Source: an uncultured Burkholderiales bacterium
GTDB lineage: Bacteria; Pseudomonadota; Gammaproteobacteria; Burkholderiales; Burkholderiaceae_C
Assembly: GCA_937873395.1 (NCBI GenBank)
Contig: CALMYH010000011.1
Coordinates: forward strand, 1 to 55,070
Direction of reading: 5' to 3'
Length of the DNA stretch: 55,070 bases
Part shown: positions 1 to 55,070 of the stretch, piece by piece
Position numbering within the stretch: the first letter of the stretch is position 1
Layout: every line of letters starts with the position of its first letter
Notes under the pieces: generated by a model
Databases searched by the model: none
Told to the model about the DNA's origin: nothing
Seen by the model: only the letters and a program-made list of their open reading frames with translations
Program-made: the position numbers and the translations under genes

Positions 1-796
1 TGGCGTCGATGTCCGGGGCGCCGAACAGCTCCAGCGGCCGGGTGGTGCCGCGGCCCTCGCTGAGCGTGCTGCCTTCGAGCATGACGGTGCCGGCATAGGC
101 CCGCGCCATCCATAGATTGGGGGCGTTGGGGCTGGGGTTGACCCAGGTGCGTTCACCCACCGGCCAGCCAAACCCGGGGCCGGCTTCGGGTTGCCAGCCC
201 TCCATGGTGATGACACGGTATTCGACCGAGAGACCCAGCTGGGCGATGAACCAGTGCCCCAGTTCACCCATGGTCATGCCGTGTCTCATGGGCAGGGGGC
301 CGGCACCCACGAAGCTCTCCCAGCCCGGTTGCAGCAGCGTCCCTTCGACGGGCCGGCCTGCCGGGTTGGGGCGGTCCAGCACCCAGACGGCCTTGCCGTG
401 CCGGGCAGCGGCCTCCAGCACGTAGCGCAGCGTGGTGATGAAGGTGTAAATGCGGCAGCCCAGGTCCTGCAGGTCGACCAGCACCACGTCGAACGTGTCC
501 ATCATGGCGTCGGTGGGGCGGCGGACCTCACCGTACAGGCTGAACACCGGAATGCCCAGCTGCGGATCGGTGAAGTCGGGCGACTCGACCATGTTGTCCT
601 GCTTGTCGCCGCGCAGGCCGTGCTGGGGTCCGAAAGCGGCTGTCAGCCGCACATCCGGCAGGGCCGCCAGGGCATCGAGTGAATGGGTCAGGTCGCGCGT
701 GACCGAGGCCGGGTGGGCCAGCAGGGCGACGCGCCGGCCGGCCAGGGGTGCGCGCAGGGCTGTGTCGGACAGAAAACGTTCGATGCCGAAAAACAT
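1..796 (-). CDS. namZ: DUF1343 / NamZ-type exo-beta-N-acetylmuramidase (C-terminus outside window)
   Basis: The minus-strand frame is open from an ATG at 796 to the window edge, giving about 265 residues that start MFFGIERFL. The segment ALLAHPASVT, then FGPQHGLRGD, LVDLQDLGCRIYTF, DRPNPAGR and the later PLRHGMT-like PLPMRHGMTMGE are hallmarks of DUF1343. The family prototype NamZ removes terminal N-acetylmuramic acid during peptidoglycan turnover. No signal peptide is visible at this start. The family is about 400 residues long, so roughly a third is missing beyond position 1. It follows the DOMON-like gene by 37 bases on the same strand and may share its transcript. The family call is firm; the enzymatic role is by homology. 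Confidence 0.85.
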   Translation of the reverse strand, partial: MFFGIERFLSDTALRAPLAGRRVALLAHPASVTRDLTHSLDALAALPDVRLTAAFGPQHGLRGDKQDNMVESPDFTDPQLGIPVFSLYGEVRRPTDAMMDTFDVVLVDLQDLGCRIYTFITTLRYVLEAAARHGKAVWVLDRPNPAGRPVEGTLLQPGWESFVGAGPLPMRHGMTMGELGHWFIAQLGLSVEYRVITMEGWQPEAGPGFGWPVGERTWVNPSPNAPNLWMARAYAGTVMLEGSTLSEGRGTTRPLELFGAPDIDA

Positions 797-833
797 GGGG
801 ATGGTCAAAGTAAGGGTGGACGTGCGCGGGCCG

Positions 834-1436
834 TCAGCGGTGCGCAGGAAACGGGGGCAGCTCAGGCTGCAGGGTCCAGCCACGGCGGTCGTGAAAATCG
901 GGCCTGTCTTTCGGGTGCTGCAGGGCCAGATAGGCCAGCCTGCCGTCCCGGTGCGCCAGCACGGCACTCAGGCCGATCTGCCAGGGGCGTTCGGGCAACA
1001 GGACGGCGGGCACCCAGACCATTTGCGCAGGCGCCGGGCTCGGCAGCCATTCGGCGCTGGGCATCTCCGGTGCCCGGGGGCAGGCGTCGGCGGGCGTGCG
1101 CTCCCGCTCGCGCGAGAAAGCATAGCAAGCCCAGCGGCCCGAGGGGGAAAAATTGAACTCGCGGTAGGCTACCTGGTCCTGTCGGGCCACGAACAGCTCG
1201 AAACAGGTGCTCTGCCACAGGCCATCGGCGGGCCCTGGTGTCTCGGCGGCGGGAATGTGCAGGCAGGCGAGTTCGGATGCCGGCCCCTGAAGCTGGTAGC
1301 TCAGCAGCAGGCCCGGGCCCGCCTCGGAGCCGACCACGGCCAGGGTCACCTGGACCGACAAGGCGGCCGGCCAGGCGGATGCCGGATGGATTTGCAGGGC
1401 AACAGCGGGAGAGGGCAGGGCATTCACGCCCGCCAT
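834..1436 (-). CDS. DOMON-like domain protein
   Basis: This is a 200-residue protein with no signal peptide or membrane segment. The central part (GLWQSTCFELFVA, then YREFNFSPSGRWACYAF) is the beta-sandwich signature of DOMON-like carbohydrate/heme-binding folds found in uncharacterised proteobacterial proteins. It lies directly upstream of the muramidase gene on the same strand, and in related genomes such proteins often neighbour DUF1343. A sugar- or ligand-binding role linked to cell-wall turnover is only an inference. The start at 1436 (MAGVNALPSP) is the only good ATG; 24 bases separate it from the end of the PPK2 gene upstream. Confidence 0.75.
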   Translation of the reverse strand: MAGVNALPSPAVALQIHPASAWPAALSVQVTLAVVGSEAGPGLLLSYQLQGPASELACLHIPAAETPGPADGLWQSTCFELFVARQDQVAYREFNFSPSGRWACYAFSRERERTPADACPRAPEMPSAEWLPSPAPAQMVWVPAVLLPERPWQIGLSAVLAHRDGRLAYLALQHPKDRPDFHDRRGWTLQPELPPFPAHR

Positions 1437-1460
1437 TCTCGCAGCAGCGCAGAGACTGCT

Positions 1461-2375
1461 TCAGTAAACCTCGGGCACGATCATGTTGGCCGGCACTGGA
1501 TGGCGGATGTAGTCGGGGTTGCGCACCCGCGCCGGCAGCACCACCTCGGGGCGCTCGATCTCGTGGTAGTCGAACTGCCCGAGCAGGTGGTGGATGCAGT
1601 TGAGCCTTGCCTTCTTCTTGTCCACCGCCTGCACCACCCACCAGGGAGCCTCGGCAATGTGGGTGCGCTCGATCATGGTCTCCTTGGCGCGGGTGTAGTC
1701 TTCCCAGCGCCGGCGGCTCTCCAGGTCCATGGGGCTGAGCTTCCACTGCTTGAGCGGGTCGTGGATGCGACCGAGGAAGCGCAGGTGCTGCTCGTCGTCG
1801 GTGATGGAGAACCAGTACTTGATGAGCCGGATGCCCGAGCGCACCAGCATGCGCTCGAACTCGGGCACCGAGCGGAAGAACTCTTCGTATTCGTCGTCGT
1901 TGCAGAAGCCCATGACCTTCTCGACGCCGGCGCGGTTGTACCAGCTGCGGTCGAACAGCACCATCTCGCCGGCCGCCGGCAGGTGTGGCACGTAACGCTG
2001 GAAGTACCACTGGGTACGCTCGCGGTCGTTGGGGGCGGGCAGGGCCACCACCCGGCAGACGCGCGGATTCAGTCGCTGGGTGATGCGCTTGATGACACCG
2101 CCCTTGCCGGCGGCATCGCGCCCTTCGAACAGGATCACCACCTTCTCGCGCGAGTGGGCCACCCAGTCCTGCAGCTTGACCAGCTCGGCCTGGAGCCGGA
2201 ACAGCTCCTTGAAATAGCGCAGGCGCTCGGCCCGTTCGGCGTCGGTGCGCGCGATCACCTGGCCGCTTTCGTCCAGCTGACGGTCTTCGATCTCCAGTTC
2301 CAGCTCCTCGTCGTAGCTGTCGATCAGGTCGCGCTCGATGCGCTGGACGAGGTCCTGGTGGAAGTCGGGGAGCAT
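1461..2375 (-). CDS. ppk2: Polyphosphate kinase 2 (PPK2 family)
   Basis: PPK2 enzymes move phosphate between polyphosphate and nucleoside di- or monophosphates, usually to regenerate GTP or ATP in the cytoplasm. With the start at 2375 (MLPDFHQDL) the protein has 304 residues, a normal length for a one-domain PPK2. Walker A is GRDAAGKGG (about residues 85-93); Walker B is FDRSWYNRAGVE (about 141-152). A family-typical WYFQRY precedes Walker B and a lid-like segment rich in R/E follows. An in-frame ATG at 2405 would add ten residues (MCPPGHCLHT) that look non-native. The gene is divergent from the OlsB-type gene and sits in a locus that also holds ppk1 and ppx. The substrate class (ADP, GDP or AMP) cannot be read from the sequence. 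Confidence 0.92.
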   Translation of the reverse strand: MLPDFHQDLVQRIERDLIDSYDEELELEIEDRQLDESGQVIARTDAERAERLRYFKELFRLQAELVKLQDWVAHSREKVVILFEGRDAAGKGGVIKRITQRLNPRVCRVVALPAPNDRERTQWYFQRYVPHLPAAGEMVLFDRSWYNRAGVEKVMGFCNDDEYEEFFRSVPEFERMLVRSGIRLIKYWFSITDDEQHLRFLGRIHDPLKQWKLSPMDLESRRRWEDYTRAKETMIERTHIAEAPWWVVQAVDKKKARLNCIHHLLGQFDYHEIERPEVVLPARVRNPDYIRHPVPANMIVPEVY

Positions 2376-2483
2376 GGTGTGCAGACAGTGGCCTGGGGGA
2401 CACAAGCGTAGCGCCGCTGTGTGACAAAACGGTGAATCCGGGCCCTTCGGGGTGAGGGGCGAGGCACCGTGTTGCGAGGCGGC

Positions 2484-2539
2484 GTTTCATGGTTTTGTCA
2501 TGCCGACTTCTTCAGGGTGTCACAGGTGCTCCACAGAAT
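2484..2539 (+). promoter_or_regulatory. Candidate PHO box array and -10 for the acyltransferase/phosphoesterase operon
   Basis: Heptamers resembling CTGTCAT recur every 11 bases: GTTTCAT at 2484, TTGTCAT at 2495, a poor copy at 2506 and GTGTCAC at 2517. Ten bases after the last good copy lies CAGAAT (2534-2539), a 4/6 match to TATAAT, the spacing seen at PhoB-activated promoters. The predicted transcript would start near 2546 and give a leader of about 33 bases before the ATG at 2579. The individual matches are imperfect; the 11-bp phasing is the main support. PhoB and PhoR are encoded in the same window. Confidence 0.5.
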
Positions 2540-2578
2540 CGTCCGCAGGAGCCGCGCGGTGCGGCTGGAGAAGACCGG

Positions 2579-3430
2579 ATGAAAGAACTGCCGACCCCCA
2601 CCTTCGACCTGTCCCCCCGTGCCCTGCCCCGGGGGTCTCTTCATCCGCGGACCGATTTTGCGCCCCGGCCTCTGGCGGCCCAGGAGCCTGCGTCCGGCAT
2701 CGAAGTGGCCTGGGCACGGCACCTGGATGAGGTTCGTGAGGCGCAGCGACTGAGGTACGAGGTGTTCGCCGGCGAGATGGGCGCCACACTGCCCCAAACC
2801 CTGCCGGGTCACGATGTGGACCTGTTCGACGACTTCTGCGAGCACCTGCTGGTGCGGGACATCCAGACCCGGCAGGTGATCGGCACCTACCGCGTGCTCA
2901 CGCCAGCCCAGGCCCGACGTGTGGGAAGCACCTACAGCGATACCGAGTTCGACCTGACCCGATTGCGCACGGTGCGCGAGCGCATGGTCGAGCTGGGGCG
3001 CAGTTGCGTGCACCGGGAGCACCGGCATGGCGGCGTCATCATGGCGCTGTGGGGGGCACTGGCCGAGTTCATGGTGCGCAATCAGCTGGATGTGATGATC
3101 GGCTGCGCCAGCATCCCGATGAACTGGCACGGCCCGCAAGGCCTGATCGGCGGTGGTCATGCGGCGGCCAGCATCTGGCGCCAGGTCAGGGAGAAGCACC
3201 TGGCGTCCATCGAGTATCACGTTCGGCCGCGCCTGCCGCTGCCGATCGATCGTCTGGATGACAGTCTGGACGTGGAGCCACCGGCCCTGATCAAGGGCTA
3301 TCTGAGGCTGGGCGCCAAGGTCCTCGGGCCACCGGCCTGGGATCCGGACTTCAATGCCGCCGATCTGCCGATGATGATGCGCATCGCCGATCTGCCCCCC
3401 CGGTACCGGCGCCACTTCCTGGGGGCCTGA
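2579..3430 (+). CDS. olsB: OlsB-type GNAT N-acyltransferase (ornithine/amino-lipid synthesis)
   Basis: The protein has 283 residues starting MKELPTPTF. GGAGA nine bases upstream supports this ATG over an in-frame one at 2489. The core has the OlsB-like pattern: EAQRLRYEVFAGEMGA, then DVDLFDDFCEHLLVRD, an acyl-CoA/ACP-binding GTYRVLTP strand, ELGRSCVHREHR, and IGCASIP. OlsB transfers a 3-hydroxyacyl group from acyl carrier protein to ornithine, giving the lyso form of a phosphorus-free membrane lipid. The next gene starts within its stop codon, so the pair is co-translated. No olsA-type O-acyltransferase is next to it. The amino acid acylated is not certain, and automatic pipelines often name this family only as a GNAT or hemolysin-like protein. 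Confidence 0.75.
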   Translation: MKELPTPTFDLSPRALPRGSLHPRTDFAPRPLAAQEPASGIEVAWARHLDEVREAQRLRYEVFAGEMGATLPQTLPGHDVDLFDDFCEHLLVRDIQTRQVIGTYRVLTPAQARRVGSTYSDTEFDLTRLRTVRERMVELGRSCVHREHRHGGVIMALWGALAEFMVRNQLDVMIGCASIPMNWHGPQGLIGGGHAAASIWRQVREKHLASIEYHVRPRLPLPIDRLDDSLDVEPPALIKGYLRLGAKVLGPPAWDPDFNAADLPMMMRIADLPPRYRRHFLGA

Positions 3431-4332
3431 TGCGTCCGCTTGCCGCCACGGGTGCCCTACTGACGGCTCGGACCGCGATCGCCGCGGCCAGCGGCGCCTT
3501 TCAGTCGGTGGACATCGGCCAGGACGAAGACGCCGACCGGCAGGAGGCGCCGCGATATCGGGCCGTGTTCATCTCGGACCTGCATCTGGGCACCCCCGGC
3601 TGCCAGGCCCGAGCCCTGCTGGACTTCCTGCGCGAGCATCCTAGCGAATCGCTCTATCTGGTGGGCGACATCATCGATGGCTGGCAGTTGCGGCGGCGCT
3701 GGTTCTGGCCGCAGGCCCACAACGACGTGGTCCAGAAGGTGCTTCGCCGGGCGCGCAAGGGTTGCCGCGTGGTGTTTGTGCCCGGCAACCATGACGAGTT
3801 TGCACGCCAGTTCGACGGACACCATTTCGGCGGCATCGAGGTCCGCAACGAGGTGGTCCACCTGACCGCCGACGGGCGCCGCCTCTGGGTCGTCCATGGC
3901 GATCATTTCGACGGTGTCATCCAGTGCGCCAAATGGCTGGCCTACCTGGGTGACAACCTGTACGAGTTCAGCCTGCGGCTGAACCGGCACCTCAACAGCT
4001 GGCGGGCCCGCCTCGGCTTGCCGTACTGGTCGCTGTCCCAGTACCTCAAGCACCGGGTCAAGAGTGCGCTGAACTACGTGACCGATTTCGAGCGGGCCGT
4101 GGCCCATGAGGCACGGCAGCGAGGCTACCAAGGGGTGGTCTGCGGCCACATCCATCGGCCCGAGATGCGGTCGATCGACGGTACCCTGTATTGCAACGAT
4201 GGGGACTGGGTGGAAAGCCTGAGCGCCCTGGTCGAGCACGCCGACGGCCGGCTGGAGCTGGTGCACTGGCATGGGCAGCCCCATGGCCCGGCCAGCGAGA
4301 CACCTGCCGCCGGGGTGGGGCAGGTGGTCTGA
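3430..4332 (+). CDS. Calcineurin-like metallophosphoesterase (usually annotated UDP-2,3-diacylglucosamine diphosphatase; PlcP-type phospholipase C candidate)
   Basis: The 300-residue protein begins at an ATG sharing one base with the stop of the acyltransferase gene. All metallophosphoesterase motifs are present: SDLH (D50, H52), VGDIID (79-84), GNHDE (119-123), HGDHFD (156-161) and GHIH (239-242). This makes a complete two-metal site. Residues 1-40 are variable and not clearly a signal peptide. The family is commonly labelled LpxH-like. The Sinorhizobium phospholipase PlcP, which strips phosphate from phospholipids under phosphate limitation, belongs to the same broad fold and family. Coupling to an OlsB-type gene, a PHO-like promoter and the Pho locus favour the lipid-remodelling reading, but sequence alone does not exclude a lipid A role. 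Confidence 0.72.
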   Translation: MRPLAATGALLTARTAIAAASGAFQSVDIGQDEDADRQEAPRYRAVFISDLHLGTPGCQARALLDFLREHPSESLYLVGDIIDGWQLRRRWFWPQAHNDVVQKVLRRARKGCRVVFVPGNHDEFARQFDGHHFGGIEVRNEVVHLTADGRRLWVVHGDHFDGVIQCAKWLAYLGDNLYEFSLRLNRHLNSWRARLGLPYWSLSQYLKHRVKSALNYVTDFERAVAHEARQRGYQGVVCGHIHRPEMRSIDGTLYCNDGDWVESLSALVEHADGRLELVHWHGQPHGPASETPAAGVGQVV

Positions 4333-4378
4333 AGGATCACGACCCGACGCCTGTGGACTCTTCGTGACAGGACGGTAT

Positions 4379-4413
4379 CTGTCACGGTATTGACATGTTC
4401 GGACGCGGATAAT
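4379..4413 (+). promoter_or_regulatory. Candidate PHO box and -10 upstream of ppk1
   Basis: CTGTCAC (4379-4385), four bases, then TTGACAT (4390-4396) form the 11-bp-spaced direct repeat of a PHO box (6/7 and 5/7 matches). GATAAT, a 5/6 match to the -10 consensus, lies 11 bases further at 4408-4413. There is no good conventional -35, as expected when PhoB replaces it. A GTGACAG at 4364-4370 also makes an inverted repeat with the first heptamer, so a second regulator is possible. Confidence 0.65.
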
Positions 4414-4498
4414 CGGGGCCCTGCAGCAACAGTCGCGGCGCGGTGCCGCACCGGCAGGCCCGGCCGCTATCATGGCCTGGTTCACCCAGTCAGAACCC

Positions 4499-6580
4499 AT
4501 GAGCGGCAACACGCATTCCCAGAAGATTCCCTTCCTGGACCGGGACCACAGCATCCTGGCTTTCAACGCCCGGGTGATGGACTGGGCCAGGCGCCCCGAC
4601 GTGCCTTTGCTTGAAAGGCTGCGCTACCTGAGCATCGTCTCGAGCAATCTCGACGAGTTCTTCGAGGTCAGGGTGGCTCCGCACCTGACGGCGCACCATG
4701 CGAACGAGCAGCGGGGGCTGTACACGGTGCACAGCTACGACACCCTGTCACAGCGCGTGCATGAGCTGGTGGCCCAGCAATACGCCATCTACAACGACGA
4801 ACTGCTGCCGCTGCTGGAAAGAAAAGGCATCCGTCTGGTGCCCCACAGCGAACGCAACGCGCGCCAGAAGCGCTGGGTCAAGGACTATTTCGTGCGCGAG
4901 GTGCAGCCCTTGCTGTTGCCCATCGGGCTGGATCCGGCGCACCCGTTTCCGCAGGTGGCGAACAAGTCGCTGAACTTCATCGTCCGCCTCACCGGCAAGG
5001 ACGCCTTCGGACGAGAGAACGAGGTGGCGATCGTCAAGGTGCCGCGCATCCTGCCCCGCTTTCTCCAGATGCCGCCTGTCAAGGGATCCCGGCAGCTGCA
5101 CTTCGTCTCCATTTCCAGCCTCATCCGTTCCCACCTGAACGACCTCTTTCCGGGCCGGCAGGTGACGGAGTTCTCCCAGTTCCGGGTCACGCGGCATTCC
5201 GATCTTGCGGTGGACGAGGAAGAGGTGAAGAACCTGCGCACGGCGCTGCGCAAGGGCCTGCAGCAGCGCCACTTTGGCCAGGCCTTGCGGCTGGAGGTCT
5301 CCGCCGGCTGCTCCGATTACCTGGCCCGCTTCCTGCTGGACCAGTTCGGGTTGCCCGAGCAGGCCCTGTACCGCGTTCCCGGCCCGGTCAATCTGGTGCG
5401 CCTGAATCAGCTGATCGACCGGGTCGATCAGCCCAGCCTGCGCTTTGCGCCCTACCAGGGCGCCTGGCCGGTCCAGCTCACGCCCGGTCAGTCCTTCTTC
5501 GACCGCCTCAAGCAGGGGGATGTGCTGATCCACCAGCCCTATGAAGCGTTCGACGCGGTGCTGGCCTTCCTGCGCGAAGCCGTGGAAGATCCGAACGTGC
5601 TGGCCATCAAGCAGACCATCTACCGAACGGGTGCACGATCCGAGCTGATGGAATTGCTGCGTGAGGCGGTGCGACGGGGCAAGGAGGTCACCGCGGTCGT
5701 CGAGCTCAAGGCCCGCTTCGATGAAGAGGCCAACATCAGCTACGCGGAGCGGCTGGAGTCGGTGGGGGCGCAGGTGGTCTACGGCGTGGTCGGACTCAAG
5801 ACCCACGCCAAGATGCTGCTGGTGACCCGGCGCGAGGAGGGGCAGTTGCGCCGCTACGCCCACCTGTCCACCGGCAACTACAACCCCAACACGGCGCGCC
5901 TGTACACCGACCTGAGCTACCTCACGGCCGACGATGCCCTGACCGCCGATCTGGACCAGATCTTCCTGCACCTGGCCAGCCAGAACCGCCTGTCCCGCCT
6001 GAACAAGGTGCTGATGGCGCCGTTCCATCTGCACAAGGCCATGATCGACAGGGTCGATGCGGCCGCGGCGGCGGCGCGCGAGGGCAAGGACGCCCGCATC
6101 CTGCTGAAGATGAACGCCCTGACCGATGAGCCGATGGCGCGCGCGCTCGTGCTGGCCTCACAGAGCGGGGTGAAGATCGACCTCATCGTGCGCGGGGCCT
6201 GCATCCTGCCGGCCCAGGTGCCCGGCCTGACCGAGAACATCCGGGTGCGCTCGGTCATCGGACGGCTGCTGGAACACTCCCGGGTGTTCCTGTTCCGGGT
6301 CGCCGGCGAGGACGAGCTCTGGCTCTCCAGTGCCGACTGGATGAACCGCAACATGCTTCGGCGTGTCGAACTGGCCTGGCCGGTCACCGACCCGTCAATG
6401 CGGCACCGGCTGGTGGACGAGTGCATTCACACCTACCTGCACGACAACCGCGACGCCTGGCTGCTCAACGCAGACGGGCAATACCAGCCGGCCCCGGCGG
6501 GTGGCGGCCGTCAGCGTGCCGCCCCGGTGTCGGCGCAGGCCGTGCTGATGGCACGCTATGGCAGTGCGCGCGTGACATGA
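4499..6580 (+). CDS. ppk1: Polyphosphate kinase 1
   Basis: PPK1 builds long-chain polyphosphate from the ATP gamma-phosphate. The 693-residue product has the full domain set: N-terminal helical domain with NLDEFFEVRV, head domain, and two C-terminal phospholipase-D-like domains. The autophosphorylated histidine is H436 in KTHAKM and the second catalytic histidine H593 in LLEHSRVF. These positions are within one residue of the E. coli enzyme. NANPNT-like STGNYNPNTARLYTD is also present. The start at MSGNTH (4499) fits the family; an in-frame ATG at 4472 would add nine residues and neither has a clear ribosome site. A PHO-like promoter lies upstream. It is followed closely by sixA. Confidence 0.97.
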   Translation: MSGNTHSQKIPFLDRDHSILAFNARVMDWARRPDVPLLERLRYLSIVSSNLDEFFEVRVAPHLTAHHANEQRGLYTVHSYDTLSQRVHELVAQQYAIYNDELLPLLERKGIRLVPHSERNARQKRWVKDYFVREVQPLLLPIGLDPAHPFPQVANKSLNFIVRLTGKDAFGRENEVAIVKVPRILPRFLQMPPVKGSRQLHFVSISSLIRSHLNDLFPGRQVTEFSQFRVTRHSDLAVDEEEVKNLRTALRKGLQQRHFGQALRLEVSAGCSDYLARFLLDQFGLPEQALYRVPGPVNLVRLNQLIDRVDQPSLRFAPYQGAWPVQLTPGQSFFDRLKQGDVLIHQPYEAFDAVLAFLREAVEDPNVLAIKQTIYRTGARSELMELLREAVRRGKEVTAVVELKARFDEEANISYAERLESVGAQVVYGVVGLKTHAKMLLVTRREEGQLRRYAHLSTGNYNPNTARLYTDLSYLTADDALTADLDQIFLHLASQNRLSRLNKVLMAPFHLHKAMIDRVDAAAAAAREGKDARILLKMNALTDEPMARALVLASQSGVKIDLIVRGACILPAQVPGLTENIRVRSVIGRLLEHSRVFLFRVAGEDELWLSSADWMNRNMLRRVELAWPVTDPSMRHRLVDECIHTYLHDNRDAWLLNADGQYQPAPAGGGRQRAAPVSAQAVLMARYGSARVT

Positions 6581-6611
6581 ACGGCAGGGGATGGTGATGG
6601 AGGACCGAAGC

Positions 6612-7118
6612 ATGGCCAGAGACATCACGCGGGGCATGGACCTGATTCTGTGGCGCCATGCCGAGGCCCACGATCACCCGGACCTGATGTCGGGCCGGGC
6701 CGGGGACGAGCAGGATCTGCGGCGGCGGCTCACCACCAAGGGCGAAAAACAGGCCGCCCGGATGGCGGCATGGCTGGACAGGCAATTGCCGGACGGTGCG
6801 CGCATCCTGTGCAGCCCCGCCGTGCGCTGCGAACAGACGGCGATGGCGCTGGGCCGCAAGCTGCGCTTCCGCGACGAATTGCTGCCCGAACGCGATCCGC
6901 AAAGCCTGCTCGATCTGGCCCAGTGGCCCCAGGGGCGCTCGCCCGTGGTGCTGGTGGGGCACCAGCCGACGCTGGGTCAGGTGGTGGCCCGATTGCTGGG
7001 ACTGGAGCAGGGCGTTTGCTCGGTGCGGAAAGGCGCGCTTTGGTGGCTGCGCTATCGCGAGCGTGAAGGACGCAGCGAAGCGGTGCTGGTGACGGTGCAG
7101 TCGCCCGAGCTTCTGTGA
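6612..7118 (+). CDS. sixA: SixA-type phosphohistidine phosphatase
   Basis: A 168-residue histidine-phosphatase-fold protein. The catalytic RHA motif is at R15-H16-A17 (ILWRHAEA) and the second histidine is H117 in LVGHQPTLG. CSPAVRCEQTA supplies the family arginine. The protein is a single short domain, as in SixA, rather than a cobalamin or phosphoglycerate mutase. SixA removes phosphate from phosphohistidine, classically the Hpt domain of ArcB and also the nitrogen-PTS protein NPr. GGAGG at 6599-6603 is eight bases before the ATG at 6612, which fixes the start over ATGs at 6591 and 6636. It lies 31 bases behind ppk1 and is probably co-transcribed. A kinase with an Hpt domain is encoded about 0.5 kb away. 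Confidence 0.88.
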   Translation: MARDITRGMDLILWRHAEAHDHPDLMSGRAGDEQDLRRRLTTKGEKQAARMAAWLDRQLPDGARILCSPAVRCEQTAMALGRKLRFRDELLPERDPQSLLDLAQWPQGRSPVVLVGHQPTLGQVVARLLGLEQGVCSVRKGALWWLRYREREGRSEAVLVTVQSPELL

Positions 7119-7120
7119 CA

Positions 7121-7138
7121 GGCGGCGGCATCGCCGCC
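7121..7138. terminator. GC hairpin between convergent sixA and the ribbon-helix-helix gene
   Basis: GGCGGCG (7121-7127), loop GCAT, CGCCGCC (7132-7138) form a perfect 7-bp stem squeezed into the 24 bases between two convergent stop codons. There is no T-run on either side, so it may act as a transcript end protector or a weak bidirectional stop rather than a strong intrinsic terminator. Confidence 0.4.
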
Positions 7139-7142
7139 GCCA

Positions 7143-7556
7143 TCAGGTGGTGGGCTTGCGTCGGCGGCTGGAGGGGGGCGCTGGCGGAACGGGTGCCTTG
7201 GCCTCGGCGGGCTTGGCCGGCTTGGCAGTCCTTGCCCTGGCCGGGGCAGGTCGTGGTGATGACCGTTGGGCGGGGGCTTGCGGAGCCGGCGGGCTGGCCT
7301 CGACGGTCGTGGCCGCCGGGCGGCCGGTCTTGAGCTGGGGCACAGCTGCAATCGCCTGCTTGAACCCGGCGTCGTTCATGCCCTGCAGCGCCAGCAGGCC
7401 GGCGCGCAGCAGCTCGCTCTTCTTGACGCTGGTGCCCAGGGCAACCGCCCGGGTCTTGAGCAGGTCGATGGCTGCGTACTCGCCTTTGGGAATGGTGAAA
7501 CTGTCGCGAACCAGCTTGGGCTTCTTGCGATCGGCTTTGGCAGGGTGGTCGGTCAT
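7143..7556 (-). CDS. Small ribbon-helix-helix-like protein with basic Pro/Ala-rich tail
   Basis: I do not recognise a named family. The 137-residue protein has two parts. Residues 14-58 read as a strand (KLVRDSFTIP), a helix (GEYAAIDLLKTRAVALG) and a second helix (SVKKSELLRAGLLAL), the layout of ribbon-helix-helix DNA-binding domains. Residues 77-137 are disordered, rich in Pro, Ala, Lys and Arg, and end RRRKPTT. No membrane or signal segment is present. Three perfect 9-bp tandem repeats overlap its promoter, which suggests autoregulation. It is downstream of the hybrid kinase gene on the same strand and convergent with sixA. The tail could bind nucleic acid or polyphosphate; both are guesses. 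Confidence 0.7.
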   Translation of the reverse strand: MTDHPAKADRKKPKLVRDSFTIPKGEYAAIDLLKTRAVALGTSVKKSELLRAGLLALQGMNDAGFKQAIAAVPQLKTGRPAATTVEASPPAPQAPAQRSSPRPAPARARTAKPAKPAEAKAPVPPAPPSSRRRKPTT

Positions 7557-7586
7557 CAGGGGCCTCTGGTCGGAAAAGGATGTCTC

Positions 7587-7592
7587 ATTTTA
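7587..7592 (-). promoter_or_regulatory. Candidate -10 element of the ribbon-helix-helix gene
   Basis: On the minus strand TAAAAT (7587-7592) is a 5/6 match to the -10 consensus, about 30 bases before the ATG at 7556. The -35 region falls inside the TATATACGG repeats and matches the sigma-70 consensus poorly. GAGG is present close upstream of the ATG. Confidence 0.45.
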
Positions 7593-7593
7593 A

Positions 7594-7623
7594 CCGTATA
7601 TACGGTATATACGGTATATACGG
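7594..7623. repeat. Three tandem 9-bp repeats, likely operator
   Basis: After CCG (7594-7596) the unit TATATACGG is repeated perfectly three times (7597-7605, 7606-7614, 7615-7623), followed by TTTTT. CCG plus the first unit makes the 12-bp palindrome CCGTATATACGG. The block covers the expected -35 region of the ribbon-helix-helix gene. Tandem short sites of this kind are typical of ribbon-helix-helix repressors, so this is probably where its product binds. The repeat is strikingly AT-rich against its GC-rich surroundings. Confidence 0.7.
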
Positions 7624-7636
7624 TTTTTGCCGTTCG

Positions 7637-10600
7637 CTACCGGCTTTCCAGCAACTGCTCCAGGGCGGCGGCGGTTTCGGTTGCCAGCGCTTCCAGGGAT
7701 TGGTGCAGCCGGGGATCTGTCGACCCGTCCGGCTGGTGTCCCGACAGCTTCTGGCAGAGCGCGGCCAGGCGGGCGGCGCCCACGTTGGATGCCGCACCCT
7801 TGAGGTGGTGCAACGACAGGCGCCAGGCCTCGTTGTCGCAGGCCTGCCAGGCCTGCCGTATGCACTGCAGGCGCGGTTCCAGCTCGGCCAGGAAACCGCC
7901 CACCACTTCACGGCGCAGTCCGTGCTGGCTGTCATCGAAGGCGGAGAACGCGTGCCAGCGCCCATGGTCAACCAGGGCAAGCGTGTCATCCGCCTCCCAC
8001 CCGTTCGGTGGCGACCCACCGGTGCCGGCAACCGCTTCTGCGGGTAAACCTTCCAGGCCCTCGGGCTGGCTGGCGCTCAGGTCGGCCAAAGTGCGTGCGA
8101 GCGCATCCAGCTCGAGTGGCTTGGTCAGGTAGGCCACCATGCCGGCATCCAGGCAGCGTTGCCGGTCCTCTCCGAGCGAAGAGGCCGACAGGCCGACCAT
8201 GCGTGGCGCCTGATCCTGCAGGGCCCCGGCGACCGCTCGGGCGGTGGCGATGCCGTCAAGGCCGGGCATGTGAAGATCCAGCAGGAGAAGCGCGAAAGGA
8301 TGGCCGTCCTGGCGCGCTTGCAGGATCCGGTCGAGCGCCTGGCGCCCGTCCTCGCAGGTCTCATGCGGATAGCCCAGCCGCTCCAGCATGGCCGCAATCA
8401 CCTTGAGGTTGCCCGGGTGGTCATCCACCGCCAGCACCCGGTGCCGACCGGTCGCCACGGGTGTGGGAAGGGCATGGTCAGGCTCCACATCGCTGAGTCG
8501 GACGGGATGGACCGGCAGCTCGAAACGGAAAGTCGAGCCGGCGCCGGGCTCGCTGCTGACGCCGATCCTGCCACCCATCAACTCGACCAGATGCTTGCAG
8601 ATCATCAGGCCCAGACCGGTGCCGCCATAGACGCGCGTCGTGGACGTATCGCCCTGCGCGAAAGGCTGGAACAGGTCGCCGAGTCGATCGGGGCGGATGC
8701 CGACGCCCGTGTCGGTCACGCTGAAGTGCAGCACCGATGCCTCCTGGGACGATGCCGCGTCAGACCAGACCCTCAATGTCACCTCGCCCCGGGCGGTGAA
8801 CTTGACCGCGTTGGCCAGCAGGTTCAGCAGCACCTGGCGCAGGCGGGTGACATCGCCACGGATGGCCTCCGGCACGGTTGCGGCCAGGTACATGCTCAGG
8901 TGCAGGCCTTTTTCCTGCGCCTTGATCCGGACCATGTCGACCGCGGAACCGATCGCGGCATGCAGGTCGAAAGGCCGGTCTTCGAGCACCAGCTTTCCCG
9001 ACTCGATGCGGGAGAAGTCCAGGATGTCGTCCACCACCGAGAGCAGCTGTTCGCTGGACACCCTCAGCACATCCATCAGCTCGGATTGGGCGGCGTTCAG
9101 CGGTGTGCCCCGCAGCAGTTCACCCATGCCCACGACCCCATTGAGCGGGGTGCGGATTTCATGGCTCATGACCGCCAGGAAGCCAGCCTTGGCCTTGACC
9201 GCGGCCAGCGCCTCCTCGCGGGAAGCGGCCAGTTCGGCGGTCCGCTGCTCGACGCGGCGCTCCAGCAACTGGGCCGCCTCCTGCAGCTGCTCGTTCTTCT
9301 GACGGATTTCCCGGTTGTAGGTCTGCAGGCTTCGGGCGCTGTCGTGCATCACCCGTGAAAGATGGTGCACCTCGGCAAATCGCGAGGCCTCTTCGATCGG
9401 CGGCACCTGGCCGGCACCGACGGCTGTGGCGGCGGCGTTGAGTTGCTGGAACTGCCGCGAGAGGCCGCGGCCGACGGCATAGGCCGCCCAGGCGCACAGC
9501 AGGGTGAGCAGGGCGGTGCCTGCCAGCGCCCACTGGCGTGCCTGCATCACCGAACTGGTGAAGTCCGATTCCGGGGCCACCACGATGAGCTGCCAGTCCA
9601 GGTCGTACTTGCGCCCGAACGGGCGTTGCAGGGCGATCAGGCGGTTTGACTGCAGCCCCAGCCGATCCAGCCACCGGGTCTGCGGGTTCAGCCAGGCCAG
9701 GCCTGTGTCCACATGCTTGCCGTGCTGGGCCCGCAACTGGGTGAAGGACTCGCGAACCAGCGGATCGCTGCTCTGGAGCGGAGAAATCAGCTGGTGCCGG
9801 TTCTCGACCACGCGGCTCAGCGGCTCGTCCACCGAGGACGCCACCATCAGCCCCCGGCTGTCGACCAGATAGGTGACCGCGTTGTCGCTGATGCGTGTGC
9901 TGCGGATCAGCTCGCCCAGGCGGGCCAGGCTCATGTCGACGGCCATCACACCGAGCAGGGTCCGGCCGTCCTCGGCCATGATCGGATGGGCCAGGGTCAG
10001 GTCGAACTGGTCCTTGACCGCCGAGCGGTAGACATCGGTGAAGGTGCGCCGGCCGGTGGCGACCGCCAGCTGGTACCAGGGGCGTTTTCGGGGATCGAAG
10101 ATCGTTTCTTCCTGGCGGATCAGCCGGCTGCGGTCGCCCGGCTGCTCGATCTGGAAATGCCGTCTGCCGCTGTCACCGGGCCGGATGGTCCGAACCACGT
10201 AACCGAAGCTTTCCCGCTCCAGCCCGAAGAAGCTGCCGTCCTCGGTACCCAGGTAGAGGTAGGGCACGTTCGGTGACTGCTGGGTCAGTGCATAGGCCAT
10301 CACCTCGAAGGACGCCGTATCGACCAGCCAGTTGCGCGTGCGGGCCGCTTCTGCGCCGGTGGTGAAAACCGGGGGCACCAGAGCATTGACCACGGTGTGG
10401 GATTCGCCCAGATGGGCGAGGGCACCGACGTCGATCCGGTGGGCAGCCTGGCTCAAGGCGTCCTCGGCCAGGCGGTTGATGGATTCGGCGCTGTTGTGGG
10501 AAAGCAGCCAAGCGACCAGCAGGGCGGGCGTCAGCGCCGCCAGCACCATGGCCACCACCAGCGTGCGGCCGATCGGCAGCCGGCGCAACGAAGGCCTGGC

Positions 10601-10675
10601 TGTCTCTTGGGCGTCGTGTTCCGGGTTCACACGTCCATTATCGTCATCAGATGGCGGGTTCGATGACACACACAT
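7637..10675 (-). CDS. Hybrid sensor histidine kinase: Cache-HisKA-HATPase-REC-Hpt
   Basis: This 1012-residue membrane kinase has a transmembrane helix at about 39-60, a large periplasmic double-Cache sensor (about 65-380, with RKRPWYQLAV), a second helix (about 391-412), a linker and coiled coil, HisKA with H505 (MSHEIRTPLNG), a HATPase with N and G boxes (NLLANAVKFT, GGTGLGL), a receiver domain with D800 (LLLLDLHMP) and an Hpt domain with H956 (LHHLKGAA). This is a full phosphorelay in one chain, ending on an Hpt histidine that must pass phosphate to another receiver. The upstream response-regulator gene overlaps it by 29 bases if the ATG at 10675 is used; a GTG at 10633 would remove the overlap. 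The ligand is unknown. Confidence 0.9.
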   Translation of the reverse strand: MCVSSNPPSDDDNGRVNPEHDAQETARPSLRRLPIGRTLVVAMVLAALTPALLVAWLLSHNSAESINRLAEDALSQAAHRIDVGALAHLGESHTVVNALVPPVFTTGAEAARTRNWLVDTASFEVMAYALTQQSPNVPYLYLGTEDGSFFGLERESFGYVVRTIRPGDSGRRHFQIEQPGDRSRLIRQEETIFDPRKRPWYQLAVATGRRTFTDVYRSAVKDQFDLTLAHPIMAEDGRTLLGVMAVDMSLARLGELIRSTRISDNAVTYLVDSRGLMVASSVDEPLSRVVENRHQLISPLQSSDPLVRESFTQLRAQHGKHVDTGLAWLNPQTRWLDRLGLQSNRLIALQRPFGRKYDLDWQLIVVAPESDFTSSVMQARQWALAGTALLTLLCAWAAYAVGRGLSRQFQQLNAAATAVGAGQVPPIEEASRFAEVHHLSRVMHDSARSLQTYNREIRQKNEQLQEAAQLLERRVEQRTAELAASREEALAAVKAKAGFLAVMSHEIRTPLNGVVGMGELLRGTPLNAAQSELMDVLRVSSEQLLSVVDDILDFSRIESGKLVLEDRPFDLHAAIGSAVDMVRIKAQEKGLHLSMYLAATVPEAIRGDVTRLRQVLLNLLANAVKFTARGEVTLRVWSDAASSQEASVLHFSVTDTGVGIRPDRLGDLFQPFAQGDTSTTRVYGGTGLGLMICKHLVELMGGRIGVSSEPGAGSTFRFELPVHPVRLSDVEPDHALPTPVATGRHRVLAVDDHPGNLKVIAAMLERLGYPHETCEDGRQALDRILQARQDGHPFALLLLDLHMPGLDGIATARAVAGALQDQAPRMVGLSASSLGEDRQRCLDAGMVAYLTKPLELDALARTLADLSASQPEGLEGLPAEAVAGTGGSPPNGWEADDTLALVDHGRWHAFSAFDDSQHGLRREVVGGFLAELEPRLQCIRQAWQACDNEAWRLSLHHLKGAASNVGAARLAALCQKLSGHQPDGSTDPRLHQSLEALATETAAALEQLLESR

Positions 10676-11768
10676 CCATCGGTCCGGCCCAGCCTTCGAT
10701 CTCCAGCAGGCGCCGCTCTACCTGCCGGGCCGCGCCTGCGACCCGGCGCATCATTGGCGGAGAGACGGCCATGCGGTGAGGTGCGCGCGGGCCATGCTGG
10801 GCCAGAACCTCGGCTTCCAGCACAGGCAGGCCCACCGGTGCGGTCTGCGCCTCACCTCCCAGCAGGCCTTGCAGCTCGGCCATGGCGACCGGACCACACT
10901 GCATGCCGATGGACAAGGACGCGGCGGGCAGATCCACCCGTTCGGTGTCACCGCGCAGGCTGGCGGCGAAGGCGTCAAGTGTGGCCTCGGCCTGGCGCAT
11001 CGCCAGCGCTGCCCGGTAAGCCCGCAGCGCATGGGGAACGCCCGGCTGATCCGGATTGTCTGCAAAGACGGCCAGCAACTGGGTGCCGCATCCGTGCAGA
11101 TGCCAGGCTCCGAACAGGAACACGGTGTCGCCCACGCACTCGTGAAAGCGCCCGAGCACCCGCGCCATGGTCTGCGGCCCGAGCTGACGGGTCCAGACCT
11201 GGGCCGGCACCAGCCGGACACACAGCACCGTGGCGTCGGGCAGGACTCCGGCATGCCGGCCCTGGCGGCTGCCTGGCCACTGCTCGCTCAGGGCCTCCGC
11301 CAGACGCTGCTCGTAGTTGTCACCCAGCCGGCGTGCCTGATCCTTCAGCGCCGAGCCGACCGCTTCCCGGACCTGGATGTCCTGCACGGCGGCCCGGGTG
11401 GTGTTGCGGTTGACCTGCGCTGCCACGGCCGCCAGCAACTCTTCCGGAGACACCGGCTTGCCGATGTAGTCGTCGGCACCCAGACTCATGCCCAGGCGAA
11501 CGTCGTGCCGCTCCTGCAGGGAAGTGATCAGCACCACCGGGGTCAGGCCGAAGTCGGGGTGGGCCCGCACACGCGCCAGCAGTTCGATCCCGGTCATTCC
11601 GGGCATGTTGATGTCGCTGACGATGACGTCGGGGCGAAGGGCGCAGGCCATCTCCCAGGCTTGCGGGCCGTGGCTGGCCTGCCGGACATCGTATCCGCTG
11701 CGCTCGAGAATCACCGACAGCAGCTTGCGGGTGCCGAAATCGTCCTCGGCAACAAGAATCAGGGACAT
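10647..11768 (-). CDS. Response regulator with receiver and degenerate class-III cyclase-like domain
   Basis: The 373-residue protein has a receiver domain at 1-120 with the acidic pair D9/D10, phospho-acceptor D52 (VSDINMPG) and K104 (IGKPVS). A linker follows, then a domain at about 178-345 that follows the class-III nucleotidyl cyclase layout (LGPQTMARVLGRFHECVGDTV, LLAVF, LSIGMQCGPVAMAEL). Both metal-binding aspartates seem lost: R185 is where the first is expected and T229 where the second is. It is therefore probably not a working cyclase and may be a regulatory or binding module. It overlaps or abuts the hybrid kinase gene and is its obvious partner. The start is MSLILVAEDD. Confidence 0.82.
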   Translation of the reverse strand: MSLILVAEDDFGTRKLLSVILERSGYDVRQASHGPQAWEMACALRPDVIVSDINMPGMTGIELLARVRAHPDFGLTPVVLITSLQERHDVRLGMSLGADDYIGKPVSPEELLAAVAAQVNRNTTRAAVQDIQVREAVGSALKDQARRLGDNYEQRLAEALSEQWPGSRQGRHAGVLPDATVLCVRLVPAQVWTRQLGPQTMARVLGRFHECVGDTVFLFGAWHLHGCGTQLLAVFADNPDQPGVPHALRAYRAALAMRQAEATLDAFAASLRGDTERVDLPAASLSIGMQCGPVAMAELQGLLGGEAQTAPVGLPVLEAEVLAQHGPRAPHRMAVSPPMMRRVAGAARQVERRLLEIEGWAGPMDVCVIEPAI

Positions 11769-11880
11769 GGAGGGTCAGGCTCGGTTGGGTCTGCCCCCAT
11801 GCTAACCACCGATGCCGGGCCTGTCGCCAGGGGTACAGCATGCATCCCGTTCCACCGTGAACGAGTGCACCCACCTGTTG

Positions 11881-13365
11881 TCAGCGGATGTCGATGCCGA
11901 ACTTCCAGTCGGTCTTCTGCCAGGCCAGCACCTCCTCGCCCAGCAGCCAGGCCGACTGCGGGTAGCGCCGGGCCCAACCCGGGTTGGTGCTCAGCTTGAA
12001 TACGCCCGGCTTGTAGCTGAGCTTGACCGATTCGTGCTCGGGCATGCGTCTGGCATGACACAGGATGACCGCCAGCCGAAGGCACAGCAACTGCTTGGCA
12101 AACAGCTCTTCGCCCAGGGCCGCGCCCAGCTTGCGCAGTTTGCCCCGCTGACCGAGCACCAGCTGGCTCATGCGGTGCAGCTCGGGCAGGGAAAAACCCG
12201 GCGCATCCACGTTGTCGAGAATGTAGGCGCCGTGGTGGTAGGAGCGGTCGTGCGAGATGTGGGTGCCGATTTCGTGCAGGCGTGCCGCCCAGGCCAGCTT
12301 CTGCGAGTAGCGCTCGTTCTGTGCGTCCACCGCGGCCACCTGGGCGAACAGGGCGGTGGCCACGGTGCTGACCCGCTGGGCCTGGGCATCGTCGATGGAA
12401 AACCGGTCGGCCAGCCAGCGCACCGTGCGTTCGCGCACGTCACCCCCGTCCGACACCCGATCGATCAGGTCGTACAGCGCACCTTGCCTCAGGGCACCCT
12501 GGGCCGGCACCATCTGCTGGATGTCGAACAGGTCGAAAATGGCGCTGAGCACACTCACTCCGCCCGCCAGTACCGGCCGCCGGTCGTCCTTGAGCCCTTC
12601 CAGGCGCAACTGGTCCACATGGCCGGCCTTGACCATGCGTTCGATCAGCCAGTCCAGCCCGGAGCGGGTCACCACACCGCTTGCCCATCCGTTGCTGCCC
12701 AGGATCTCGGCCACCGCACCCACCGTGCCCGAAGAGCCGTAGGCCGCGGTCCATTCCGTCGGCGGGAAGGTGTCAAGCGCCTCGTCGAGTACCGCCTTGG
12801 CGGCGATTTCGGCGGTCTTCATGCTGGCCGAACTGATCTGGCCACGCGCAAAGTACTTGCCGGACCAGGCGACACTGCCCAGCCGGTACGACTCCATGCG
12901 CAGCGCCTGGTAGCCCTGGCCCAGGATCATTTCGGTCGATCGGCCGCCGATGTCCACCACCAGCCGGCGCTCGTCCGACTGGGGCAGCAGGTGAGAGACG
13001 CCCTGGTAGATCAGGCGCGCCTCTTCCTGGCCCGAGACGACCTCGATGTTGAAGCCGAGGATCGACTGGGCCCGCGCCAGAAACTCGTCGCGGTTGCGGG
13101 CCTCGCGCAGGGTCTGCGTGGCCACCGCCCGAACCTGCTGCTTCCTGAAACCCTGGATGCGCTCGGCAAACCGGGCCAGGCATTCCCAACCCCGTTCCAT
13201 GGCGGCCGGACTCAGGTTCTTCTCCTCATCCAGGCCGCTGCCCTGGCGTACCGTTTCCTTGATGTACTCGACCCGTTCGATGTGTCCGGAGTGGTATCGG
13301 CCGATCTCCAGCCGGTAGCTGTTGGAGCCGAGATCGATCGCGGCCAGCAGGGTTCCGTCGTTCAT
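11881..13365 (-). CDS. ppx: Exopolyphosphatase (Ppx/GppA family)
   Basis: Ppx removes phosphate from the ends of polyphosphate, the reverse of PPK1 storage. The protein has 494 residues from the ATG at 13365 (MNDGTLLAAIDLGSNS). It shows the ASKHA-fold phosphate loop AAIDLGSNSYRLEIGR, the catalytic Glu region VSGQEEARLIYQG, the second phosphate loop VDIGGRSTEMILG and the C-terminal HD-like helical domain (AARLHEIGTHISHDRSYHHGAYI). GppA activity on pppGpp cannot be excluded. The upstream ATG at 13407 would add 14 residues lacking family similarity. The gene is divergent from pstS, with 247 bases between the two starts. No PHO-like site faces ppx. Confidence 0.93.
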   Translation of the reverse strand: MNDGTLLAAIDLGSNSYRLEIGRYHSGHIERVEYIKETVRQGSGLDEEKNLSPAAMERGWECLARFAERIQGFRKQQVRAVATQTLREARNRDEFLARAQSILGFNIEVVSGQEEARLIYQGVSHLLPQSDERRLVVDIGGRSTEMILGQGYQALRMESYRLGSVAWSGKYFARGQISSASMKTAEIAAKAVLDEALDTFPPTEWTAAYGSSGTVGAVAEILGSNGWASGVVTRSGLDWLIERMVKAGHVDQLRLEGLKDDRRPVLAGGVSVLSAIFDLFDIQQMVPAQGALRQGALYDLIDRVSDGGDVRERTVRWLADRFSIDDAQAQRVSTVATALFAQVAAVDAQNERYSQKLAWAARLHEIGTHISHDRSYHHGAYILDNVDAPGFSLPELHRMSQLVLGQRGKLRKLGAALGEELFAKQLLCLRLAVILCHARRMPEHESVKLSYKPGVFKLSTNPGWARRYPQSAWLLGEEVLAWQKTDWKFGIDIR

Positions 13366-13485
13366 AGCTTGTTCTCTATTTCGGTGCGCAGCATAACACC
13401 GGCCCATGTGACTCTGGACCGATCGCCTCGGAGGACAAAGCAGGTGTGGACGTCCAAGTGGGCTCCGCAGCCTACATATTTGTGT

Positions 13486-13519
13486 ATGTCACACACATGT
13501 CACATTCGGAAAGCATGAT
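13486..13519 (+). promoter_or_regulatory. PHO box and -10 of the pst operon
   Basis: ATGTCAC occurs at 13486-13492 and again at 13497-13503, exactly 11 bases apart, the repeat geometry of a PhoB site; each copy matches the CTGTCAY heptamer at 6/7. CATGAT (13514-13519, 4/6 match to TATAAT) follows ten bases later. The leader to pstS would be about 87 bases. This is the best PHO box in the window. Confidence 0.75.
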
Positions 13520-13612
13520 TTGCGGAGCACATCAATGCCGCCCATTGGTGGTTGTGTCAGGAAAGACCAAGTCGTTGGTCTTGATCCACTTTTCACTCAT
13601 ATGAGGTCACGA

Positions 13613-14587
13613 ATGAAACTTCGCATCACCGCTCTCGCCATGGCTTGCGCAGCCCTGGTTGCCGGGAACGCCGCGGCTCAGGCGCGAGTCGATCCCAATC
13701 TGCCTGGTTACAAGCCGGTTTCGGGCGTTTCGGGCAATCTGGTCTCGATCGGGTCCGACACCCTGAACAACCTGATGACGCTGTGGAGTGAAGGCTTCCG
13801 CCGGCACTACCCCAGTGTAGCGATCCAGATCCAGGGTGCCGGTTCCGGTACGGCTCCTCCCGCTCTGGTGCAGGGTACAGCCCAGTTTGGCCCGATGTCC
13901 CGGCCCATGCGTGGTACCGAAATCCAGCAGTTTGAGGCTCGCTACGGCTACGCGCCGACGGCCATCCGTGGCGCCATCGACGCGCTGGGTGTGTTCGTCC
14001 ACAAGGACAATCCGGTCACCTGCCTGAGCCTGCGTGAGATCGACGCCATCTTCTCCTCGACCCGTGCCGGTGGAGCCAACGCCCCGATCACCACCTGGGG
14101 TCAGGTCGGCCTGACAGGCGAATGGGCGAACCGTCCGATTGCCAAATACGGCCGCAACTCTGCCTCCGGCACCTACGGTTACTTCAAGGAAGTGGCTCTG
14201 TCCGGTGGTGACTTCGCTGCGGATGTGCGCGAGCAGCCGGGCTCTTCGACCGTGATTCAAGGTGTTGCCGCCGACATCTCTGGCATTGGGTATTCGGGCG
14301 TGGGCTACGGCACGGCAGACGTGAAGGCCATCCAGGTCAGGGGCGCGGACGGCAAGTGCTACAACGCCAATGCAACAGATGCGGCGTCCGGCAACTACCC
14401 GATTGCTCGATTCCTGTACATCTACGTGAACCGCAATCCGAACCAGCCGCTGGAGCCGCTGCGCGCCGAGTTCATTCGCTATGTGTACTCTCAGCAGGGC
14501 CAGCAGGATGTGGCCAAGGCCGGCTTCTTCCCGCTCGTCAAGGCCATTGCCGATCAGGACTTGAAGGCCTTCGGTCTGGCCAAGTAA
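13613..14587 (+). CDS. pstS: Phosphate ABC transporter, periplasmic binding protein PstS
   Basis: PstS captures phosphate in the periplasm and hands it to PstCA. The 324-residue precursor has a Sec signal peptide (MKLRITALAMACAALVAGNAAAQA, cut probably after AQA); GAGG lies upstream of this ATG. The mature protein begins with the family GSDTLNNLM loop, followed by IQGAGSGTAPPALVQG, GPMSRPM and RNSASGTYGYFKE, the phosphate-binding loops of the SDTL-type PstS seen with oversized PstC proteins. It is controlled by the PHO box upstream, and a terminator-like hairpin follows its stop codon. In-frame sequence back to 13520 has no signal-like start and is not part of the gene. Confidence 0.95.
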   Translation: MKLRITALAMACAALVAGNAAAQARVDPNLPGYKPVSGVSGNLVSIGSDTLNNLMTLWSEGFRRHYPSVAIQIQGAGSGTAPPALVQGTAQFGPMSRPMRGTEIQQFEARYGYAPTAIRGAIDALGVFVHKDNPVTCLSLREIDAIFSSTRAGGANAPITTWGQVGLTGEWANRPIAKYGRNSASGTYGYFKEVALSGGDFAADVREQPGSSTVIQGVAADISGIGYSGVGYGTADVKAIQVRGADGKCYNANATDAASGNYPIARFLYIYVNRNPNQPLEPLRAEFIRYVYSQQGQQDVAKAGFFPLVKAIADQDLKAFGLAK

Positions 14588-14602
14588 GGCAGCTTCAACA
14601 GG

Positions 14603-14636
14603 CCTGGTGCGGCCGCGTGGCCCATCAGGTCTTTTT
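14603..14636 (+). terminator. Terminator-like hairpin between pstS and pstC
   Basis: CCTGGTG (14603-14609) pairs with CATCAGG (14623-14629), one unpaired C follows, and GGCC (14611-14614) pairs with GGCC (14619-14622) around a GCGT loop. T-C-TTTTT (14630-14636) follows at once. This is an intrinsic terminator shape placed 15 bases after the pstS stop. As pstC-pstA-pstB-phoU have no obvious promoter of their own, partial read-through would give more PstS than membrane subunits. Confidence 0.65.
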
Positions 14637-14661
14637 GCGTTCTAGAAACGCCTGGCCGAGC

Positions 14662-14681
14662 CATCCCAACTCGATGGGATG
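14662..14681 (+). other. Second stem-loop in the pstS-pstC gap
   Basis: CATCCCA (14662-14668), loop ACTCGA, TGGGATG (14675-14681) make a perfect 7-bp stem without a T-run. It sits 35 bases ahead of the pstC start. It may stabilise a processed pstC-pstA message or slow read-through from pstS. Confidence 0.45.
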
Positions 14682-14716
14682 TTCGTCCTCGAGAGAGCCA
14701 AACCAACGGATTCCGT

Positions 14717-17374
14717 ATGTCTGCAATCCCCGATAACAACTCCGCGCTCGGTACCCAAGGTGCGGGCCCTGCTCCAGGAGCCTTGCCAAAAATCGAGCGC
14801 AAGCGAGATCTGAGCACCCGATCCAGCGTCAAACTCACCGAAAGCATCGCCAAGTGGGTGATTACCGTTGGTGGCTTGATGGTGATCGTGGCTGTGCTGG
14901 CCATCATGGTCTTTCTGGTTCGGGTCGTCTCGCCCCTGGTGGGAGGTGGTTCCGTCAAAGGCAGTGTGAACTACCAGGTCGCGTCCGAGCAACGCGTGGT
15001 GTGGGCCAATGGCGACGAGTTCCAGACGCTGGGCACCTTGGTGGAGGCTCAAGGGCGGGTGTTGAACTTCCACATTCCCTCGGGCAAGATCATTTCCACC
15101 TCGCAACTGGAATTCGGGGAGCGGACGGTGACTGCGGTGGCTGGTACGGTCGAGAGGGACCGTGTGGCCTTCGGTTTCGATGATGGCAAGGTGATTTTCG
15201 CAAGAACAGGCAGCACATCCACCAGCACCGACAGGCGAGCCATGCCTTCGGGTCTTGTTGAGCTGGATGCACGTGACCGCATGCTGGATGGGCGGGTGTT
15301 CACACAGGTCCAGACAGGTGACTTTCGCACCATTGTTGCGGTGAACGAGCTGGGGGTTCAAGAGCAGGTCTCGGAAGCCGCCATCGTAGCCATCGACTAC
15401 CGGGTGGGGGGTACCGTTGAGCGCCCCACCTTGGCATTCGCCACCGTCGACGCCAACAACCAGGGGCGAGTGAGCCGCTCGCGGATTCAACGCAACATGA
15501 TGACCGGCGATGAAACGGTGATTACCACCACCGTTGATCTGCCGACCATGAACCTGCCACCCAGCGCCAAGGTCACCGGGGTCCTGTTGTCGGGTGAGGC
15601 AGATCGTGTGTTCGTGTCCACCGATGACGGTTACATCTTCCGTTTCGACCTTCGCAACCCGGACACTCCCCAGCTGGCTGAGCGTGCTCGCGTGACGGCC
15701 CCGGGTATCGCGGTGACTGCACTCACCCTTTTGGGCGGTGAGCAGACGCTGATTGTCGGTGGTTCGGATGGTTCGGTGAATGCCTTCTTCCGGTTGCAGG
15801 TTCCGGGAGCCAGTACCGCGGACGGATTCCAACTGGTCAATTCACGCCGGCACAGCCCCATGTCCGGTGCGATCATTTCGGTATCGGAGGCTCAGCGTGA
15901 AAAGGGCTTCGTGGCCACCGATGACAGGGGGCATGTCCGTGTCTACCACTCGACCTCCGACCAGGTGCTGTTCGATTTCAAGCGGCAGGACGACCCGGCT
16001 TCGCCAGTGCATTCAATGATCTTCCCGCGCGGTGACGGGGTCATGCTGTTGTCCGAGTCTGGCTATGTCAATGCCTGGCAGTATTTGGAGCCGCACCCGG
16101 AAGTCACGCTGCGCGTGCTATTCGGCAAGCTCTGGTATGAGGGCTACAACCAGCCGGAATGGATCTGGCAGTCGACGGCGGGTACCGACCTGGCGGAGGC
16201 CAAGTACTCGCTGGTGCCACTGGTGTTTGGCACGCTCAAGGCGGCGTTCTATGCCATGTTGTTTGGCGCGCCCATTGCATTGATGGCTGCCATCTACACC
16301 TCAGAGTTCGTGCACACCAGCGTCCGGGCCACAGTCAAGCCTGCCATGGAAATGATGGAGAGCCTGCCAACCGTGGTCCTGGGTTTTCTTGCCGCCCTTG
16401 TGCTGGCACCGCTGGTGGAGGAGTGGATTTCGGCCGTTCTGTTGGGGTTCATCTCGTTGCCGCTTGGCTTGATGCTGAGTGCTTTTCTGTGGCAGATGTT
16501 GCCGGTGCAAACGGCCCTGAAGCTTGATGGGCTTCCGAAGTTCGTCTTCATGATCGGCATGGTGGTGCTGTCTGCCTTGGTGGCCTATCCCCTCGGACCA
16601 TGGTTTGAACACATCCTCTTCTACGGCGATTTCAAGGCTTGGACCACAGGCACGCTCGGCTCGGGCACGCCGTTCATGTTCCTGGTATTGCTGCCCCTGA
16701 GCTATGTGGCGGTCGCCATCTTTTTCCGCCGTATTGCAGGTCACCTCTACAGGGACCTGGTGGCGGACATGGGCCGGGCAGCAGCCGGACGCATAGATAT
16801 GCTGCGCTGGGTGGTCATGCTGTTCGCTGCCGCGCTGTTGAGCTGGCTGGTCGCCAGCACACTGACCTTGCTCGGGTACGACCCACGTGGGGGCCTGGTG
16901 GATACCTATCAGCAGCGAAATGCGCTGGTGGTCGGCTTCGTGATGGCCTTGGCGGTCATCCCGAACATTTACACACTGGCTGAGGACGCTCTCAATTCGG
17001 TGCCCAGCCACCTGCGCGCCGGTTCCCTGGCCACGGGCGCCACGCCTTGGCAGACGGCTATGTGGGTGGTGTTGCCTACAGCAGCATCCGGCGTGTTCTC
17101 GGCCCTCATGATGGGCTTCGGTCGCGCGGTGGGAGAGACGATGATTGTGGTGATGGCGGCTGGCAACACTCCCATCATGGAATGGAACGTCTTTTCCGGC
17201 TTGCGTACCTTGTCGGCCAACATCGCCATCGAGTTGCCTGAGGCGGTCAAGGACGGAACAAACTACCGAGTGCTGTTCCTGGCGGCATTGACCTTGTTCG
17301 TCATGACCTTCTGCCTGAACACGCTGGCCGAGGTGGTGCGTCAGCGCTTCCGCAAGCGTGCGTTCCAGCTTTGA
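14717..17374 (+). CDS. pstC: Phosphate ABC transporter permease PstC, long form with extracytoplasmic domain
   Basis: PstC is one of two permease subunits of the high-affinity phosphate importer. At 885 residues it is nearly three times the E. coli protein. A first membrane helix at about 49-72 is followed by about 400 periplasmic residues with repeated beta-strand blocks ending in D-G-x-V/I patterns (DDGKVIFAR, DDGYIFRFDL, GGSDGSVNAFF, DDRGHVRVY), which look like a beta-propeller. The permease core is at about 500-880, with EALNSVP-like EDALNSVPSHLRAGSLATGATPW as the ATPase-coupling loop. Long PstC proteins are known in Pseudomonas-type systems; the propeller role is not. pstA begins 18 bases after its stop. 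Confidence 0.9.
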   Translation: MSAIPDNNSALGTQGAGPAPGALPKIERKRDLSTRSSVKLTESIAKWVITVGGLMVIVAVLAIMVFLVRVVSPLVGGGSVKGSVNYQVASEQRVVWANGDEFQTLGTLVEAQGRVLNFHIPSGKIISTSQLEFGERTVTAVAGTVERDRVAFGFDDGKVIFARTGSTSTSTDRRAMPSGLVELDARDRMLDGRVFTQVQTGDFRTIVAVNELGVQEQVSEAAIVAIDYRVGGTVERPTLAFATVDANNQGRVSRSRIQRNMMTGDETVITTTVDLPTMNLPPSAKVTGVLLSGEADRVFVSTDDGYIFRFDLRNPDTPQLAERARVTAPGIAVTALTLLGGEQTLIVGGSDGSVNAFFRLQVPGASTADGFQLVNSRRHSPMSGAIISVSEAQREKGFVATDDRGHVRVYHSTSDQVLFDFKRQDDPASPVHSMIFPRGDGVMLLSESGYVNAWQYLEPHPEVTLRVLFGKLWYEGYNQPEWIWQSTAGTDLAEAKYSLVPLVFGTLKAAFYAMLFGAPIALMAAIYTSEFVHTSVRATVKPAMEMMESLPTVVLGFLAALVLAPLVEEWISAVLLGFISLPLGLMLSAFLWQMLPVQTALKLDGLPKFVFMIGMVVLSALVAYPLGPWFEHILFYGDFKAWTTGTLGSGTPFMFLVLLPLSYVAVAIFFRRIAGHLYRDLVADMGRAAAGRIDMLRWVVMLFAAALLSWLVASTLTLLGYDPRGGLVDTYQQRNALVVGFVMALAVIPNIYTLAEDALNSVPSHLRAGSLATGATPWQTAMWVVLPTAASGVFSALMMGFGRAVGETMIVVMAAGNTPIMEWNVFSGLRTLSANIAIELPEAVKDGTNYRVLFLAALTLFVMTFCLNTLAEVVRQRFRKRAFQL

Positions 17375-17392
17375 CCTTCGGGAGAAATCGGC

Positions 17393-19144
17393 ATGACTCA
17401 ATCATCCTCAACTGCCCCTTCGGGTGCAGAACAGAACATCATGAAATCGGAATCGAAGAAGGGCAAGCGGGTTCGCCGCTTCACCGCGGACCTTTCCGCC
17501 GTCGGGGAGCCGGCATTGTGGGGCTTTGGCGGTGCACTGGCCATCGGCATCATCATGATCGCCGGCTTTCTGTTCATCATCACGTGGAATGGCATCACGA
17601 CGTTCTGGCCCAAACCGATTGCAGTGCTCACCCTCAACAACGGCAGCAAGATCGCAGGTGAGCCGACAAGGGGTGGACCTTATCGTGTGCAGGAGAACGT
17701 CTTGGCCACTCTCACGGAGGAACAGCGCAGCCTGATCGCTCAGAATGACGGATTTGCCAATCGAACCCTGTACAAGACGGCCAACTTCGAGCTGTACGGC
17801 GATGATTTCAAATGGGTTTCGGATTTCGAAGTGAGCGCTGTTGAATACCCCAAAGACTTCCATCTGTTTGAGCGGCAGCAATGGGGTACCTTTGTCGGCA
17901 TGATCGACCACCTGATGATCAAGGGCAGCCGAGTCGAGTTCGACTACAGGCAGATGCAAAGCGAGCAGGCTGCCGCACGCCAACGATTCAACGAGATTCG
18001 TCGTATTGATCGCAAGGATATCGGAGCTGTCAACTATCGCCTGAACCAGGAGCGCCTGGCCATTCGAAAGGCCAATCTGAAATTTGGTGAGGACAGTGAT
18101 CGTGCTCGTGCCGTCCGGGCCAAGGCTGAAGCACGTATTGCCGCGCTGGAGCAGGAGTTTGCCGGGCTTCAGGCGAAGGTCAACGAAGCCCGCGCCAACG
18201 ACAGGCAGTATCGGGTCGTGCTCAAGGAAGTGGGGGGGCGCACGGTTGATCTGGAACTGTCCCAGATCGTTCGCTTCTACAGTGCCAACAATTTGAGCTT
18301 TCTGCAATCGTTGGGTGTCTACTTCTCTCGGTGGAAAGAATTTCTGACGACCGAGCCGCGCGAGGCGAACACCCAGGGCGGGGTGCTGCCCGCCATCTTC
18401 GGTACCGTGGCCATGACGCTGCTGATGGTGGTGATCGTGGCACCCTTCGGCGTCATCACGGCCTTGTACCTGCGCGAGTATGCGAAACAGGGTCGGCTTG
18501 TGTCGATCGTCCGTATCTCGGTCAACAATCTGGCCGGTGTTCCTTCCATCGTCTATGGTGTGTTCGGCCTGGGCTTCTTCGCCTACACACTGGGCGGCAC
18601 CATCGATTCCCTGTTCTTTCCGGAGAACTTGCCGAACCCCACTTTCGGAACCGGCGGCATCCTCTGGGCTTCGCTGACGCTGGCGTTGCTGACAGTGCCA
18701 GTGGTCATCGTGGCGACGGAAGAGGCTCTTTCGGCCGTCCCACGCTCGATGCGTGAAGGGTCGCTCGCCTGCGGCGCATCGAAATGGCAGACGATTCGCT
18801 ACGTGGTGCTTCCGAAAGCCCTGCCCGGCATCATGACGGGCATGATTCTGGCCATGGCGCGCGGCGCCGGTGAGGTTGCGCCGCTGATGCTGGTCGGTGT
18901 GGTCAAGCTGGCGCCGGCCCTGCCCATCGACGGATTCTTTCCGTTCATTCACCTGGAACGCAGCTTCATGCATCTGGGGTTCCACATTTTCGATGTGGGC
19001 TTCCAGTCGCGCAATTCCGAAGCGGGCAAACCCATGGTTTTTGTCACCACGTTGCTTTTGCTGGCGTTGATCGTGGCCATGAACGCCACCGCCATCTATG
19101 TGCGTAACCGCCTCAAGCGCAAATACGCAGGTTCACAGTTTTAA
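17393..19144 (+). CDS. pstA: Phosphate ABC transporter permease PstA, long form
   Basis: The second permease subunit has 583 residues, about twice the E. coli length. A helix lies at about 45-70, then a periplasmic insert (about 75-325) with a coiled-coil-like section (MQSEQAAARQRFNEI, later AKAEARIAALEQEFAGLQAK), then the permease core at about 335-575. The coupling loop EEALSAVPRSMREGSLACGA is clear. GGAGA upstream of the ATG at 17393 supports this start; a second ATG at 17441 is possible. The insert pairs in size with that of PstC, and the two may form one periplasmic structure above the channel. It is followed by pstB after 15 bases. Confidence 0.92.
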   Translation: MTQSSSTAPSGAEQNIMKSESKKGKRVRRFTADLSAVGEPALWGFGGALAIGIIMIAGFLFIITWNGITTFWPKPIAVLTLNNGSKIAGEPTRGGPYRVQENVLATLTEEQRSLIAQNDGFANRTLYKTANFELYGDDFKWVSDFEVSAVEYPKDFHLFERQQWGTFVGMIDHLMIKGSRVEFDYRQMQSEQAAARQRFNEIRRIDRKDIGAVNYRLNQERLAIRKANLKFGEDSDRARAVRAKAEARIAALEQEFAGLQAKVNEARANDRQYRVVLKEVGGRTVDLELSQIVRFYSANNLSFLQSLGVYFSRWKEFLTTEPREANTQGGVLPAIFGTVAMTLLMVVIVAPFGVITALYLREYAKQGRLVSIVRISVNNLAGVPSIVYGVFGLGFFAYTLGGTIDSLFFPENLPNPTFGTGGILWASLTLALLTVPVVIVATEEALSAVPRSMREGSLACGASKWQTIRYVVLPKALPGIMTGMILAMARGAGEVAPLMLVGVVKLAPALPIDGFFPFIHLERSFMHLGFHIFDVGFQSRNSEAGKPMVFVTTLLLLALIVAMNATAIYVRNRLKRKYAGSQF

Positions 19145-19159
19145 GTTGCGAGGATTGAA

Positions 19160-19981
19160 ATGAGTGTTGTTGAAGAACTGAAGGCGCCCGTCAGCGAGAC
19201 CGCCTACCATGTCAGGACCGGTGACAGCGGTGTCGCGCTGGAGGTCAAGGACTTTAATCTTTGGTATGGAAAGTCTCAGGCTCTGCATGGGATCAACATG
19301 GGTCTTCAGAAAGGCATGGTGACAGCGCTGATTGGACCTTCAGGTTGTGGCAAATCCACCTTGCTGCGGTGTTTCAATCGCATGAACGATCTGATCGATG
19401 ATCTGAGAATTGAAGGCCAGATCAGGGTGGGGGATTTCGACATCTACGGTCCTGGAGTGGATGTGATCGCCTTGCGCAAGCGGATGGGCATGGTGTTTCA
19501 GAAGCCCAACCCCTTCGCCATGTCCATTTATGACAACGTGGTTTACCCTTTGCGCGTCGATGGGGTGACCAAGAAGTCGATTCTGGACGAGACCTGCGAG
19601 CGTGCATTGAAGTCTGCAGCTCTGTGGGACGAGGTCAAAGACCGTCTGCAGGAGAGCGCGCTTGGCATGTCAGGTGGTCAGCAGCAGCGTCTTTGCATCG
19701 CCAGAGGCATCGCGTCGGATCCGGAGGTGCTGTTGATGGACGAGCCTTGCTCGGCCCTGGACCCGATCGCCACGGGCAAGATTGAAGAGCTGATTCACCA
19801 GCTGCGTGGCCAGTACACGATTGCCATCGTTACCCACAACATGCAGCAGGCCGCACGAGTGTCCGACAACACCGCCTTCATGTACCTGGGCCGACTGATT
19901 GAATACGGTGCCACGGACACCATGTTCATGACACCGAAGAAGCCGCAGACCGAGGCTTACATCACAGGACGCTTCGGTTGA
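19160..19981 (+). CDS. pstB: Phosphate ABC transporter ATP-binding protein PstB
   Basis: PstB powers phosphate import. The 273-residue protein has Walker [10 protein letters not shown] (59-67), Q-loop MVFQKPNPF, the signature MSGGQQQRL (170-178), Walker B LLMDEP and the switch histidine in [13 protein letters not shown] after the Q-loop and FNRMNDLI after Walker A are PstB-specific. GAGG stands just before the ATG. It is in one operon with pstC, pstA and phoU. Confidence 0.98.
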
Positions 19982-20040
19982 GCCAGTCAAGAACGCATGC
20001 CCTCAGCCCACCCTGAAAACCCAGATCAAGGCACGACGCC

Positions 20041-20742
20041 ATGAGTGAAAAGCACCTTTCAAGTCAATTCGACGAAGAACTCAACGCCATTTCCTCCCAT
20101 CTGCTCGAAATGGGTGGTTTGGTGGAAGCTCAGTTGTATCAGTCAACCTACGCTCTCCTGAACATGAGTCTGGAGGCCGCCGAACAGGTGATCGAGCAGG
20201 AGGGGCGGATCAATCAGTTTGAATTGTTGATCGATCGTGAGATCATTTCTGTGATTGGTCGCCGTCAGCCTACTGCCGGAGATCTTCGGCTTCTGGTCGC
20301 GCTATCCCGCAGTACCCAGAATCTGGAGAGGGCTGGCGATGAGGTGGCTCGTATGGCCAGAATGGTCAAGTCCATCATTCAGTCGGGAATGCCCCGGAGC
20401 TTGCCAGCTAACGAGCTACGCGTGGCCTCCGAACTGGCTTCTGCTTTGCTCAGGAAGTCTCTGGATTCCTTCGCACGGCTTGATACCCACATGGCCCTGA
20501 CCATCATGAAGGGCGACGATGCCATCGACCAAGAATACAACGGCTTCCTGCGCAAACTGGTGACTTACATGATGGAGGACCCCAGAACCATCTCTGCCAG
20601 CCTGGACCTGCTGTTTCTGGCGAAGGCGATCGAGCGGGTGGGTGACCATGCCAAGAACATCGCCGAGCAGATCATCTTCATCGTCAAGGGGGAAGATGTG
20701 CGTCATTCGCCCCTGGAGAAGGTGGAGTCGGTGCTCCGATGA
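20041..20742 (+). CDS. phoU: Phosphate signalling regulator PhoU
   Basis: PhoU links the Pst transporter to PhoR and keeps the Pho regulon off when phosphate is plentiful. The 233-residue helical protein has both PhoU repeats: the first ending with the E-x-x-I-N-x-x-E metal cluster (EQEGRINQFELLIDREI), the second with the D-x-x-I-D-x-E-Y version (KGDDAIDQEYNGFL). RVGDHAKNIAEQ closes the second repeat. It follows pstB by 59 bases and precedes phoB, the usual order in this group. Confidence 0.96.
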   Translation: MSEKHLSSQFDEELNAISSHLLEMGGLVEAQLYQSTYALLNMSLEAAEQVIEQEGRINQFELLIDREIISVIGRRQPTAGDLRLLVALSRSTQNLERAGDEVARMARMVKSIIQSGMPRSLPANELRVASELASALLRKSLDSFARLDTHMALTIMKGDDAIDQEYNGFLRKLVTYMMEDPRTISASLDLLFLAKAIERVGDHAKNIAEQIIFIVKGEDVRHSPLEKVESVLR

Positions 20743-20827
20743 AAGGCAACCGGTCCACACGCTTTGTTGGCCTGCTTCGTGTGTCTGGCCGTGCCGCAAT
20801 CCGGGTTCGGCAGGGGGTGGCACACCC

Positions 20828-21559
20828 ATGAGAAAGCTTCCCCGTGTGCTGGTGGTCGAAGACGAGCCTTCGATTGCCGAACTGATCGCCGTGAACCTTC
20901 GGCACAACGGCTTTGCGCCGACGGTCGTTTTTGACGGTGCGGCAGCGCAGCGCGAGATCGACGCCGTGCTGCCCGATGTCATCCTGCTGGACTGGATGCT
21001 GCCCGGCGAGAGCGGGGCAACGCTGGCGCGCCAGTGGCGCAAGCAGGAGCGAACCCGCACGGTCCCGATCCTGATGCTGACAGCTCGCAGCGACGAGTCG
21101 GACAAGGTGCAGGGTCTGGATGCCGGTGCCGACGACTACATCACCAAGCCGTTTTCCACGCAGGAACTGCTGGCCCGCATCCGCGCCGTGCTGCGCCGTC
21201 GCGCACCCGAGATCGTCAACGACTCGGTGCAGATCGGCGAGCTGACCCTGGACGCAGCCACCTACCGCGTCAGTTTCCGCGGCAAGGAGCTCAAGGTGGG
21301 CCCGACCGAGTTCAAGTTGCTGCACTATCTGATGAAACACGCCGAACGGGTGCACACCCGTGGTACCCTGCTGGACAAGATCTGGGGAGATCATGTCTTC
21401 ATCGAGGAGCGTACCGTGGATGTGCACGTCAAGCGGCTGAGGGAATCGTTGGGTGAAGCGTCGGCCATGGTGGAAACCGTGCGGGGCGCCGGCTATCGCC
21501 TGACGGCCCAGCCTTCCAGCGGAAAGACGGCCAGTGCCGATTCGTCCTCGTCGGCATGA
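20828..21559 (+). CDS. phoB: Phosphate regulon response regulator PhoB
   Basis: PhoB is the DNA-binding regulator that reads PHO boxes such as those found at 2484, 4379 and 13486. It has 243 residues. The receiver carries E11/D12, D55 (ILLDWMLPG) and K107 (ITKPFS); the C-terminal OmpR-type winged helix (about 140-235) ends in RTVDVHVKRLRESLG, whose recognition helix is PhoB-like. GGGGGTGG precedes the ATG at 20828. Longer in-frame extension back into phoU is not supported. The stop overlaps the phoR start (ATGA), so both are made together. Confidence 0.95.
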   Translation: MRKLPRVLVVEDEPSIAELIAVNLRHNGFAPTVVFDGAAAQREIDAVLPDVILLDWMLPGESGATLARQWRKQERTRTVPILMLTARSDESDKVQGLDAGADDYITKPFSTQELLARIRAVLRRRAPEIVNDSVQIGELTLDAATYRVSFRGKELKVGPTEFKLLHYLMKHAERVHTRGTLLDKIWGDHVFIEERTVDVHVKRLRESLGEASAMVETVRGAGYRLTAQPSSGKTASADSSSSA

Positions 21560-22872
21560 CCCGGCGAGTGATCGAGCTGCTGTTGTGGGTGGCCGCAGCA
21601 GCGGTCTGGGGCTGGGCGACTGACAGGCCCGGATGGGTTTTCTTCGGGGCGCTGGCTGGCGCCCTGGCCTGGGGTGTCTGGGATGGTCTTCGCGCCCGCC
21701 GGATGTTCCACTGGCTGGGCAAGGGCAGCGCCAATGAGGTGCCCGATCTGCCCGGCCTTTGGGGCGATCTGGTCGATCGGACCCGCAAGCTGATCAAGAA
21801 GCTCGACAAGAAGACCCAGAATGCGGAAGCCAGGCTGGAGGACTTCCTGGCGGCCATCCAGGCTTCGCCCAATGGCGTGGTGCTGCTCGACGCGGAAGGG
21901 CGGATCGAATGGGCGAACCTGACAGCGGCGACCCACCTGGGGTTCGATACCCAGCGCGACCTCGGGCAGTATGTTCGCAACATGGTGCGCCATCCGGCGT
22001 TTGTCGCCTATCTCAATGCCGGCGACTTCGACCGCGAGATCCAGATCGACGGACCGGGTCCCAAACCGACGCAGCCGACCAAGATCCTGATCCAGATCCA
22101 TCCCTATGGCAAGAAGCGCAAGCTGCTGCTGTCGCGAGATGTCACGGCCCTGCAGCTGGCCGAGGCCATGCGGCGCGACTTCGTGGCCAATGTGTCGCAC
22201 GAGATCCGGACCCCGCTGACGGTGCTCAGTGGCTTCGTCGAGACCATGCAGAGCCTGTCGCTGGAGGAAGAGGAGCGCCAGCGCTACCTGGGACTGATGA
22301 GCCAGCAGGCGCACCGGATGCAGACCCTGGTCAGCGACCTGCTGACCCTTTCGCGCCTGGAAGGCAGTCCCGCACCGGGGCAGGGTGACTGGATCGACAG
22401 CGACGAACTGCTTCAGCACGCCCTGCAGGAGGCCCGTGGCCTCTCGCACACCATTGCGACGCCGGCCCACGATATCCAGGCCGAGCCGGGCCGGGCGTTC
22501 TGGGTGTCCGGGAGCAAGACCGAGTTGCTCAGCGCGATATCCAATCTGCTGAGCAATGCGGTGCGTTACACGCCGGGCGGTGGACAGATACGGGCCGGAT
22601 GGCGACTGCACGCCGACGGCGGTGGCGAGTTCTTCGTGGCCGACACCGGCCCCGGCATTGCCGCCGAGCACCTGCCGCGCCTGACCGAGCGTTTCTACCG
22701 CGTGGACCGCAGCCGGTCCCGCGAGACCGGCGGGACCGGGTTGGGGCTGGCCATCGTCAAACACGTGGCACAGCGGCACGGCGGACGGGTGGACGTGCAG
22801 AGCGAACCGGGCCAGGGGTCCACTTTCGCCATCAGCCTGCCGCCCTCGCGCGTGAGGCGCCAGGTGGCTTGA
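21556..22872 (+). CDS. phoR: Phosphate regulon sensor kinase PhoR
   Basis: The 438-residue kinase has two N-terminal membrane helices (about 6-45), a charged linker with KKLDKKTQ, a PAS domain (about 100-200), HisKA with H215 (VSHEIRTPLTVLSGF) and HATPase with N box (SNLLSNAVRYTPGG) and GETGGTGLGL-like ETGGTGLGLAIVKHV. There is no sizeable periplasmic domain, which is the PhoR hallmark: it senses phosphate through PstB/PhoU rather than a ligand. Its start overlaps phoB by four bases. It ends eight bases before the convergent membrane-protein gene. Confidence 0.95.
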   Translation: MTRRVIELLLWVAAAAVWGWATDRPGWVFFGALAGALAWGVWDGLRARRMFHWLGKGSANEVPDLPGLWGDLVDRTRKLIKKLDKKTQNAEARLEDFLAAIQASPNGVVLLDAEGRIEWANLTAATHLGFDTQRDLGQYVRNMVRHPAFVAYLNAGDFDREIQIDGPGPKPTQPTKILIQIHPYGKKRKLLLSRDVTALQLAEAMRRDFVANVSHEIRTPLTVLSGFVETMQSLSLEEEERQRYLGLMSQQAHRMQTLVSDLLTLSRLEGSPAPGQGDWIDSDELLQHALQEARGLSHTIATPAHDIQAEPGRAFWVSGSKTELLSAISNLLSNAVRYTPGGGQIRAGWRLHADGGGEFFVADTGPGIAAEHLPRLTERFYRVDRSRSRETGGTGLGLAIVKHVAQRHGGRVDVQSEPGQGSTFAISLPPSRVRRQVA

Positions 22873-22879
22873 GGCTGGC

Positions 22880-24586
22880 TCATTCGCCGACCCTGAGGTA
22901 GACCAGCAGGGTTTCCTTGCGCTGGTCGTTCAGGCGCCGGACCTGGCCGCGGAATGCCCACTGCGTCAGGTCGACGCGTTCGGACAGCGAGTCCTGGCGG
23001 TCGGGCGTCACGATCAGGCTGGCACAATCGGAAGTCTGGGGTGTGTTCATCAAGCGCAGATCAAGCCCGCCGTGGTGCTGCAGGCCGGCGACCTGGGACT
23101 GGGTCAGGCCATCGACCAGCACACAGGCCTGAGAGGGCACCATCAGGGCAACACGGCGCGAGATCGGGCCGTAGCTGCGCCCGAAGTCCAGCACCGGCAA
23201 CCAGAGTGTCATCAGCAGCAGCCAGCACAGGGTGGCGCCGCTGGCCGGCAACACCAGGCTTTTCCAGATGGCCTGACGATGGCGCCCGACGCGCCAGGCC
23301 ACCAGACCGAGCCAGGCCACAGTGGCCAGGGCAGCGACCAGGAACAGGCCGGGCGAGAACTCCGCCGAGAAGCCTGGCGCGAGCTTTGCCACGTTCGCCG
23401 CCGGTTTGGACGGAACACCGGTCTGCATGGCGAACCAGATCACCCAGATGACCAGGGCGCAGAAGCTGAAGAACAACAGGGTGAACCAGTCGATCAGGGC
23501 GGCCGCGCTGCGCCTGAGGGTCGGCAGGGCGAAGGCGGCCAGCACGGCCAGCGCGGGCAGGGCCAACAGCAGGGCGCGATCGCTCTGATCGGACCAGGCG
23601 CTGTTCAACAGGCCGGCCACGGCGGCCCACAAAGGCAGGGCGATATGCAGGCTGGAGAGCTGGTGGCGCCAGCGCCACAAAGTCCACAGCACCAGCGGCC
23701 AGGCAGGCCAGGTGAACCAGAGCAGCAGTCGTGCGAAGCTGCCCCAATCCTTGCCCGCTGCCGGCGCTTGGGGCGCTTGCAGCCAGCCATGCTGCCAGGC
23801 CAGGGCGATCAGTACCAGAGCCAGCAGAAGGGCGGCGAGCAGGTCCGAGGAGGGGCGCCGGACCCAAATGGCATCCTGTCGCTTTGCCTTGGCCCGGTGC
23901 AGGGTCAGCACGCCCAGCCAACCGGTGTAAAGGACCACGGCGGGCCAACCCATGCCGCTGAGCAGGAGTGCCAGCAGGGACAGCAGGGCCATGACCACCG
24001 CCCCCCAGGGCGGACCGCCCCGGGCCAGCCGCGCCATGGCCAGCAGCAGCAGGGCACCGAAGGCGAGTCGTCCCAGCTCGGGTGTGGTTTCGTGTGACAG
24101 CTGGGCCAGACCAAGGCAGGCGATGAGGGCCAGCAGGCCAGCGTCGGCCATGGCGCGGGCGTAGTCGCGCGGGTTCGCCTCTCCGCCGAAGGCAAATGCC
24201 ACCGGTTGGGCCACCGGCAGACGGGCCAGATGGTAGATGGCGTACCAGGTTGCGGCCAGACTCAGGCCCAGCAGCCCGATGAAGGGCAGGCGCGATGCCG
24301 TGGCGGGATCGAGGAATGGCAGGGCGCGAATGGCGATTGCGCCGAGCCAGTAAGGCAGCCAGCCGGGTTCGTCCGGGGCCAGACCCAACACGCCCGGGGA
24401 CCACCAGTCTCCCTGACCGAGCGCCAGCTCGCGCATGATGCCAAAGGAAGAGAGATCATCGACCTTCCAGGGCTCGCGCCCGAGAAAGCCGGGCAACACG
24501 TAGGCCGCGCAGAACAGCAGCAGGGCTAGCCGCGGCATTGGGCGCACGGCCGTCTGGGTCACGATGGCAGGGGTCGGTCTGTTCAC
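22880..24586 (-). CDS. Polytopic membrane protein, GT-C glycosyltransferase-like
   Basis: A 568-residue protein with about ten to twelve predicted membrane helices and a soluble C-terminal tail. The first periplasmic loop has GREPWKVDDLSSFGIMREL, in the place where ArnT/PMT-type glycosyltransferases carry their catalytic acidic pair (here D-D). This suggests a lipid-linked sugar transferase, but no other signature is strong and I would not assign a substrate. It converges on phoR and has no visible link to phosphate. The leader before the ATG at 24586 holds no clear promoter. Confidence 0.6.
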   Translation of the reverse strand: MNRPTPAIVTQTAVRPMPRLALLLFCAAYVLPGFLGREPWKVDDLSSFGIMRELALGQGDWWSPGVLGLAPDEPGWLPYWLGAIAIRALPFLDPATASRLPFIGLLGLSLAATWYAIYHLARLPVAQPVAFAFGGEANPRDYARAMADAGLLALIACLGLAQLSHETTPELGRLAFGALLLLAMARLARGGPPWGAVVMALLSLLALLLSGMGWPAVVLYTGWLGVLTLHRAKAKRQDAIWVRRPSSDLLAALLLALVLIALAWQHGWLQAPQAPAAGKDWGSFARLLLWFTWPAWPLVLWTLWRWRHQLSSLHIALPLWAAVAGLLNSAWSDQSDRALLLALPALAVLAAFALPTLRRSAAALIDWFTLLFFSFCALVIWVIWFAMQTGVPSKPAANVAKLAPGFSAEFSPGLFLVAALATVAWLGLVAWRVGRHRQAIWKSLVLPASGATLCWLLLMTLWLPVLDFGRSYGPISRRVALMVPSQACVLVDGLTQSQVAGLQHHGGLDLRLMNTPQTSDCASLIVTPDRQDSLSERVDLTQWAFRGQVRRLNDQRKETLLVYLRVGE

Positions 24587-24682
24587 GCTGACGACACGGG
24601 GATGGACAGGGGGCGAGCGGCTGTGGAAGCACGGGTCGTGACCCGAGTATCCACCGAGCCGACCGGTGCGTCACCCCGGGGC

Positions 24683-24708
24683 AAAAAAAAGCAGCCCTGA
24701 AGGCTGCT
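24683..24708 (-). terminator. Intrinsic terminator of rpmE2
   Basis: GCAGCC (24691-24696), loop CTGAA, GGCTGC (24702-24707), extended by an A-T pair, is followed on the minus strand by eight T residues (A-run 24683-24690). This is a textbook intrinsic terminator 48 bases beyond the rpmE2 stop. Confidence 0.9.
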
Positions 24709-24755
24709 TGTCCGGCTGGATCCGACAGCACCAGGGCTGCCGGACCGGCTGACCG

Positions 24756-25010
24756 TCACTTGGCGGTCTTGGCGTAACGGTTGCGGAACTTCTCCACGCG
24801 TCCGCCCATGTTGTCCACGCTCTTCTGGGTGCCGGTGTAGAAGGGGTGCGACTCGCTCGAGGTGTCGAGCTTGTAGAGCGGCAGCTCACGGCCATCGTCC
24901 ATCTTGACCATTTCCTTGGTGTTCACGCAGGAGCGGGTCACGAACTTGAAGTTGTTGGACAGGTCCACGAAACAGACTTCGCGGTAGTTGGGGTGAATGC
25001 CTTCTTTCAT
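24756..25010 (-). CDS. rpmE2: 50S ribosomal protein L31 type B
   Basis: An 84-residue L31 starting MKEGIHPNYREVCFVD. It lacks the paired CxxC zinc cysteines of the type A protein and has the type B insert (MDDGRELPLYKLDTSSESHPFYTGTQ). Type B proteins replace zinc-binding L31 in many bacteria. An upstream in-frame ATG at 25055 has no support. It is a single-gene unit with its own promoter (TATAAT at 25111-25116) and terminator. It is usually under Zur control where both L31 types exist; I see no clear Zur site. Confidence 0.97.
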   Translation of the reverse strand: MKEGIHPNYREVCFVDLSNNFKFVTRSCVNTKEMVKMDDGRELPLYKLDTSSESHPFYTGTQKSVDNMGGRVEKFRNRYAKTAK

Positions 25011-25110
25011 GGCGCTTTCTCGCAGGTCAGGTGCGACAGCCGCAGCGAATGCCAAAAGGCCCGGTTTCGGCCCGGTTTCGCCGTACTTGCCGCAAGTTGT
25101 AAAGCCTTTG

Positions 25111-25139
25111 ATTATATGGCTTTTCCGATGGCTTGGCCA
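25111..25139 (-). promoter_or_regulatory. Sigma-70 promoter of rpmE2
   Basis: On the minus strand TGGCCA (25134-25139, 4/6), a 17-base spacer and a perfect TATAAT (25111-25116) lie just after the glnD stop codon and about 100 bases before rpmE2. Confidence 0.65.
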
Positions 25140-25162
25140 GTCCTCCCAGGCCAGCCCAGGCT

Positions 25163-27868
25163 TCAGGCCGAGCCCGAGAGCGTATCCAGCAGTTCGGTCT
25201 CGATCTCGATCTGCCGTTTGTTGACCTGCAGCGACGGCCCGCTGATGAGAAACGTGTCTTCCACGCGCTCGCCCAGCGTCGTGATCTTGGCCAGCTGGAC
25301 GTTGATCTGGTGGCGGGCCAGGACCCGCGAAATGCCATAAAGCAGCCCCGAACGGTCGCTGGCCGAGACGCTGAGCAGCCAGCGCTGTGCCTTGTCGTCC
25401 GGGCGCAGGTCCACCCGGGGCGTGACCGGAAAGCTCTTGACGCGCCGGGACAGCCGGCCTTTGCTCGGTGCTGGCAGGGGGCCCTGCTCGTCAATGGTCC
25501 GGGCCAGGTTTCGTTCCACCATGGCGATCAGCTCGCGGTAATGGTCGGCCAGGCTGGGCGCCACGACCTGGAAGGTGTCGAGCACGTGGCCATCGCGCGT
25601 GGTGTGGATCCGGGCGTCCAGAATGCTGAAGTCGGAGGTGTCGAAATAGCCGCAGATGCGCGCAAACAGGTCGCTCTGGTCGCGGGCATAGACCAGCACC
25701 TGCAGGCCTTCGCCCTCGGGTGAGAGGCGGGCCCGCACAATGGCCCGGCTCTGGGCTTGGGTCGCGCTGCCCGCTGCTGCCTGAGCGGGCCGAGCCTGCT
25801 GGGCGAGCTCGCGGCTGAGCATGCGGGTGTGCCAGGCGATGTCGTCGGCCTGGTGGCGCATGAAGTAGCTCACGTCGAGTGTGTCCCACAACGCCTTGTG
25901 GGCCATGTGGGGCAGGGCGTGCAGGGCCAGGATGGCCAGCGCTTCGCGCTTGCGGCCCTCGACCACCGCCCCCGGATCGGGCGCGCTGCCGCCCAGCGCG
26001 CGGGCCGTGTAGCGGTAGAGGTCTTCCAGCAGCTTGCCTTTCCAGGCGTTCCAGACCTTGGGGCTGGTGCCGCGGATGTCGGCCACGGTCAGCAGGTAGA
26101 GCGCCGTCAGGTAGCGTTCGCTGCCCACGCGCCGGGCGAAAGCGGCGATCACCTGCGGATCGCTGAGATCTTCCTTCTGGGCCATGCGGCTCATGGTCAG
26201 GTGTTCGGCGACCAGGAACTCGATCAGCCGGGCATCGGACCGGGCGATGCCGTGCTGGCGACAGAACAGCCGCACGTCGCGTGCGCCCAGATCGGAATGG
26301 TCGCCGCCCCGGCCTTTGGCGATGTCGTGGAAGATGGCCGCGATGTAGAGGATCCAGGGTTTGTCCCAGCCGGCCGCCAGCTGGGAGCAGAAAGGGTATT
26401 CGTGCGAATGGTCGGCAATGAAGAAGCGACGCACGTTGCGCAGCACCATGAGGATGTGCTGGTCAACGGTGTAGACGTGGAACAGGTCGTGCTGCATCTG
26501 CCCGACGATGTTCCGGAACACCCAGAGGTAGCGGCCCAGGACCGAGGTCTGGTTCATCAGCCGCATGGCATGGGTGATGCCTTCGGGCTGCTGAAGGATG
26601 CGCAGGAATGTCTGTCGGTTGACCGGGTCGCGGCGGAAGGCGGCATTCATCACCGGTCGGGCGTTGTACAGCGCACGCAAGGTGCGGGCCGACAGTCCCT
26701 TGATGCCGACGGTGGTCTGGTAGACCAGAAAGGTCTCCAGGATGGCGTGCGGCTGCTGGATGTACAGGTGGTCGCTGGCCACCTCGAGCATGCCGGACTT
26801 CTCGAAGAAGCGCTCGTTGATCGGTCGCAGGGCGTCCGTGACGCTGGCTTGGTCCTGCTTGAGCCGCTCCTCGATGTTGAGCAGCAGGATCTGGTTGAGC
26901 TGGGCCACCGCTTTGGCCGCCCAGTAGTAGCGCTTCATGAGCGCCTCGCTGGCCCGCCGCAGCTGGGTCGACCTGCGGGCGCCAGGCACGGGGGGATCGG
27001 GCATCTGTGTCCGGTAGCCGAAGGATTCGGCCACCGTGTTCTGGAGGTCGAACACCAGCCGGTCTTCACGCCGGTTGGCCAGCAGGTGCAACCGGGCCCG
27101 GATCAGGGTCAGCAGGGCCTCGTTGGCCTTGATCTGGCGGGCCTCCAGCGGGGTCGCCAGGCCGCGGCGGGCCAGTTCGTCCCAGCTGCGGCCGAAGCCG
27201 GCCGCCTTCGACACCCACAGGATGACCTGGAGGTCGCGCAGGCCACCCGGAGACTCCTTGCAGTTGGGCTCCAGAGCGTACGGCGTGTTTTCGAACTTGT
27301 GGTGCCGCTGGCGCATCTCCAGCATCTTGGCGACGAAGAAGGCGCGGGGATCCATGGCCTCGGCCAGGGCCTCGACCAGACGCCGGTAGCCGGGCCGGTG
27401 CCCGCTGATCAGCCGGCTCTCCAGCAGCGAGGTCTGCACCGTCACGTCCCGGCGAGCCTCCTGCACGCACTCCTGTCGGGTGCGGACACTGGATCCGATT
27501 TCCAGTCCGACGTCCCAGCAGGCGCCGATGAAGGCTTCCAGGCGGGTCTTGAGGGCATCGTCGTCCTCGAGCCGCGTACCGTCAGGCACGAGAACGAGCA
27601 CATCGACGTCCGAACAGGGGAACAGCTCTCCGCGCCCGTAGCCACCGACCGCCACCAGCGAAAAGCCCTGTCCCAGGGCGGCGCGGCGCCACAGCTCGGC
27701 CAGGGTGCGGTCGGTCAGGCGGGCCAGCCGGCGCAGACCGCTGGACACACCGCGCGTGGAGGAGCCGGTGACGCCAAGACGGACGAAGACATCGGCCTTG
27801 CCTTCGCGGTACTGCTGCTTCAGGGCTTGCACGACATCGCAGGGGCCTTGGGGGGATGGTGTTGCCAT
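25163..27868 (-). CDS. glnD: Bifunctional PII uridylyltransferase / uridylyl-removing enzyme GlnD
   Basis: GlnD senses glutamine and adds UMP to, or removes it from, PII proteins. The 901-residue product has an N-terminal nucleotidyltransferase domain (GGYGRGEL at 75-82, D87/D89), an HD domain (H514-D515 in [14 protein letters not shown]) and two C-terminal ACT domains (about 710-790 and 825-895). The ATG at 27868 shares a base with the map stop codon, so the two are coupled; the in-frame sequence upstream is map in another frame. All catalytic residues expected for both activities are present. Confidence 0.96.
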
Positions 27869-28698
27869 CAGGCGGCCAGGGGCGTTGCCGGCGCCTTGAC
27901 AAAGGAGGGGGGCTGCGGGCTGCCTGCCGAGAGAGTGAGCACCTCGTAGCCGGAGGGCGTGACCAGCACCGTGTGCTCCCACTGCGCGGAAAGCGAGCGG
28001 TCGCGGGTGACGATGGTCCAGCCGTCACCCATCTCCTTGATGTCCCGCCTGCCGGCGTTGATCATGGGTTCGATGGTGAAGGTCATGCCGGGTTTGAGCT
28101 CTTCCAGGGTGCCGGGGCGGCCGTAATGCAGCACCTGGGGCTCCTCGTGGAAGCGCTGACCGATGCCGTGACCGCAGAACTCGCGCACCACCGTGTAGCC
28201 GTTGGCCTCGGCAAAGGTCTGGATCGCGTGGCCGATGTCGCCGAGCCGGGCGCCGGGTCGCACCATCTCGATCCCCTTCCACATCGCCTCATAGGTGACC
28301 TGGCACAGGCGCCGGGCCGCCACGCTGCAGGCGGCTTCTCCTCCGATGAGGAACATGCGGCTGTTGTCGCCGTACCAGCCGTCCTTGATGACGGTCACGT
28401 CGACGTTCAGGATGTCACCCTTCTTGAGCACCTTGTCACCGGGGATGCCGTGACAGACCACGTGGTTGAGCGAAGTGCAGAGATGTCCGGGAAAGGGCGG
28501 ATAGCCATTGGGCTGGTAGCCGATGGTGGCCGAAACCGTGCCCTGCTGCTTCATGTAGTCGGCAGCCAGGCGGTCGATCTCTCCGGTCGTGATTCCGGGA
28601 CGGATCAGCGGCGAGAGGTAGTCCAGCACTTCTGAGGCCAGGCGGCAGGCCAGCCGCATGGCTTCGACGCCGGCTTCGTCTTTGTAGGTGATGCTCAT
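27868..28698 (-). CDS. map: Methionine aminopeptidase type I
   Basis: Map removes the initiator methionine from new proteins. The 276-residue enzyme has the pita-bread metal ligands: two aspartates in [19 protein letters not shown], His in [14 protein letters not shown], Glu in FTIEPMIN and Glu in [19 protein letters not shown] is the substrate-side loop. It has a slightly extended C-terminus (about 12 residues, [12 protein letters not shown]). It is cotranscribed with glnD and divergent from purL. Confidence 0.97.
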
Positions 28699-28839
28699 GG
28701 TGGCGGATTATCCCATCGGGTGCGGCAGCAGGTGCGGTCACGCGACATGGCCACGGTCCGCTCAGGGCGGTGTCTGTGCCCAGCTAAAATTCCGGGTTTT
28801 CACCGACCCCTGCGGTCAACCTGCCCAAGGCCACCTGCC

Positions 28840-31800
28840 GTGTCCCTGCACCTGCGCTTTTTTGACGGCGGCAACGCCATCAGCGACTTCAAAGTCCAGC
28901 AACTTCTGCCCCGCCTGCAGGCGGTGTCCGACAAGATCACCGGCCTGTCCGCCCGCTTCGTGCACCTGGCGTCTTTCGACGCTGCGCCCGATGCCGCCAC
29001 GGTCGAGCGCCTGGGCCAGCTGCTGACCTATGGCGAGCCGGCGAGTGAAGCCATTGTGGCCGCGGTGCAGGCGGGAGCCCCCGCGCTGTACGTGCTGCCG
29101 CGCCTGGGCACCGTCTCGCCCTGGGCCTCCAAGGCCACCGACATCGCCCACAACTGTGGCCTGGCGCTGCACCGTGTCGAGCGCCTGGTCGAATTTCGTA
29201 TCGGCCTCAAGAGCGGCCTGCTGGGCAAGGCCAGCCTGTCTGAAGATCAATTGCGCGCCGTGGCCGACCTGCTGCACGACCGCATGACCGAGTCGGTGAC
29301 CACCGAGCGCAGCCAGGCCGAGGCCCTGTTCACCGAGCTGCACCCCGCGCCCATGGAGCATGTGGACGTGCTGGGCGGTGGGCGCGCCGCGCTGGAGAAG
29401 GCCAACACCGACTGGGGCCTGGCCCTGGCCGACGACGAGATCGACTACCTGGTCAACGCCTTCAACGGCCTCAAGCGCAACCCGACCGACGTCGAGCTGA
29501 TGATGTTCGCGCAGGCCAACAGCGAACACTGCCGCCACAAGATCTTCAACGCGCAGTTCACCATCGACGGCGTGGCGCAGGAGAGAAGCCTGTTCGGCAT
29601 GATCCGCCACACGCACCAGACGTCGCCGCAGCACACCATCGTGGCGTACTCGGACAACGCGTCCATCATGGAAGGCCACCAGCTGGAGCGCTTCGTGGCC
29701 AGGGCCGGTGGTCAGGCGTCGCCGGCCTACCGGGCCGAAGCGGCGACCCACCACATCCTGATGAAGGTGGAGACCCACAACCACCCGACCGCGATTTCCC
29801 CGTTCCCCGGCGCCTCCACTGGCGCGGGCGGCGAGATCCGCGACGAGGGTGCCACCGGCCGCGGCTCCAAGCCCAAGGCCGGCCTGACCGGCTTCACGGT
29901 GTCCAAGCTCTGGGGCGGCCTCTCCGACCAGCCTGGCGGCAAGCCCGAGCACATCGCCAGCCCGCTGCAGATCATGACCGAGGGCCCGCTGGGCGGGGCG
30001 GCGTTCAACAACGAGTTCGGCCGTCCGAACTTGCTGGGTTACTTCCGCGAGTACGAACAGGACGTGGGCGGCGTGACCCGCGGTTACCACAAGCCCATCA
30101 TGATCGCGGGCGGCCTGGGCCAGATCGACGCCGGCCAGACAAAGAAGATCGACTTCCCGGCCGGCACGCTGCTGATCCAGCTGGGCGGTCCGGGCATGAA
30201 GATCGGCATGGGCGGCGGCGCCGCCAGCTCCATGGCCACCGGCACCAACGCCGCTTCGCTCGACTTTGATTCGGTGCAGCGGGGCAACCCCGAGATCGAG
30301 CGCCGGGCGCAAGAGGTCATCAACCACTGCTGGGCGCAGGGCGAGAAAAACCCGGTGCTGTTCATCCACGACGTGGGCGCGGGCGGCCTGTCCAACGCCT
30401 TCCCCGAGCTGGTGAACGACGCCGGCCGTGGTGCCCGCTTCGACCTGCGCGCCGTGCCGCTGGAAGAGAGCGGCCTGGCGCCCAAGGAAATCTGGTGCAA
30501 CGAGAGCCAGGAGCGCTACGTGCTGGCCATCGCACCCGAGTCGCTCCCACAGTTCCAGGCCTTCTGCGAGCGCGAGCGCTGCCCGTTCGCGGTCGTTGGC
30601 GTGGCCACCGAGGAGCGCCACCTGTCGCTGGTGGACGAGGGCAACGAGTCGCCCGTGGACATGCCGATGGATGTTCTCTTGGGCAAGCCGCCCAAGATGC
30701 ACCGCGACGTCAAGACCGTGCAACGCCAGTTCCAGCCGATGGACCTGACCGGCGTGTCGCTGGAAAAGGCCGTCATCGACGTGCTCAGCCACCCGACCGT
30801 GGCGTCCAAGCGCTTCCTGGTCACGATCGGCGACCGCACCGTGGGAGGCCTGACCCACCGCGACCAGATGGTCGGCCCCTGGCAGGTGCCGGTGGCCGAC
30901 TGCGCCGTGACCCTGGCCGACTACGCCGGGTTTGCCGGCGAAGCCATGAGCATGGGCGAGCGCACGCCGCTGGCGGCCATCAACGCCGCGGCGTCGGGCC
31001 GCATGGCGGTGGCCGAGGCCATCACCAACCTGCTGGCGGCGCCCATCGAACTGCCGCGCGTCAAGCTGTCGGCCAACTGGATGGCCGCCTGTGGCGAGCC
31101 GGGCGAAGACGCCGACCTGTACGCCACCGTCAAGGCCATCGGCATGGAGCTGTGCCCGGCGCTGGACGTGTCGGTGCCGGTGGGCAAGGACAGCCTGTCC
31201 ATGCGCACGCAGTGGACCGCCGATGGTGAGAAAAAGAAGGTCACCTCGCCGGTGAGCCTGATCGTCAGCGCCTTCGCCACGCTGGCGGATGTGCGGGGTA
31301 CGCTCACGCCGCAGCTCAACCGCGATATCGACGACACCACCCTGGTGCTGGTCGACCTGGGCAAGGGCCGAAACCGCCTGGGCGGCAGCGTGCTCGGCCT
31401 GACCCTGGGCCAGGCCGGTGACGAGGTGCCCGACCTGAACAGCCCGCAGGACCTGATCCATCTGGTCAACGCCGTGAACGCGCTGCGCGCGAAGGGCCAG
31501 ATCCTGGCCTACCACGATCGGTCCGACGGTGGTCTGATGGCCGCTGCGGCCGAAATGGCCTTTGCCGGCCAGGTGGGCGTGGCGCTGAACGTGGACATGC
31601 TGGTCACGGAGGGCGACGGCATTTCGGACAGCCGCATGGATACCGGGGATGCCAAGAACTGGGCCACCCAGATCGGCGCCCGACGCGAAGAGCTCACGCT
31701 CAAGGCTTTGTTCAGCGAAGAACTGGGTGTGGTGCTGCAGGTCAGGACCGAAGACCGCAATGCGGTCATGCAGACCCTGCGCGAGCACGGCCTGAGCAAG

Positions 31801-32847
31801 CACAGCCACTTTGTCGGCAAGACGCGCCCGGCGTCCTCGTCCATCGACGTGGGCAAGGGCCAGCTGCAGGTCTGGCGCGACACCAAGGTCATCTTCAGTG
31901 CGTCGCTGTACGACCTGCAGCAGGTCTGGGACAGCGTGAGCTGGAAGATCAACCAGCAGCGCGACAACCCGGCCTGTGCCGACAGCGAGCACGCGGCCGC
32001 CGGTCGGCCGGACGACCCGGGCCTGCATGTCAGTCTGACCTTCGACCCGCAGGACCACGTGGCCGCGCCGTACCTGAGCCTGAGCCGCCCCAAGGTGGCG
32101 ATCCTGCGCGAGCAGGGCGTGAACTCGCACGTGGAAATGGCCTACGCCTTCACCCAGGCGGGTTTCGAGGCGTACGACGTGCACATGACCGACCTGCAGT
32201 CGGGACGGGCCCAGCTGGCCGACTTCAAGGGCGTGGTCGCCTGTGGTGGGTTCAGTTACGGCGACACGCTGGGCGCCGGCATCGGCTGGGCGCGCAGCAT
32301 CACCTTCAACCCGGTGCTGTCCGAGCAGTTCCAGGGCTTCTTCGGCCGCGGTGACACCTTCGGCCTGGGCGTGTGCAACGGCTGCCAGATGTTTGCCGAA
32401 CTGGCCGACATCATCCCCGGCGCCCAGGCCTGGCCGCGCTTCACCACCAACCAGAGCGAGCGTTTCGAAGCGCGTCTGTCGATGGTCGAGGTGCTGGACT
32501 CGCCCAGCCTGTTCCTGCAGGGCATGGCCGGCAGCCGCCTGCCGATCGCGGTGGCGCACGGCGAAGGTTTTGCCAACTTCAGGCACCGTGGCGATCCGGA
32601 AAAAGCCATCGCCGCCATGCGCTTCGTGGACAACCACGGCGCCGCCACCGAGCAGTACCCGTTCAACCCCAACGGCAGCCCGGACGGCCTGACGGCAGTG
32701 ACCACGGCCGACGGGCGCTTCACGGCCATGATGCCGCACCCCGAACGTGTGTTCCGCAACATCCAGATGAGCTGGACCAGCGGCAACCCGTCGGACCCGA
32801 GCCCGTGGATGCGTATCTGGCGCAACGCGCGTCGCTGGGTGGGCTGA
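28840..32847 (+). CDS. purL: Phosphoribosylformylglycinamidine synthase
   Basis: PurL makes FGAM from FGAR, glutamine and ATP in purine synthesis. The 1335-residue single chain is the proteobacterial large form: PurS-like N-terminal domain, two PurM-like halves, and a C-terminal glutaminase with C1179 (GVCNGCQMF), H1300 and E1302 (MPHPERVF). [17 protein letters not shown] is the ATP-binding region. The start is a GTG at 28840 ([11 protein letters not shown]), matching the MSLHLR start of relatives; the in-frame ATG at 28720 adds 40 unrelated residues. TAAAAT at 28785-28790 could be the -10. Confidence 0.97.
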
Positions 32848-32876
32848 GCGAAGACGCGCCGGAGAACACACGTCCG

Positions 32877-32917
32877 TTGACATGCATCAAGGCCTGCCGG
32901 CTGTCAGGGCCTAGACT
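32877..32917 (+). promoter_or_regulatory. FNR/ANR/DNR-type box and -10 of the hemerythrin gene
   Basis: TTGAC-ATGC-ATCAA (32877-32890) matches the FNR-family consensus TTGAT-N4-ATCAA at nine of ten positions. TAGACT (32912-32917, 4/6) is a suitable -10, placing the box centre about 41 bases before the predicted start of transcription, the class II activator position. The downstream gene encodes a hemerythrin, a protein type often induced at low oxygen or by nitric oxide. Confidence 0.65.
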
Positions 32918-32999
32918 CTCGCTCAGGTCAAAGGTCAGTGTGCTGAGCATTTCGAGCCTCGGCGCCTGATCCCGACCCAGCCACCATGAGGAGCCCTGC

Positions 33000-33539
33000 A
33001 TGCCAGCCCAGCCGACCGTCAACACCGAAGCGCCGATCAGCAACTTCAACAACTGCCATGTCGGCATCATCCGGCGCCTGAACACGCTCGGTGAGTTGCC
33101 GGCCTTGCTTGAACCGGCGGCCCGGGCCCGCAAGATTGCCGAGGATTCGCTCGATTTCTTCCGTGAAGCCATTTTCGAGCACCACCTGGAGGAAGAACGT
33201 GAGCTGTTCCCTGCGGTCATGGCCAGCGCCCAGCCGGGCGAGGAACTGCAGCGCGTCAAGGCCATGGCCCAACGCCTGACCGATGAGCACCGCGCCATCG
33301 AGAAGCTTTGGAAGAGCCTGGAAAAGGGACTGAAGCAGGTGGCCAAAGGACACAGCACCGAGCTGGATGTGTCCGACCTGAATCGGCTGGTGGCCGAATA
33401 CCAGGCCCATGCCCACTACGAAGAAACCGAATTCCTGCCCCTGTCCGAGCAGATTCTGGGGCGCAACAGCAACCACATGGCGGCCTTGGGCCTCAGCCTG
33501 CACATGCGGCACGTGAAACAGGTGCCCGGGTACATCTGA
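33000..33539 (+). CDS. Hemerythrin-domain protein
   Basis: The 179-residue cytoplasmic protein is a four-helix hemerythrin with likely di-iron ligands in the pattern H (NCHVGIIRRL), HHLEEERELFP, DEHRAIEKLW and AHAHYEETEFLP. Bacterial single-domain hemerythrins bind oxygen or nitric oxide, or help repair iron-sulphur clusters; which one applies here cannot be told. GAGGAG upstream of the ATG fixes the start. It is preceded by an FNR-type site and followed after 27 bases by a methyltransferase gene that may be cotranscribed. Confidence 0.88.
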   Translation: MPAQPTVNTEAPISNFNNCHVGIIRRLNTLGELPALLEPAARARKIAEDSLDFFREAIFEHHLEEERELFPAVMASAQPGEELQRVKAMAQRLTDEHRAIEKLWKSLEKGLKQVAKGHSTELDVSDLNRLVAEYQAHAHYEETEFLPLSEQILGRNSNHMAALGLSLHMRHVKQVPGYI

Positions 33540-33566
33540 GCGGCCCTGTCACCGGCAGTCAGAACC

Positions 33567-34304
33567 ATGGAGGAGGTACCAGCCCGGCTCTACACGGACC
33601 TGGCTTGGTTGTGGCCACTCTGGGGTGACGCGGCCACCGAGTATGCCGACTACGACGCCCATGTGGTCGACCTGATCCGGCGTCACGCCATCGGTCGCGT
33701 CGATACCTTGCTGGTCATCGGGTGCGGCGGTGGCAAGAACATCTTCAACCTCAAGCGCGAGTTTGAGGTCACGGGCCTGGACATCAGTCCCGTCATGCTG
33801 GCGCAGGCCAGGGAGCTCAACCCGGAGGTTGGCTTTGTCCACGGTGACATGCGGTCAATCAGGTTGGAGACCTGTTTCGATGCCGTGCTGATGGACGACG
33901 CCATCGCCCACATGCACCGGCTTGACGATTTCGTCGCGGCTTGGCGGACCGCCCATGCCCATCTGCGGCCTGGCGGCGTGCTGATCGCCACGGCAGACGT
34001 GACGACGGAGAGCTTTGAACAAAACCGCACCACGCTCGGTCGGGCTGGCCGGGAGGGCCTGGAGGTGGTGTTTGTCGAAAACAGCTACGACCCCGACCCA
34101 GCCGACGACAGCTGCGAGACCACGATCGTCTACCTGATCCGCGAGCAGGGGCGCCTGCGGGTGGAAACCGACCACTGGAAGACGGGGCTCTTTTCGCGCG
34201 CAACCTGGAGGCAGGAGCTCGAGGTGACCGGCTTCGATGTCCATGAGACGGGATACCGGTACGGCGAGGACAGCTATGTCACGTTCGCCTGCGTCAAGCG
34301 CTGA
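33567..34304 (+). CDS. Class I SAM-dependent methyltransferase
   Basis: The 245-residue protein has the Rossmann methyltransferase motifs: VIGCGGGKNIFNL (motif I), VTGLDISPVML (motif II), GDMRSI, and LRPGGVLIATADV (motif III/post). The C-terminal part (SCETTIVYLIREQGRL, HWKTGLFSRATW) is the small-molecule methyltransferase type with no RNA-binding extension. The substrate is unknown. It lies just behind the hemerythrin gene and converges on the U32 gene with 18 bases between stops. Confidence 0.82.
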   Translation: MEEVPARLYTDLAWLWPLWGDAATEYADYDAHVVDLIRRHAIGRVDTLLVIGCGGGKNIFNLKREFEVTGLDISPVMLAQARELNPEVGFVHGDMRSIRLETCFDAVLMDDAIAHMHRLDDFVAAWRTAHAHLRPGGVLIATADVTTESFEQNRTTLGRAGREGLEVVFVENSYDPDPADDSCETTIVYLIREQGRLRVETDHWKTGLFSRATWRQELEVTGFDVHETGYRYGEDSYVTFACVKR

Positions 34305-34322
34305 AGCGAGTGTGCCGCCTGT

Positions 34323-36287
34323 CTACCGTGTCCGGTAGAACCTGATCGGGCTGGCCGGCATCGCATTCATCACGCTGCGCTTGATCTTGCCGACCACGTG
34401 CATCTCGCAGGGCTTGCAGTCAAAGCGCAGGGTCAGCTTCTCCTTGCCGTTGATCAGTTGCAGGGGTTCGGCCTTCACCGTGCCCTGAACCCCGGTCACG
34501 CCCTTGGCCTGCTTGGGGCACAGGCTGAGCGAGTAGCGCACGCAGTGCTTGGTGATCATCAGGCTGACCTCGCCTTCTTCCTCGTGGCTCTCATAGGCCG
34601 CGGCGATCACCTTCACGCCGTGTCTGGCATAGAAGTCGCGCGCCTTGTGGTTGAAAACGTTGGCGAGATACGTGAGGGTGTCTTCCGGGTAGGCGACCGG
34701 TGGTTCGACCGGCTTCGCGCGTGGCAGGCGGTGCCACGCGGCGGCGCGGGCCGCTTCCAGCCGTTCCACGGCGTCGCGGCGAAGCACGTTGAGCTGAGAG
34801 GCCGGGACAAAGCGTGGACCCGTCAGGTTCAGTGTCACGTCCAGCGGCTGGAACAGGGTGTCGCCCAGGCGTGAGAGGTTTTCGCGCAACTTGTTCTCGG
34901 CCTGGCTGGGGTCTTTGGCGTCCTGCAAGGGGCCGGGCAGGGAGGCCTGCCCGCTGTGGCCGTCCTCGTCGGTGATGGTCAGTGCCAGGCCCTCGTCGGT
35001 TTCATCCAGCCGCAGCCAGGCACCGATGCGGCGCTCGGCCGACTTCTTCTCCAGTCCGCGCACCCAGTCCATGTCGCGGTTGCGGTTGACCTGAACTCCC
35101 TTGCGAAGGTCCTTGAAGCCGTCCATCGGGTCTTTGGGGAACACGCGCCACAGGCCTTTCTGGTTCACCGCTTCGGCGCGGTTGATCTGCAGGCCCACCA
35201 GCTCCTTCTGCAGGTCCAGGTAGCACAGGCCGTCGCCGTTGTGGATCAAGGTGGCCGGCTCGTCGGTCTGCAGTTCGACGAAGTTGGGGCCGGTCGCCGT
35301 CACGTAGCCAATCGGACGTCCCGGGTTCTTGGGTGTGTCGAAAGCGCCAATGTCTTCCTTTCTTCCCTGGACGAAGTAGTCGGTGAACTCGCGGTTGAAG
35401 TTCTGATCGGGGTCCGGCCGGAAGTGGAAGGTGCATTCGCCGCTGCTGGCGCGCGCCAGTTCCGGCCGTTCCCCCAGGATGTCGTCGAGCAGCACTCGGT
35501 AATGCGCGGTGATGTTCTTGACGTAGGCCATGTCCTTGTAGCGGCCTTCGATCTTGAAGCTGCGCACCCCGGCGTCGATGATGGCACGCAGGTTTTCGCT
35601 CTGGTTGTTGTCCTTCATCGACAGCACGTGCTTGTCGTGCGCCACGACGCGGCCCTGGCTGTCCTTGACCTCATAGGGCAGGCGACAGGCCTGCGAGCAG
35701 TCGCCGCGGTTGGCACTGCGGCCGGTGTGGGCATGGCTGATGTAGCACTGGCCGCTGTAGGCCACACAGAGCGCGCCGTGCACGAAGAATTCGAGGATGG
35801 CGCGGCCGGGCGCGTCTTTCGGGCCGAGCGCGGCGTCTATGGCGGCGATCTGTTGCAGCGTCAGCTCACGCGCCAGCACGATCTGCGACAGCCCCGCGTC
35901 CTGCAGAAAGCGGGCCTTTTCGGGCGTGCGGATGTCGGTCTGGGTGCTGGCGTGCAGCTGGATCGGCGGCAGGTCGATCTCCAGCAGGCCCATGTCCTGC
36001 ACGATCAGCGCGTCCACGCCCGCGTCGTACAGCTGCCAGGCCAGCTGGCGCGCCGGCTCCAGCTCGTCGTCGCGCAGGATGGTGTTCATCGTCACGAAGA
36101 TGCGGCTGTTGAATCGGTGCGCGTGTTGCGCCAGCCGGGCAATGTCCTGCACGCTGTTGTCGGCGCTGGTTCGGGCACCGAAAGACGGCCCTCCGATGTA
36201 GACCGCGTCGGCGCCGTGGTTCACGGCCTCGATGCCGATGTCGGCATTGCGGGCAGGGGCAAGCAGTTCAAGCTGGTGCGGCAACAT
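34323..36287 (-). CDS. rlhA: U32-family 23S rRNA C2501 hydroxylase (RlhA/YdcP type)
   Basis: RlhA is needed for hydroxylation of C2501 in the ribosomal peptidyl-transferase centre; the family was formerly called collagenase-like peptidase U32. The 654-residue length matches YdcP/RlhA rather than the 450-residue TrhP (YegQ). The N-terminus LELLAPARNADIGIEAVNHGADAVYIGG, the cysteines in ALCVAYSGQCYISH, SANRGDCSQACRLPY and the C-terminal pair CDPC-like FDCKPCEMHVVGKI are present and could hold an iron-sulphur cluster. It is divergent from a hydrolase gene with 93 bases between starts. Confidence 0.88.
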   Translation of the reverse strand: MLPHQLELLAPARNADIGIEAVNHGADAVYIGGPSFGARTSADNSVQDIARLAQHAHRFNSRIFVTMNTILRDDELEPARQLAWQLYDAGVDALIVQDMGLLEIDLPPIQLHASTQTDIRTPEKARFLQDAGLSQIVLARELTLQQIAAIDAALGPKDAPGRAILEFFVHGALCVAYSGQCYISHAHTGRSANRGDCSQACRLPYEVKDSQGRVVAHDKHVLSMKDNNQSENLRAIIDAGVRSFKIEGRYKDMAYVKNITAHYRVLLDDILGERPELARASSGECTFHFRPDPDQNFNREFTDYFVQGRKEDIGAFDTPKNPGRPIGYVTATGPNFVELQTDEPATLIHNGDGLCYLDLQKELVGLQINRAEAVNQKGLWRVFPKDPMDGFKDLRKGVQVNRNRDMDWVRGLEKKSAERRIGAWLRLDETDEGLALTITDEDGHSGQASLPGPLQDAKDPSQAENKLRENLSRLGDTLFQPLDVTLNLTGPRFVPASQLNVLRRDAVERLEAARAAAWHRLPRAKPVEPPVAYPEDTLTYLANVFNHKARDFYARHGVKVIAAAYESHEEEGEVSLMITKHCVRYSLSLCPKQAKGVTGVQGTVKAEPLQLINGKEKLTLRFDCKPCEMHVVGKIKRSVMNAMPASPIRFYRTR

Positions 36288-36380
36288 GGTCGGGTGCGTG
36301 AGCGGAGAAAACCACGAAATGCCCGGGATCGCGGCCGCAGGCAGAATGCGGAGAACCCTTTATTGTCCTGGAGAAAGCCA

Positions 36381-37142
36381 ATGTCTGCACCGAATGACCT
36401 GGCGGGTACCGCCCTGGTGCTGGTCCATGGCGCTTGGCACGGTGCCTGGTGCTGGCGGCGCGTGCTGCCGCTGTTGCGCCGGGCCGGCGTCGAGTCGCAT
36501 GCCGTCACGCTGACCGGCGTCGGCGAGCGTGCCCACCTGCTCGGCCCCGGGGTGGACCTGCATACCCACATCGCGGACGTGATCGGCCTGATCGAGACCG
36601 AAGAGCTGCGCCGGGTGGTGCTGGTGGGCCACAGTTACGCTGGCATGGTCATCACCGGCGTGGCCGACCGTCTGCAGCAGGCGCATCCGGGCGTGCTGGC
36701 GCGCCTGGTCTATCTGGATGCGTCGGTGCCGCTTCCTGGCGAGAGCTGGAGCAGCGCCCACAGTGCCGAAACCCGCCAGGCCCGGATCGACGCCGCCGCT
36801 GCCAGCGGTGGCCTGAGCCTGCCCCCACCCGATGCCCGTTTGTTCGGACTCGAAGGCAGCGACCGCGACTGGGTGAACCGGCGCCAGACGCCGCAGCCCT
36901 TCAGGCCCTACCTGCAGCCGCTGGACTTCGACGCCGACCGGGTGGCTGCCCTGCCGCGCACGTTCATCGACTGCACGCGGCCCGCGCTGGCGACGATTGC
37001 CGCCGCCCGCATTCGGGTGCGCCAGGAGCCGGGCTGGCAGGTTTCTGAGCTGGCCACCGGTCACGATCCGATGATCAGCGCCCCCCGCGAGCTGGTCCAG
37101 CTGCTGCTGGCCCAGCACCACCTGGCGTCGCGCGACCGATGA
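36381..37142 (+). CDS. Alpha/beta hydrolase, plant-esterase-like
   Basis: The 253-residue protein has the hydrolase signatures VLVHGAWHGAWCW (oxyanion), nucleophile elbow GHSYAGMV, and catalytic His in TGHDPMIS. The close match to the HGAWHGAWCW type found in salicylate/methyl-ester esterases suggests a small carboxyl ester substrate. GGAGA six bases ahead of the ATG at 36381 sets the start; the frame is open far upstream but that part is antisense to the U32 gene. Its stop overlaps the next gene (ATGA), so it is coupled to the DUF1624 protein. Confidence 0.85.
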   Translation: MSAPNDLAGTALVLVHGAWHGAWCWRRVLPLLRRAGVESHAVTLTGVGERAHLLGPGVDLHTHIADVIGLIETEELRRVVLVGHSYAGMVITGVADRLQQAHPGVLARLVYLDASVPLPGESWSSAHSAETRQARIDAAAASGGLSLPPPDARLFGLEGSDRDWVNRRQTPQPFRPYLQPLDFDADRVAALPRTFIDCTRPALATIAAARIRVRQEPGWQVSELATGHDPMISAPRELVQLLLAQHHLASRDR

Positions 37143-37918
37143 GGTTTCTGCAAGCGCCCGATACCGGTCGCCTGGACCGCATCGACCTGCTGCGCGCGGG
37201 CGCCATGCTGTGGATGACGGTGTTTCACTTCTGTTTTGACCTGAATCACTTCGGTCTCATCGAGCAGAACTTCTATCACGACCCGTTCTGGACCCGACAG
37301 CGCACCGCCATTGTCAGCCTGTTCCTGTTCACCGCCGGGCTCTCACAGGCGGTCGCCTGGCACCGGCAGCAGGCCTGGAGCCGTTTCTGGCGACGCTGGT
37401 TCCAGATCGCGGGTGCGGCCCTGCTGGTGACAGCGGGGTCTATGCTGATGTTTCCCCGCAGCTTCATCTACTTCGGGGTGCTGCACGGCATCGCGGTGAT
37501 GCTCATCGTGGTCCGCCTGACCGCCCACTGGGGCGCCTGGCTGTGGTTGGCGGGTGCACTGGCCATGGGAGCTCGCAGCCTGGCGGCACCCCTCATGGCG
37601 GTGTGGCCCGAAGCCGAGGCCCTGAACACGCCGGCACTGAACTGGCTGGGCCTGATCACCCGCAAGCCGGTGACCGAGGATCACGTGCCGCTGCTGCCCT
37701 GGCTGGGGGTGATGTGGTGGGGCATGGCGGCAGGTCAGTGGGTGCTGAAGCACCGCCCCGGGTGGTTGCAGGCAAGCGCGAGGCCCGCCGGACCGGTGAG
37801 GCGGACCATGGTGACGCTGGGGCGCTGGAGCCTGAGCTACTACCTGCTGCACCAGCCGGTGATGATCGGCCTTCTGCTGGTCTATCTGTGGCTGCGCGGG
37901 TTCACCGTCGGGGCGTGA
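37139..37918 (+). CDS. DUF1624 membrane protein (heparan-alpha-glucosaminide N-acetyltransferase-like)
   Basis: A 259-residue inner-membrane protein with about six or seven helices. The N-terminal RIDLLRAGAMLWMTVFHFCFDLNHF carries the conserved R-x-D and histidine of DUF1624 acetyltransferases, and FGVLHGIAVM is the second conserved block. The family may move acyl groups across the membrane. It overlaps the hydrolase by four bases, suggesting the pair acts on the same compound. Its 3' end overlaps the convergent aminotransferase gene by 17 bases. Confidence 0.85.
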   Translation: MRFLQAPDTGRLDRIDLLRAGAMLWMTVFHFCFDLNHFGLIEQNFYHDPFWTRQRTAIVSLFLFTAGLSQAVAWHRQQAWSRFWRRWFQIAGAALLVTAGSMLMFPRSFIYFGVLHGIAVMLIVVRLTAHWGAWLWLAGALAMGARSLAAPLMAVWPEAEALNTPALNWLGLITRKPVTEDHVPLLPWLGVMWWGMAAGQWVLKHRPGWLQASARPAGPVRRTMVTLGRWSLSYYLLHQPVMIGLLLVYLWLRGFTVGA

Positions 37919-39305
37919 TCTCGGACAGCACCGCGTCCAGCGCGGCGAGCAGGGCGGCGACATCTTCATCGGTGGTCACCGGCGACACCAGCATCATGTT
38001 GTGGAAAGGCGTGATCAGCACCCCTCGGTTGAGCAGACCCAGGTGGATCAGATGTTCCAGTTCGCCATCGAGCACAGCGTCGGCTTCGCTCCCGTTGCGT
38101 GGCGGCGTCGGGCAGAACTGGAACTCGACCCGGGCGCCGACCTGGGTGACACACCAGGGCAGCCGGTGGCGCGCGAGGAGGGTCCGCAGGCCGTGGGCCA
38201 GCCGTTCGGCCAGCGGCAGCATGTGCCCGTAGGCCTGCGCGGTCATCACCTCGGACAGGGCGGCCCGCATGGCGGCCATGGCCAGCATGTTGCCGGTCAG
38301 GGTGGTGCCGATGCCGCTGTGACCCGGTGGTGCCTCCTGCTTGGCCCGAACCGCCCGCGCAGCGAGGTCGGTGCTCATGCCATAGACCGCGCAGGGAACG
38401 CCTCCCCCCACCGGTTTGCCCAACACCAGCGCGTCCGGGCTGATGCCGTGGGCCTGCGCATAGCCACCCGGACCGGTGCTGATGGTGTGGGTCTCGTCCA
38501 TGACCAGCAGGGCGCCGTGCCGGCGAACGATGCGCTGTGCCTCAGCCCAGAAGCCGGGCGCCGGCAGCACCATGCCGATGTTGGTCATCACCGGCTCGGC
38601 CAGCACGCACGCCACATCGCCGGCGGACAGTGCTGCCTCCAGTGCGGGCAGGTCGTTGAACTCCACGACCCGTGTGTGTTGGGTCAGGTCGTGAACCTGG
38701 CCGAGCAGACTGTCGCGCTGCACCGGTCGTCCGTCGACCAGATCCACGAACACGTCTTCGATGGTGCCGTGGTAGCAGCCATTGAACACGAGGATTGTCT
38801 TACGGCCGGTGGCGGCCCGGATCCAGCGCACGATGTAGCGGTTGGCGTCGGTGGCGCTCATGGCAAACTGCCAGAACGGCAGGCCGAACCGCTCAGACAG
38901 CAGGCGCCCGACCTCGGCGGCATCACTTGTCGCCAGCATGGTGGTGTAGCCCCGGTCGGCCTGCGCTTTCAGGGCGTTCGCGACCGCCGGTGGCGCATGA
39001 CCGAACATGGCGCCCGTGTCCCCGAGACAGAAGTCGACGCGCTCGTGTCCGTCGACGTCCGTGAGACGGACCCCTCGGGCGTCCTGCACATGCAGGGCGA
39101 AAGGGGTGCCCCAGTCGTTCATCCAGTGCAAAGGCACACCAAACAGCAGGTGCTGGCTGGCTTGGGCAGCGAGCTCGGCCGACCGGGGGTTTTCTCGGGT
39201 GTAGGCCTCACGTTCCCGGGCCAGAAAGTCCTGGGCTCGCGTCCAATCCAGTCCGACTCGACCGGGCTTGGGGTGGCTGTCGGGGGGCATGCTGTTGCCG
39301 TCCAT
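37902..39305 (-). CDS. Class III PLP aminotransferase (glutamate-1-semialdehyde aminomutase-like)
   Basis: The 467-residue protein starts at the ATG at 39305, which has GGAG at a good distance; ATG 39290 and a longer frame from 39395 are less likely. It has the class III motifs: FCLGDTGAMFGHAPPAV, LVFNGCYHGTIED, VMDETHTIS (PLP ring Asp replaced in the usual DE pattern) and the PLP lysine in LVLGKPVGGGVP. The fold is that of HemL, but the N-terminal extension and divergent substrate loops argue for an amino-acid or amine substrate instead. No neighbouring pathway gene helps. Confidence 0.85.
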   Translation of the reverse strand: MDGNSMPPDSHPKPGRVGLDWTRAQDFLAREREAYTRENPRSAELAAQASQHLLFGVPLHWMNDWGTPFALHVQDARGVRLTDVDGHERVDFCLGDTGAMFGHAPPAVANALKAQADRGYTTMLATSDAAEVGRLLSERFGLPFWQFAMSATDANRYIVRWIRAATGRKTILVFNGCYHGTIEDVFVDLVDGRPVQRDSLLGQVHDLTQHTRVVEFNDLPALEAALSAGDVACVLAEPVMTNIGMVLPAPGFWAEAQRIVRRHGALLVMDETHTISTGPGGYAQAHGISPDALVLGKPVGGGVPCAVYGMSTDLAARAVRAKQEAPPGHSGIGTTLTGNMLAMAAMRAALSEVMTAQAYGHMLPLAERLAHGLRTLLARHRLPWCVTQVGARVEFQFCPTPPRNGSEADAVLDGELEHLIHLGLLNRGVLITPFHNMMLVSPVTTDEDVAALLAALDAVLSEITPRR

Positions 39306-39390
39306 GCGTCGTGCTCCAATCGACGCCAATATAGACAAGCTGGCGCACCGCCATGGAGCCAATTGTCGGCAGGCAGACTGAACAGGCGAC

Positions 39391-39420
39391 ACCAAACAAA
39401 ACGCGACCCGGAGGTCGCGT
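39391..39420 (-). terminator. Intrinsic terminator of the yciB-bolA-parvulin operon
   Basis: ACGCGACC (39401-39408), loop CGGA, GGTCGCGT (39413-39420) is a perfect 8-bp stem. On the minus strand it is followed by TTTGTTTGG, a T-rich run. It lies 25 bases beyond the parvulin stop codon. Confidence 0.85.
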
Positions 39421-39444
39421 CGCAGAATCGCTGGGTGACAAGTC

Positions 39445-40224
39445 TTACTGAATCTTCGCTTTTTCCCGCAGCTGCATCTGGAATTCGGTCATGCGCTGCT
39501 GGGCCATCTGCTGCTGGATCTGGTCCTTGATGTCGTCCAGCGCGGGCAGCTGGGCCTGGCGGATGTCGTCGACACGAATGACGTGCCAGCCGAACTGGCT
39601 GCGCACCGGCGCGTCGGTCATCTGGCCCTTGTCGAGCTTGACCATGGCTTCCGAGAATTCGGTGACATAGCTGGCCGCCATCGCCCAGTCCAGATCTCCG
39701 CCGTTGGCGCCGGAGCCCGGGTCTTTCGACTGGCGTCGGGCGATATCTTCGAACCTGGCGCCACCCTTGATCGCGGTGATGATGCTCTTGGCTTCCTCTT
39801 CCGTGTCCACCAGGATGTGGCGCGCACGGTACTCCTTGCCGGCATTGGCTTCAACGAACTTGTCGTATTCGGCCTTGATCTCGGCATCCGTCACGGGATT
39901 GCGCTTCTGGAAATCGGCAAACAGGGCCCGGATCAGAATGGTCTGGCGAGCCAGCTCCATCTGTTCGCGGTACTCGGGGGTGGCGGCAATGCCGCGCTTG
40001 TTGGCTTCCTGCATGAAAATTTCGCGCAGGATGACCTCTTCGCGGAGCTGCTCGCGCATGTTCTCGTCGACCGGGCGTCCGCTGGACTCGATCTGCTTGA
40101 CCAGCACCTCGACCCGTGACTTGGGCACGGCTTTGCCATTGACGATGGCGATGTTCTGGGCGTAGATCCAAGGGCTGGCGGTCAGCATCAGGGCTGCTGC
40201 CAGGGTTGAAAGGGCGACTTTCAT
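39445..40224 (-). CDS. Periplasmic parvulin-type peptidyl-prolyl isomerase
   Basis: A 259-residue precursor with a signal peptide (MKVALSTLAAALMLTASPWIYA, cleaved before QN). After a helical SurA-N-like part (about 25-125) the parvulin domain (about 130-225) shows YRARHILVDTEEEA, GGDLDWA and QFGWHVIRVDD, the PpiC motifs. It assists folding of outer-membrane or periplasmic proteins. A Q-rich C-terminal helix follows (IQQQMAQQRMTEFQ). It closes the operon after yciB and bolA, 80 bases behind bolA, with a strong terminator behind it. Confidence 0.95.
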   Translation of the reverse strand: MKVALSTLAAALMLTASPWIYAQNIAIVNGKAVPKSRVEVLVKQIESSGRPVDENMREQLREEVILREIFMQEANKRGIAATPEYREQMELARQTILIRALFADFQKRNPVTDAEIKAEYDKFVEANAGKEYRARHILVDTEEEAKSIITAIKGGARFEDIARRQSKDPGSGANGGDLDWAMAASYVTEFSEAMVKLDKGQMTDAPVRSQFGWHVIRVDDIRQAQLPALDDIKDQIQQQMAQQRMTEFQMQLREKAKIQ

Positions 40225-40255
40225 GGTGTTCCTAAAGGGATGGGAAAAGCTGGAG

Positions 40256-40270
40256 GCCGGGTCACCCGGC
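40256..40270 (-). other. Hairpin between bolA and the parvulin gene
   Basis: GCCGGG (40256-40261), a three-base loop and CCCGGC (40265-40270) form a 6-bp GC stem in the 80-base gap. There is no adjoining T-run, so it is more likely an RNA-processing or stability element than a terminator. Confidence 0.35.
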
Positions 40271-40304
40271 GATTCGGGCAGGCAGGCCAGAGGGTTTGCT
40301 CATT

Positions 40305-40592
40305 TCAGCTGCGCACCTCAATGGCCAGGGCATGCAGGCCGGCCGCCGTGAAATCCCGCAGCGCATCATACACAAGCCGGTGCTGGGCGACGCGGGTCAG
40401 TCCGGCGAAGCGCGGACTGGCGATCCGGACCCGGAAATGGGTGCCGTAGCCCAGGCCATTGGCGCCAGCGTGCCCGGCATGGGCTGCGCTCTCGTCGATG
40501 ACTTCAAGCAAGGTGGGCATCAGGTGGTCACGCAGGACCGTTTCAAGCGCGCTTGCGGTCGGAACGGCGGCGTTCGCGGTGTTCGAATTCAT
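40305..40592 (-). CDS. bolA: BolA-family protein
   Basis: BolA proteins pair with monothiol glutaredoxins in iron-sulphur and redox control. The 95-residue protein starts at the ATG at 40592, overlapping the yciB stop by four bases. The class fold is seen in [20 protein letters not shown], the variable loop, [28 protein letters not shown] and the C-terminal HALAIEVRS strand. The histidine HRLVYDAL, a likely cluster ligand, is conserved. It lies between yciB and the parvulin gene in one operon. Confidence 0.95.
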
Positions 40593-41143
40593 GGCTTGCC
40601 GGGTTGGTCGCCCGCCGGTTCGTCTTTCAGGTAACGTGCGAGGTACAGGCCCTGCCCGATGATGAACAGCACCGGGAAAGCGTAGCCCCAGATCTTGAAG
40701 TCGACCCAGAAGTCGGTGGAAAAAAAGGCCGCGACATAGGCATTGATGCTGGCCATGAACAGGAAATAGCCGATCCAGATCACCGTCAATCGGGCCCAGA
40801 CGAAGTCGGGCAGCTGAAGTTGACTGCCCAGCAGAATCTGCAGGAAGTTCTTTTTCCACACCCACAGCGCGGCACCCAGCACGATCGCGAGGCTCGCGTA
40901 GAGCACGGTCGGTTTCCACTTGATGAAACGCTCGTCCTGAAGGAACAGGGTCAGGGCACCAAACACCAGAACCAGCAGCAGGGTCACCTTGTGCAAGGTC
41001 TGCAGCTTTCGATCGACCGCATAGATCAGACCGGTCTGCACCACGGTGGCCGCCATCAGCACCGCAGTGGCGGTGTAGATGTCATGCATCTTGTAGGCCA
41101 CCACGAACAGGGCGATGGGGAAAAAATCGATCAGGAAACGCAT
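40589..41143 (-). CDS. yciB: Inner-membrane septation protein A family (YciB/IspZ)
   Basis: A 184-residue inner-membrane protein with five helices, beginning [19 protein letters not shown], the near-invariant YciB start. Other family marks are [27 protein letters not shown] and [16 protein letters not shown], then [17 protein letters not shown]. It has been tied to envelope integrity and intracellular septation, though its exact biochemical role is unsettled. The start at 41143 is preferred to an in-frame ATG at 41269. It heads the operon with bolA. Confidence 0.95.
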
Positions 41144-41283
41144 CGCCGGATTATCGCGCGTCGGCCAGCTCCGGACTGGGGCAGGTCTGGCGCGCAAGTT
41201 TTGCCATCTCGGGCCGATATGAAGCTTACCCCGGGGATCGTGCGGTTGCACGGCTGCGAGCGGGGTCATGCAGAGGAAACCCT

Positions 41284-41748
41284 ATGAACGACGACGAACA
41301 ATTCGAAAGCTTCAAGATTGCATTGGCGGCTTTTCTGGAGCAGAGCAGCGCCCTGGTGGACTGGGTCCTCTCTGACGAGGCCACCAAGTCCCACCTCAGC
41401 CCTTTGGTGCCCTGGGTCAGCGAGGTGATGTCCGCTTCCATGGACCGGACCTTCGTCGAACAGGTGGCCATGGCCTACTGGTCGCGCATGGGCATGACCT
41501 CGACCTCCCAGCCGGCCCGGCTGAAGATCATGGAACTCGATGGTCTGAGCGCCGCGGTGCGGCAGAGTCTGGCCGAGCGGCCGGTCGGCACGCCCGGCCA
41601 GAGCCATTGCACTGCCAGCCAGACCCATCTTCTGTGGGTCTGCAGCCTGACGGTGGGCAGCCTGCTCGACGCCATAGGCGAGATGTTTCCCCTGGTCCGC
41701 GGCATCCTGCGCTCCACCCAGGATGCCATCGACGTGGCACGCAGCTGA
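41284..41748 (+). CDS. Uncharacterised 154-residue protein
   Basis: I do not recognise this protein. It is soluble at its N-terminus (MNDDEQFESFKIALAAFLEQ) and mainly helical, with a C-terminal stretch (LLWVCSLTVGSLLDAIGEMFPLV) that could be a buried or membrane-near helix. There is no signal peptide. GAGG eight bases before the ATG makes it a credible gene, and its codon use looks native. It is divergent from yciB and converges on the luciferase-like gene. No function can be proposed. Confidence 0.6.
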   Translation: MNDDEQFESFKIALAAFLEQSSALVDWVLSDEATKSHLSPLVPWVSEVMSASMDRTFVEQVAMAYWSRMGMTSTSQPARLKIMELDGLSAAVRQSLAERPVGTPGQSHCTASQTHLLWVCSLTVGSLLDAIGEMFPLVRGILRSTQDAIDVARS

Positions 41749-41783
41749 TGCCTGGGGGCCCGCAGGACGGGTGTCGCTGCTGT

Positions 41784-42812
41784 TCAGGCTTCGTTCGCAA
41801 TTGCCGCTGACGGTGTTGCCACGGCCTGCCGGCACAAGCTCAGTGACTGCAGGCGGAGCTTCGGGTCGAAAACGTCGCAGACCAGCATGAGTTCGTCCGC
41901 ACCGGTGGTCCGGGCCAGTTGCTCCATCTGTGCGCGCACGGCGGGCGGGCTGCCGATCACGGCGCAGGACAGAAAATCTTCGACGGCGGCCCGCTCTTGG
42001 GGTGACAGGGAAGGCATGAATCCCTCCACCGGCGGGGGCAGCGGACCGCGTCGGCCGGTCACGATGCCCAGCACCCGCTGCTGCACGCTGCTGGCCAGGA
42101 ACACGGCTTCTTCATCGGTCGTGGCAGCGATCAGGGGCACGCCCACCATGGTGTAGGGTCTGGCCAGTTGTCTTGACGGCCGGAAATTGCGCCGGTAGAG
42201 GTCGAGCGCCTGCATCAGGTATCGGGGGGCAAAGTGCGCGGCAAAGGCGTAGGGCAGTCCCCGCTCGGCCGCCAGCTGGGCCGAGAACAGGCTGGAGCCC
42301 AGCAACCAGATCGGCACCTCGGTACCGGCACCGGGCATGGCCATGACGCGCTGGCCCGGCTGCAGGGGGCCGAGCAGGCGCTGCAGCTCGGCCACGTCGC
42401 GCGGAAAATCGTCTTCGCTCTCGACCCTGTCGCGGCGCAGGGCCCGCATGGTCAACGGGTCGGTGCCGGGCGCGCGGCCCAGTCCCAGGTCGATACGGTC
42501 CGGATACAGCTCGGCCAGCGTGCCAAAGGCCTCGGCCACCACCAGCGGGGCATGGTTGGGCAGCATCACACCGCCAGAGCCGACCCGGATGTGCCGGGTG
42601 CCCCCGGCGATGTGCCCGACCAGGACGGCCGTGGCCGAGCTGGCAATGCCGGGCATGTTGTGGTGCTCGGCCAGCCAATAGCGGGTGAACCCCAGAGCCT
42701 CGACATGCTGGGCGGTGCGCAAGGCAATGTCCAGCGCATCGGCCACGGTGCCGCCCTGGCGGACGGCCACCAGGTCAAGCATGGACAGCGGAATCTGGTG
42801 CAGTGCTTTCAT
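41784..42812 (-). CDS. Luciferase-like (LLM class) flavin-dependent monooxygenase
   Basis: The 342-residue protein is a bacterial-luciferase-fold enzyme that uses reduced flavin. Signature blocks are the N-terminal [58 protein letters not shown], and [12 protein letters not shown]. These match the YhbW/MsnO8-like subgroup rather than light-emitting luciferase. The substrate is unknown. It lies 38 bases behind the iron-type dehydrogenase gene on the same strand, so both may be coexpressed, with a hairpin between. Confidence 0.9.
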
Positions 42813-42823
42813 GGGAGCGTGGA

Positions 42824-42847
42824 GCCACTGCCGGAACGGACAGTGGC
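42824..42847 (-). other. Hairpin between the dehydrogenase and luciferase-like genes
   Basis: The luciferase-like gene is upstream in transcription (start 42812) only if the operon runs the other way; in fact the dehydrogenase (ending at 42851) is transcribed first. GCCACTG (42824-42830), a ten-base loop and CAGTGGC (42841-42847) fill most of this 38-base gap. No T-run follows, so a stability or ribosome-access role is likelier than termination. Confidence 0.4.
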
Positions 42848-42850
42848 GGG

Positions 42851-43987
42851 TTACATCGATGCTTCGAGCATGCCACGGTAGTCCTCAGCCGTGGCGATGC
42901 GGGGATTGGTTTTGTGGCAGTGGTCCGCCAGTGCGCCCGCGATGACCTTGTCGAACAGGTCGGGCGTGACGCCCAGCTCGGCCAGCCCCCCGGGCAGGCC
43001 CAGACGGGCGTTCATGTCTCGGATGGCGGGCCCGAGGTCGTCGGCGCCCCCGATGCCCATGGCCTGGGCCATGCGCTCGAGCCGGCGCTCCTTCTGCACA
43101 CTGTCGGTGCCGGCATTGAAGGCGATCACCGCCGGCAGGAACAGGGCGTTGAGGGTGCCATGGTGCAGACGAGGATTGACGCCACCCAGGCTGTGGCTGA
43201 GGCTGTGCACGCAGCCCAGGCCTTTCTGGAAGGCCATCGCCCCCTGCATCGATGCACTCATCATGTTCAGGCGCGCCTCGCGGTCCTGCCCGTCCCGGGT
43301 GGCCCGTTCGATGTGCGACCAGCCCCGCTGCAGCCCGTCCAGCCCGATGCCATCGGCGGGCGGGTTGAAGGCTGGCGCCATGAAGGTTTCCATGCAGTGC
43401 GCAATGGCATCCATGCCGGTGGCGGCGGTCAGCAGGGGGGGCAGGCCCAGGGTCAGTTCAGGGTCGAGCAGGGCGGTCTTGGGCACCAGATGCCAGCTGT
43501 GGAAGCCCAGCTTGCGGCCGTCGTCGACGATGACGATGGCGCCGCGCGCGACCTCGCTGCCGGTGCCGGCGGTGGTGGGAATGGCAATCAGGGGGGGCAC
43601 GGCGGCCGTGATCCTGGGAGACCCACCTTCGATGGTGGCGTAGTGCTTGAGCGGACCCTCGTGGGCGGCGGCGATGGCCACCCCCTTGGCGCAGTCGATG
43701 GCGCTGCCGCCGCCCAGTGCGATCAGGCCATCACAGCCCTGCGCCTGGTAGATCGCCACCGCGGCCCGCACGGCTGCCTCGGTCGGGTTGCTGGGCGTCT
43801 GGTCGAACACGGCGGGCTGCCAGCCGGGCAGGGCGGCCAGGGTCTTGTCGAGCAGGCCCGCTGCCTTGACACCGGCGTCGGTGACGATGAGGGGCCGGCG
43901 GATGCCGGCACGCTCGCATTCGACTGGCAATTGCGCCAGCACGCCGAAGTCGATCAGGATGTTCGTCACGTAGAGGATCTGGGCCAT
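42851..43987 (-). CDS. Iron-containing alcohol dehydrogenase
   Basis: A 378-residue group III dehydrogenase starting MAQILYVTN at 43987. The NAD-binding region [30 protein letters not shown], and the metal-binding part [13 protein letters not shown] with [12 protein letters not shown] and [11 protein letters not shown] (three histidines plus Asp) are intact. The family covers butanol, lactaldehyde, maleylacetate and methanol dehydrogenases; SHxLGG fits the alcohol branch. The longer frame to 44053 has no support. It is divergent from the esterase gene. Confidence 0.93.
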
Positions 43988-44104
43988 GGGTGTTGCTCTT
44001 TGCCGAAAGGGTGTGCCAGCGAAAACTATACGGGCACGGCTGCCGGGCGCCAATGCCGCACGGGCGACGCCCGGTCACCGAAAAGACAGCCAAAATGACG
44101 GACC

Positions 44105-45085
44105 ATGTCCTCGCACCACCAGAATCCCCGTGCCCTGCTGAGTCCGGTCATGCGCAGTGTGCTCGACCGCATCGCACGCGCGGGCCATGTGCCCATGCAT
44201 GCGCTTTCGCCCGATCAGGCCCGTCTGGCCTATGAAGCCGGAGCGGGCGTGCTGGACATTCCGCCGCACAAGCTGGCACGTGTCGAGGATGTGGTCGTTA
44301 CCGCGCGCGACGGTGTCCGCCTGCCCGCTCGCCTGATGGCACCGGATGCGTCCGGACCCTTGCCGGCGTTGCTGTACTTCCACGGGGGCGGCTTCACCAT
44401 CGGCAGTCGGGCCACCCACGAGTCCCTGTGCCGCCACCTGGCGCACCTGGCCCACTGTGCCGTGCTGTCGGTGGACTACCGGCTGGCACCGGAATGGAAA
44501 TTTCCGACCGCGGTCGAAGACGCCTGGGACAGCCTGGTCTGGTTGCGGCAGAACGCCGCCGGGCTTCGGCTCGACGCCCGGCGCCTGGCGGTCGGGGGGG
44601 ACAGCGCAGGCGGGACGCTGGCGGCGGTCACCGCCATCGGGGCGCGCGACGCGGGTTGGCCTCTGTCCTTGCAGCTTCTGTTCTATCCCGGTTGCGCCGG
44701 CCATCAGAACACGGCGAGCCACAAGACCTTTGCCGAAGGTTTCCTGCTGGAGGAGGCACACATCGGCTATTTCTTCAACCACTACCTGCGTTCCCCCGCC
44801 GACCGCAACGACTGGCGTTTTGCGCCGCTGGACGGCGTCGACGAGCAGGGCCAAGCGCGGGATCTGGACGGTGTGGCACCGGCCTGGATCGGCCTGGCGG
44901 AATGCGATCCGCTGACCGACGAAGGCATTCTGTACGCCGACCGGCTGCGCCTGGCGGGTGTGGCCGTGGACCTGGAGATCTACGCCGGCGTGGTCCATGG
45001 CTTCATCCAGTTCGGACGGGCCATACCGCAGGCCCTGCAGTCGCACAACGATGCGGCCCGGGCGCTGCGCCATGCCTTCGAATGA
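44105..45085 (+). CDS. Alpha/beta hydrolase of the hormone-sensitive-lipase family
   Basis: The 326-residue esterase has the oxyanion motif YFHGGGFTIGS, the nucleophile in GGDSAGGTLAA, the catalytic Asp in AECDPLTDEG and His in GVVHGFIQFG. VDYRLAPEWKFPTAVEDAW is the usual helper block. Such enzymes split short-chain esters. No signal peptide is seen, so it is cytoplasmic. It precedes the thioesterase-GNAT fusion gene by 33 bases on the same strand. Confidence 0.92.
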   Translation: MSSHHQNPRALLSPVMRSVLDRIARAGHVPMHALSPDQARLAYEAGAGVLDIPPHKLARVEDVVVTARDGVRLPARLMAPDASGPLPALLYFHGGGFTIGSRATHESLCRHLAHLAHCAVLSVDYRLAPEWKFPTAVEDAWDSLVWLRQNAAGLRLDARRLAVGGDSAGGTLAAVTAIGARDAGWPLSLQLLFYPGCAGHQNTASHKTFAEGFLLEEAHIGYFFNHYLRSPADRNDWRFAPLDGVDEQGQARDLDGVAPAWIGLAECDPLTDEGILYADRLRLAGVAVDLEIYAGVVHGFIQFGRAIPQALQSHNDAARALRHAFE

Positions 45086-45118
45086 CGGACTTCATCTTCA
45101 AGAGCAGGAGACAAGCCC

Positions 45119-45985
45119 ATGCCAGTGCTTCAACGATCCGACTTTCGCTGCCTGCACCGCCTGCGTGTGCGGTGGGCCGAGGTGGACATGCAGAAGATCG
45201 TGTTCAATGCCCACTACCTGATGTACTTCGACACCGCAGTCACCGATTACTGGCGGGCTGTGGCGTTGCCCTACGAAGCGGCCATGCATCAGCTGGGCGG
45301 CGACATCTATGTGGTCAAGGCAACGGTGGAGTTCCATGCCTCGGCCCGCATGGACGACCTGCTGGAAGTGGGCATGAAATGCAGCCGCATCGGCAACTCC
45401 TCGCTGACCTTCACTGGCGGCATCTTCCGGGGCGAGGAGCACCTGATCAGCGGCGAGCTGGTCTATGTGTTTGCGGACCCCGCCACCCAGCGATCCAGGC
45501 CCGTGCCGCCGCCGCTGCGCGACATCCTTCTGGGTTATGAAGCGGGGGAGGACGTGTTCGAGGTCCGAACCGGCAGCTGGGGCGAGCTGGGTCAGGAAGC
45601 CAGCCGCATCCGCAGCGAGGTGTTCGTGCAGGAGCAGGGCATTGCGCCCGACGTCGAGCTCGATGACGCCGATGCCGAAGCTGTCCACGCGCTGGCCATC
45701 AACCGGCTGGGGCAGCCTCTGGCCACGGGGCGCCTGTTGACCTGCCGGCCCGGCGTGGGCAAGATCGGGCGCATGGCCGTGCTGCGGGTCATGCGCGGCA
45801 GCCAGATCGGCGCTGCCGTGCTCAGGGCCCTGATGGCCGCGGCCCGCCAGCGCGGCGACCGCGAGGTGCTGCTGCATGCCCAGCGCAGCGCGGTGGGCTT
45901 TTACCGGCGCATGGGCTTCGAAATCCGGGGTGAACCCTTTGTGGAAGCGGGTATCGAGCACCTCGAAATGTTCGCGCCGCTCTGA
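45119..45985 (+). CDS. Fusion of FadM/YbgC-type acyl-CoA thioesterase and GNAT acetyltransferase
   Basis: The 288-residue protein has two domains. Residues about 10-140 are a hot-dog thioesterase with the active-site pattern RVRWAEVDMQKIVFNAHYLMYF, the aspartate being in AEVD. Residues about 145-285 are a GNAT N-acetyltransferase of the ElaA type (VRTGSWGELGQEASRIRSEVFVQEQGIAPDVELD, then KIGRMAVLRVMRGSQIGAAVLRAL and VGFYRRMGFEIRGEPF). The thioesterase frees acyl chains from CoA and the other domain acetylates an amine; how they cooperate is unknown. AGGAG precedes the ATG. Confidence 0.88.
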   Translation: MPVLQRSDFRCLHRLRVRWAEVDMQKIVFNAHYLMYFDTAVTDYWRAVALPYEAAMHQLGGDIYVVKATVEFHASARMDDLLEVGMKCSRIGNSSLTFTGGIFRGEEHLISGELVYVFADPATQRSRPVPPPLRDILLGYEAGEDVFEVRTGSWGELGQEASRIRSEVFVQEQGIAPDVELDDADAEAVHALAINRLGQPLATGRLLTCRPGVGKIGRMAVLRVMRGSQIGAAVLRALMAAARQRGDREVLLHAQRSAVGFYRRMGFEIRGEPFVEAGIEHLEMFAPL

Positions 45986-46014
45986 CTGCGCGTCGGGCGC
46001 CAGGCCGTCCGGCT

Positions 46015-46872
46015 TCAGCAGGGCAGTTCCAGCGCTTCCCGCCGGTGAACGTCGTGATCCCAACGCGGGCCGGGCGTCGGGCGGCCGTCGGCATCATGGC
46101 GCCATTCGTCCAGCACCAGGCTGTACCGTTGCCTCTCTTGCCAGGCCCCCAGGATGAGACTGGAACGGGTGCCGTAGCCCCGTTCGGTCAGGCGGACGAA
46201 CGGGCTGGCAAGGCCACTCTCCCACTCCTGCGGTACGCCGGTGTCGGGCAGCTCGGCCGCTGGTACAGGTTGAGCATCTCCCAGGGCTTCGTGCAGTCCC
46301 TGCTGCCAGCCGGGTCCGGTTGGCGCTGCGGCCGAAATCGCCCTGTTCAGGGCCGATTGCAGGCGGCGGGTCTTGGGCCAGTCGGTGTTCAGGCTGGCGT
46401 TGGACAGACCGTATTGCCCCGGCCCCAGGCGCTGGTGCCAGAGTCCGAGGGAGCCCGGCCTGTGCGGATCGACCGGGTCCCGGTTGCTCAGATGGCACCA
46501 GTCCCGGCTGCGGACGTCACCTGCCACCAGGTTGAAGCCGGCGAAATCACCAGGATCGATGGCCTCAGCAAGCTCCCGGGTGTCTGCCAGTGTGCCGCCC
46601 AGCCAGAGCGAGGCCAGGTCGCCCCGGCTGCGCCCGGCCTGTCCGGTGTCCGGCGAGCGCACGTTGGTCAGCATGGCCACGCGGCCCGACGCACTCACAC
46701 CCAGCCAGGTGCCACCGGCCTTCAGGTCGCGGCCGGCCAGCACCGTGGTCCCATCAGGCAGCTTCCAGGCGTGCAGGGGAGCGGTGGGCCGGTCGAAGAA
46801 TTCGTCCCGATTGGCGGCCAGCAACAGGGGCATCCCGGGGCGGACATCCAGCGCGAAAGCGATCAGGCACAT
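46015..46872 (-). CDS. NRDE-family protein (TANGO2 homologue)
   Basis: The 285-residue protein starts MCLIAFALD, the Cys2 that gives an NTN-hydrolase-like N-terminus after removal of Met. It has the family name motif ANRDEFFDRPTAPLHAW, then DLKAGGTWLGVSASGRVAMLTNVR and RSRGDLASLWL. The eukaryotic counterpart TANGO2 is tied to lipid or heme handling; the bacterial role is not established. It is transcribed behind ygfZ with 26 bases between them. Confidence 0.93.
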   Translation of the reverse strand: MCLIAFALDVRPGMPLLLAANRDEFFDRPTAPLHAWKLPDGTTVLAGRDLKAGGTWLGVSASGRVAMLTNVRSPDTGQAGRSRGDLASLWLGGTLADTRELAEAIDPGDFAGFNLVAGDVRSRDWCHLSNRDPVDPHRPGSLGLWHQRLGPGQYGLSNASLNTDWPKTRRLQSALNRAISAAAPTGPGWQQGLHEALGDAQPVPAAELPDTGVPQEWESGLASPFVRLTERGYGTRSSLILGAWQERQRYSLVLDEWRHDADGRPTPGPRWDHDVHRREALELPC

Positions 46873-46898
46873 GGGGAAGTGAGACCCGGACCTCGGCC

Positions 46899-47855
46899 TC
46901 AGATGTCGTCGAGCAGAACATAGGGCAGCGGCAACACCCGAAGGGCAGGGCCATCGGCGGTTCCCAGGTGCAGGCTTCCACCCGACGCCGCGCTGGTCTG
47001 CATCGACACGATGGCATCAAAGCCGCCGCCGTCCGGCCGGGCTGCGGCGGCTGCCACCGTCCCGCAGGGCTGTGTGTTGTCCTGAGAGTGGAAAACTTCC
47101 TGTCCGACCAAAACGGGTGATTCGCCATGCACAACAAATGCGCGCCGCTTGAGCGTGCCACGAAACTGGCTGCGTGCGACCACTTCCTGCCCCGGGTAAC
47201 AGCCCTTCTTGAAGCTGACGCCACCCACCGACTCGTAGTTGAGCATCTGGGGCACGAAGGCCTCAAAGACCGGCCGGGTGACCATGGCCACACCACTGCG
47301 TACCTCCAGCCAGTCCCAGACCGCCTGCTCAAGCAGGCCAGGCCCCGGATCGGTGGCACCGACGGGGGACAACAGCAGGGCCCTGGAAACCCCTTCGGCC
47401 GGGTAGAGACGGATGGCCATTCCCTCGGGCGTGTCCAGCGCGCTCCAGGGCGCAGCCGCCAGTCCGGCCGGCACGGCGGAACCGGCCAGGCCGCGCAACA
47501 GCCATGCGGCGGAGTCGTCCGTCAGGCGCAGCTGGGCCCGCAGCACAAACATGCTCAGGCGCCTCAGGGTCTGGGCCAGAAGATCGGCCGAACACAGCAG
47601 CAGGACTTCTTCTTCGGAGCGCTTGATGCCGATGAAGCTGGCCTGCATCCGGCCCTTGGCCGAGCAATACGCGGCCAGCCGGGCCTGCCCGGGCGGCAGC
47701 AATGAAAAGTCCTGGGTCAGCTGTCCCTGCAGGAACTTGACCGCTTCGGGCCCCTGGGCGCGTATCACACCGAGGCTTCCCAGCGGACACCATCCGTCGG
47801 AGGCTCCGGTGCCAGTGGTCTGCGGGAGCGTGTGGTGATGGATCGGAAGGCTCAT
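46899..47855 (-). CDS. ygfZ: Folate-dependent Fe-S maintenance protein YgfZ
   Basis: YgfZ helps keep iron-sulphur enzymes such as MiaB active. The 318-residue protein is a GcvT-like fold with the diagnostic motif KGCYPGQEVVAR, whose cysteine is C219 (K-G-C-Y-x-G-Q-E). GSLGVIRAQGPEAVKFLQGQLTQD and CSAKGRMQASF match the N-terminal folate-binding half. The C-terminal part ends MLLDDI-like YVLLDDI. It is divergent from mltG with 126 bases between starts. Confidence 0.93.
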   Translation of the reverse strand: MSLPIHHHTLPQTTGTGASDGWCPLGSLGVIRAQGPEAVKFLQGQLTQDFSLLPPGQARLAAYCSAKGRMQASFIGIKRSEEEVLLLCSADLLAQTLRRLSMFVLRAQLRLTDDSAAWLLRGLAGSAVPAGLAAAPWSALDTPEGMAIRLYPAEGVSRALLLSPVGATDPGPGLLEQAVWDWLEVRSGVAMVTRPVFEAFVPQMLNYESVGGVSFKKGCYPGQEVVARSQFRGTLKRRAFVVHGESPVLVGQEVFHSQDNTQPCGTVAAAAARPDGGGFDAIVSMQTSAASGGSLHLGTADGPALRVLPLPYVLLDDI

Positions 47856-47919
47856 GTCATCGGGGAGTGAGGTCGTGGCAGCCGGACGGTCCAGGGTGCC
47901 AGTCCGCCGGAGGGTCGAT

Positions 47920-47925
47920 TATCAT
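47920..47925 (+). promoter_or_regulatory. Candidate -10 of the mltG-tmk-holB cluster
   Basis: TATCAT (47920-47925) is a 5/6 match to the -10 consensus in the ygfZ-mltG gap. The -35 (GTGCCA at 18 bases spacing) is weak. Transcription would begin near 47932, only a few bases before an ATG at 47935. Confidence 0.35.
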
Positions 47926-47934
47926 CGTGGTCCC

Positions 47935-47985
47935 ATGAAAACCGCTGCTGTACCGGCCATGTCCCTGTCGGCCTCCCTGCCATGA
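47935..47985 (+). CDS. Possible 16-codon upstream ORF overlapping the mltG start
   Basis: From ATG at 47935 a 16-codon frame ([16 protein letters not shown]) ends at TGA 47983-47985. This stop overlaps the mltG ATG in the ATGA arrangement used for translational coupling. mltG has no visible Shine-Dalgarno sequence, which would make coupling useful. The ORF itself has no Shine-Dalgarno and would be nearly leaderless if the candidate -10 is real. It may be chance. Confidence 0.3.
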   Translation: MKTAAVPAMSLSASLP

Positions 47986-48995
47986 CGCGCTGGCTGCTGC
48001 GCCTGCTGGTGTTGGGCGTGGTGGGCGCCACGGCGCTGTGGGCGCTCGCCCAGTGGTGGGTAGACAGTCCGCTCAAGCTCGCTCCCGGACCGGACGCCGA
48101 GGGCGAGGCGGTGGAATTGCTGGTTGTGCCCGGCATGTCGGCCCGGGCGGTGGCCGGCGCCGCCGTGCGGGCCGGGGTGCAGACCCGGGAGGAATGGCTC
48201 TACGCCTGGTTCCGATGGTCCGGAAATGCTCGCCTGATCAAGGCCGGGAGCTACGAGTTCGAGCCAGGCACCAGTCCTCGCCAGCTGCTTGGCAAGCTGG
48301 TGCGGGGTGAGCAGGCCTTGCGCACCCTGACCCTGATCGAGGGCTGGAACATCCGGCAGGTCCTGGCCGCCGTGCAGTCCAATCCCTATCTTCTGCAGGA
48401 CCTGGAAGGCGTGACCGCCGAGCGCCTCATGTCCCACCTGGGGCGAACGGAGGCCCACCCCGAAGGCCGTTTTTTTCCGGACACCTACCGTTTTCCCAAG
48501 CGCACACCCGCATCGGCCGTGCTGCGCCAGGCTGCCGACGCCATGGACAGGCGGCTGGCATCTGCCTGGGAGCGGGTGGAGCCCGGCAACCCCTTGCGCG
48601 CGCCCGAAGACCTGTTGATCCTGGCCAGCATCGTTGAAAAAGAGACCGGCCTGGATAGCGATCGCCCCATGGTGGCGGGCGTGTTCGCCAACCGTCTTCG
48701 TATCGGCATGCGACTGCAGACCGATCCGACCGTCATTTACGGCCTGGGTGAAAACTTCGACGGGCGCCTTCGGCGTGTGCATCTGCAGACCGACACCCCT
48801 TACAACACCTACACCCGGGCGGGCCTGCCCCCGACGCCGATTGCCATGCCAGGGGAGGCCTCGCTGCTCGCGGCGGCCCGGCCGGCCAGCACGCGGGCCA
48901 TGTACTTTGTCTCGCGCGGTGACGGGTCCAGCCAGTTCAGCGCCACCCTGGACGAGCACAATGCAGCGGTCAGACGCTATATCCTCAACCGCTGA
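47982..48995 (+). CDS. mltG: Endolytic murein transglycosylase MltG
   Basis: MltG cuts growing glycan strands and sets their length, acting at the inner membrane. The 337-residue protein has one N-terminal helix ([20 protein letters not shown]), a LysM-like domain and the YceG catalytic domain. The catalytic glutamate is E219 in [36 protein letters not shown]-like [15 protein letters not shown] and SPYNTY-like [21 protein letters not shown] complete the signature. No Shine-Dalgarno is visible at this ATG. tmk follows after five bases. Confidence 0.95.
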
Positions 48996-49000
48996 GGCCC

Positions 49001-49669
49001 ATGTCCGTTCATCCCGACCAACCCGGCCTCTTCATCAGCTTCGAAGGCATCGACGGCGCAGGCAAGTCGACCCACATCGATGCCCTGGCGACGGCTTTCC
49101 GCGAGCACGGCCGTTCCGTCACGGTCACCCGTGAACCGGGTGGAACCCCGTTGGCCGAAAAGCTGCGTGTGCTGGTCCTGAACGATCCGATGGACCCGCT
49201 TTGCGAGGCCTTGCTGATGTTCGCCGCCCGCCGGGACCACCTTCGCCAGGTGATCGAGCCGGCCCTGGCGCGGGGCGATGTGGTGCTGTGCGACCGTTTC
49301 ACCGACGCCACCTTTGCCTACCAGGGGCATGGACGGGGTTTTGACCTGGCCGTGCTGCGTCAGCTCGAGAGCTGGGTGCAGGCCAGGGATGACAGCGGCG
49401 GGATCCGCCAGCCCGATCTGACGCTCTGGTTCGACCTTGATCCGGGTGTGGCTGCAGCGCGTCTGGCCTCGGCGCGCACACCCGACCGGTTCGAGTCGCT
49501 GTCGACCGGCTTTTTTGCCAAGGTGGCCGAGGGATATCGCCAGCGTCAGCTGGCCGACCCCGGTCGCTTCGCGCGCATCGAGGCTGCGCAGCCGGTCGAA
49601 GCGGTCTGGCAGGCGGTGCGCGCCGCGCTGGCCGCAAGGCGCTTCTTGGGCGATATCGATCAGGCATGA
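49001..49669 (+). CDS. tmk: Thymidylate kinase
   Basis: Tmk phosphorylates dTMP to dTDP. The 222-residue enzyme has the P-loop [10 protein letters not shown] (15-24), the [12 protein letters not shown] loop, the DR motif [17 protein letters not shown] and LID region DRFES. It is of normal length. It overlaps holB by four bases (ATGA), and mltG ends five bases before it. Confidence 0.97.
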
Positions 49670-50763
49670 CCGAGCGGCCCGATTCCTCCCCTGCAGGCGC
49701 GATCGCCGGCCACGCGGGCATCGAGCCCGCTTATGGCACGCCCTCGCTGGCTCCCTGGCTGTCGGCCCAGCAGATGCAGCTGCTCGGGCTGCGCGGGCAT
49801 GCGCTGCTGTTGCACGGTCCCTCCGGCCTGGGTCAGTACGATCTGGCCCTGGCTCTGGCACGCGCCTGGCTGTGCGAGTGTCCGGGCGAGCAGGGAGCCT
49901 GCGGTGCCTGCGACAGCTGTCACGCCATCGATGTGCGAACCCACCCGGACCTGGCGGTGCTCATGCCAGAAACCACCAGTCTGGAGCTGGGCTGGCCGCT
50001 GGACGAGAAAGTCCAGAAGGAGCTGGACGAGAAGAAGCGCAAACCGAGCCGGCAGATCCGGGTCGAAGCCGCCCGGTCTGTGATCGCCTTTTCCCAGCTC
50101 ACCCGCTCGCGTGGATCCTGCAAGGTGGTCCTGGTCTATCCGGCCGAGCGCATGAACACCGAGTCGGCCAACACCTTGCTCAAGACCCTGGAGGAGCCCA
50201 GCGGCGAAGTGCGCTTCATTCTCGCCAGCGAAGCGGCCGACCAGTTGTTGCCGACCATCCGCAGCCGTTGCCAGGCCCATGCCCTGAGCTGGCCAGAGCC
50301 GCAGGCGGCCCTCGGCTGGCTGCTGGCGGCGGCACGGTCCGAAGCTTTGAAGCCAGGCGATGCCGCCAGCCTGCAGACCTGCCTCCAAGCCGCGGGCGGA
50401 CGACCCCAGGACGCACTGCAGTGGGCACGAGCCGGACTGACCCCCAGGACCTGGTCATCCTTGCCGCGCTCCATGGCCGCAGGCGACTGGAGCCTGCTGT
50501 CCGAATGGCCGATGCCGCTGCAACTGGAAGTGATGCAGAAACTCTGCCACGACCTGATGGCTGTGGCGGGAGGAGGCGCGCCCCGTTTCTTCGAGCGTGA
50601 CCAGTTGCCGGCTCCCCCGTCCTGGCGGGTGCTGGCGCGCTGGTCGCGGGAACTGCTGCAGGAGGCGCGCAGCGTGGAGCACCCTTTCCAGCCCGCCTTG
50701 AGCCAGCAGACCTGGGCTGCACGCACCAGGGAACGGCTCGGTTCGGGGCGCGGGGCTTCGTGA
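49666..50763 (+). CDS. holB: DNA polymerase III subunit delta'
   Basis: HolB is part of the clamp loader. The 365-residue protein has the AAA+ layout with a nonfunctional P-loop ([10 protein letters not shown], Gln in place of the expected Lys), as is usual for delta'. The zinc-module cysteines are in [18 protein letters not shown], preceded by another cysteine in [26 protein letters not shown] and TIRSRCQ (sensor-1/arginine region) are typical. It is coupled to tmk by a four-base overlap. Confidence 0.96.
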
Positions 50764-50838
50764 TCGGCACAACACCGCAGGGGGTTGCACCGGTCGCGGA
50801 GCACCGGCCTCTGCCGAATGCCGCTAAACTTGTGCGAA

Positions 50839-51207
50839 ATGAGTACGCCCAACGCGTCATCCGGTGCGGCACGACCCAGTGTCATCCAGCTCTCCATCAA
50901 GGAGAAGGCTGCCCTTTACGCCGCCTACATTCCGCTGTTTTCCGATGGCGGCATATTCATTCCGTCTTCGCGCGAATACCGGCTGGGCGATGACGTGTAC
51001 GTGCTGCTGAGCCTGCCCGATGACCCGCAGCGTTATCCCGTGGCCGGCAAGGTGGCTTGGGTCACCCCTGCCAAGGCGCAAGGGGGCCGCACCCAGGGTG
51101 TGGGTATCCGATTCCCGGCGGACGAAAAGTCCCGCCAACTCAAGCTCAGGATTGAAGAAATCCTGGGTGCCAACCTCGGCTCCGACAAGCCGACCCAGAC
51201 CATCTGA
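50839..51207 (+). CDS. pilZ: PilZ-domain protein, type IV pilus PilZ type
   Basis: The 122-residue protein is a PilZ fold (VIQLSIKEKAALYAAYIPLFSDGGIFI, later DDVYVLLSLPDD, VAGKVAWVTP, GVGIRF). It lacks the R-x-x-x-R and D/N-x-S-x-x-G c-di-GMP signatures in usable form, as in the PilZ protein needed for type IV pili. Its place between holB and tatD is the conserved one for that protein. The start at 50839 (MSTPNASS) is preferred to an ATG at 50785. A role in pilus assembly is inferred from this context. Confidence 0.9.
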   Translation: MSTPNASSGAARPSVIQLSIKEKAALYAAYIPLFSDGGIFIPSSREYRLGDDVYVLLSLPDDPQRYPVAGKVAWVTPAKAQGGRTQGVGIRFPADEKSRQLKLRIEEILGANLGSDKPTQTI

Positions 51208-51290
51208 CCGACCGCACCGGGCGGCGCCCGGTGCACTTCTCCCCGGGCGACCTTGCCCCAGGAGGGCGTTTTCCTGCCTTGCCTTTCACG

Positions 51291-52103
51291 ATGTTCACCG
51301 ATTCCCACTGCCACCTGAGTTTCCCCGAGCTCCTGGAACAGGTGCCCGACATCCGCGCCGCCATGCATCAGGCCCGGGTCGATCGCGCCCTGTGTATCTG
51401 CACCACCCTGGAGGAGTTCGATGTGGTGCATGGCTTGGCCATGCGCTACGACAACCTCTGGGCCACCGTGGGTGTGCACCCGGACAACGAGGGAGTTCGG
51501 GAGCCTGCGCTGGAGGAGTTGCTCGAGCTTGCGGCCCGGGATCGAGTGGTCGGGATCGGCGAGACCGGGCTGGACTATTACCGGCTGGGTGAGCGTTCGG
51601 TTGCCGACATGGCCTGGCAAAGGGACCGTTTTCGGGTGCACATCCTGGCCGCCCGCCAGACCGGTCTGCCCCTGGTCATCCACACCCGAAGCGCTTCCCG
51701 GGATACCTTGGACATCCTGACGGAGGAGGGGGGATTCCGCTCCACGCGGGGCGCAGGGGCGTCGGATCCGGTTCGCGGGGTTTTTCACTGTTTCACCGAA
51801 ACGGCCGAAGTGGCCCGTGCGGCTCTGGAACTCGGCATGTACATCTCGTTCTCAGGCATCATCACTTTTCGCAATGCGTCGGAGCTGCGCGAGGTGGTGC
51901 GCCTGGTGCCCATGGACCGGTTGCTGATCGAAACCGACAGCCCCTACCTGGCGCCGGTGCCGCATCGGGGCAAGACCAATACGCCGGCGCTGGTGCCTCA
52001 TGTGGCGGCGCAGGTGGCCGAACTCAAAGGCCTGTCCGTCGAGCAAGTGGGTGTGCAGACCAGTCTGAATTTCAGCGCGCTTTTCGATCGGACATCGGCC
52101 TGA
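51291..52103 (+). CDS. tatD: TatD-family metal-dependent DNase/hydrolase
   Basis: A 270-residue TIM-barrel hydrolase starting MFTDSHCHLSF. Metal ligands are the first D-S-H-C-H, then Glu in GIGETGLDYYRL, His in LVIHTRSA, His in GVFHCFTE and Asp in LLIETDSPYLAP, all present. TatD proteins have 3'-5' nuclease activity linked to DNA repair; this subfamily (YcfH) lies in the tmk-holB cluster of many bacteria. No Shine-Dalgarno is clear. An ATG at 51231 would add 20 residues. Confidence 0.95.
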   Translation: MFTDSHCHLSFPELLEQVPDIRAAMHQARVDRALCICTTLEEFDVVHGLAMRYDNLWATVGVHPDNEGVREPALEELLELAARDRVVGIGETGLDYYRLGERSVADMAWQRDRFRVHILAARQTGLPLVIHTRSASRDTLDILTEEGGFRSTRGAGASDPVRGVFHCFTETAEVARAALELGMYISFSGIITFRNASELREVVRLVPMDRLLIETDSPYLAPVPHRGKTNTPALVPHVAAQVAELKGLSVEQVGVQTSLNFSALFDRTSA

Positions 52104-52119
52104 AACGGAGCCAGATAAC

Positions 52120-52800
52120 ATGATGTTTAACATTAAGAAACTAGAAAAGCTTATTGTTATTACAGGATTGTTTGGCGTTTTTTCCTTCGCTCACGCGAAC
52201 TCGTTCGACGCGTTTTTTGCCGCAGTACAGCGCGACAACGAATCCGCCGTGGTGGGCCTGGCCTTGCGCGAATTCGACATCAACACCCGCAATCCGGAGG
52301 GCGATCCTGCCTTGGTCATGGCTTTGCGCCTGGGTTCTTTGAAAGTGGCCAACTTTCTGCTGGACCAGCAGACCCTGGACATCGAGGCCCGCAACGCCCA
52401 TGACGAAAACGCGCTGATGATGGCTGCGCTCAAGGGACACACCGCCGAGGCCCGGCGGCTGATCGAGCGGGGGGCGCAGGTCAACAAGCCAGGGTGGGCG
52501 CCGCTGCATTACGCCGCGTCGACCGAACTCCCCCAAAGCTTGGCCATGGCCCGCCTGTTGCTGGAACATCACGCGTACATCGATGCGGAGTCCCCGAACG
52601 GAACCACCCCACTCATGATGGCGGCCTTCTATGGGACGTCTGCGCTGGTCGATCTGCTGCTTCAAGAGGGCGCCGACCCTCAGTTGCGCAACCGTCAGGG
52701 GCTGACCGCCATCGACTTCGCGCGGCGGGCTGGCCGACAGCGCGACATCGACGCGATTGCCAGGGTCATCCGCCAGCGGCAGCCGGCCGGGCGCTGGTGA
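52120..52800 (+). CDS. Secreted ankyrin-repeat protein
   Basis: The 226-residue precursor has a signal peptide (MMFNIKKLEKLIVITGLFGVFSFAHA, cleaved before NS). About five ankyrin repeats follow, with core blocks GDPALVMALRLGSLKVANFLL, NALMMAALKGHTAEARRLIERGAQVNK, APLHYAAS, TTPLMMAAFYGTSALVDLLLQEGADP and GLTAIDFARRAGR. It is thus a periplasmic protein-binding scaffold with no catalytic domain. GGAG is eight bases upstream. The first 60 bases are markedly AT-rich against the rest of the gene. It follows tatD by 16 bases, and a partner protein is unknown. Confidence 0.9.
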   Translation: MMFNIKKLEKLIVITGLFGVFSFAHANSFDAFFAAVQRDNESAVVGLALREFDINTRNPEGDPALVMALRLGSLKVANFLLDQQTLDIEARNAHDENALMMAALKGHTAEARRLIERGAQVNKPGWAPLHYAASTELPQSLAMARLLLEHHAYIDAESPNGTTPLMMAAFYGTSALVDLLLQEGADPQLRNRQGLTAIDFARRAGRQRDIDAIARVIRQRQPAGRW

Positions 52801-52844
52801 GCGGATGCGCCGGGAGCCACGCAGGTCTCCCCTGTGACGTCTCT

Positions 52845-52860
52845 ACGTGTAATTACTTAA
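52845..52860 (+). promoter_or_regulatory. AT-rich palindromic patch upstream of tctB
   Basis: Inside a GC-rich gap of 151 bases, TACGTGTAATTACTTA (52844-52859) contains the perfect 8-bp palindrome GTAATTAC (52849-52856), lying about 95 bases before tctB. It could be the binding site of a transcription factor or hold a -10. No convincing sigma-70 pair is seen around it. Confidence 0.35.
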
Positions 52861-52951
52861 AGACGGGGAGGGCGTTTGCGCTTCCAATCCTCGGGTACCG
52901 GCCGCAGGATCGGGGATGACCCGCTCGGACGGCCACGCAACCGGAGACATC

Positions 52952-53398
52952 ATGAGTCACAAGGACACACACGACATCGTCGGCGGCTTGGCCCTGACGG
53001 CCCTGGGGGCGTTTGCCGCCTACTACGGACAGCAGTACGAATTCGGATCCCTCAACCGCATGGGGCCGGGATACTTCCCGGTGGCCCTGGGCATGATTGT
53101 GGCCGTGCTGGGGCTGTTCATTGCCGTACCGGCCTTCTTCCGGCGCGGAGATCCGATCCAGGTCGAATGGAAGACGCTCGCGCTGGTGCTGGGCAGCATC
53201 GTCCTGTTCGCGCTGACCTTGAAGACGCTCGGATTGGTTTTCTCCACCGTGCTTGCCGCCATCGTTTCATCCCTGGCGGATCGGGAAACCCGCTGGAAGG
53301 GCCGCCTGATCATTGCCGTCGGGGTGGCTGCCGTCACCTACCTGGTCTTCAGCATGGGCTTGGGCATGATCCTGCCGGTCTGGCCCTGGAGCCCTTGA
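52952..53398 (+). CDS. tctB: Tripartite tricarboxylate transporter small subunit TctB
   Basis: The 148-residue membrane protein has four helices and the TctB features: DIVGGLALTALGAFAAYYG, then SLNRMGPGYFPVALGMIVAVLGLFIA (the G-P-G-Y-F-P motif) and a C-terminal helix YLVFSMGLGMILPVWPW. GGAG at the right distance supports the ATG at 52952; 12 in-frame residues lie before it from 52916. With TctA it forms the membrane part of a secondary carboxylate importer. Confidence 0.93.
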   Translation: MSHKDTHDIVGGLALTALGAFAAYYGQQYEFGSLNRMGPGYFPVALGMIVAVLGLFIAVPAFFRRGDPIQVEWKTLALVLGSIVLFALTLKTLGLVFSTVLAAIVSSLADRETRWKGRLIIAVGVAAVTYLVFSMGLGMILPVWPWSP

Positions 53399-53443
53399 GC
53401 GTTGCGCCGTCCCAGAACCCACCCATAAAGAAACGAGACCCCC

Positions 53444-54973
53444 ATGGATGTCGTCAACGGCCTTCTCATCGGACTGCAGTCGGCGATGGAGCCGACCACC
53501 CTGCTGTATTGCTTCATCGGCGTGTTTCTGGGCACCCTGATCGGTGTCCTGCCCGGCATCGGTGCGCTGGCCACCATCTCGCTGCTGCTGCCCATCACCT
53601 ATCACATACCGCCGACGGCCGCCATCGTGATGCTGGCCGGGGTTTATTACGGCGCGCAGTACGGGGGGTCCACCGCCTCCATCTTGCTGAACCTGCCGGG
53701 TACCCCCTCGTCGGCGGTGGCTTGCCTGGATGGCTACCCGATGGCCAAGCAGGGAAGGGCCGGCGTGGCCTTGTTCATGACCACCGTCGCGTCCTTCGTC
53801 GGCTCGATGATCGGCATCCTGATCCTGGCCCTGTTTGCGCCCGGGATTGCGGAGCTCGGCCTCAAGTTCGGGCCGGCCGAGTATTTCTCGATGATGCTGC
53901 TGGGGCTGATTGCCGCCTCGACGCTCGCTTCCGGTTCACCGGCCAAGGGCCTGGCCATGGTGGCGGTCGGTCTGTTGCTGGGAACGGTCGGGACCGATGT
54001 CAATTCGGGCCAGGTGCGCTACGATTTCGGCGTGCCCGAGCTCATGGACGGCATCAACCTGGTGGCGCTGGCCATGGGCATCTTCGGCATTTCCGAGGTG
54101 ATCTCCAGCATCAATCAGGTGCGCGATGCCAAGTCTCAGGAGAAGATCACCTTCCGGGGCATGATGCCGACCGGCAAGGACATGCGCGACTCCATCATGC
54201 CCATGCTGCGCGGCACCGGCATCGGCAGCTTCTTCGGCGCGCTGCCCGGGACCGGTGCTTCCATCGCATCCTTCATGTCTTACGCGGTGGAGAAGAAGGT
54301 CGCGAAAGACCCGACCCGGTTTGGCAATGGTGCCATCGAGGGTGTGACCGCGCCCGAGTCGGCCAACAACGCAGCGGCCCAGACGGCCTTTGTGCCCACC
54401 TTGTCGCTGGGCATTCCCGGCGATGCGGTCATGGCACTGATGCTGGGCGCCCTGATCATCCATGGTATCCAGCCCGGTCCCTTGCTGATGACCCAGCAGC
54501 CGGACCTGTTCTGGGGCCTGATCGTCAGCTTCGGCATCGGCAACATCATGCTGGTGATCCTGAATCTGCCGCTGATCGGCATCTGGGTGGCCATCCTGCG
54601 CATTCCTTATCGGGTGCTGTATCCGGCCATCCTGGTGTTCATCAGCCTGGGGGTGTACAGCGTCAACAACAACACCTTCGATGTGTTGATGGTGGCGGGC
54701 ATCGGTGCTCTCGGCTACGCCATGGCCGTTCTCCGTTTCGAGGCGGCGCCCATGCTGCTGGGCTTTGTTCTGGGGCCTCTGATGGAAGAGAGCCTGCGAC
54801 GCGCCTTGCTGCTCTCCCGCGGTGACATGATGACTTTCATCGAACGGCCCATCAGCGCCTGGCTGCTGGCCTTCGGTGCCGCGTTGCTGCTGTGGTCGGT
54901 CTGGGGGGCGCTGAAGCGCACTGTGCGGGCCAGCGAACGCCGGGCCGACTTTTCGGATGCCGCGGGTCGCTGA
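53444..54973 (+). CDS. tctA: Tripartite tricarboxylate transporter large subunit TctA
   Basis: A 509-residue permease with about 12 helices. Family motifs are GVLPGIGALATISLLLPITYHIPP, GGSTASILLNLPGTPSSAVACLDGYPMAKQGRAG, and LPGTGASIASFMSYAVEKKV followed by ESANNAAAQTAFVPTLSLGIPGD. It transports citrate or other carboxylates with a periplasmic TctC receptor, which is not encoded here. It starts 46 bases behind tctB and is followed by a strong terminator. Confidence 0.96.
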   Translation: MDVVNGLLIGLQSAMEPTTLLYCFIGVFLGTLIGVLPGIGALATISLLLPITYHIPPTAAIVMLAGVYYGAQYGGSTASILLNLPGTPSSAVACLDGYPMAKQGRAGVALFMTTVASFVGSMIGILILALFAPGIAELGLKFGPAEYFSMMLLGLIAASTLASGSPAKGLAMVAVGLLLGTVGTDVNSGQVRYDFGVPELMDGINLVALAMGIFGISEVISSINQVRDAKSQEKITFRGMMPTGKDMRDSIMPMLRGTGIGSFFGALPGTGASIASFMSYAVEKKVAKDPTRFGNGAIEGVTAPESANNAAAQTAFVPTLSLGIPGDAVMALMLGALIIHGIQPGPLLMTQQPDLFWGLIVSFGIGNIMLVILNLPLIGIWVAILRIPYRVLYPAILVFISLGVYSVNNNTFDVLMVAGIGALGYAMAVLRFEAAPMLLGFVLGPLMEESLRRALLLSRGDMMTFIERPISAWLLAFGAALLLWSVWGALKRTVRASERRADFSDAAGR

Positions 54974-54998
54974 GTGTTTGTGACCCGTTGACCATCAG

Positions 54999-55030
54999 GC
55001 CCGCGGTTCCATGAGCCGGCGGGCTTTTTT
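54999..55030 (+). terminator. Intrinsic terminator after tctA
   Basis: GCCCGC (54999-55004) pairs with GCGGGC (55019-55024), followed directly by six T residues. The loop is long (about 14 bases). It lies 26 bases after the tctA stop, so tctBA ends here. Confidence 0.85.
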
Positions 55031-55070
55031 CATGGCCGTCATTGCCGTCTATTTATTCGACAATGTATAT

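Follow-up and report, generated by a model that had tools for sequence, protein, structure and literature searches.

A predicted ribbon-helix-helix protein with a probable autoregulatory operator of 9-bp repeats in a recurring polyphosphate gene setting of Burkholderiales

The window, the whole stretch of 55,070 nt analyzed here, encodes a small, predicted ribbon-helix-helix (RHH) protein that probably turns its own gene off by occupying 9-bp repeats. An autoregulatory operator of three to four units is the safest claim about this array and its best reading, because array and protein co-occur in the genus and the array is the sole such site in its own genome. Beyond autoregulation, a link between DNA and polyphosphate is the most likely claim, by analogy with AlgP. 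The explanation we consider probable overall is a self-repressing RHH protein with a mainly structural role, which would tether polyphosphate granules to the nucleoid and be partition-like by descent or analogy; the fold, the conserved array, the co-occurrence and the gene neighborhoods provide computed support for it. The features concerned are as follows.

4472–6580, forward strand: ppk1, polyphosphate kinase (Pfam PP_kinase domains).
6591–7118, forward strand: sixA-like histidine phosphatase gene, the convergent neighbor (Pfam His_Phos_1).
7143–7556, reverse strand: RHH protein gene with its stop codon; the product has 137 aa (open reading frame; homologs).
7146–7313, reverse strand: C-terminal tail, 56 aa, Ala/Pro/Arg/Lys-rich, of histone-H1-like composition.
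7314–7529, reverse strand: RHH core, 72 aa (RKKPKLVRDSFTIP...KTGRPA) (alignment, AlphaFold, hhalign).
7587–7594, reverse strand: degenerate fourth unit GTTAAAAT with the −10-like TAAAAT (7592–7587), by eye.
7596–7621, no strand assigned: candidate operator, three GTATATAC octamers with a center spacing of 9 bp (shuffles, TRF, footprint in relatives).
7637–10675, reverse strand: hybrid histidine kinase gene between ppx and the RHH gene (Pfam HisKA, HATPase_c, Response_reg, Hpt).
10647–11768, reverse strand: response regulator gene between ppx and the kinase (Pfam Response_reg).
11881–13407, reverse strand: ppx, exopolyphosphatase (Pfam Ppx-GppA).

The three perfect tandem 9-bp units that a preliminary description had reported upstream of the gene are confirmed. 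Copies of TATATACGG lie at 7597–7605, 7606–7614 and 7615–7623 on the forward strand, with one opposite-strand copy at 7594–7602; the expected count is 0.00, four or more matches arose in 0 of 100 dinucleotide shuffles, and TRF gives a period-9 tandem of 3.2 perfect copies (7596–7624). Each 9-bp unit consists of the palindromic GTATATAC and one base, and the array reads best as three such octamers with 1-base gaps (7596–7603, 7605–7612, 7614–7621). These sit 40–65 nt ahead of the ATG, which is the single start codon at or ahead of the core in the open frame, and inside the 80-nt spacer (7557–7636) between the end of the histidine kinase gene and the start of the RHH open reading frame. The array had also been placed over the −35 region; this is plausible by spacing, as a 17-nt spacer from TAAAAT would put the −35 element within the array, but a plain sigma-70 scan found no consensus promoter. 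A chance origin of the array is ruled out by the shuffles and by the footprint in relatives. The genome search proposed earlier for further tandem copies was run and left the window array as the sole place in its own genome: a two-unit search allowing up to 2 mismatches gave no second array, a 27-column sequence model found no other match at E ≤ 10, and the matrix found no other site scoring >5 in the window. With one array in its own genome, the protein is therefore not the master of a regulon there.

That the product is an RHH protein, as first suggested from its strand-helix-helix layout, is supported by the agreement of the AlphaFold model, fold comparison and profile comparison. The structure prediction that had been named as the check gives the RHH layout, with a pLDDT of 88 for the core, an extended N-terminal RDSFT segment and helices at 15–30 and 37–49. 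DSSP assigned no strand in the monomer model, which lacks the ribbon partner. The best structural matches are the RHH antitoxins Rv0298, ParD1 and VapB2 (VIA, low Z), and Foldseek returned weak matches in the PDB. With hhalign, the family profile aligns in register with RHH_1 proteins at E 3.6e-5 (9 of 29 RHH_1 matches left out of that alignment). Sequence searches of Pfam, NCBIfam and the PDB with the window protein gave nothing useful; RHH_3 matched 1 of 54 members at a weak E of 0.1, and the window protein itself matches no curated RHH model. Of 100 genomes searched, 54 have a homolog, the protein's own genome among them, and the core is ungapped across 54 aligned sequences (4 of 58 homologs left out). 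Searching genome contigs with the single protein yielded no relative, and the alignment query yielded at least 563 (80 retained).

The array is kept with the gene. Upstream regions scored >20 with the matrix in 25 of 33 order loci outside training, compared with 0 of 33 when reversed and 0 of 33 downstream; nine order loci scored ≤20, and in six of these, which lack the core pattern, the scanned stretch may be wrong. In the training set of 137 upstream regions, 134 scored >8 and 131 >20, against 6 of 137 >8 when reversed, figures that are partly circular because the matrix was trained on the same regions. The spacing of close unit pairs is exactly 9 bp in 141 of 153 cases (135 distinct upstream regions; reversed control, 0 of 3). 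Information reaches 1.31 bits per column inside the array and 0.04–0.16 in the flanks (110 distinct matrix-placed sites), the higher value of 1.46 having come from 92 arrays picked by high score. The collections of named and unnamed loci share members; identical rows were dropped for the unit-pair, tail and information counts, and the operator model left out 47 of the 92 arrays. Of 34 distinct arrays of L003–L042, 24 have a −10 hexamer (match ≥5/6) that overlaps their last unit, compared with 0 of 34 control stretches.

Within the genus, 60 genomes were sampled (46 with the protein and 14 without) and searched for the site under stricter filters. The site occurs at E ≤ 0.1 in 42 of 46 protein-positive genomes and at E ≤ 1 in all 46, compared with 0 of 14 and 2 of 14 protein-negative genomes, respectively. 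This co-occurrence, with the retention of the array beside the gene, agrees with the earlier proposal that protein and site are likely an autoregulated pair. At E ≤ 0.1, sites that are neither beside a family gene nor at a contig end number only three, one in a CRISPR spacer and two in variant arrays with a GTTCATAC core; a fourth off-gene site, G030:C189, is at a contig end, and in G030 the gene itself is truncated by the end of a different contig. The GTTCATAC-core pattern matches 8 of the 60 genomes, among them G046 and G055, which have no detected homolog, and such variant arrays weaken a one-protein-one-site picture. Variant triple arrays with GTTCATAC cores and a 9-bp period lie away from the RHH gene in L205, L207, L208, L209 and L210, and the pattern was found too in G028, G046 and G058; two of these arrays, those of L208 (Pfam) and L207 (by eye), overlap an M48 peptidase gene at its listed start, and that of L208 adjoins dnaJ (by eye). 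L206 (G050:C105, same genus) has at 1472–1561 a CRISPR spacer with the operator copy GTATAAACGATATACACCGTTTC, within a CRISPR array of 29-nt repeats and 61-nt period, which suggests that invading mobile elements carry the 9-bp array.

The polyphosphate setting noted at the outset recurs, in differing gene neighborhoods. Among 81 loci (the window and 80 named relatives), the clusters of the window ppk, ppx and sixA, built by single linkage and including some antisense reading frames, are present in 60, 52 and 51, respectively. The ppx cluster lies at a median distance of 90 nt and in relatives is often directly upstream of the array. The histidine kinase cluster occurs in 6 of the 81 loci, window included, and many relatives have ppx directly upstream instead. 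Across the order, 44 of 200 evenly drawn genomes carry the gene, and among 299 genomes of the phylum all 8 matches fall within Burkholderiales. The order set comprises 40 of 44 other places, in 38 genomes (G067, G093, G110 and G223 left out), with 7 of the 40 in the training set. A rough composition score served to call the neighbor genes (199 reading frames), and the nearest three per side, 185 in all, were scanned. Genes for ppk1, PPK2, ppx, phoU, sixA or CHAD proteins, CHAD being a reported polyphosphate-binding domain (PMC6537752), lie within 1.5 kb in 18 of 40 order loci, L284 counting through sixA alone, versus 0 of 29 RHH_1 control loci, some of which come from closer relatives than the order set. 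The 18 loci span 7 of 17 families, three of which supply 13, and the neighborhoods vary by family (phoU-ppx, ppk1 with PPK2, CHAD, or ppx alone); 20 of the 40 have no polyphosphate-type gene within 4 kb.

The tail of the window protein (A 0.25, P 0.27, R 0.12, K 0.07) is richer in Pro and Arg and poorer in Lys than those of the listed relatives. In Malikia, Serpentinimonas and the close Hydrogenophaga relatives, an Ala/Lys/Pro-rich tail comes after the core, and a similar tail stands mostly ahead of it in the remaining sampled lineages. Among 129 distinct cores, it lies before the core in 77, after it in 43, on both sides in 4 (by the rule used) and is unclear in 5. The N-terminal label changes 9 times on a tree built from few columns, against 41 in shuffles. 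The kind of tail is thus kept and its side is not, which would fit a nonspecific polyanion binder. The more distant homologs L052, L056, L051 and L055 all carry the tail N-terminally, each with an array of its own; G036 and G047 each carry one as a second homolog (43–44% identity), and G057 carries two (46–47% identity).

A ParA-type ATPase adjoins the homolog in L226, L227, L289, L301, L302 and L306, of which L289, L301 and L302 are order loci (3 of 40); L302 has no array by matrix. The virus-labeled contig L306 holds a parA-RHH pair (ParA by its Walker motif) with weaker arrays of a variant kind. Homologs occur in 14 plasmid records, of which 11 were retrieved and 10 scored, 8 of them >20 upstream of the gene, and those of Calothrix and Piscirickettsia stand beside a ParA-type ATPase. 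The Calothrix neighbor is annotated as cobyrinic acid a,c-diamide synthase, which we take to be ParA from its ATPase family membership. Four clusters of 9-bp units flank both parA and the RHH gene there, with 31 matrix matches >20 (both strands and overlapping registers counted), compared with 0 in the reversed sequence and 0 in 200 Markov shuffles. This arrangement resembles a type Ib partition centromere as described for plasmids (PMC5016525). The promoter-side short repeats number three to four in the window and more in relatives. The large Burkholderiales family, the tail at either end and the ParA-linked relatives are all new with respect to the preliminary description.

We infer dimer binding, repression and the granule role as follows. 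The N-terminal strands (invariant R-D-S-F) of two chains would come together as a ribbon, each ribbon reading one GTWTAWAC octamer. Three or four dimers in a row, one every 9 bp across the promoter, would silence it, so that self-repression would hold the protein at a set level. The main work of the protein is more likely structural. The RHH core, perhaps with the AT-hook-like KTGRP end, would hold DNA, and the H1-like tail would hold another polyanion, probably polyphosphate, linking polyphosphate granules to the nucleoid. The protein would resemble the centromere-binding proteins of plasmid partition, by descent or analogy, with no adjacent ParA.

The ParA-linked relatives make plasmid partition proteins the closest working analog. 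ParG of TP228 and omega of pSM19035 (type Ib) share the RHH fold, a flexible terminal part and repeated DNA sites, and the ParG repeats are reported also to play a part in transcription regulation (PMC5016525). Some relatives of the family likewise adjoin parA and have multiple arrays; the window family differs in its long Ala/Pro/Lys/Arg tail, its 9-bp GTWTAWAC-type units, its polyphosphate neighbors and the lack of parA among the scanned window neighbors. AlgP of Pseudomonas aeruginosa is a DNA-binding protein with a KPAA-rich, H1-like tail that is needed for normal spacing of polyphosphate granules (PMC9239181). The window protein shares an H1-like Ala/Lys/Pro tail by composition, whereas the description of AlgP names no RHH core or operator of its own (PMC9239181). 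In PhaM and PhaF, a histone-like DNA-binding domain links a storage granule to the nucleoid, and the N-terminal end binds PHB granules; the likeness lies in the histone-like DNA-binding part, and the difference is that their description mentions no RHH or operator (PMC13052382).

A more specific history, which we offer as a possibility open to considerable doubt, is that a partition-type DNA-binding protein lost its ParA and in Burkholderiales took on the tethering or distribution of polyphosphate granules, its core and H1-like tail bridging granule and nucleoid and a small centromere surviving as the autoregulatory operator. It is unlikely that array and protein instead form a small chromosomal segregation complex, centromere-like or nucleoid-organizing, with ParA acting in trans and the polyphosphate neighbors incidental. 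The ParA-linked relatives, the four Calothrix array clusters and the parA-RHH pair of L306 speak for such an element. No parA was found among the eight window neighbors scanned, however, and the window gene is therefore not filed as a partition protein; moreover, parA is near only 3 of 40 order loci, compared with the 18 that have polyphosphate or phosphate genes.

Rather little credence goes to a classical transcription factor with the phosphate or polyphosphate state as its signal and with ppk, ppx or sixA as targets besides its own gene. Such a role would suit the RHH fold, the neighboring genes and the relatives that adjoin phoU and ppx, but is made less likely by the lack of a second site in its own genome (model) or elsewhere in the window (matrix, >5); window sixA and ppk converge on the RHH gene from the other side, and off-gene sites at E ≤ 0.1, those at a contig end aside, number only three in the 60 genus genomes. 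That some unrelated protein, and not the RHH protein, binds the array is very improbable: the off-gene GTTCATAC-core arrays, which in two genomes occur with no detected homolog, would allow it, but consensus-type arrays accompany the gene from Comamonadaceae through cyanobacterial and gammaproteobacterial plasmids and are absent at E ≤ 0.1 from the 14 protein-negative genomes. Least probable of all is an orphan ParD/VapB-type antitoxin that has kept autoregulation. Although RHH antitoxins share a similar fold and give the best structural matches, no toxin is adjacent to the window gene, which makes this reading unlikely; its flanks are the convergent sixA and the histidine kinase gene. To our knowledge, a long H1-like tail that can lie at either end, as in this family, is not expected of an antitoxin.

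The placement of bacterial polyphosphate granules is an open question; the polyphosphate granule row of a table in a 2025 review names AlgP of P. aeruginosa and marks further mechanism as unknown. The family described here brings together a defined DNA site and protein with a polyphosphate neighborhood that recurs in a large bacterial order, and the granule-tethering explanation, if true, would connect the placement of granules to the machinery of plasmid partition. In the open-licence literature, we found no earlier description of this RHH family, which is hence not proof that it is undescribed, nothing linking RHH proteins with polyphosphate kinase and autoregulation or with polyphosphate granules, and nothing relevant by title on GTATAAAC as an operator. 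On a Comamonas aquatica plasmid (L221, NZ_CP104280.1), a member with its upstream array stands directly after arsenic resistance genes and is followed by a hypothetical gene and IS66-type transposase genes.
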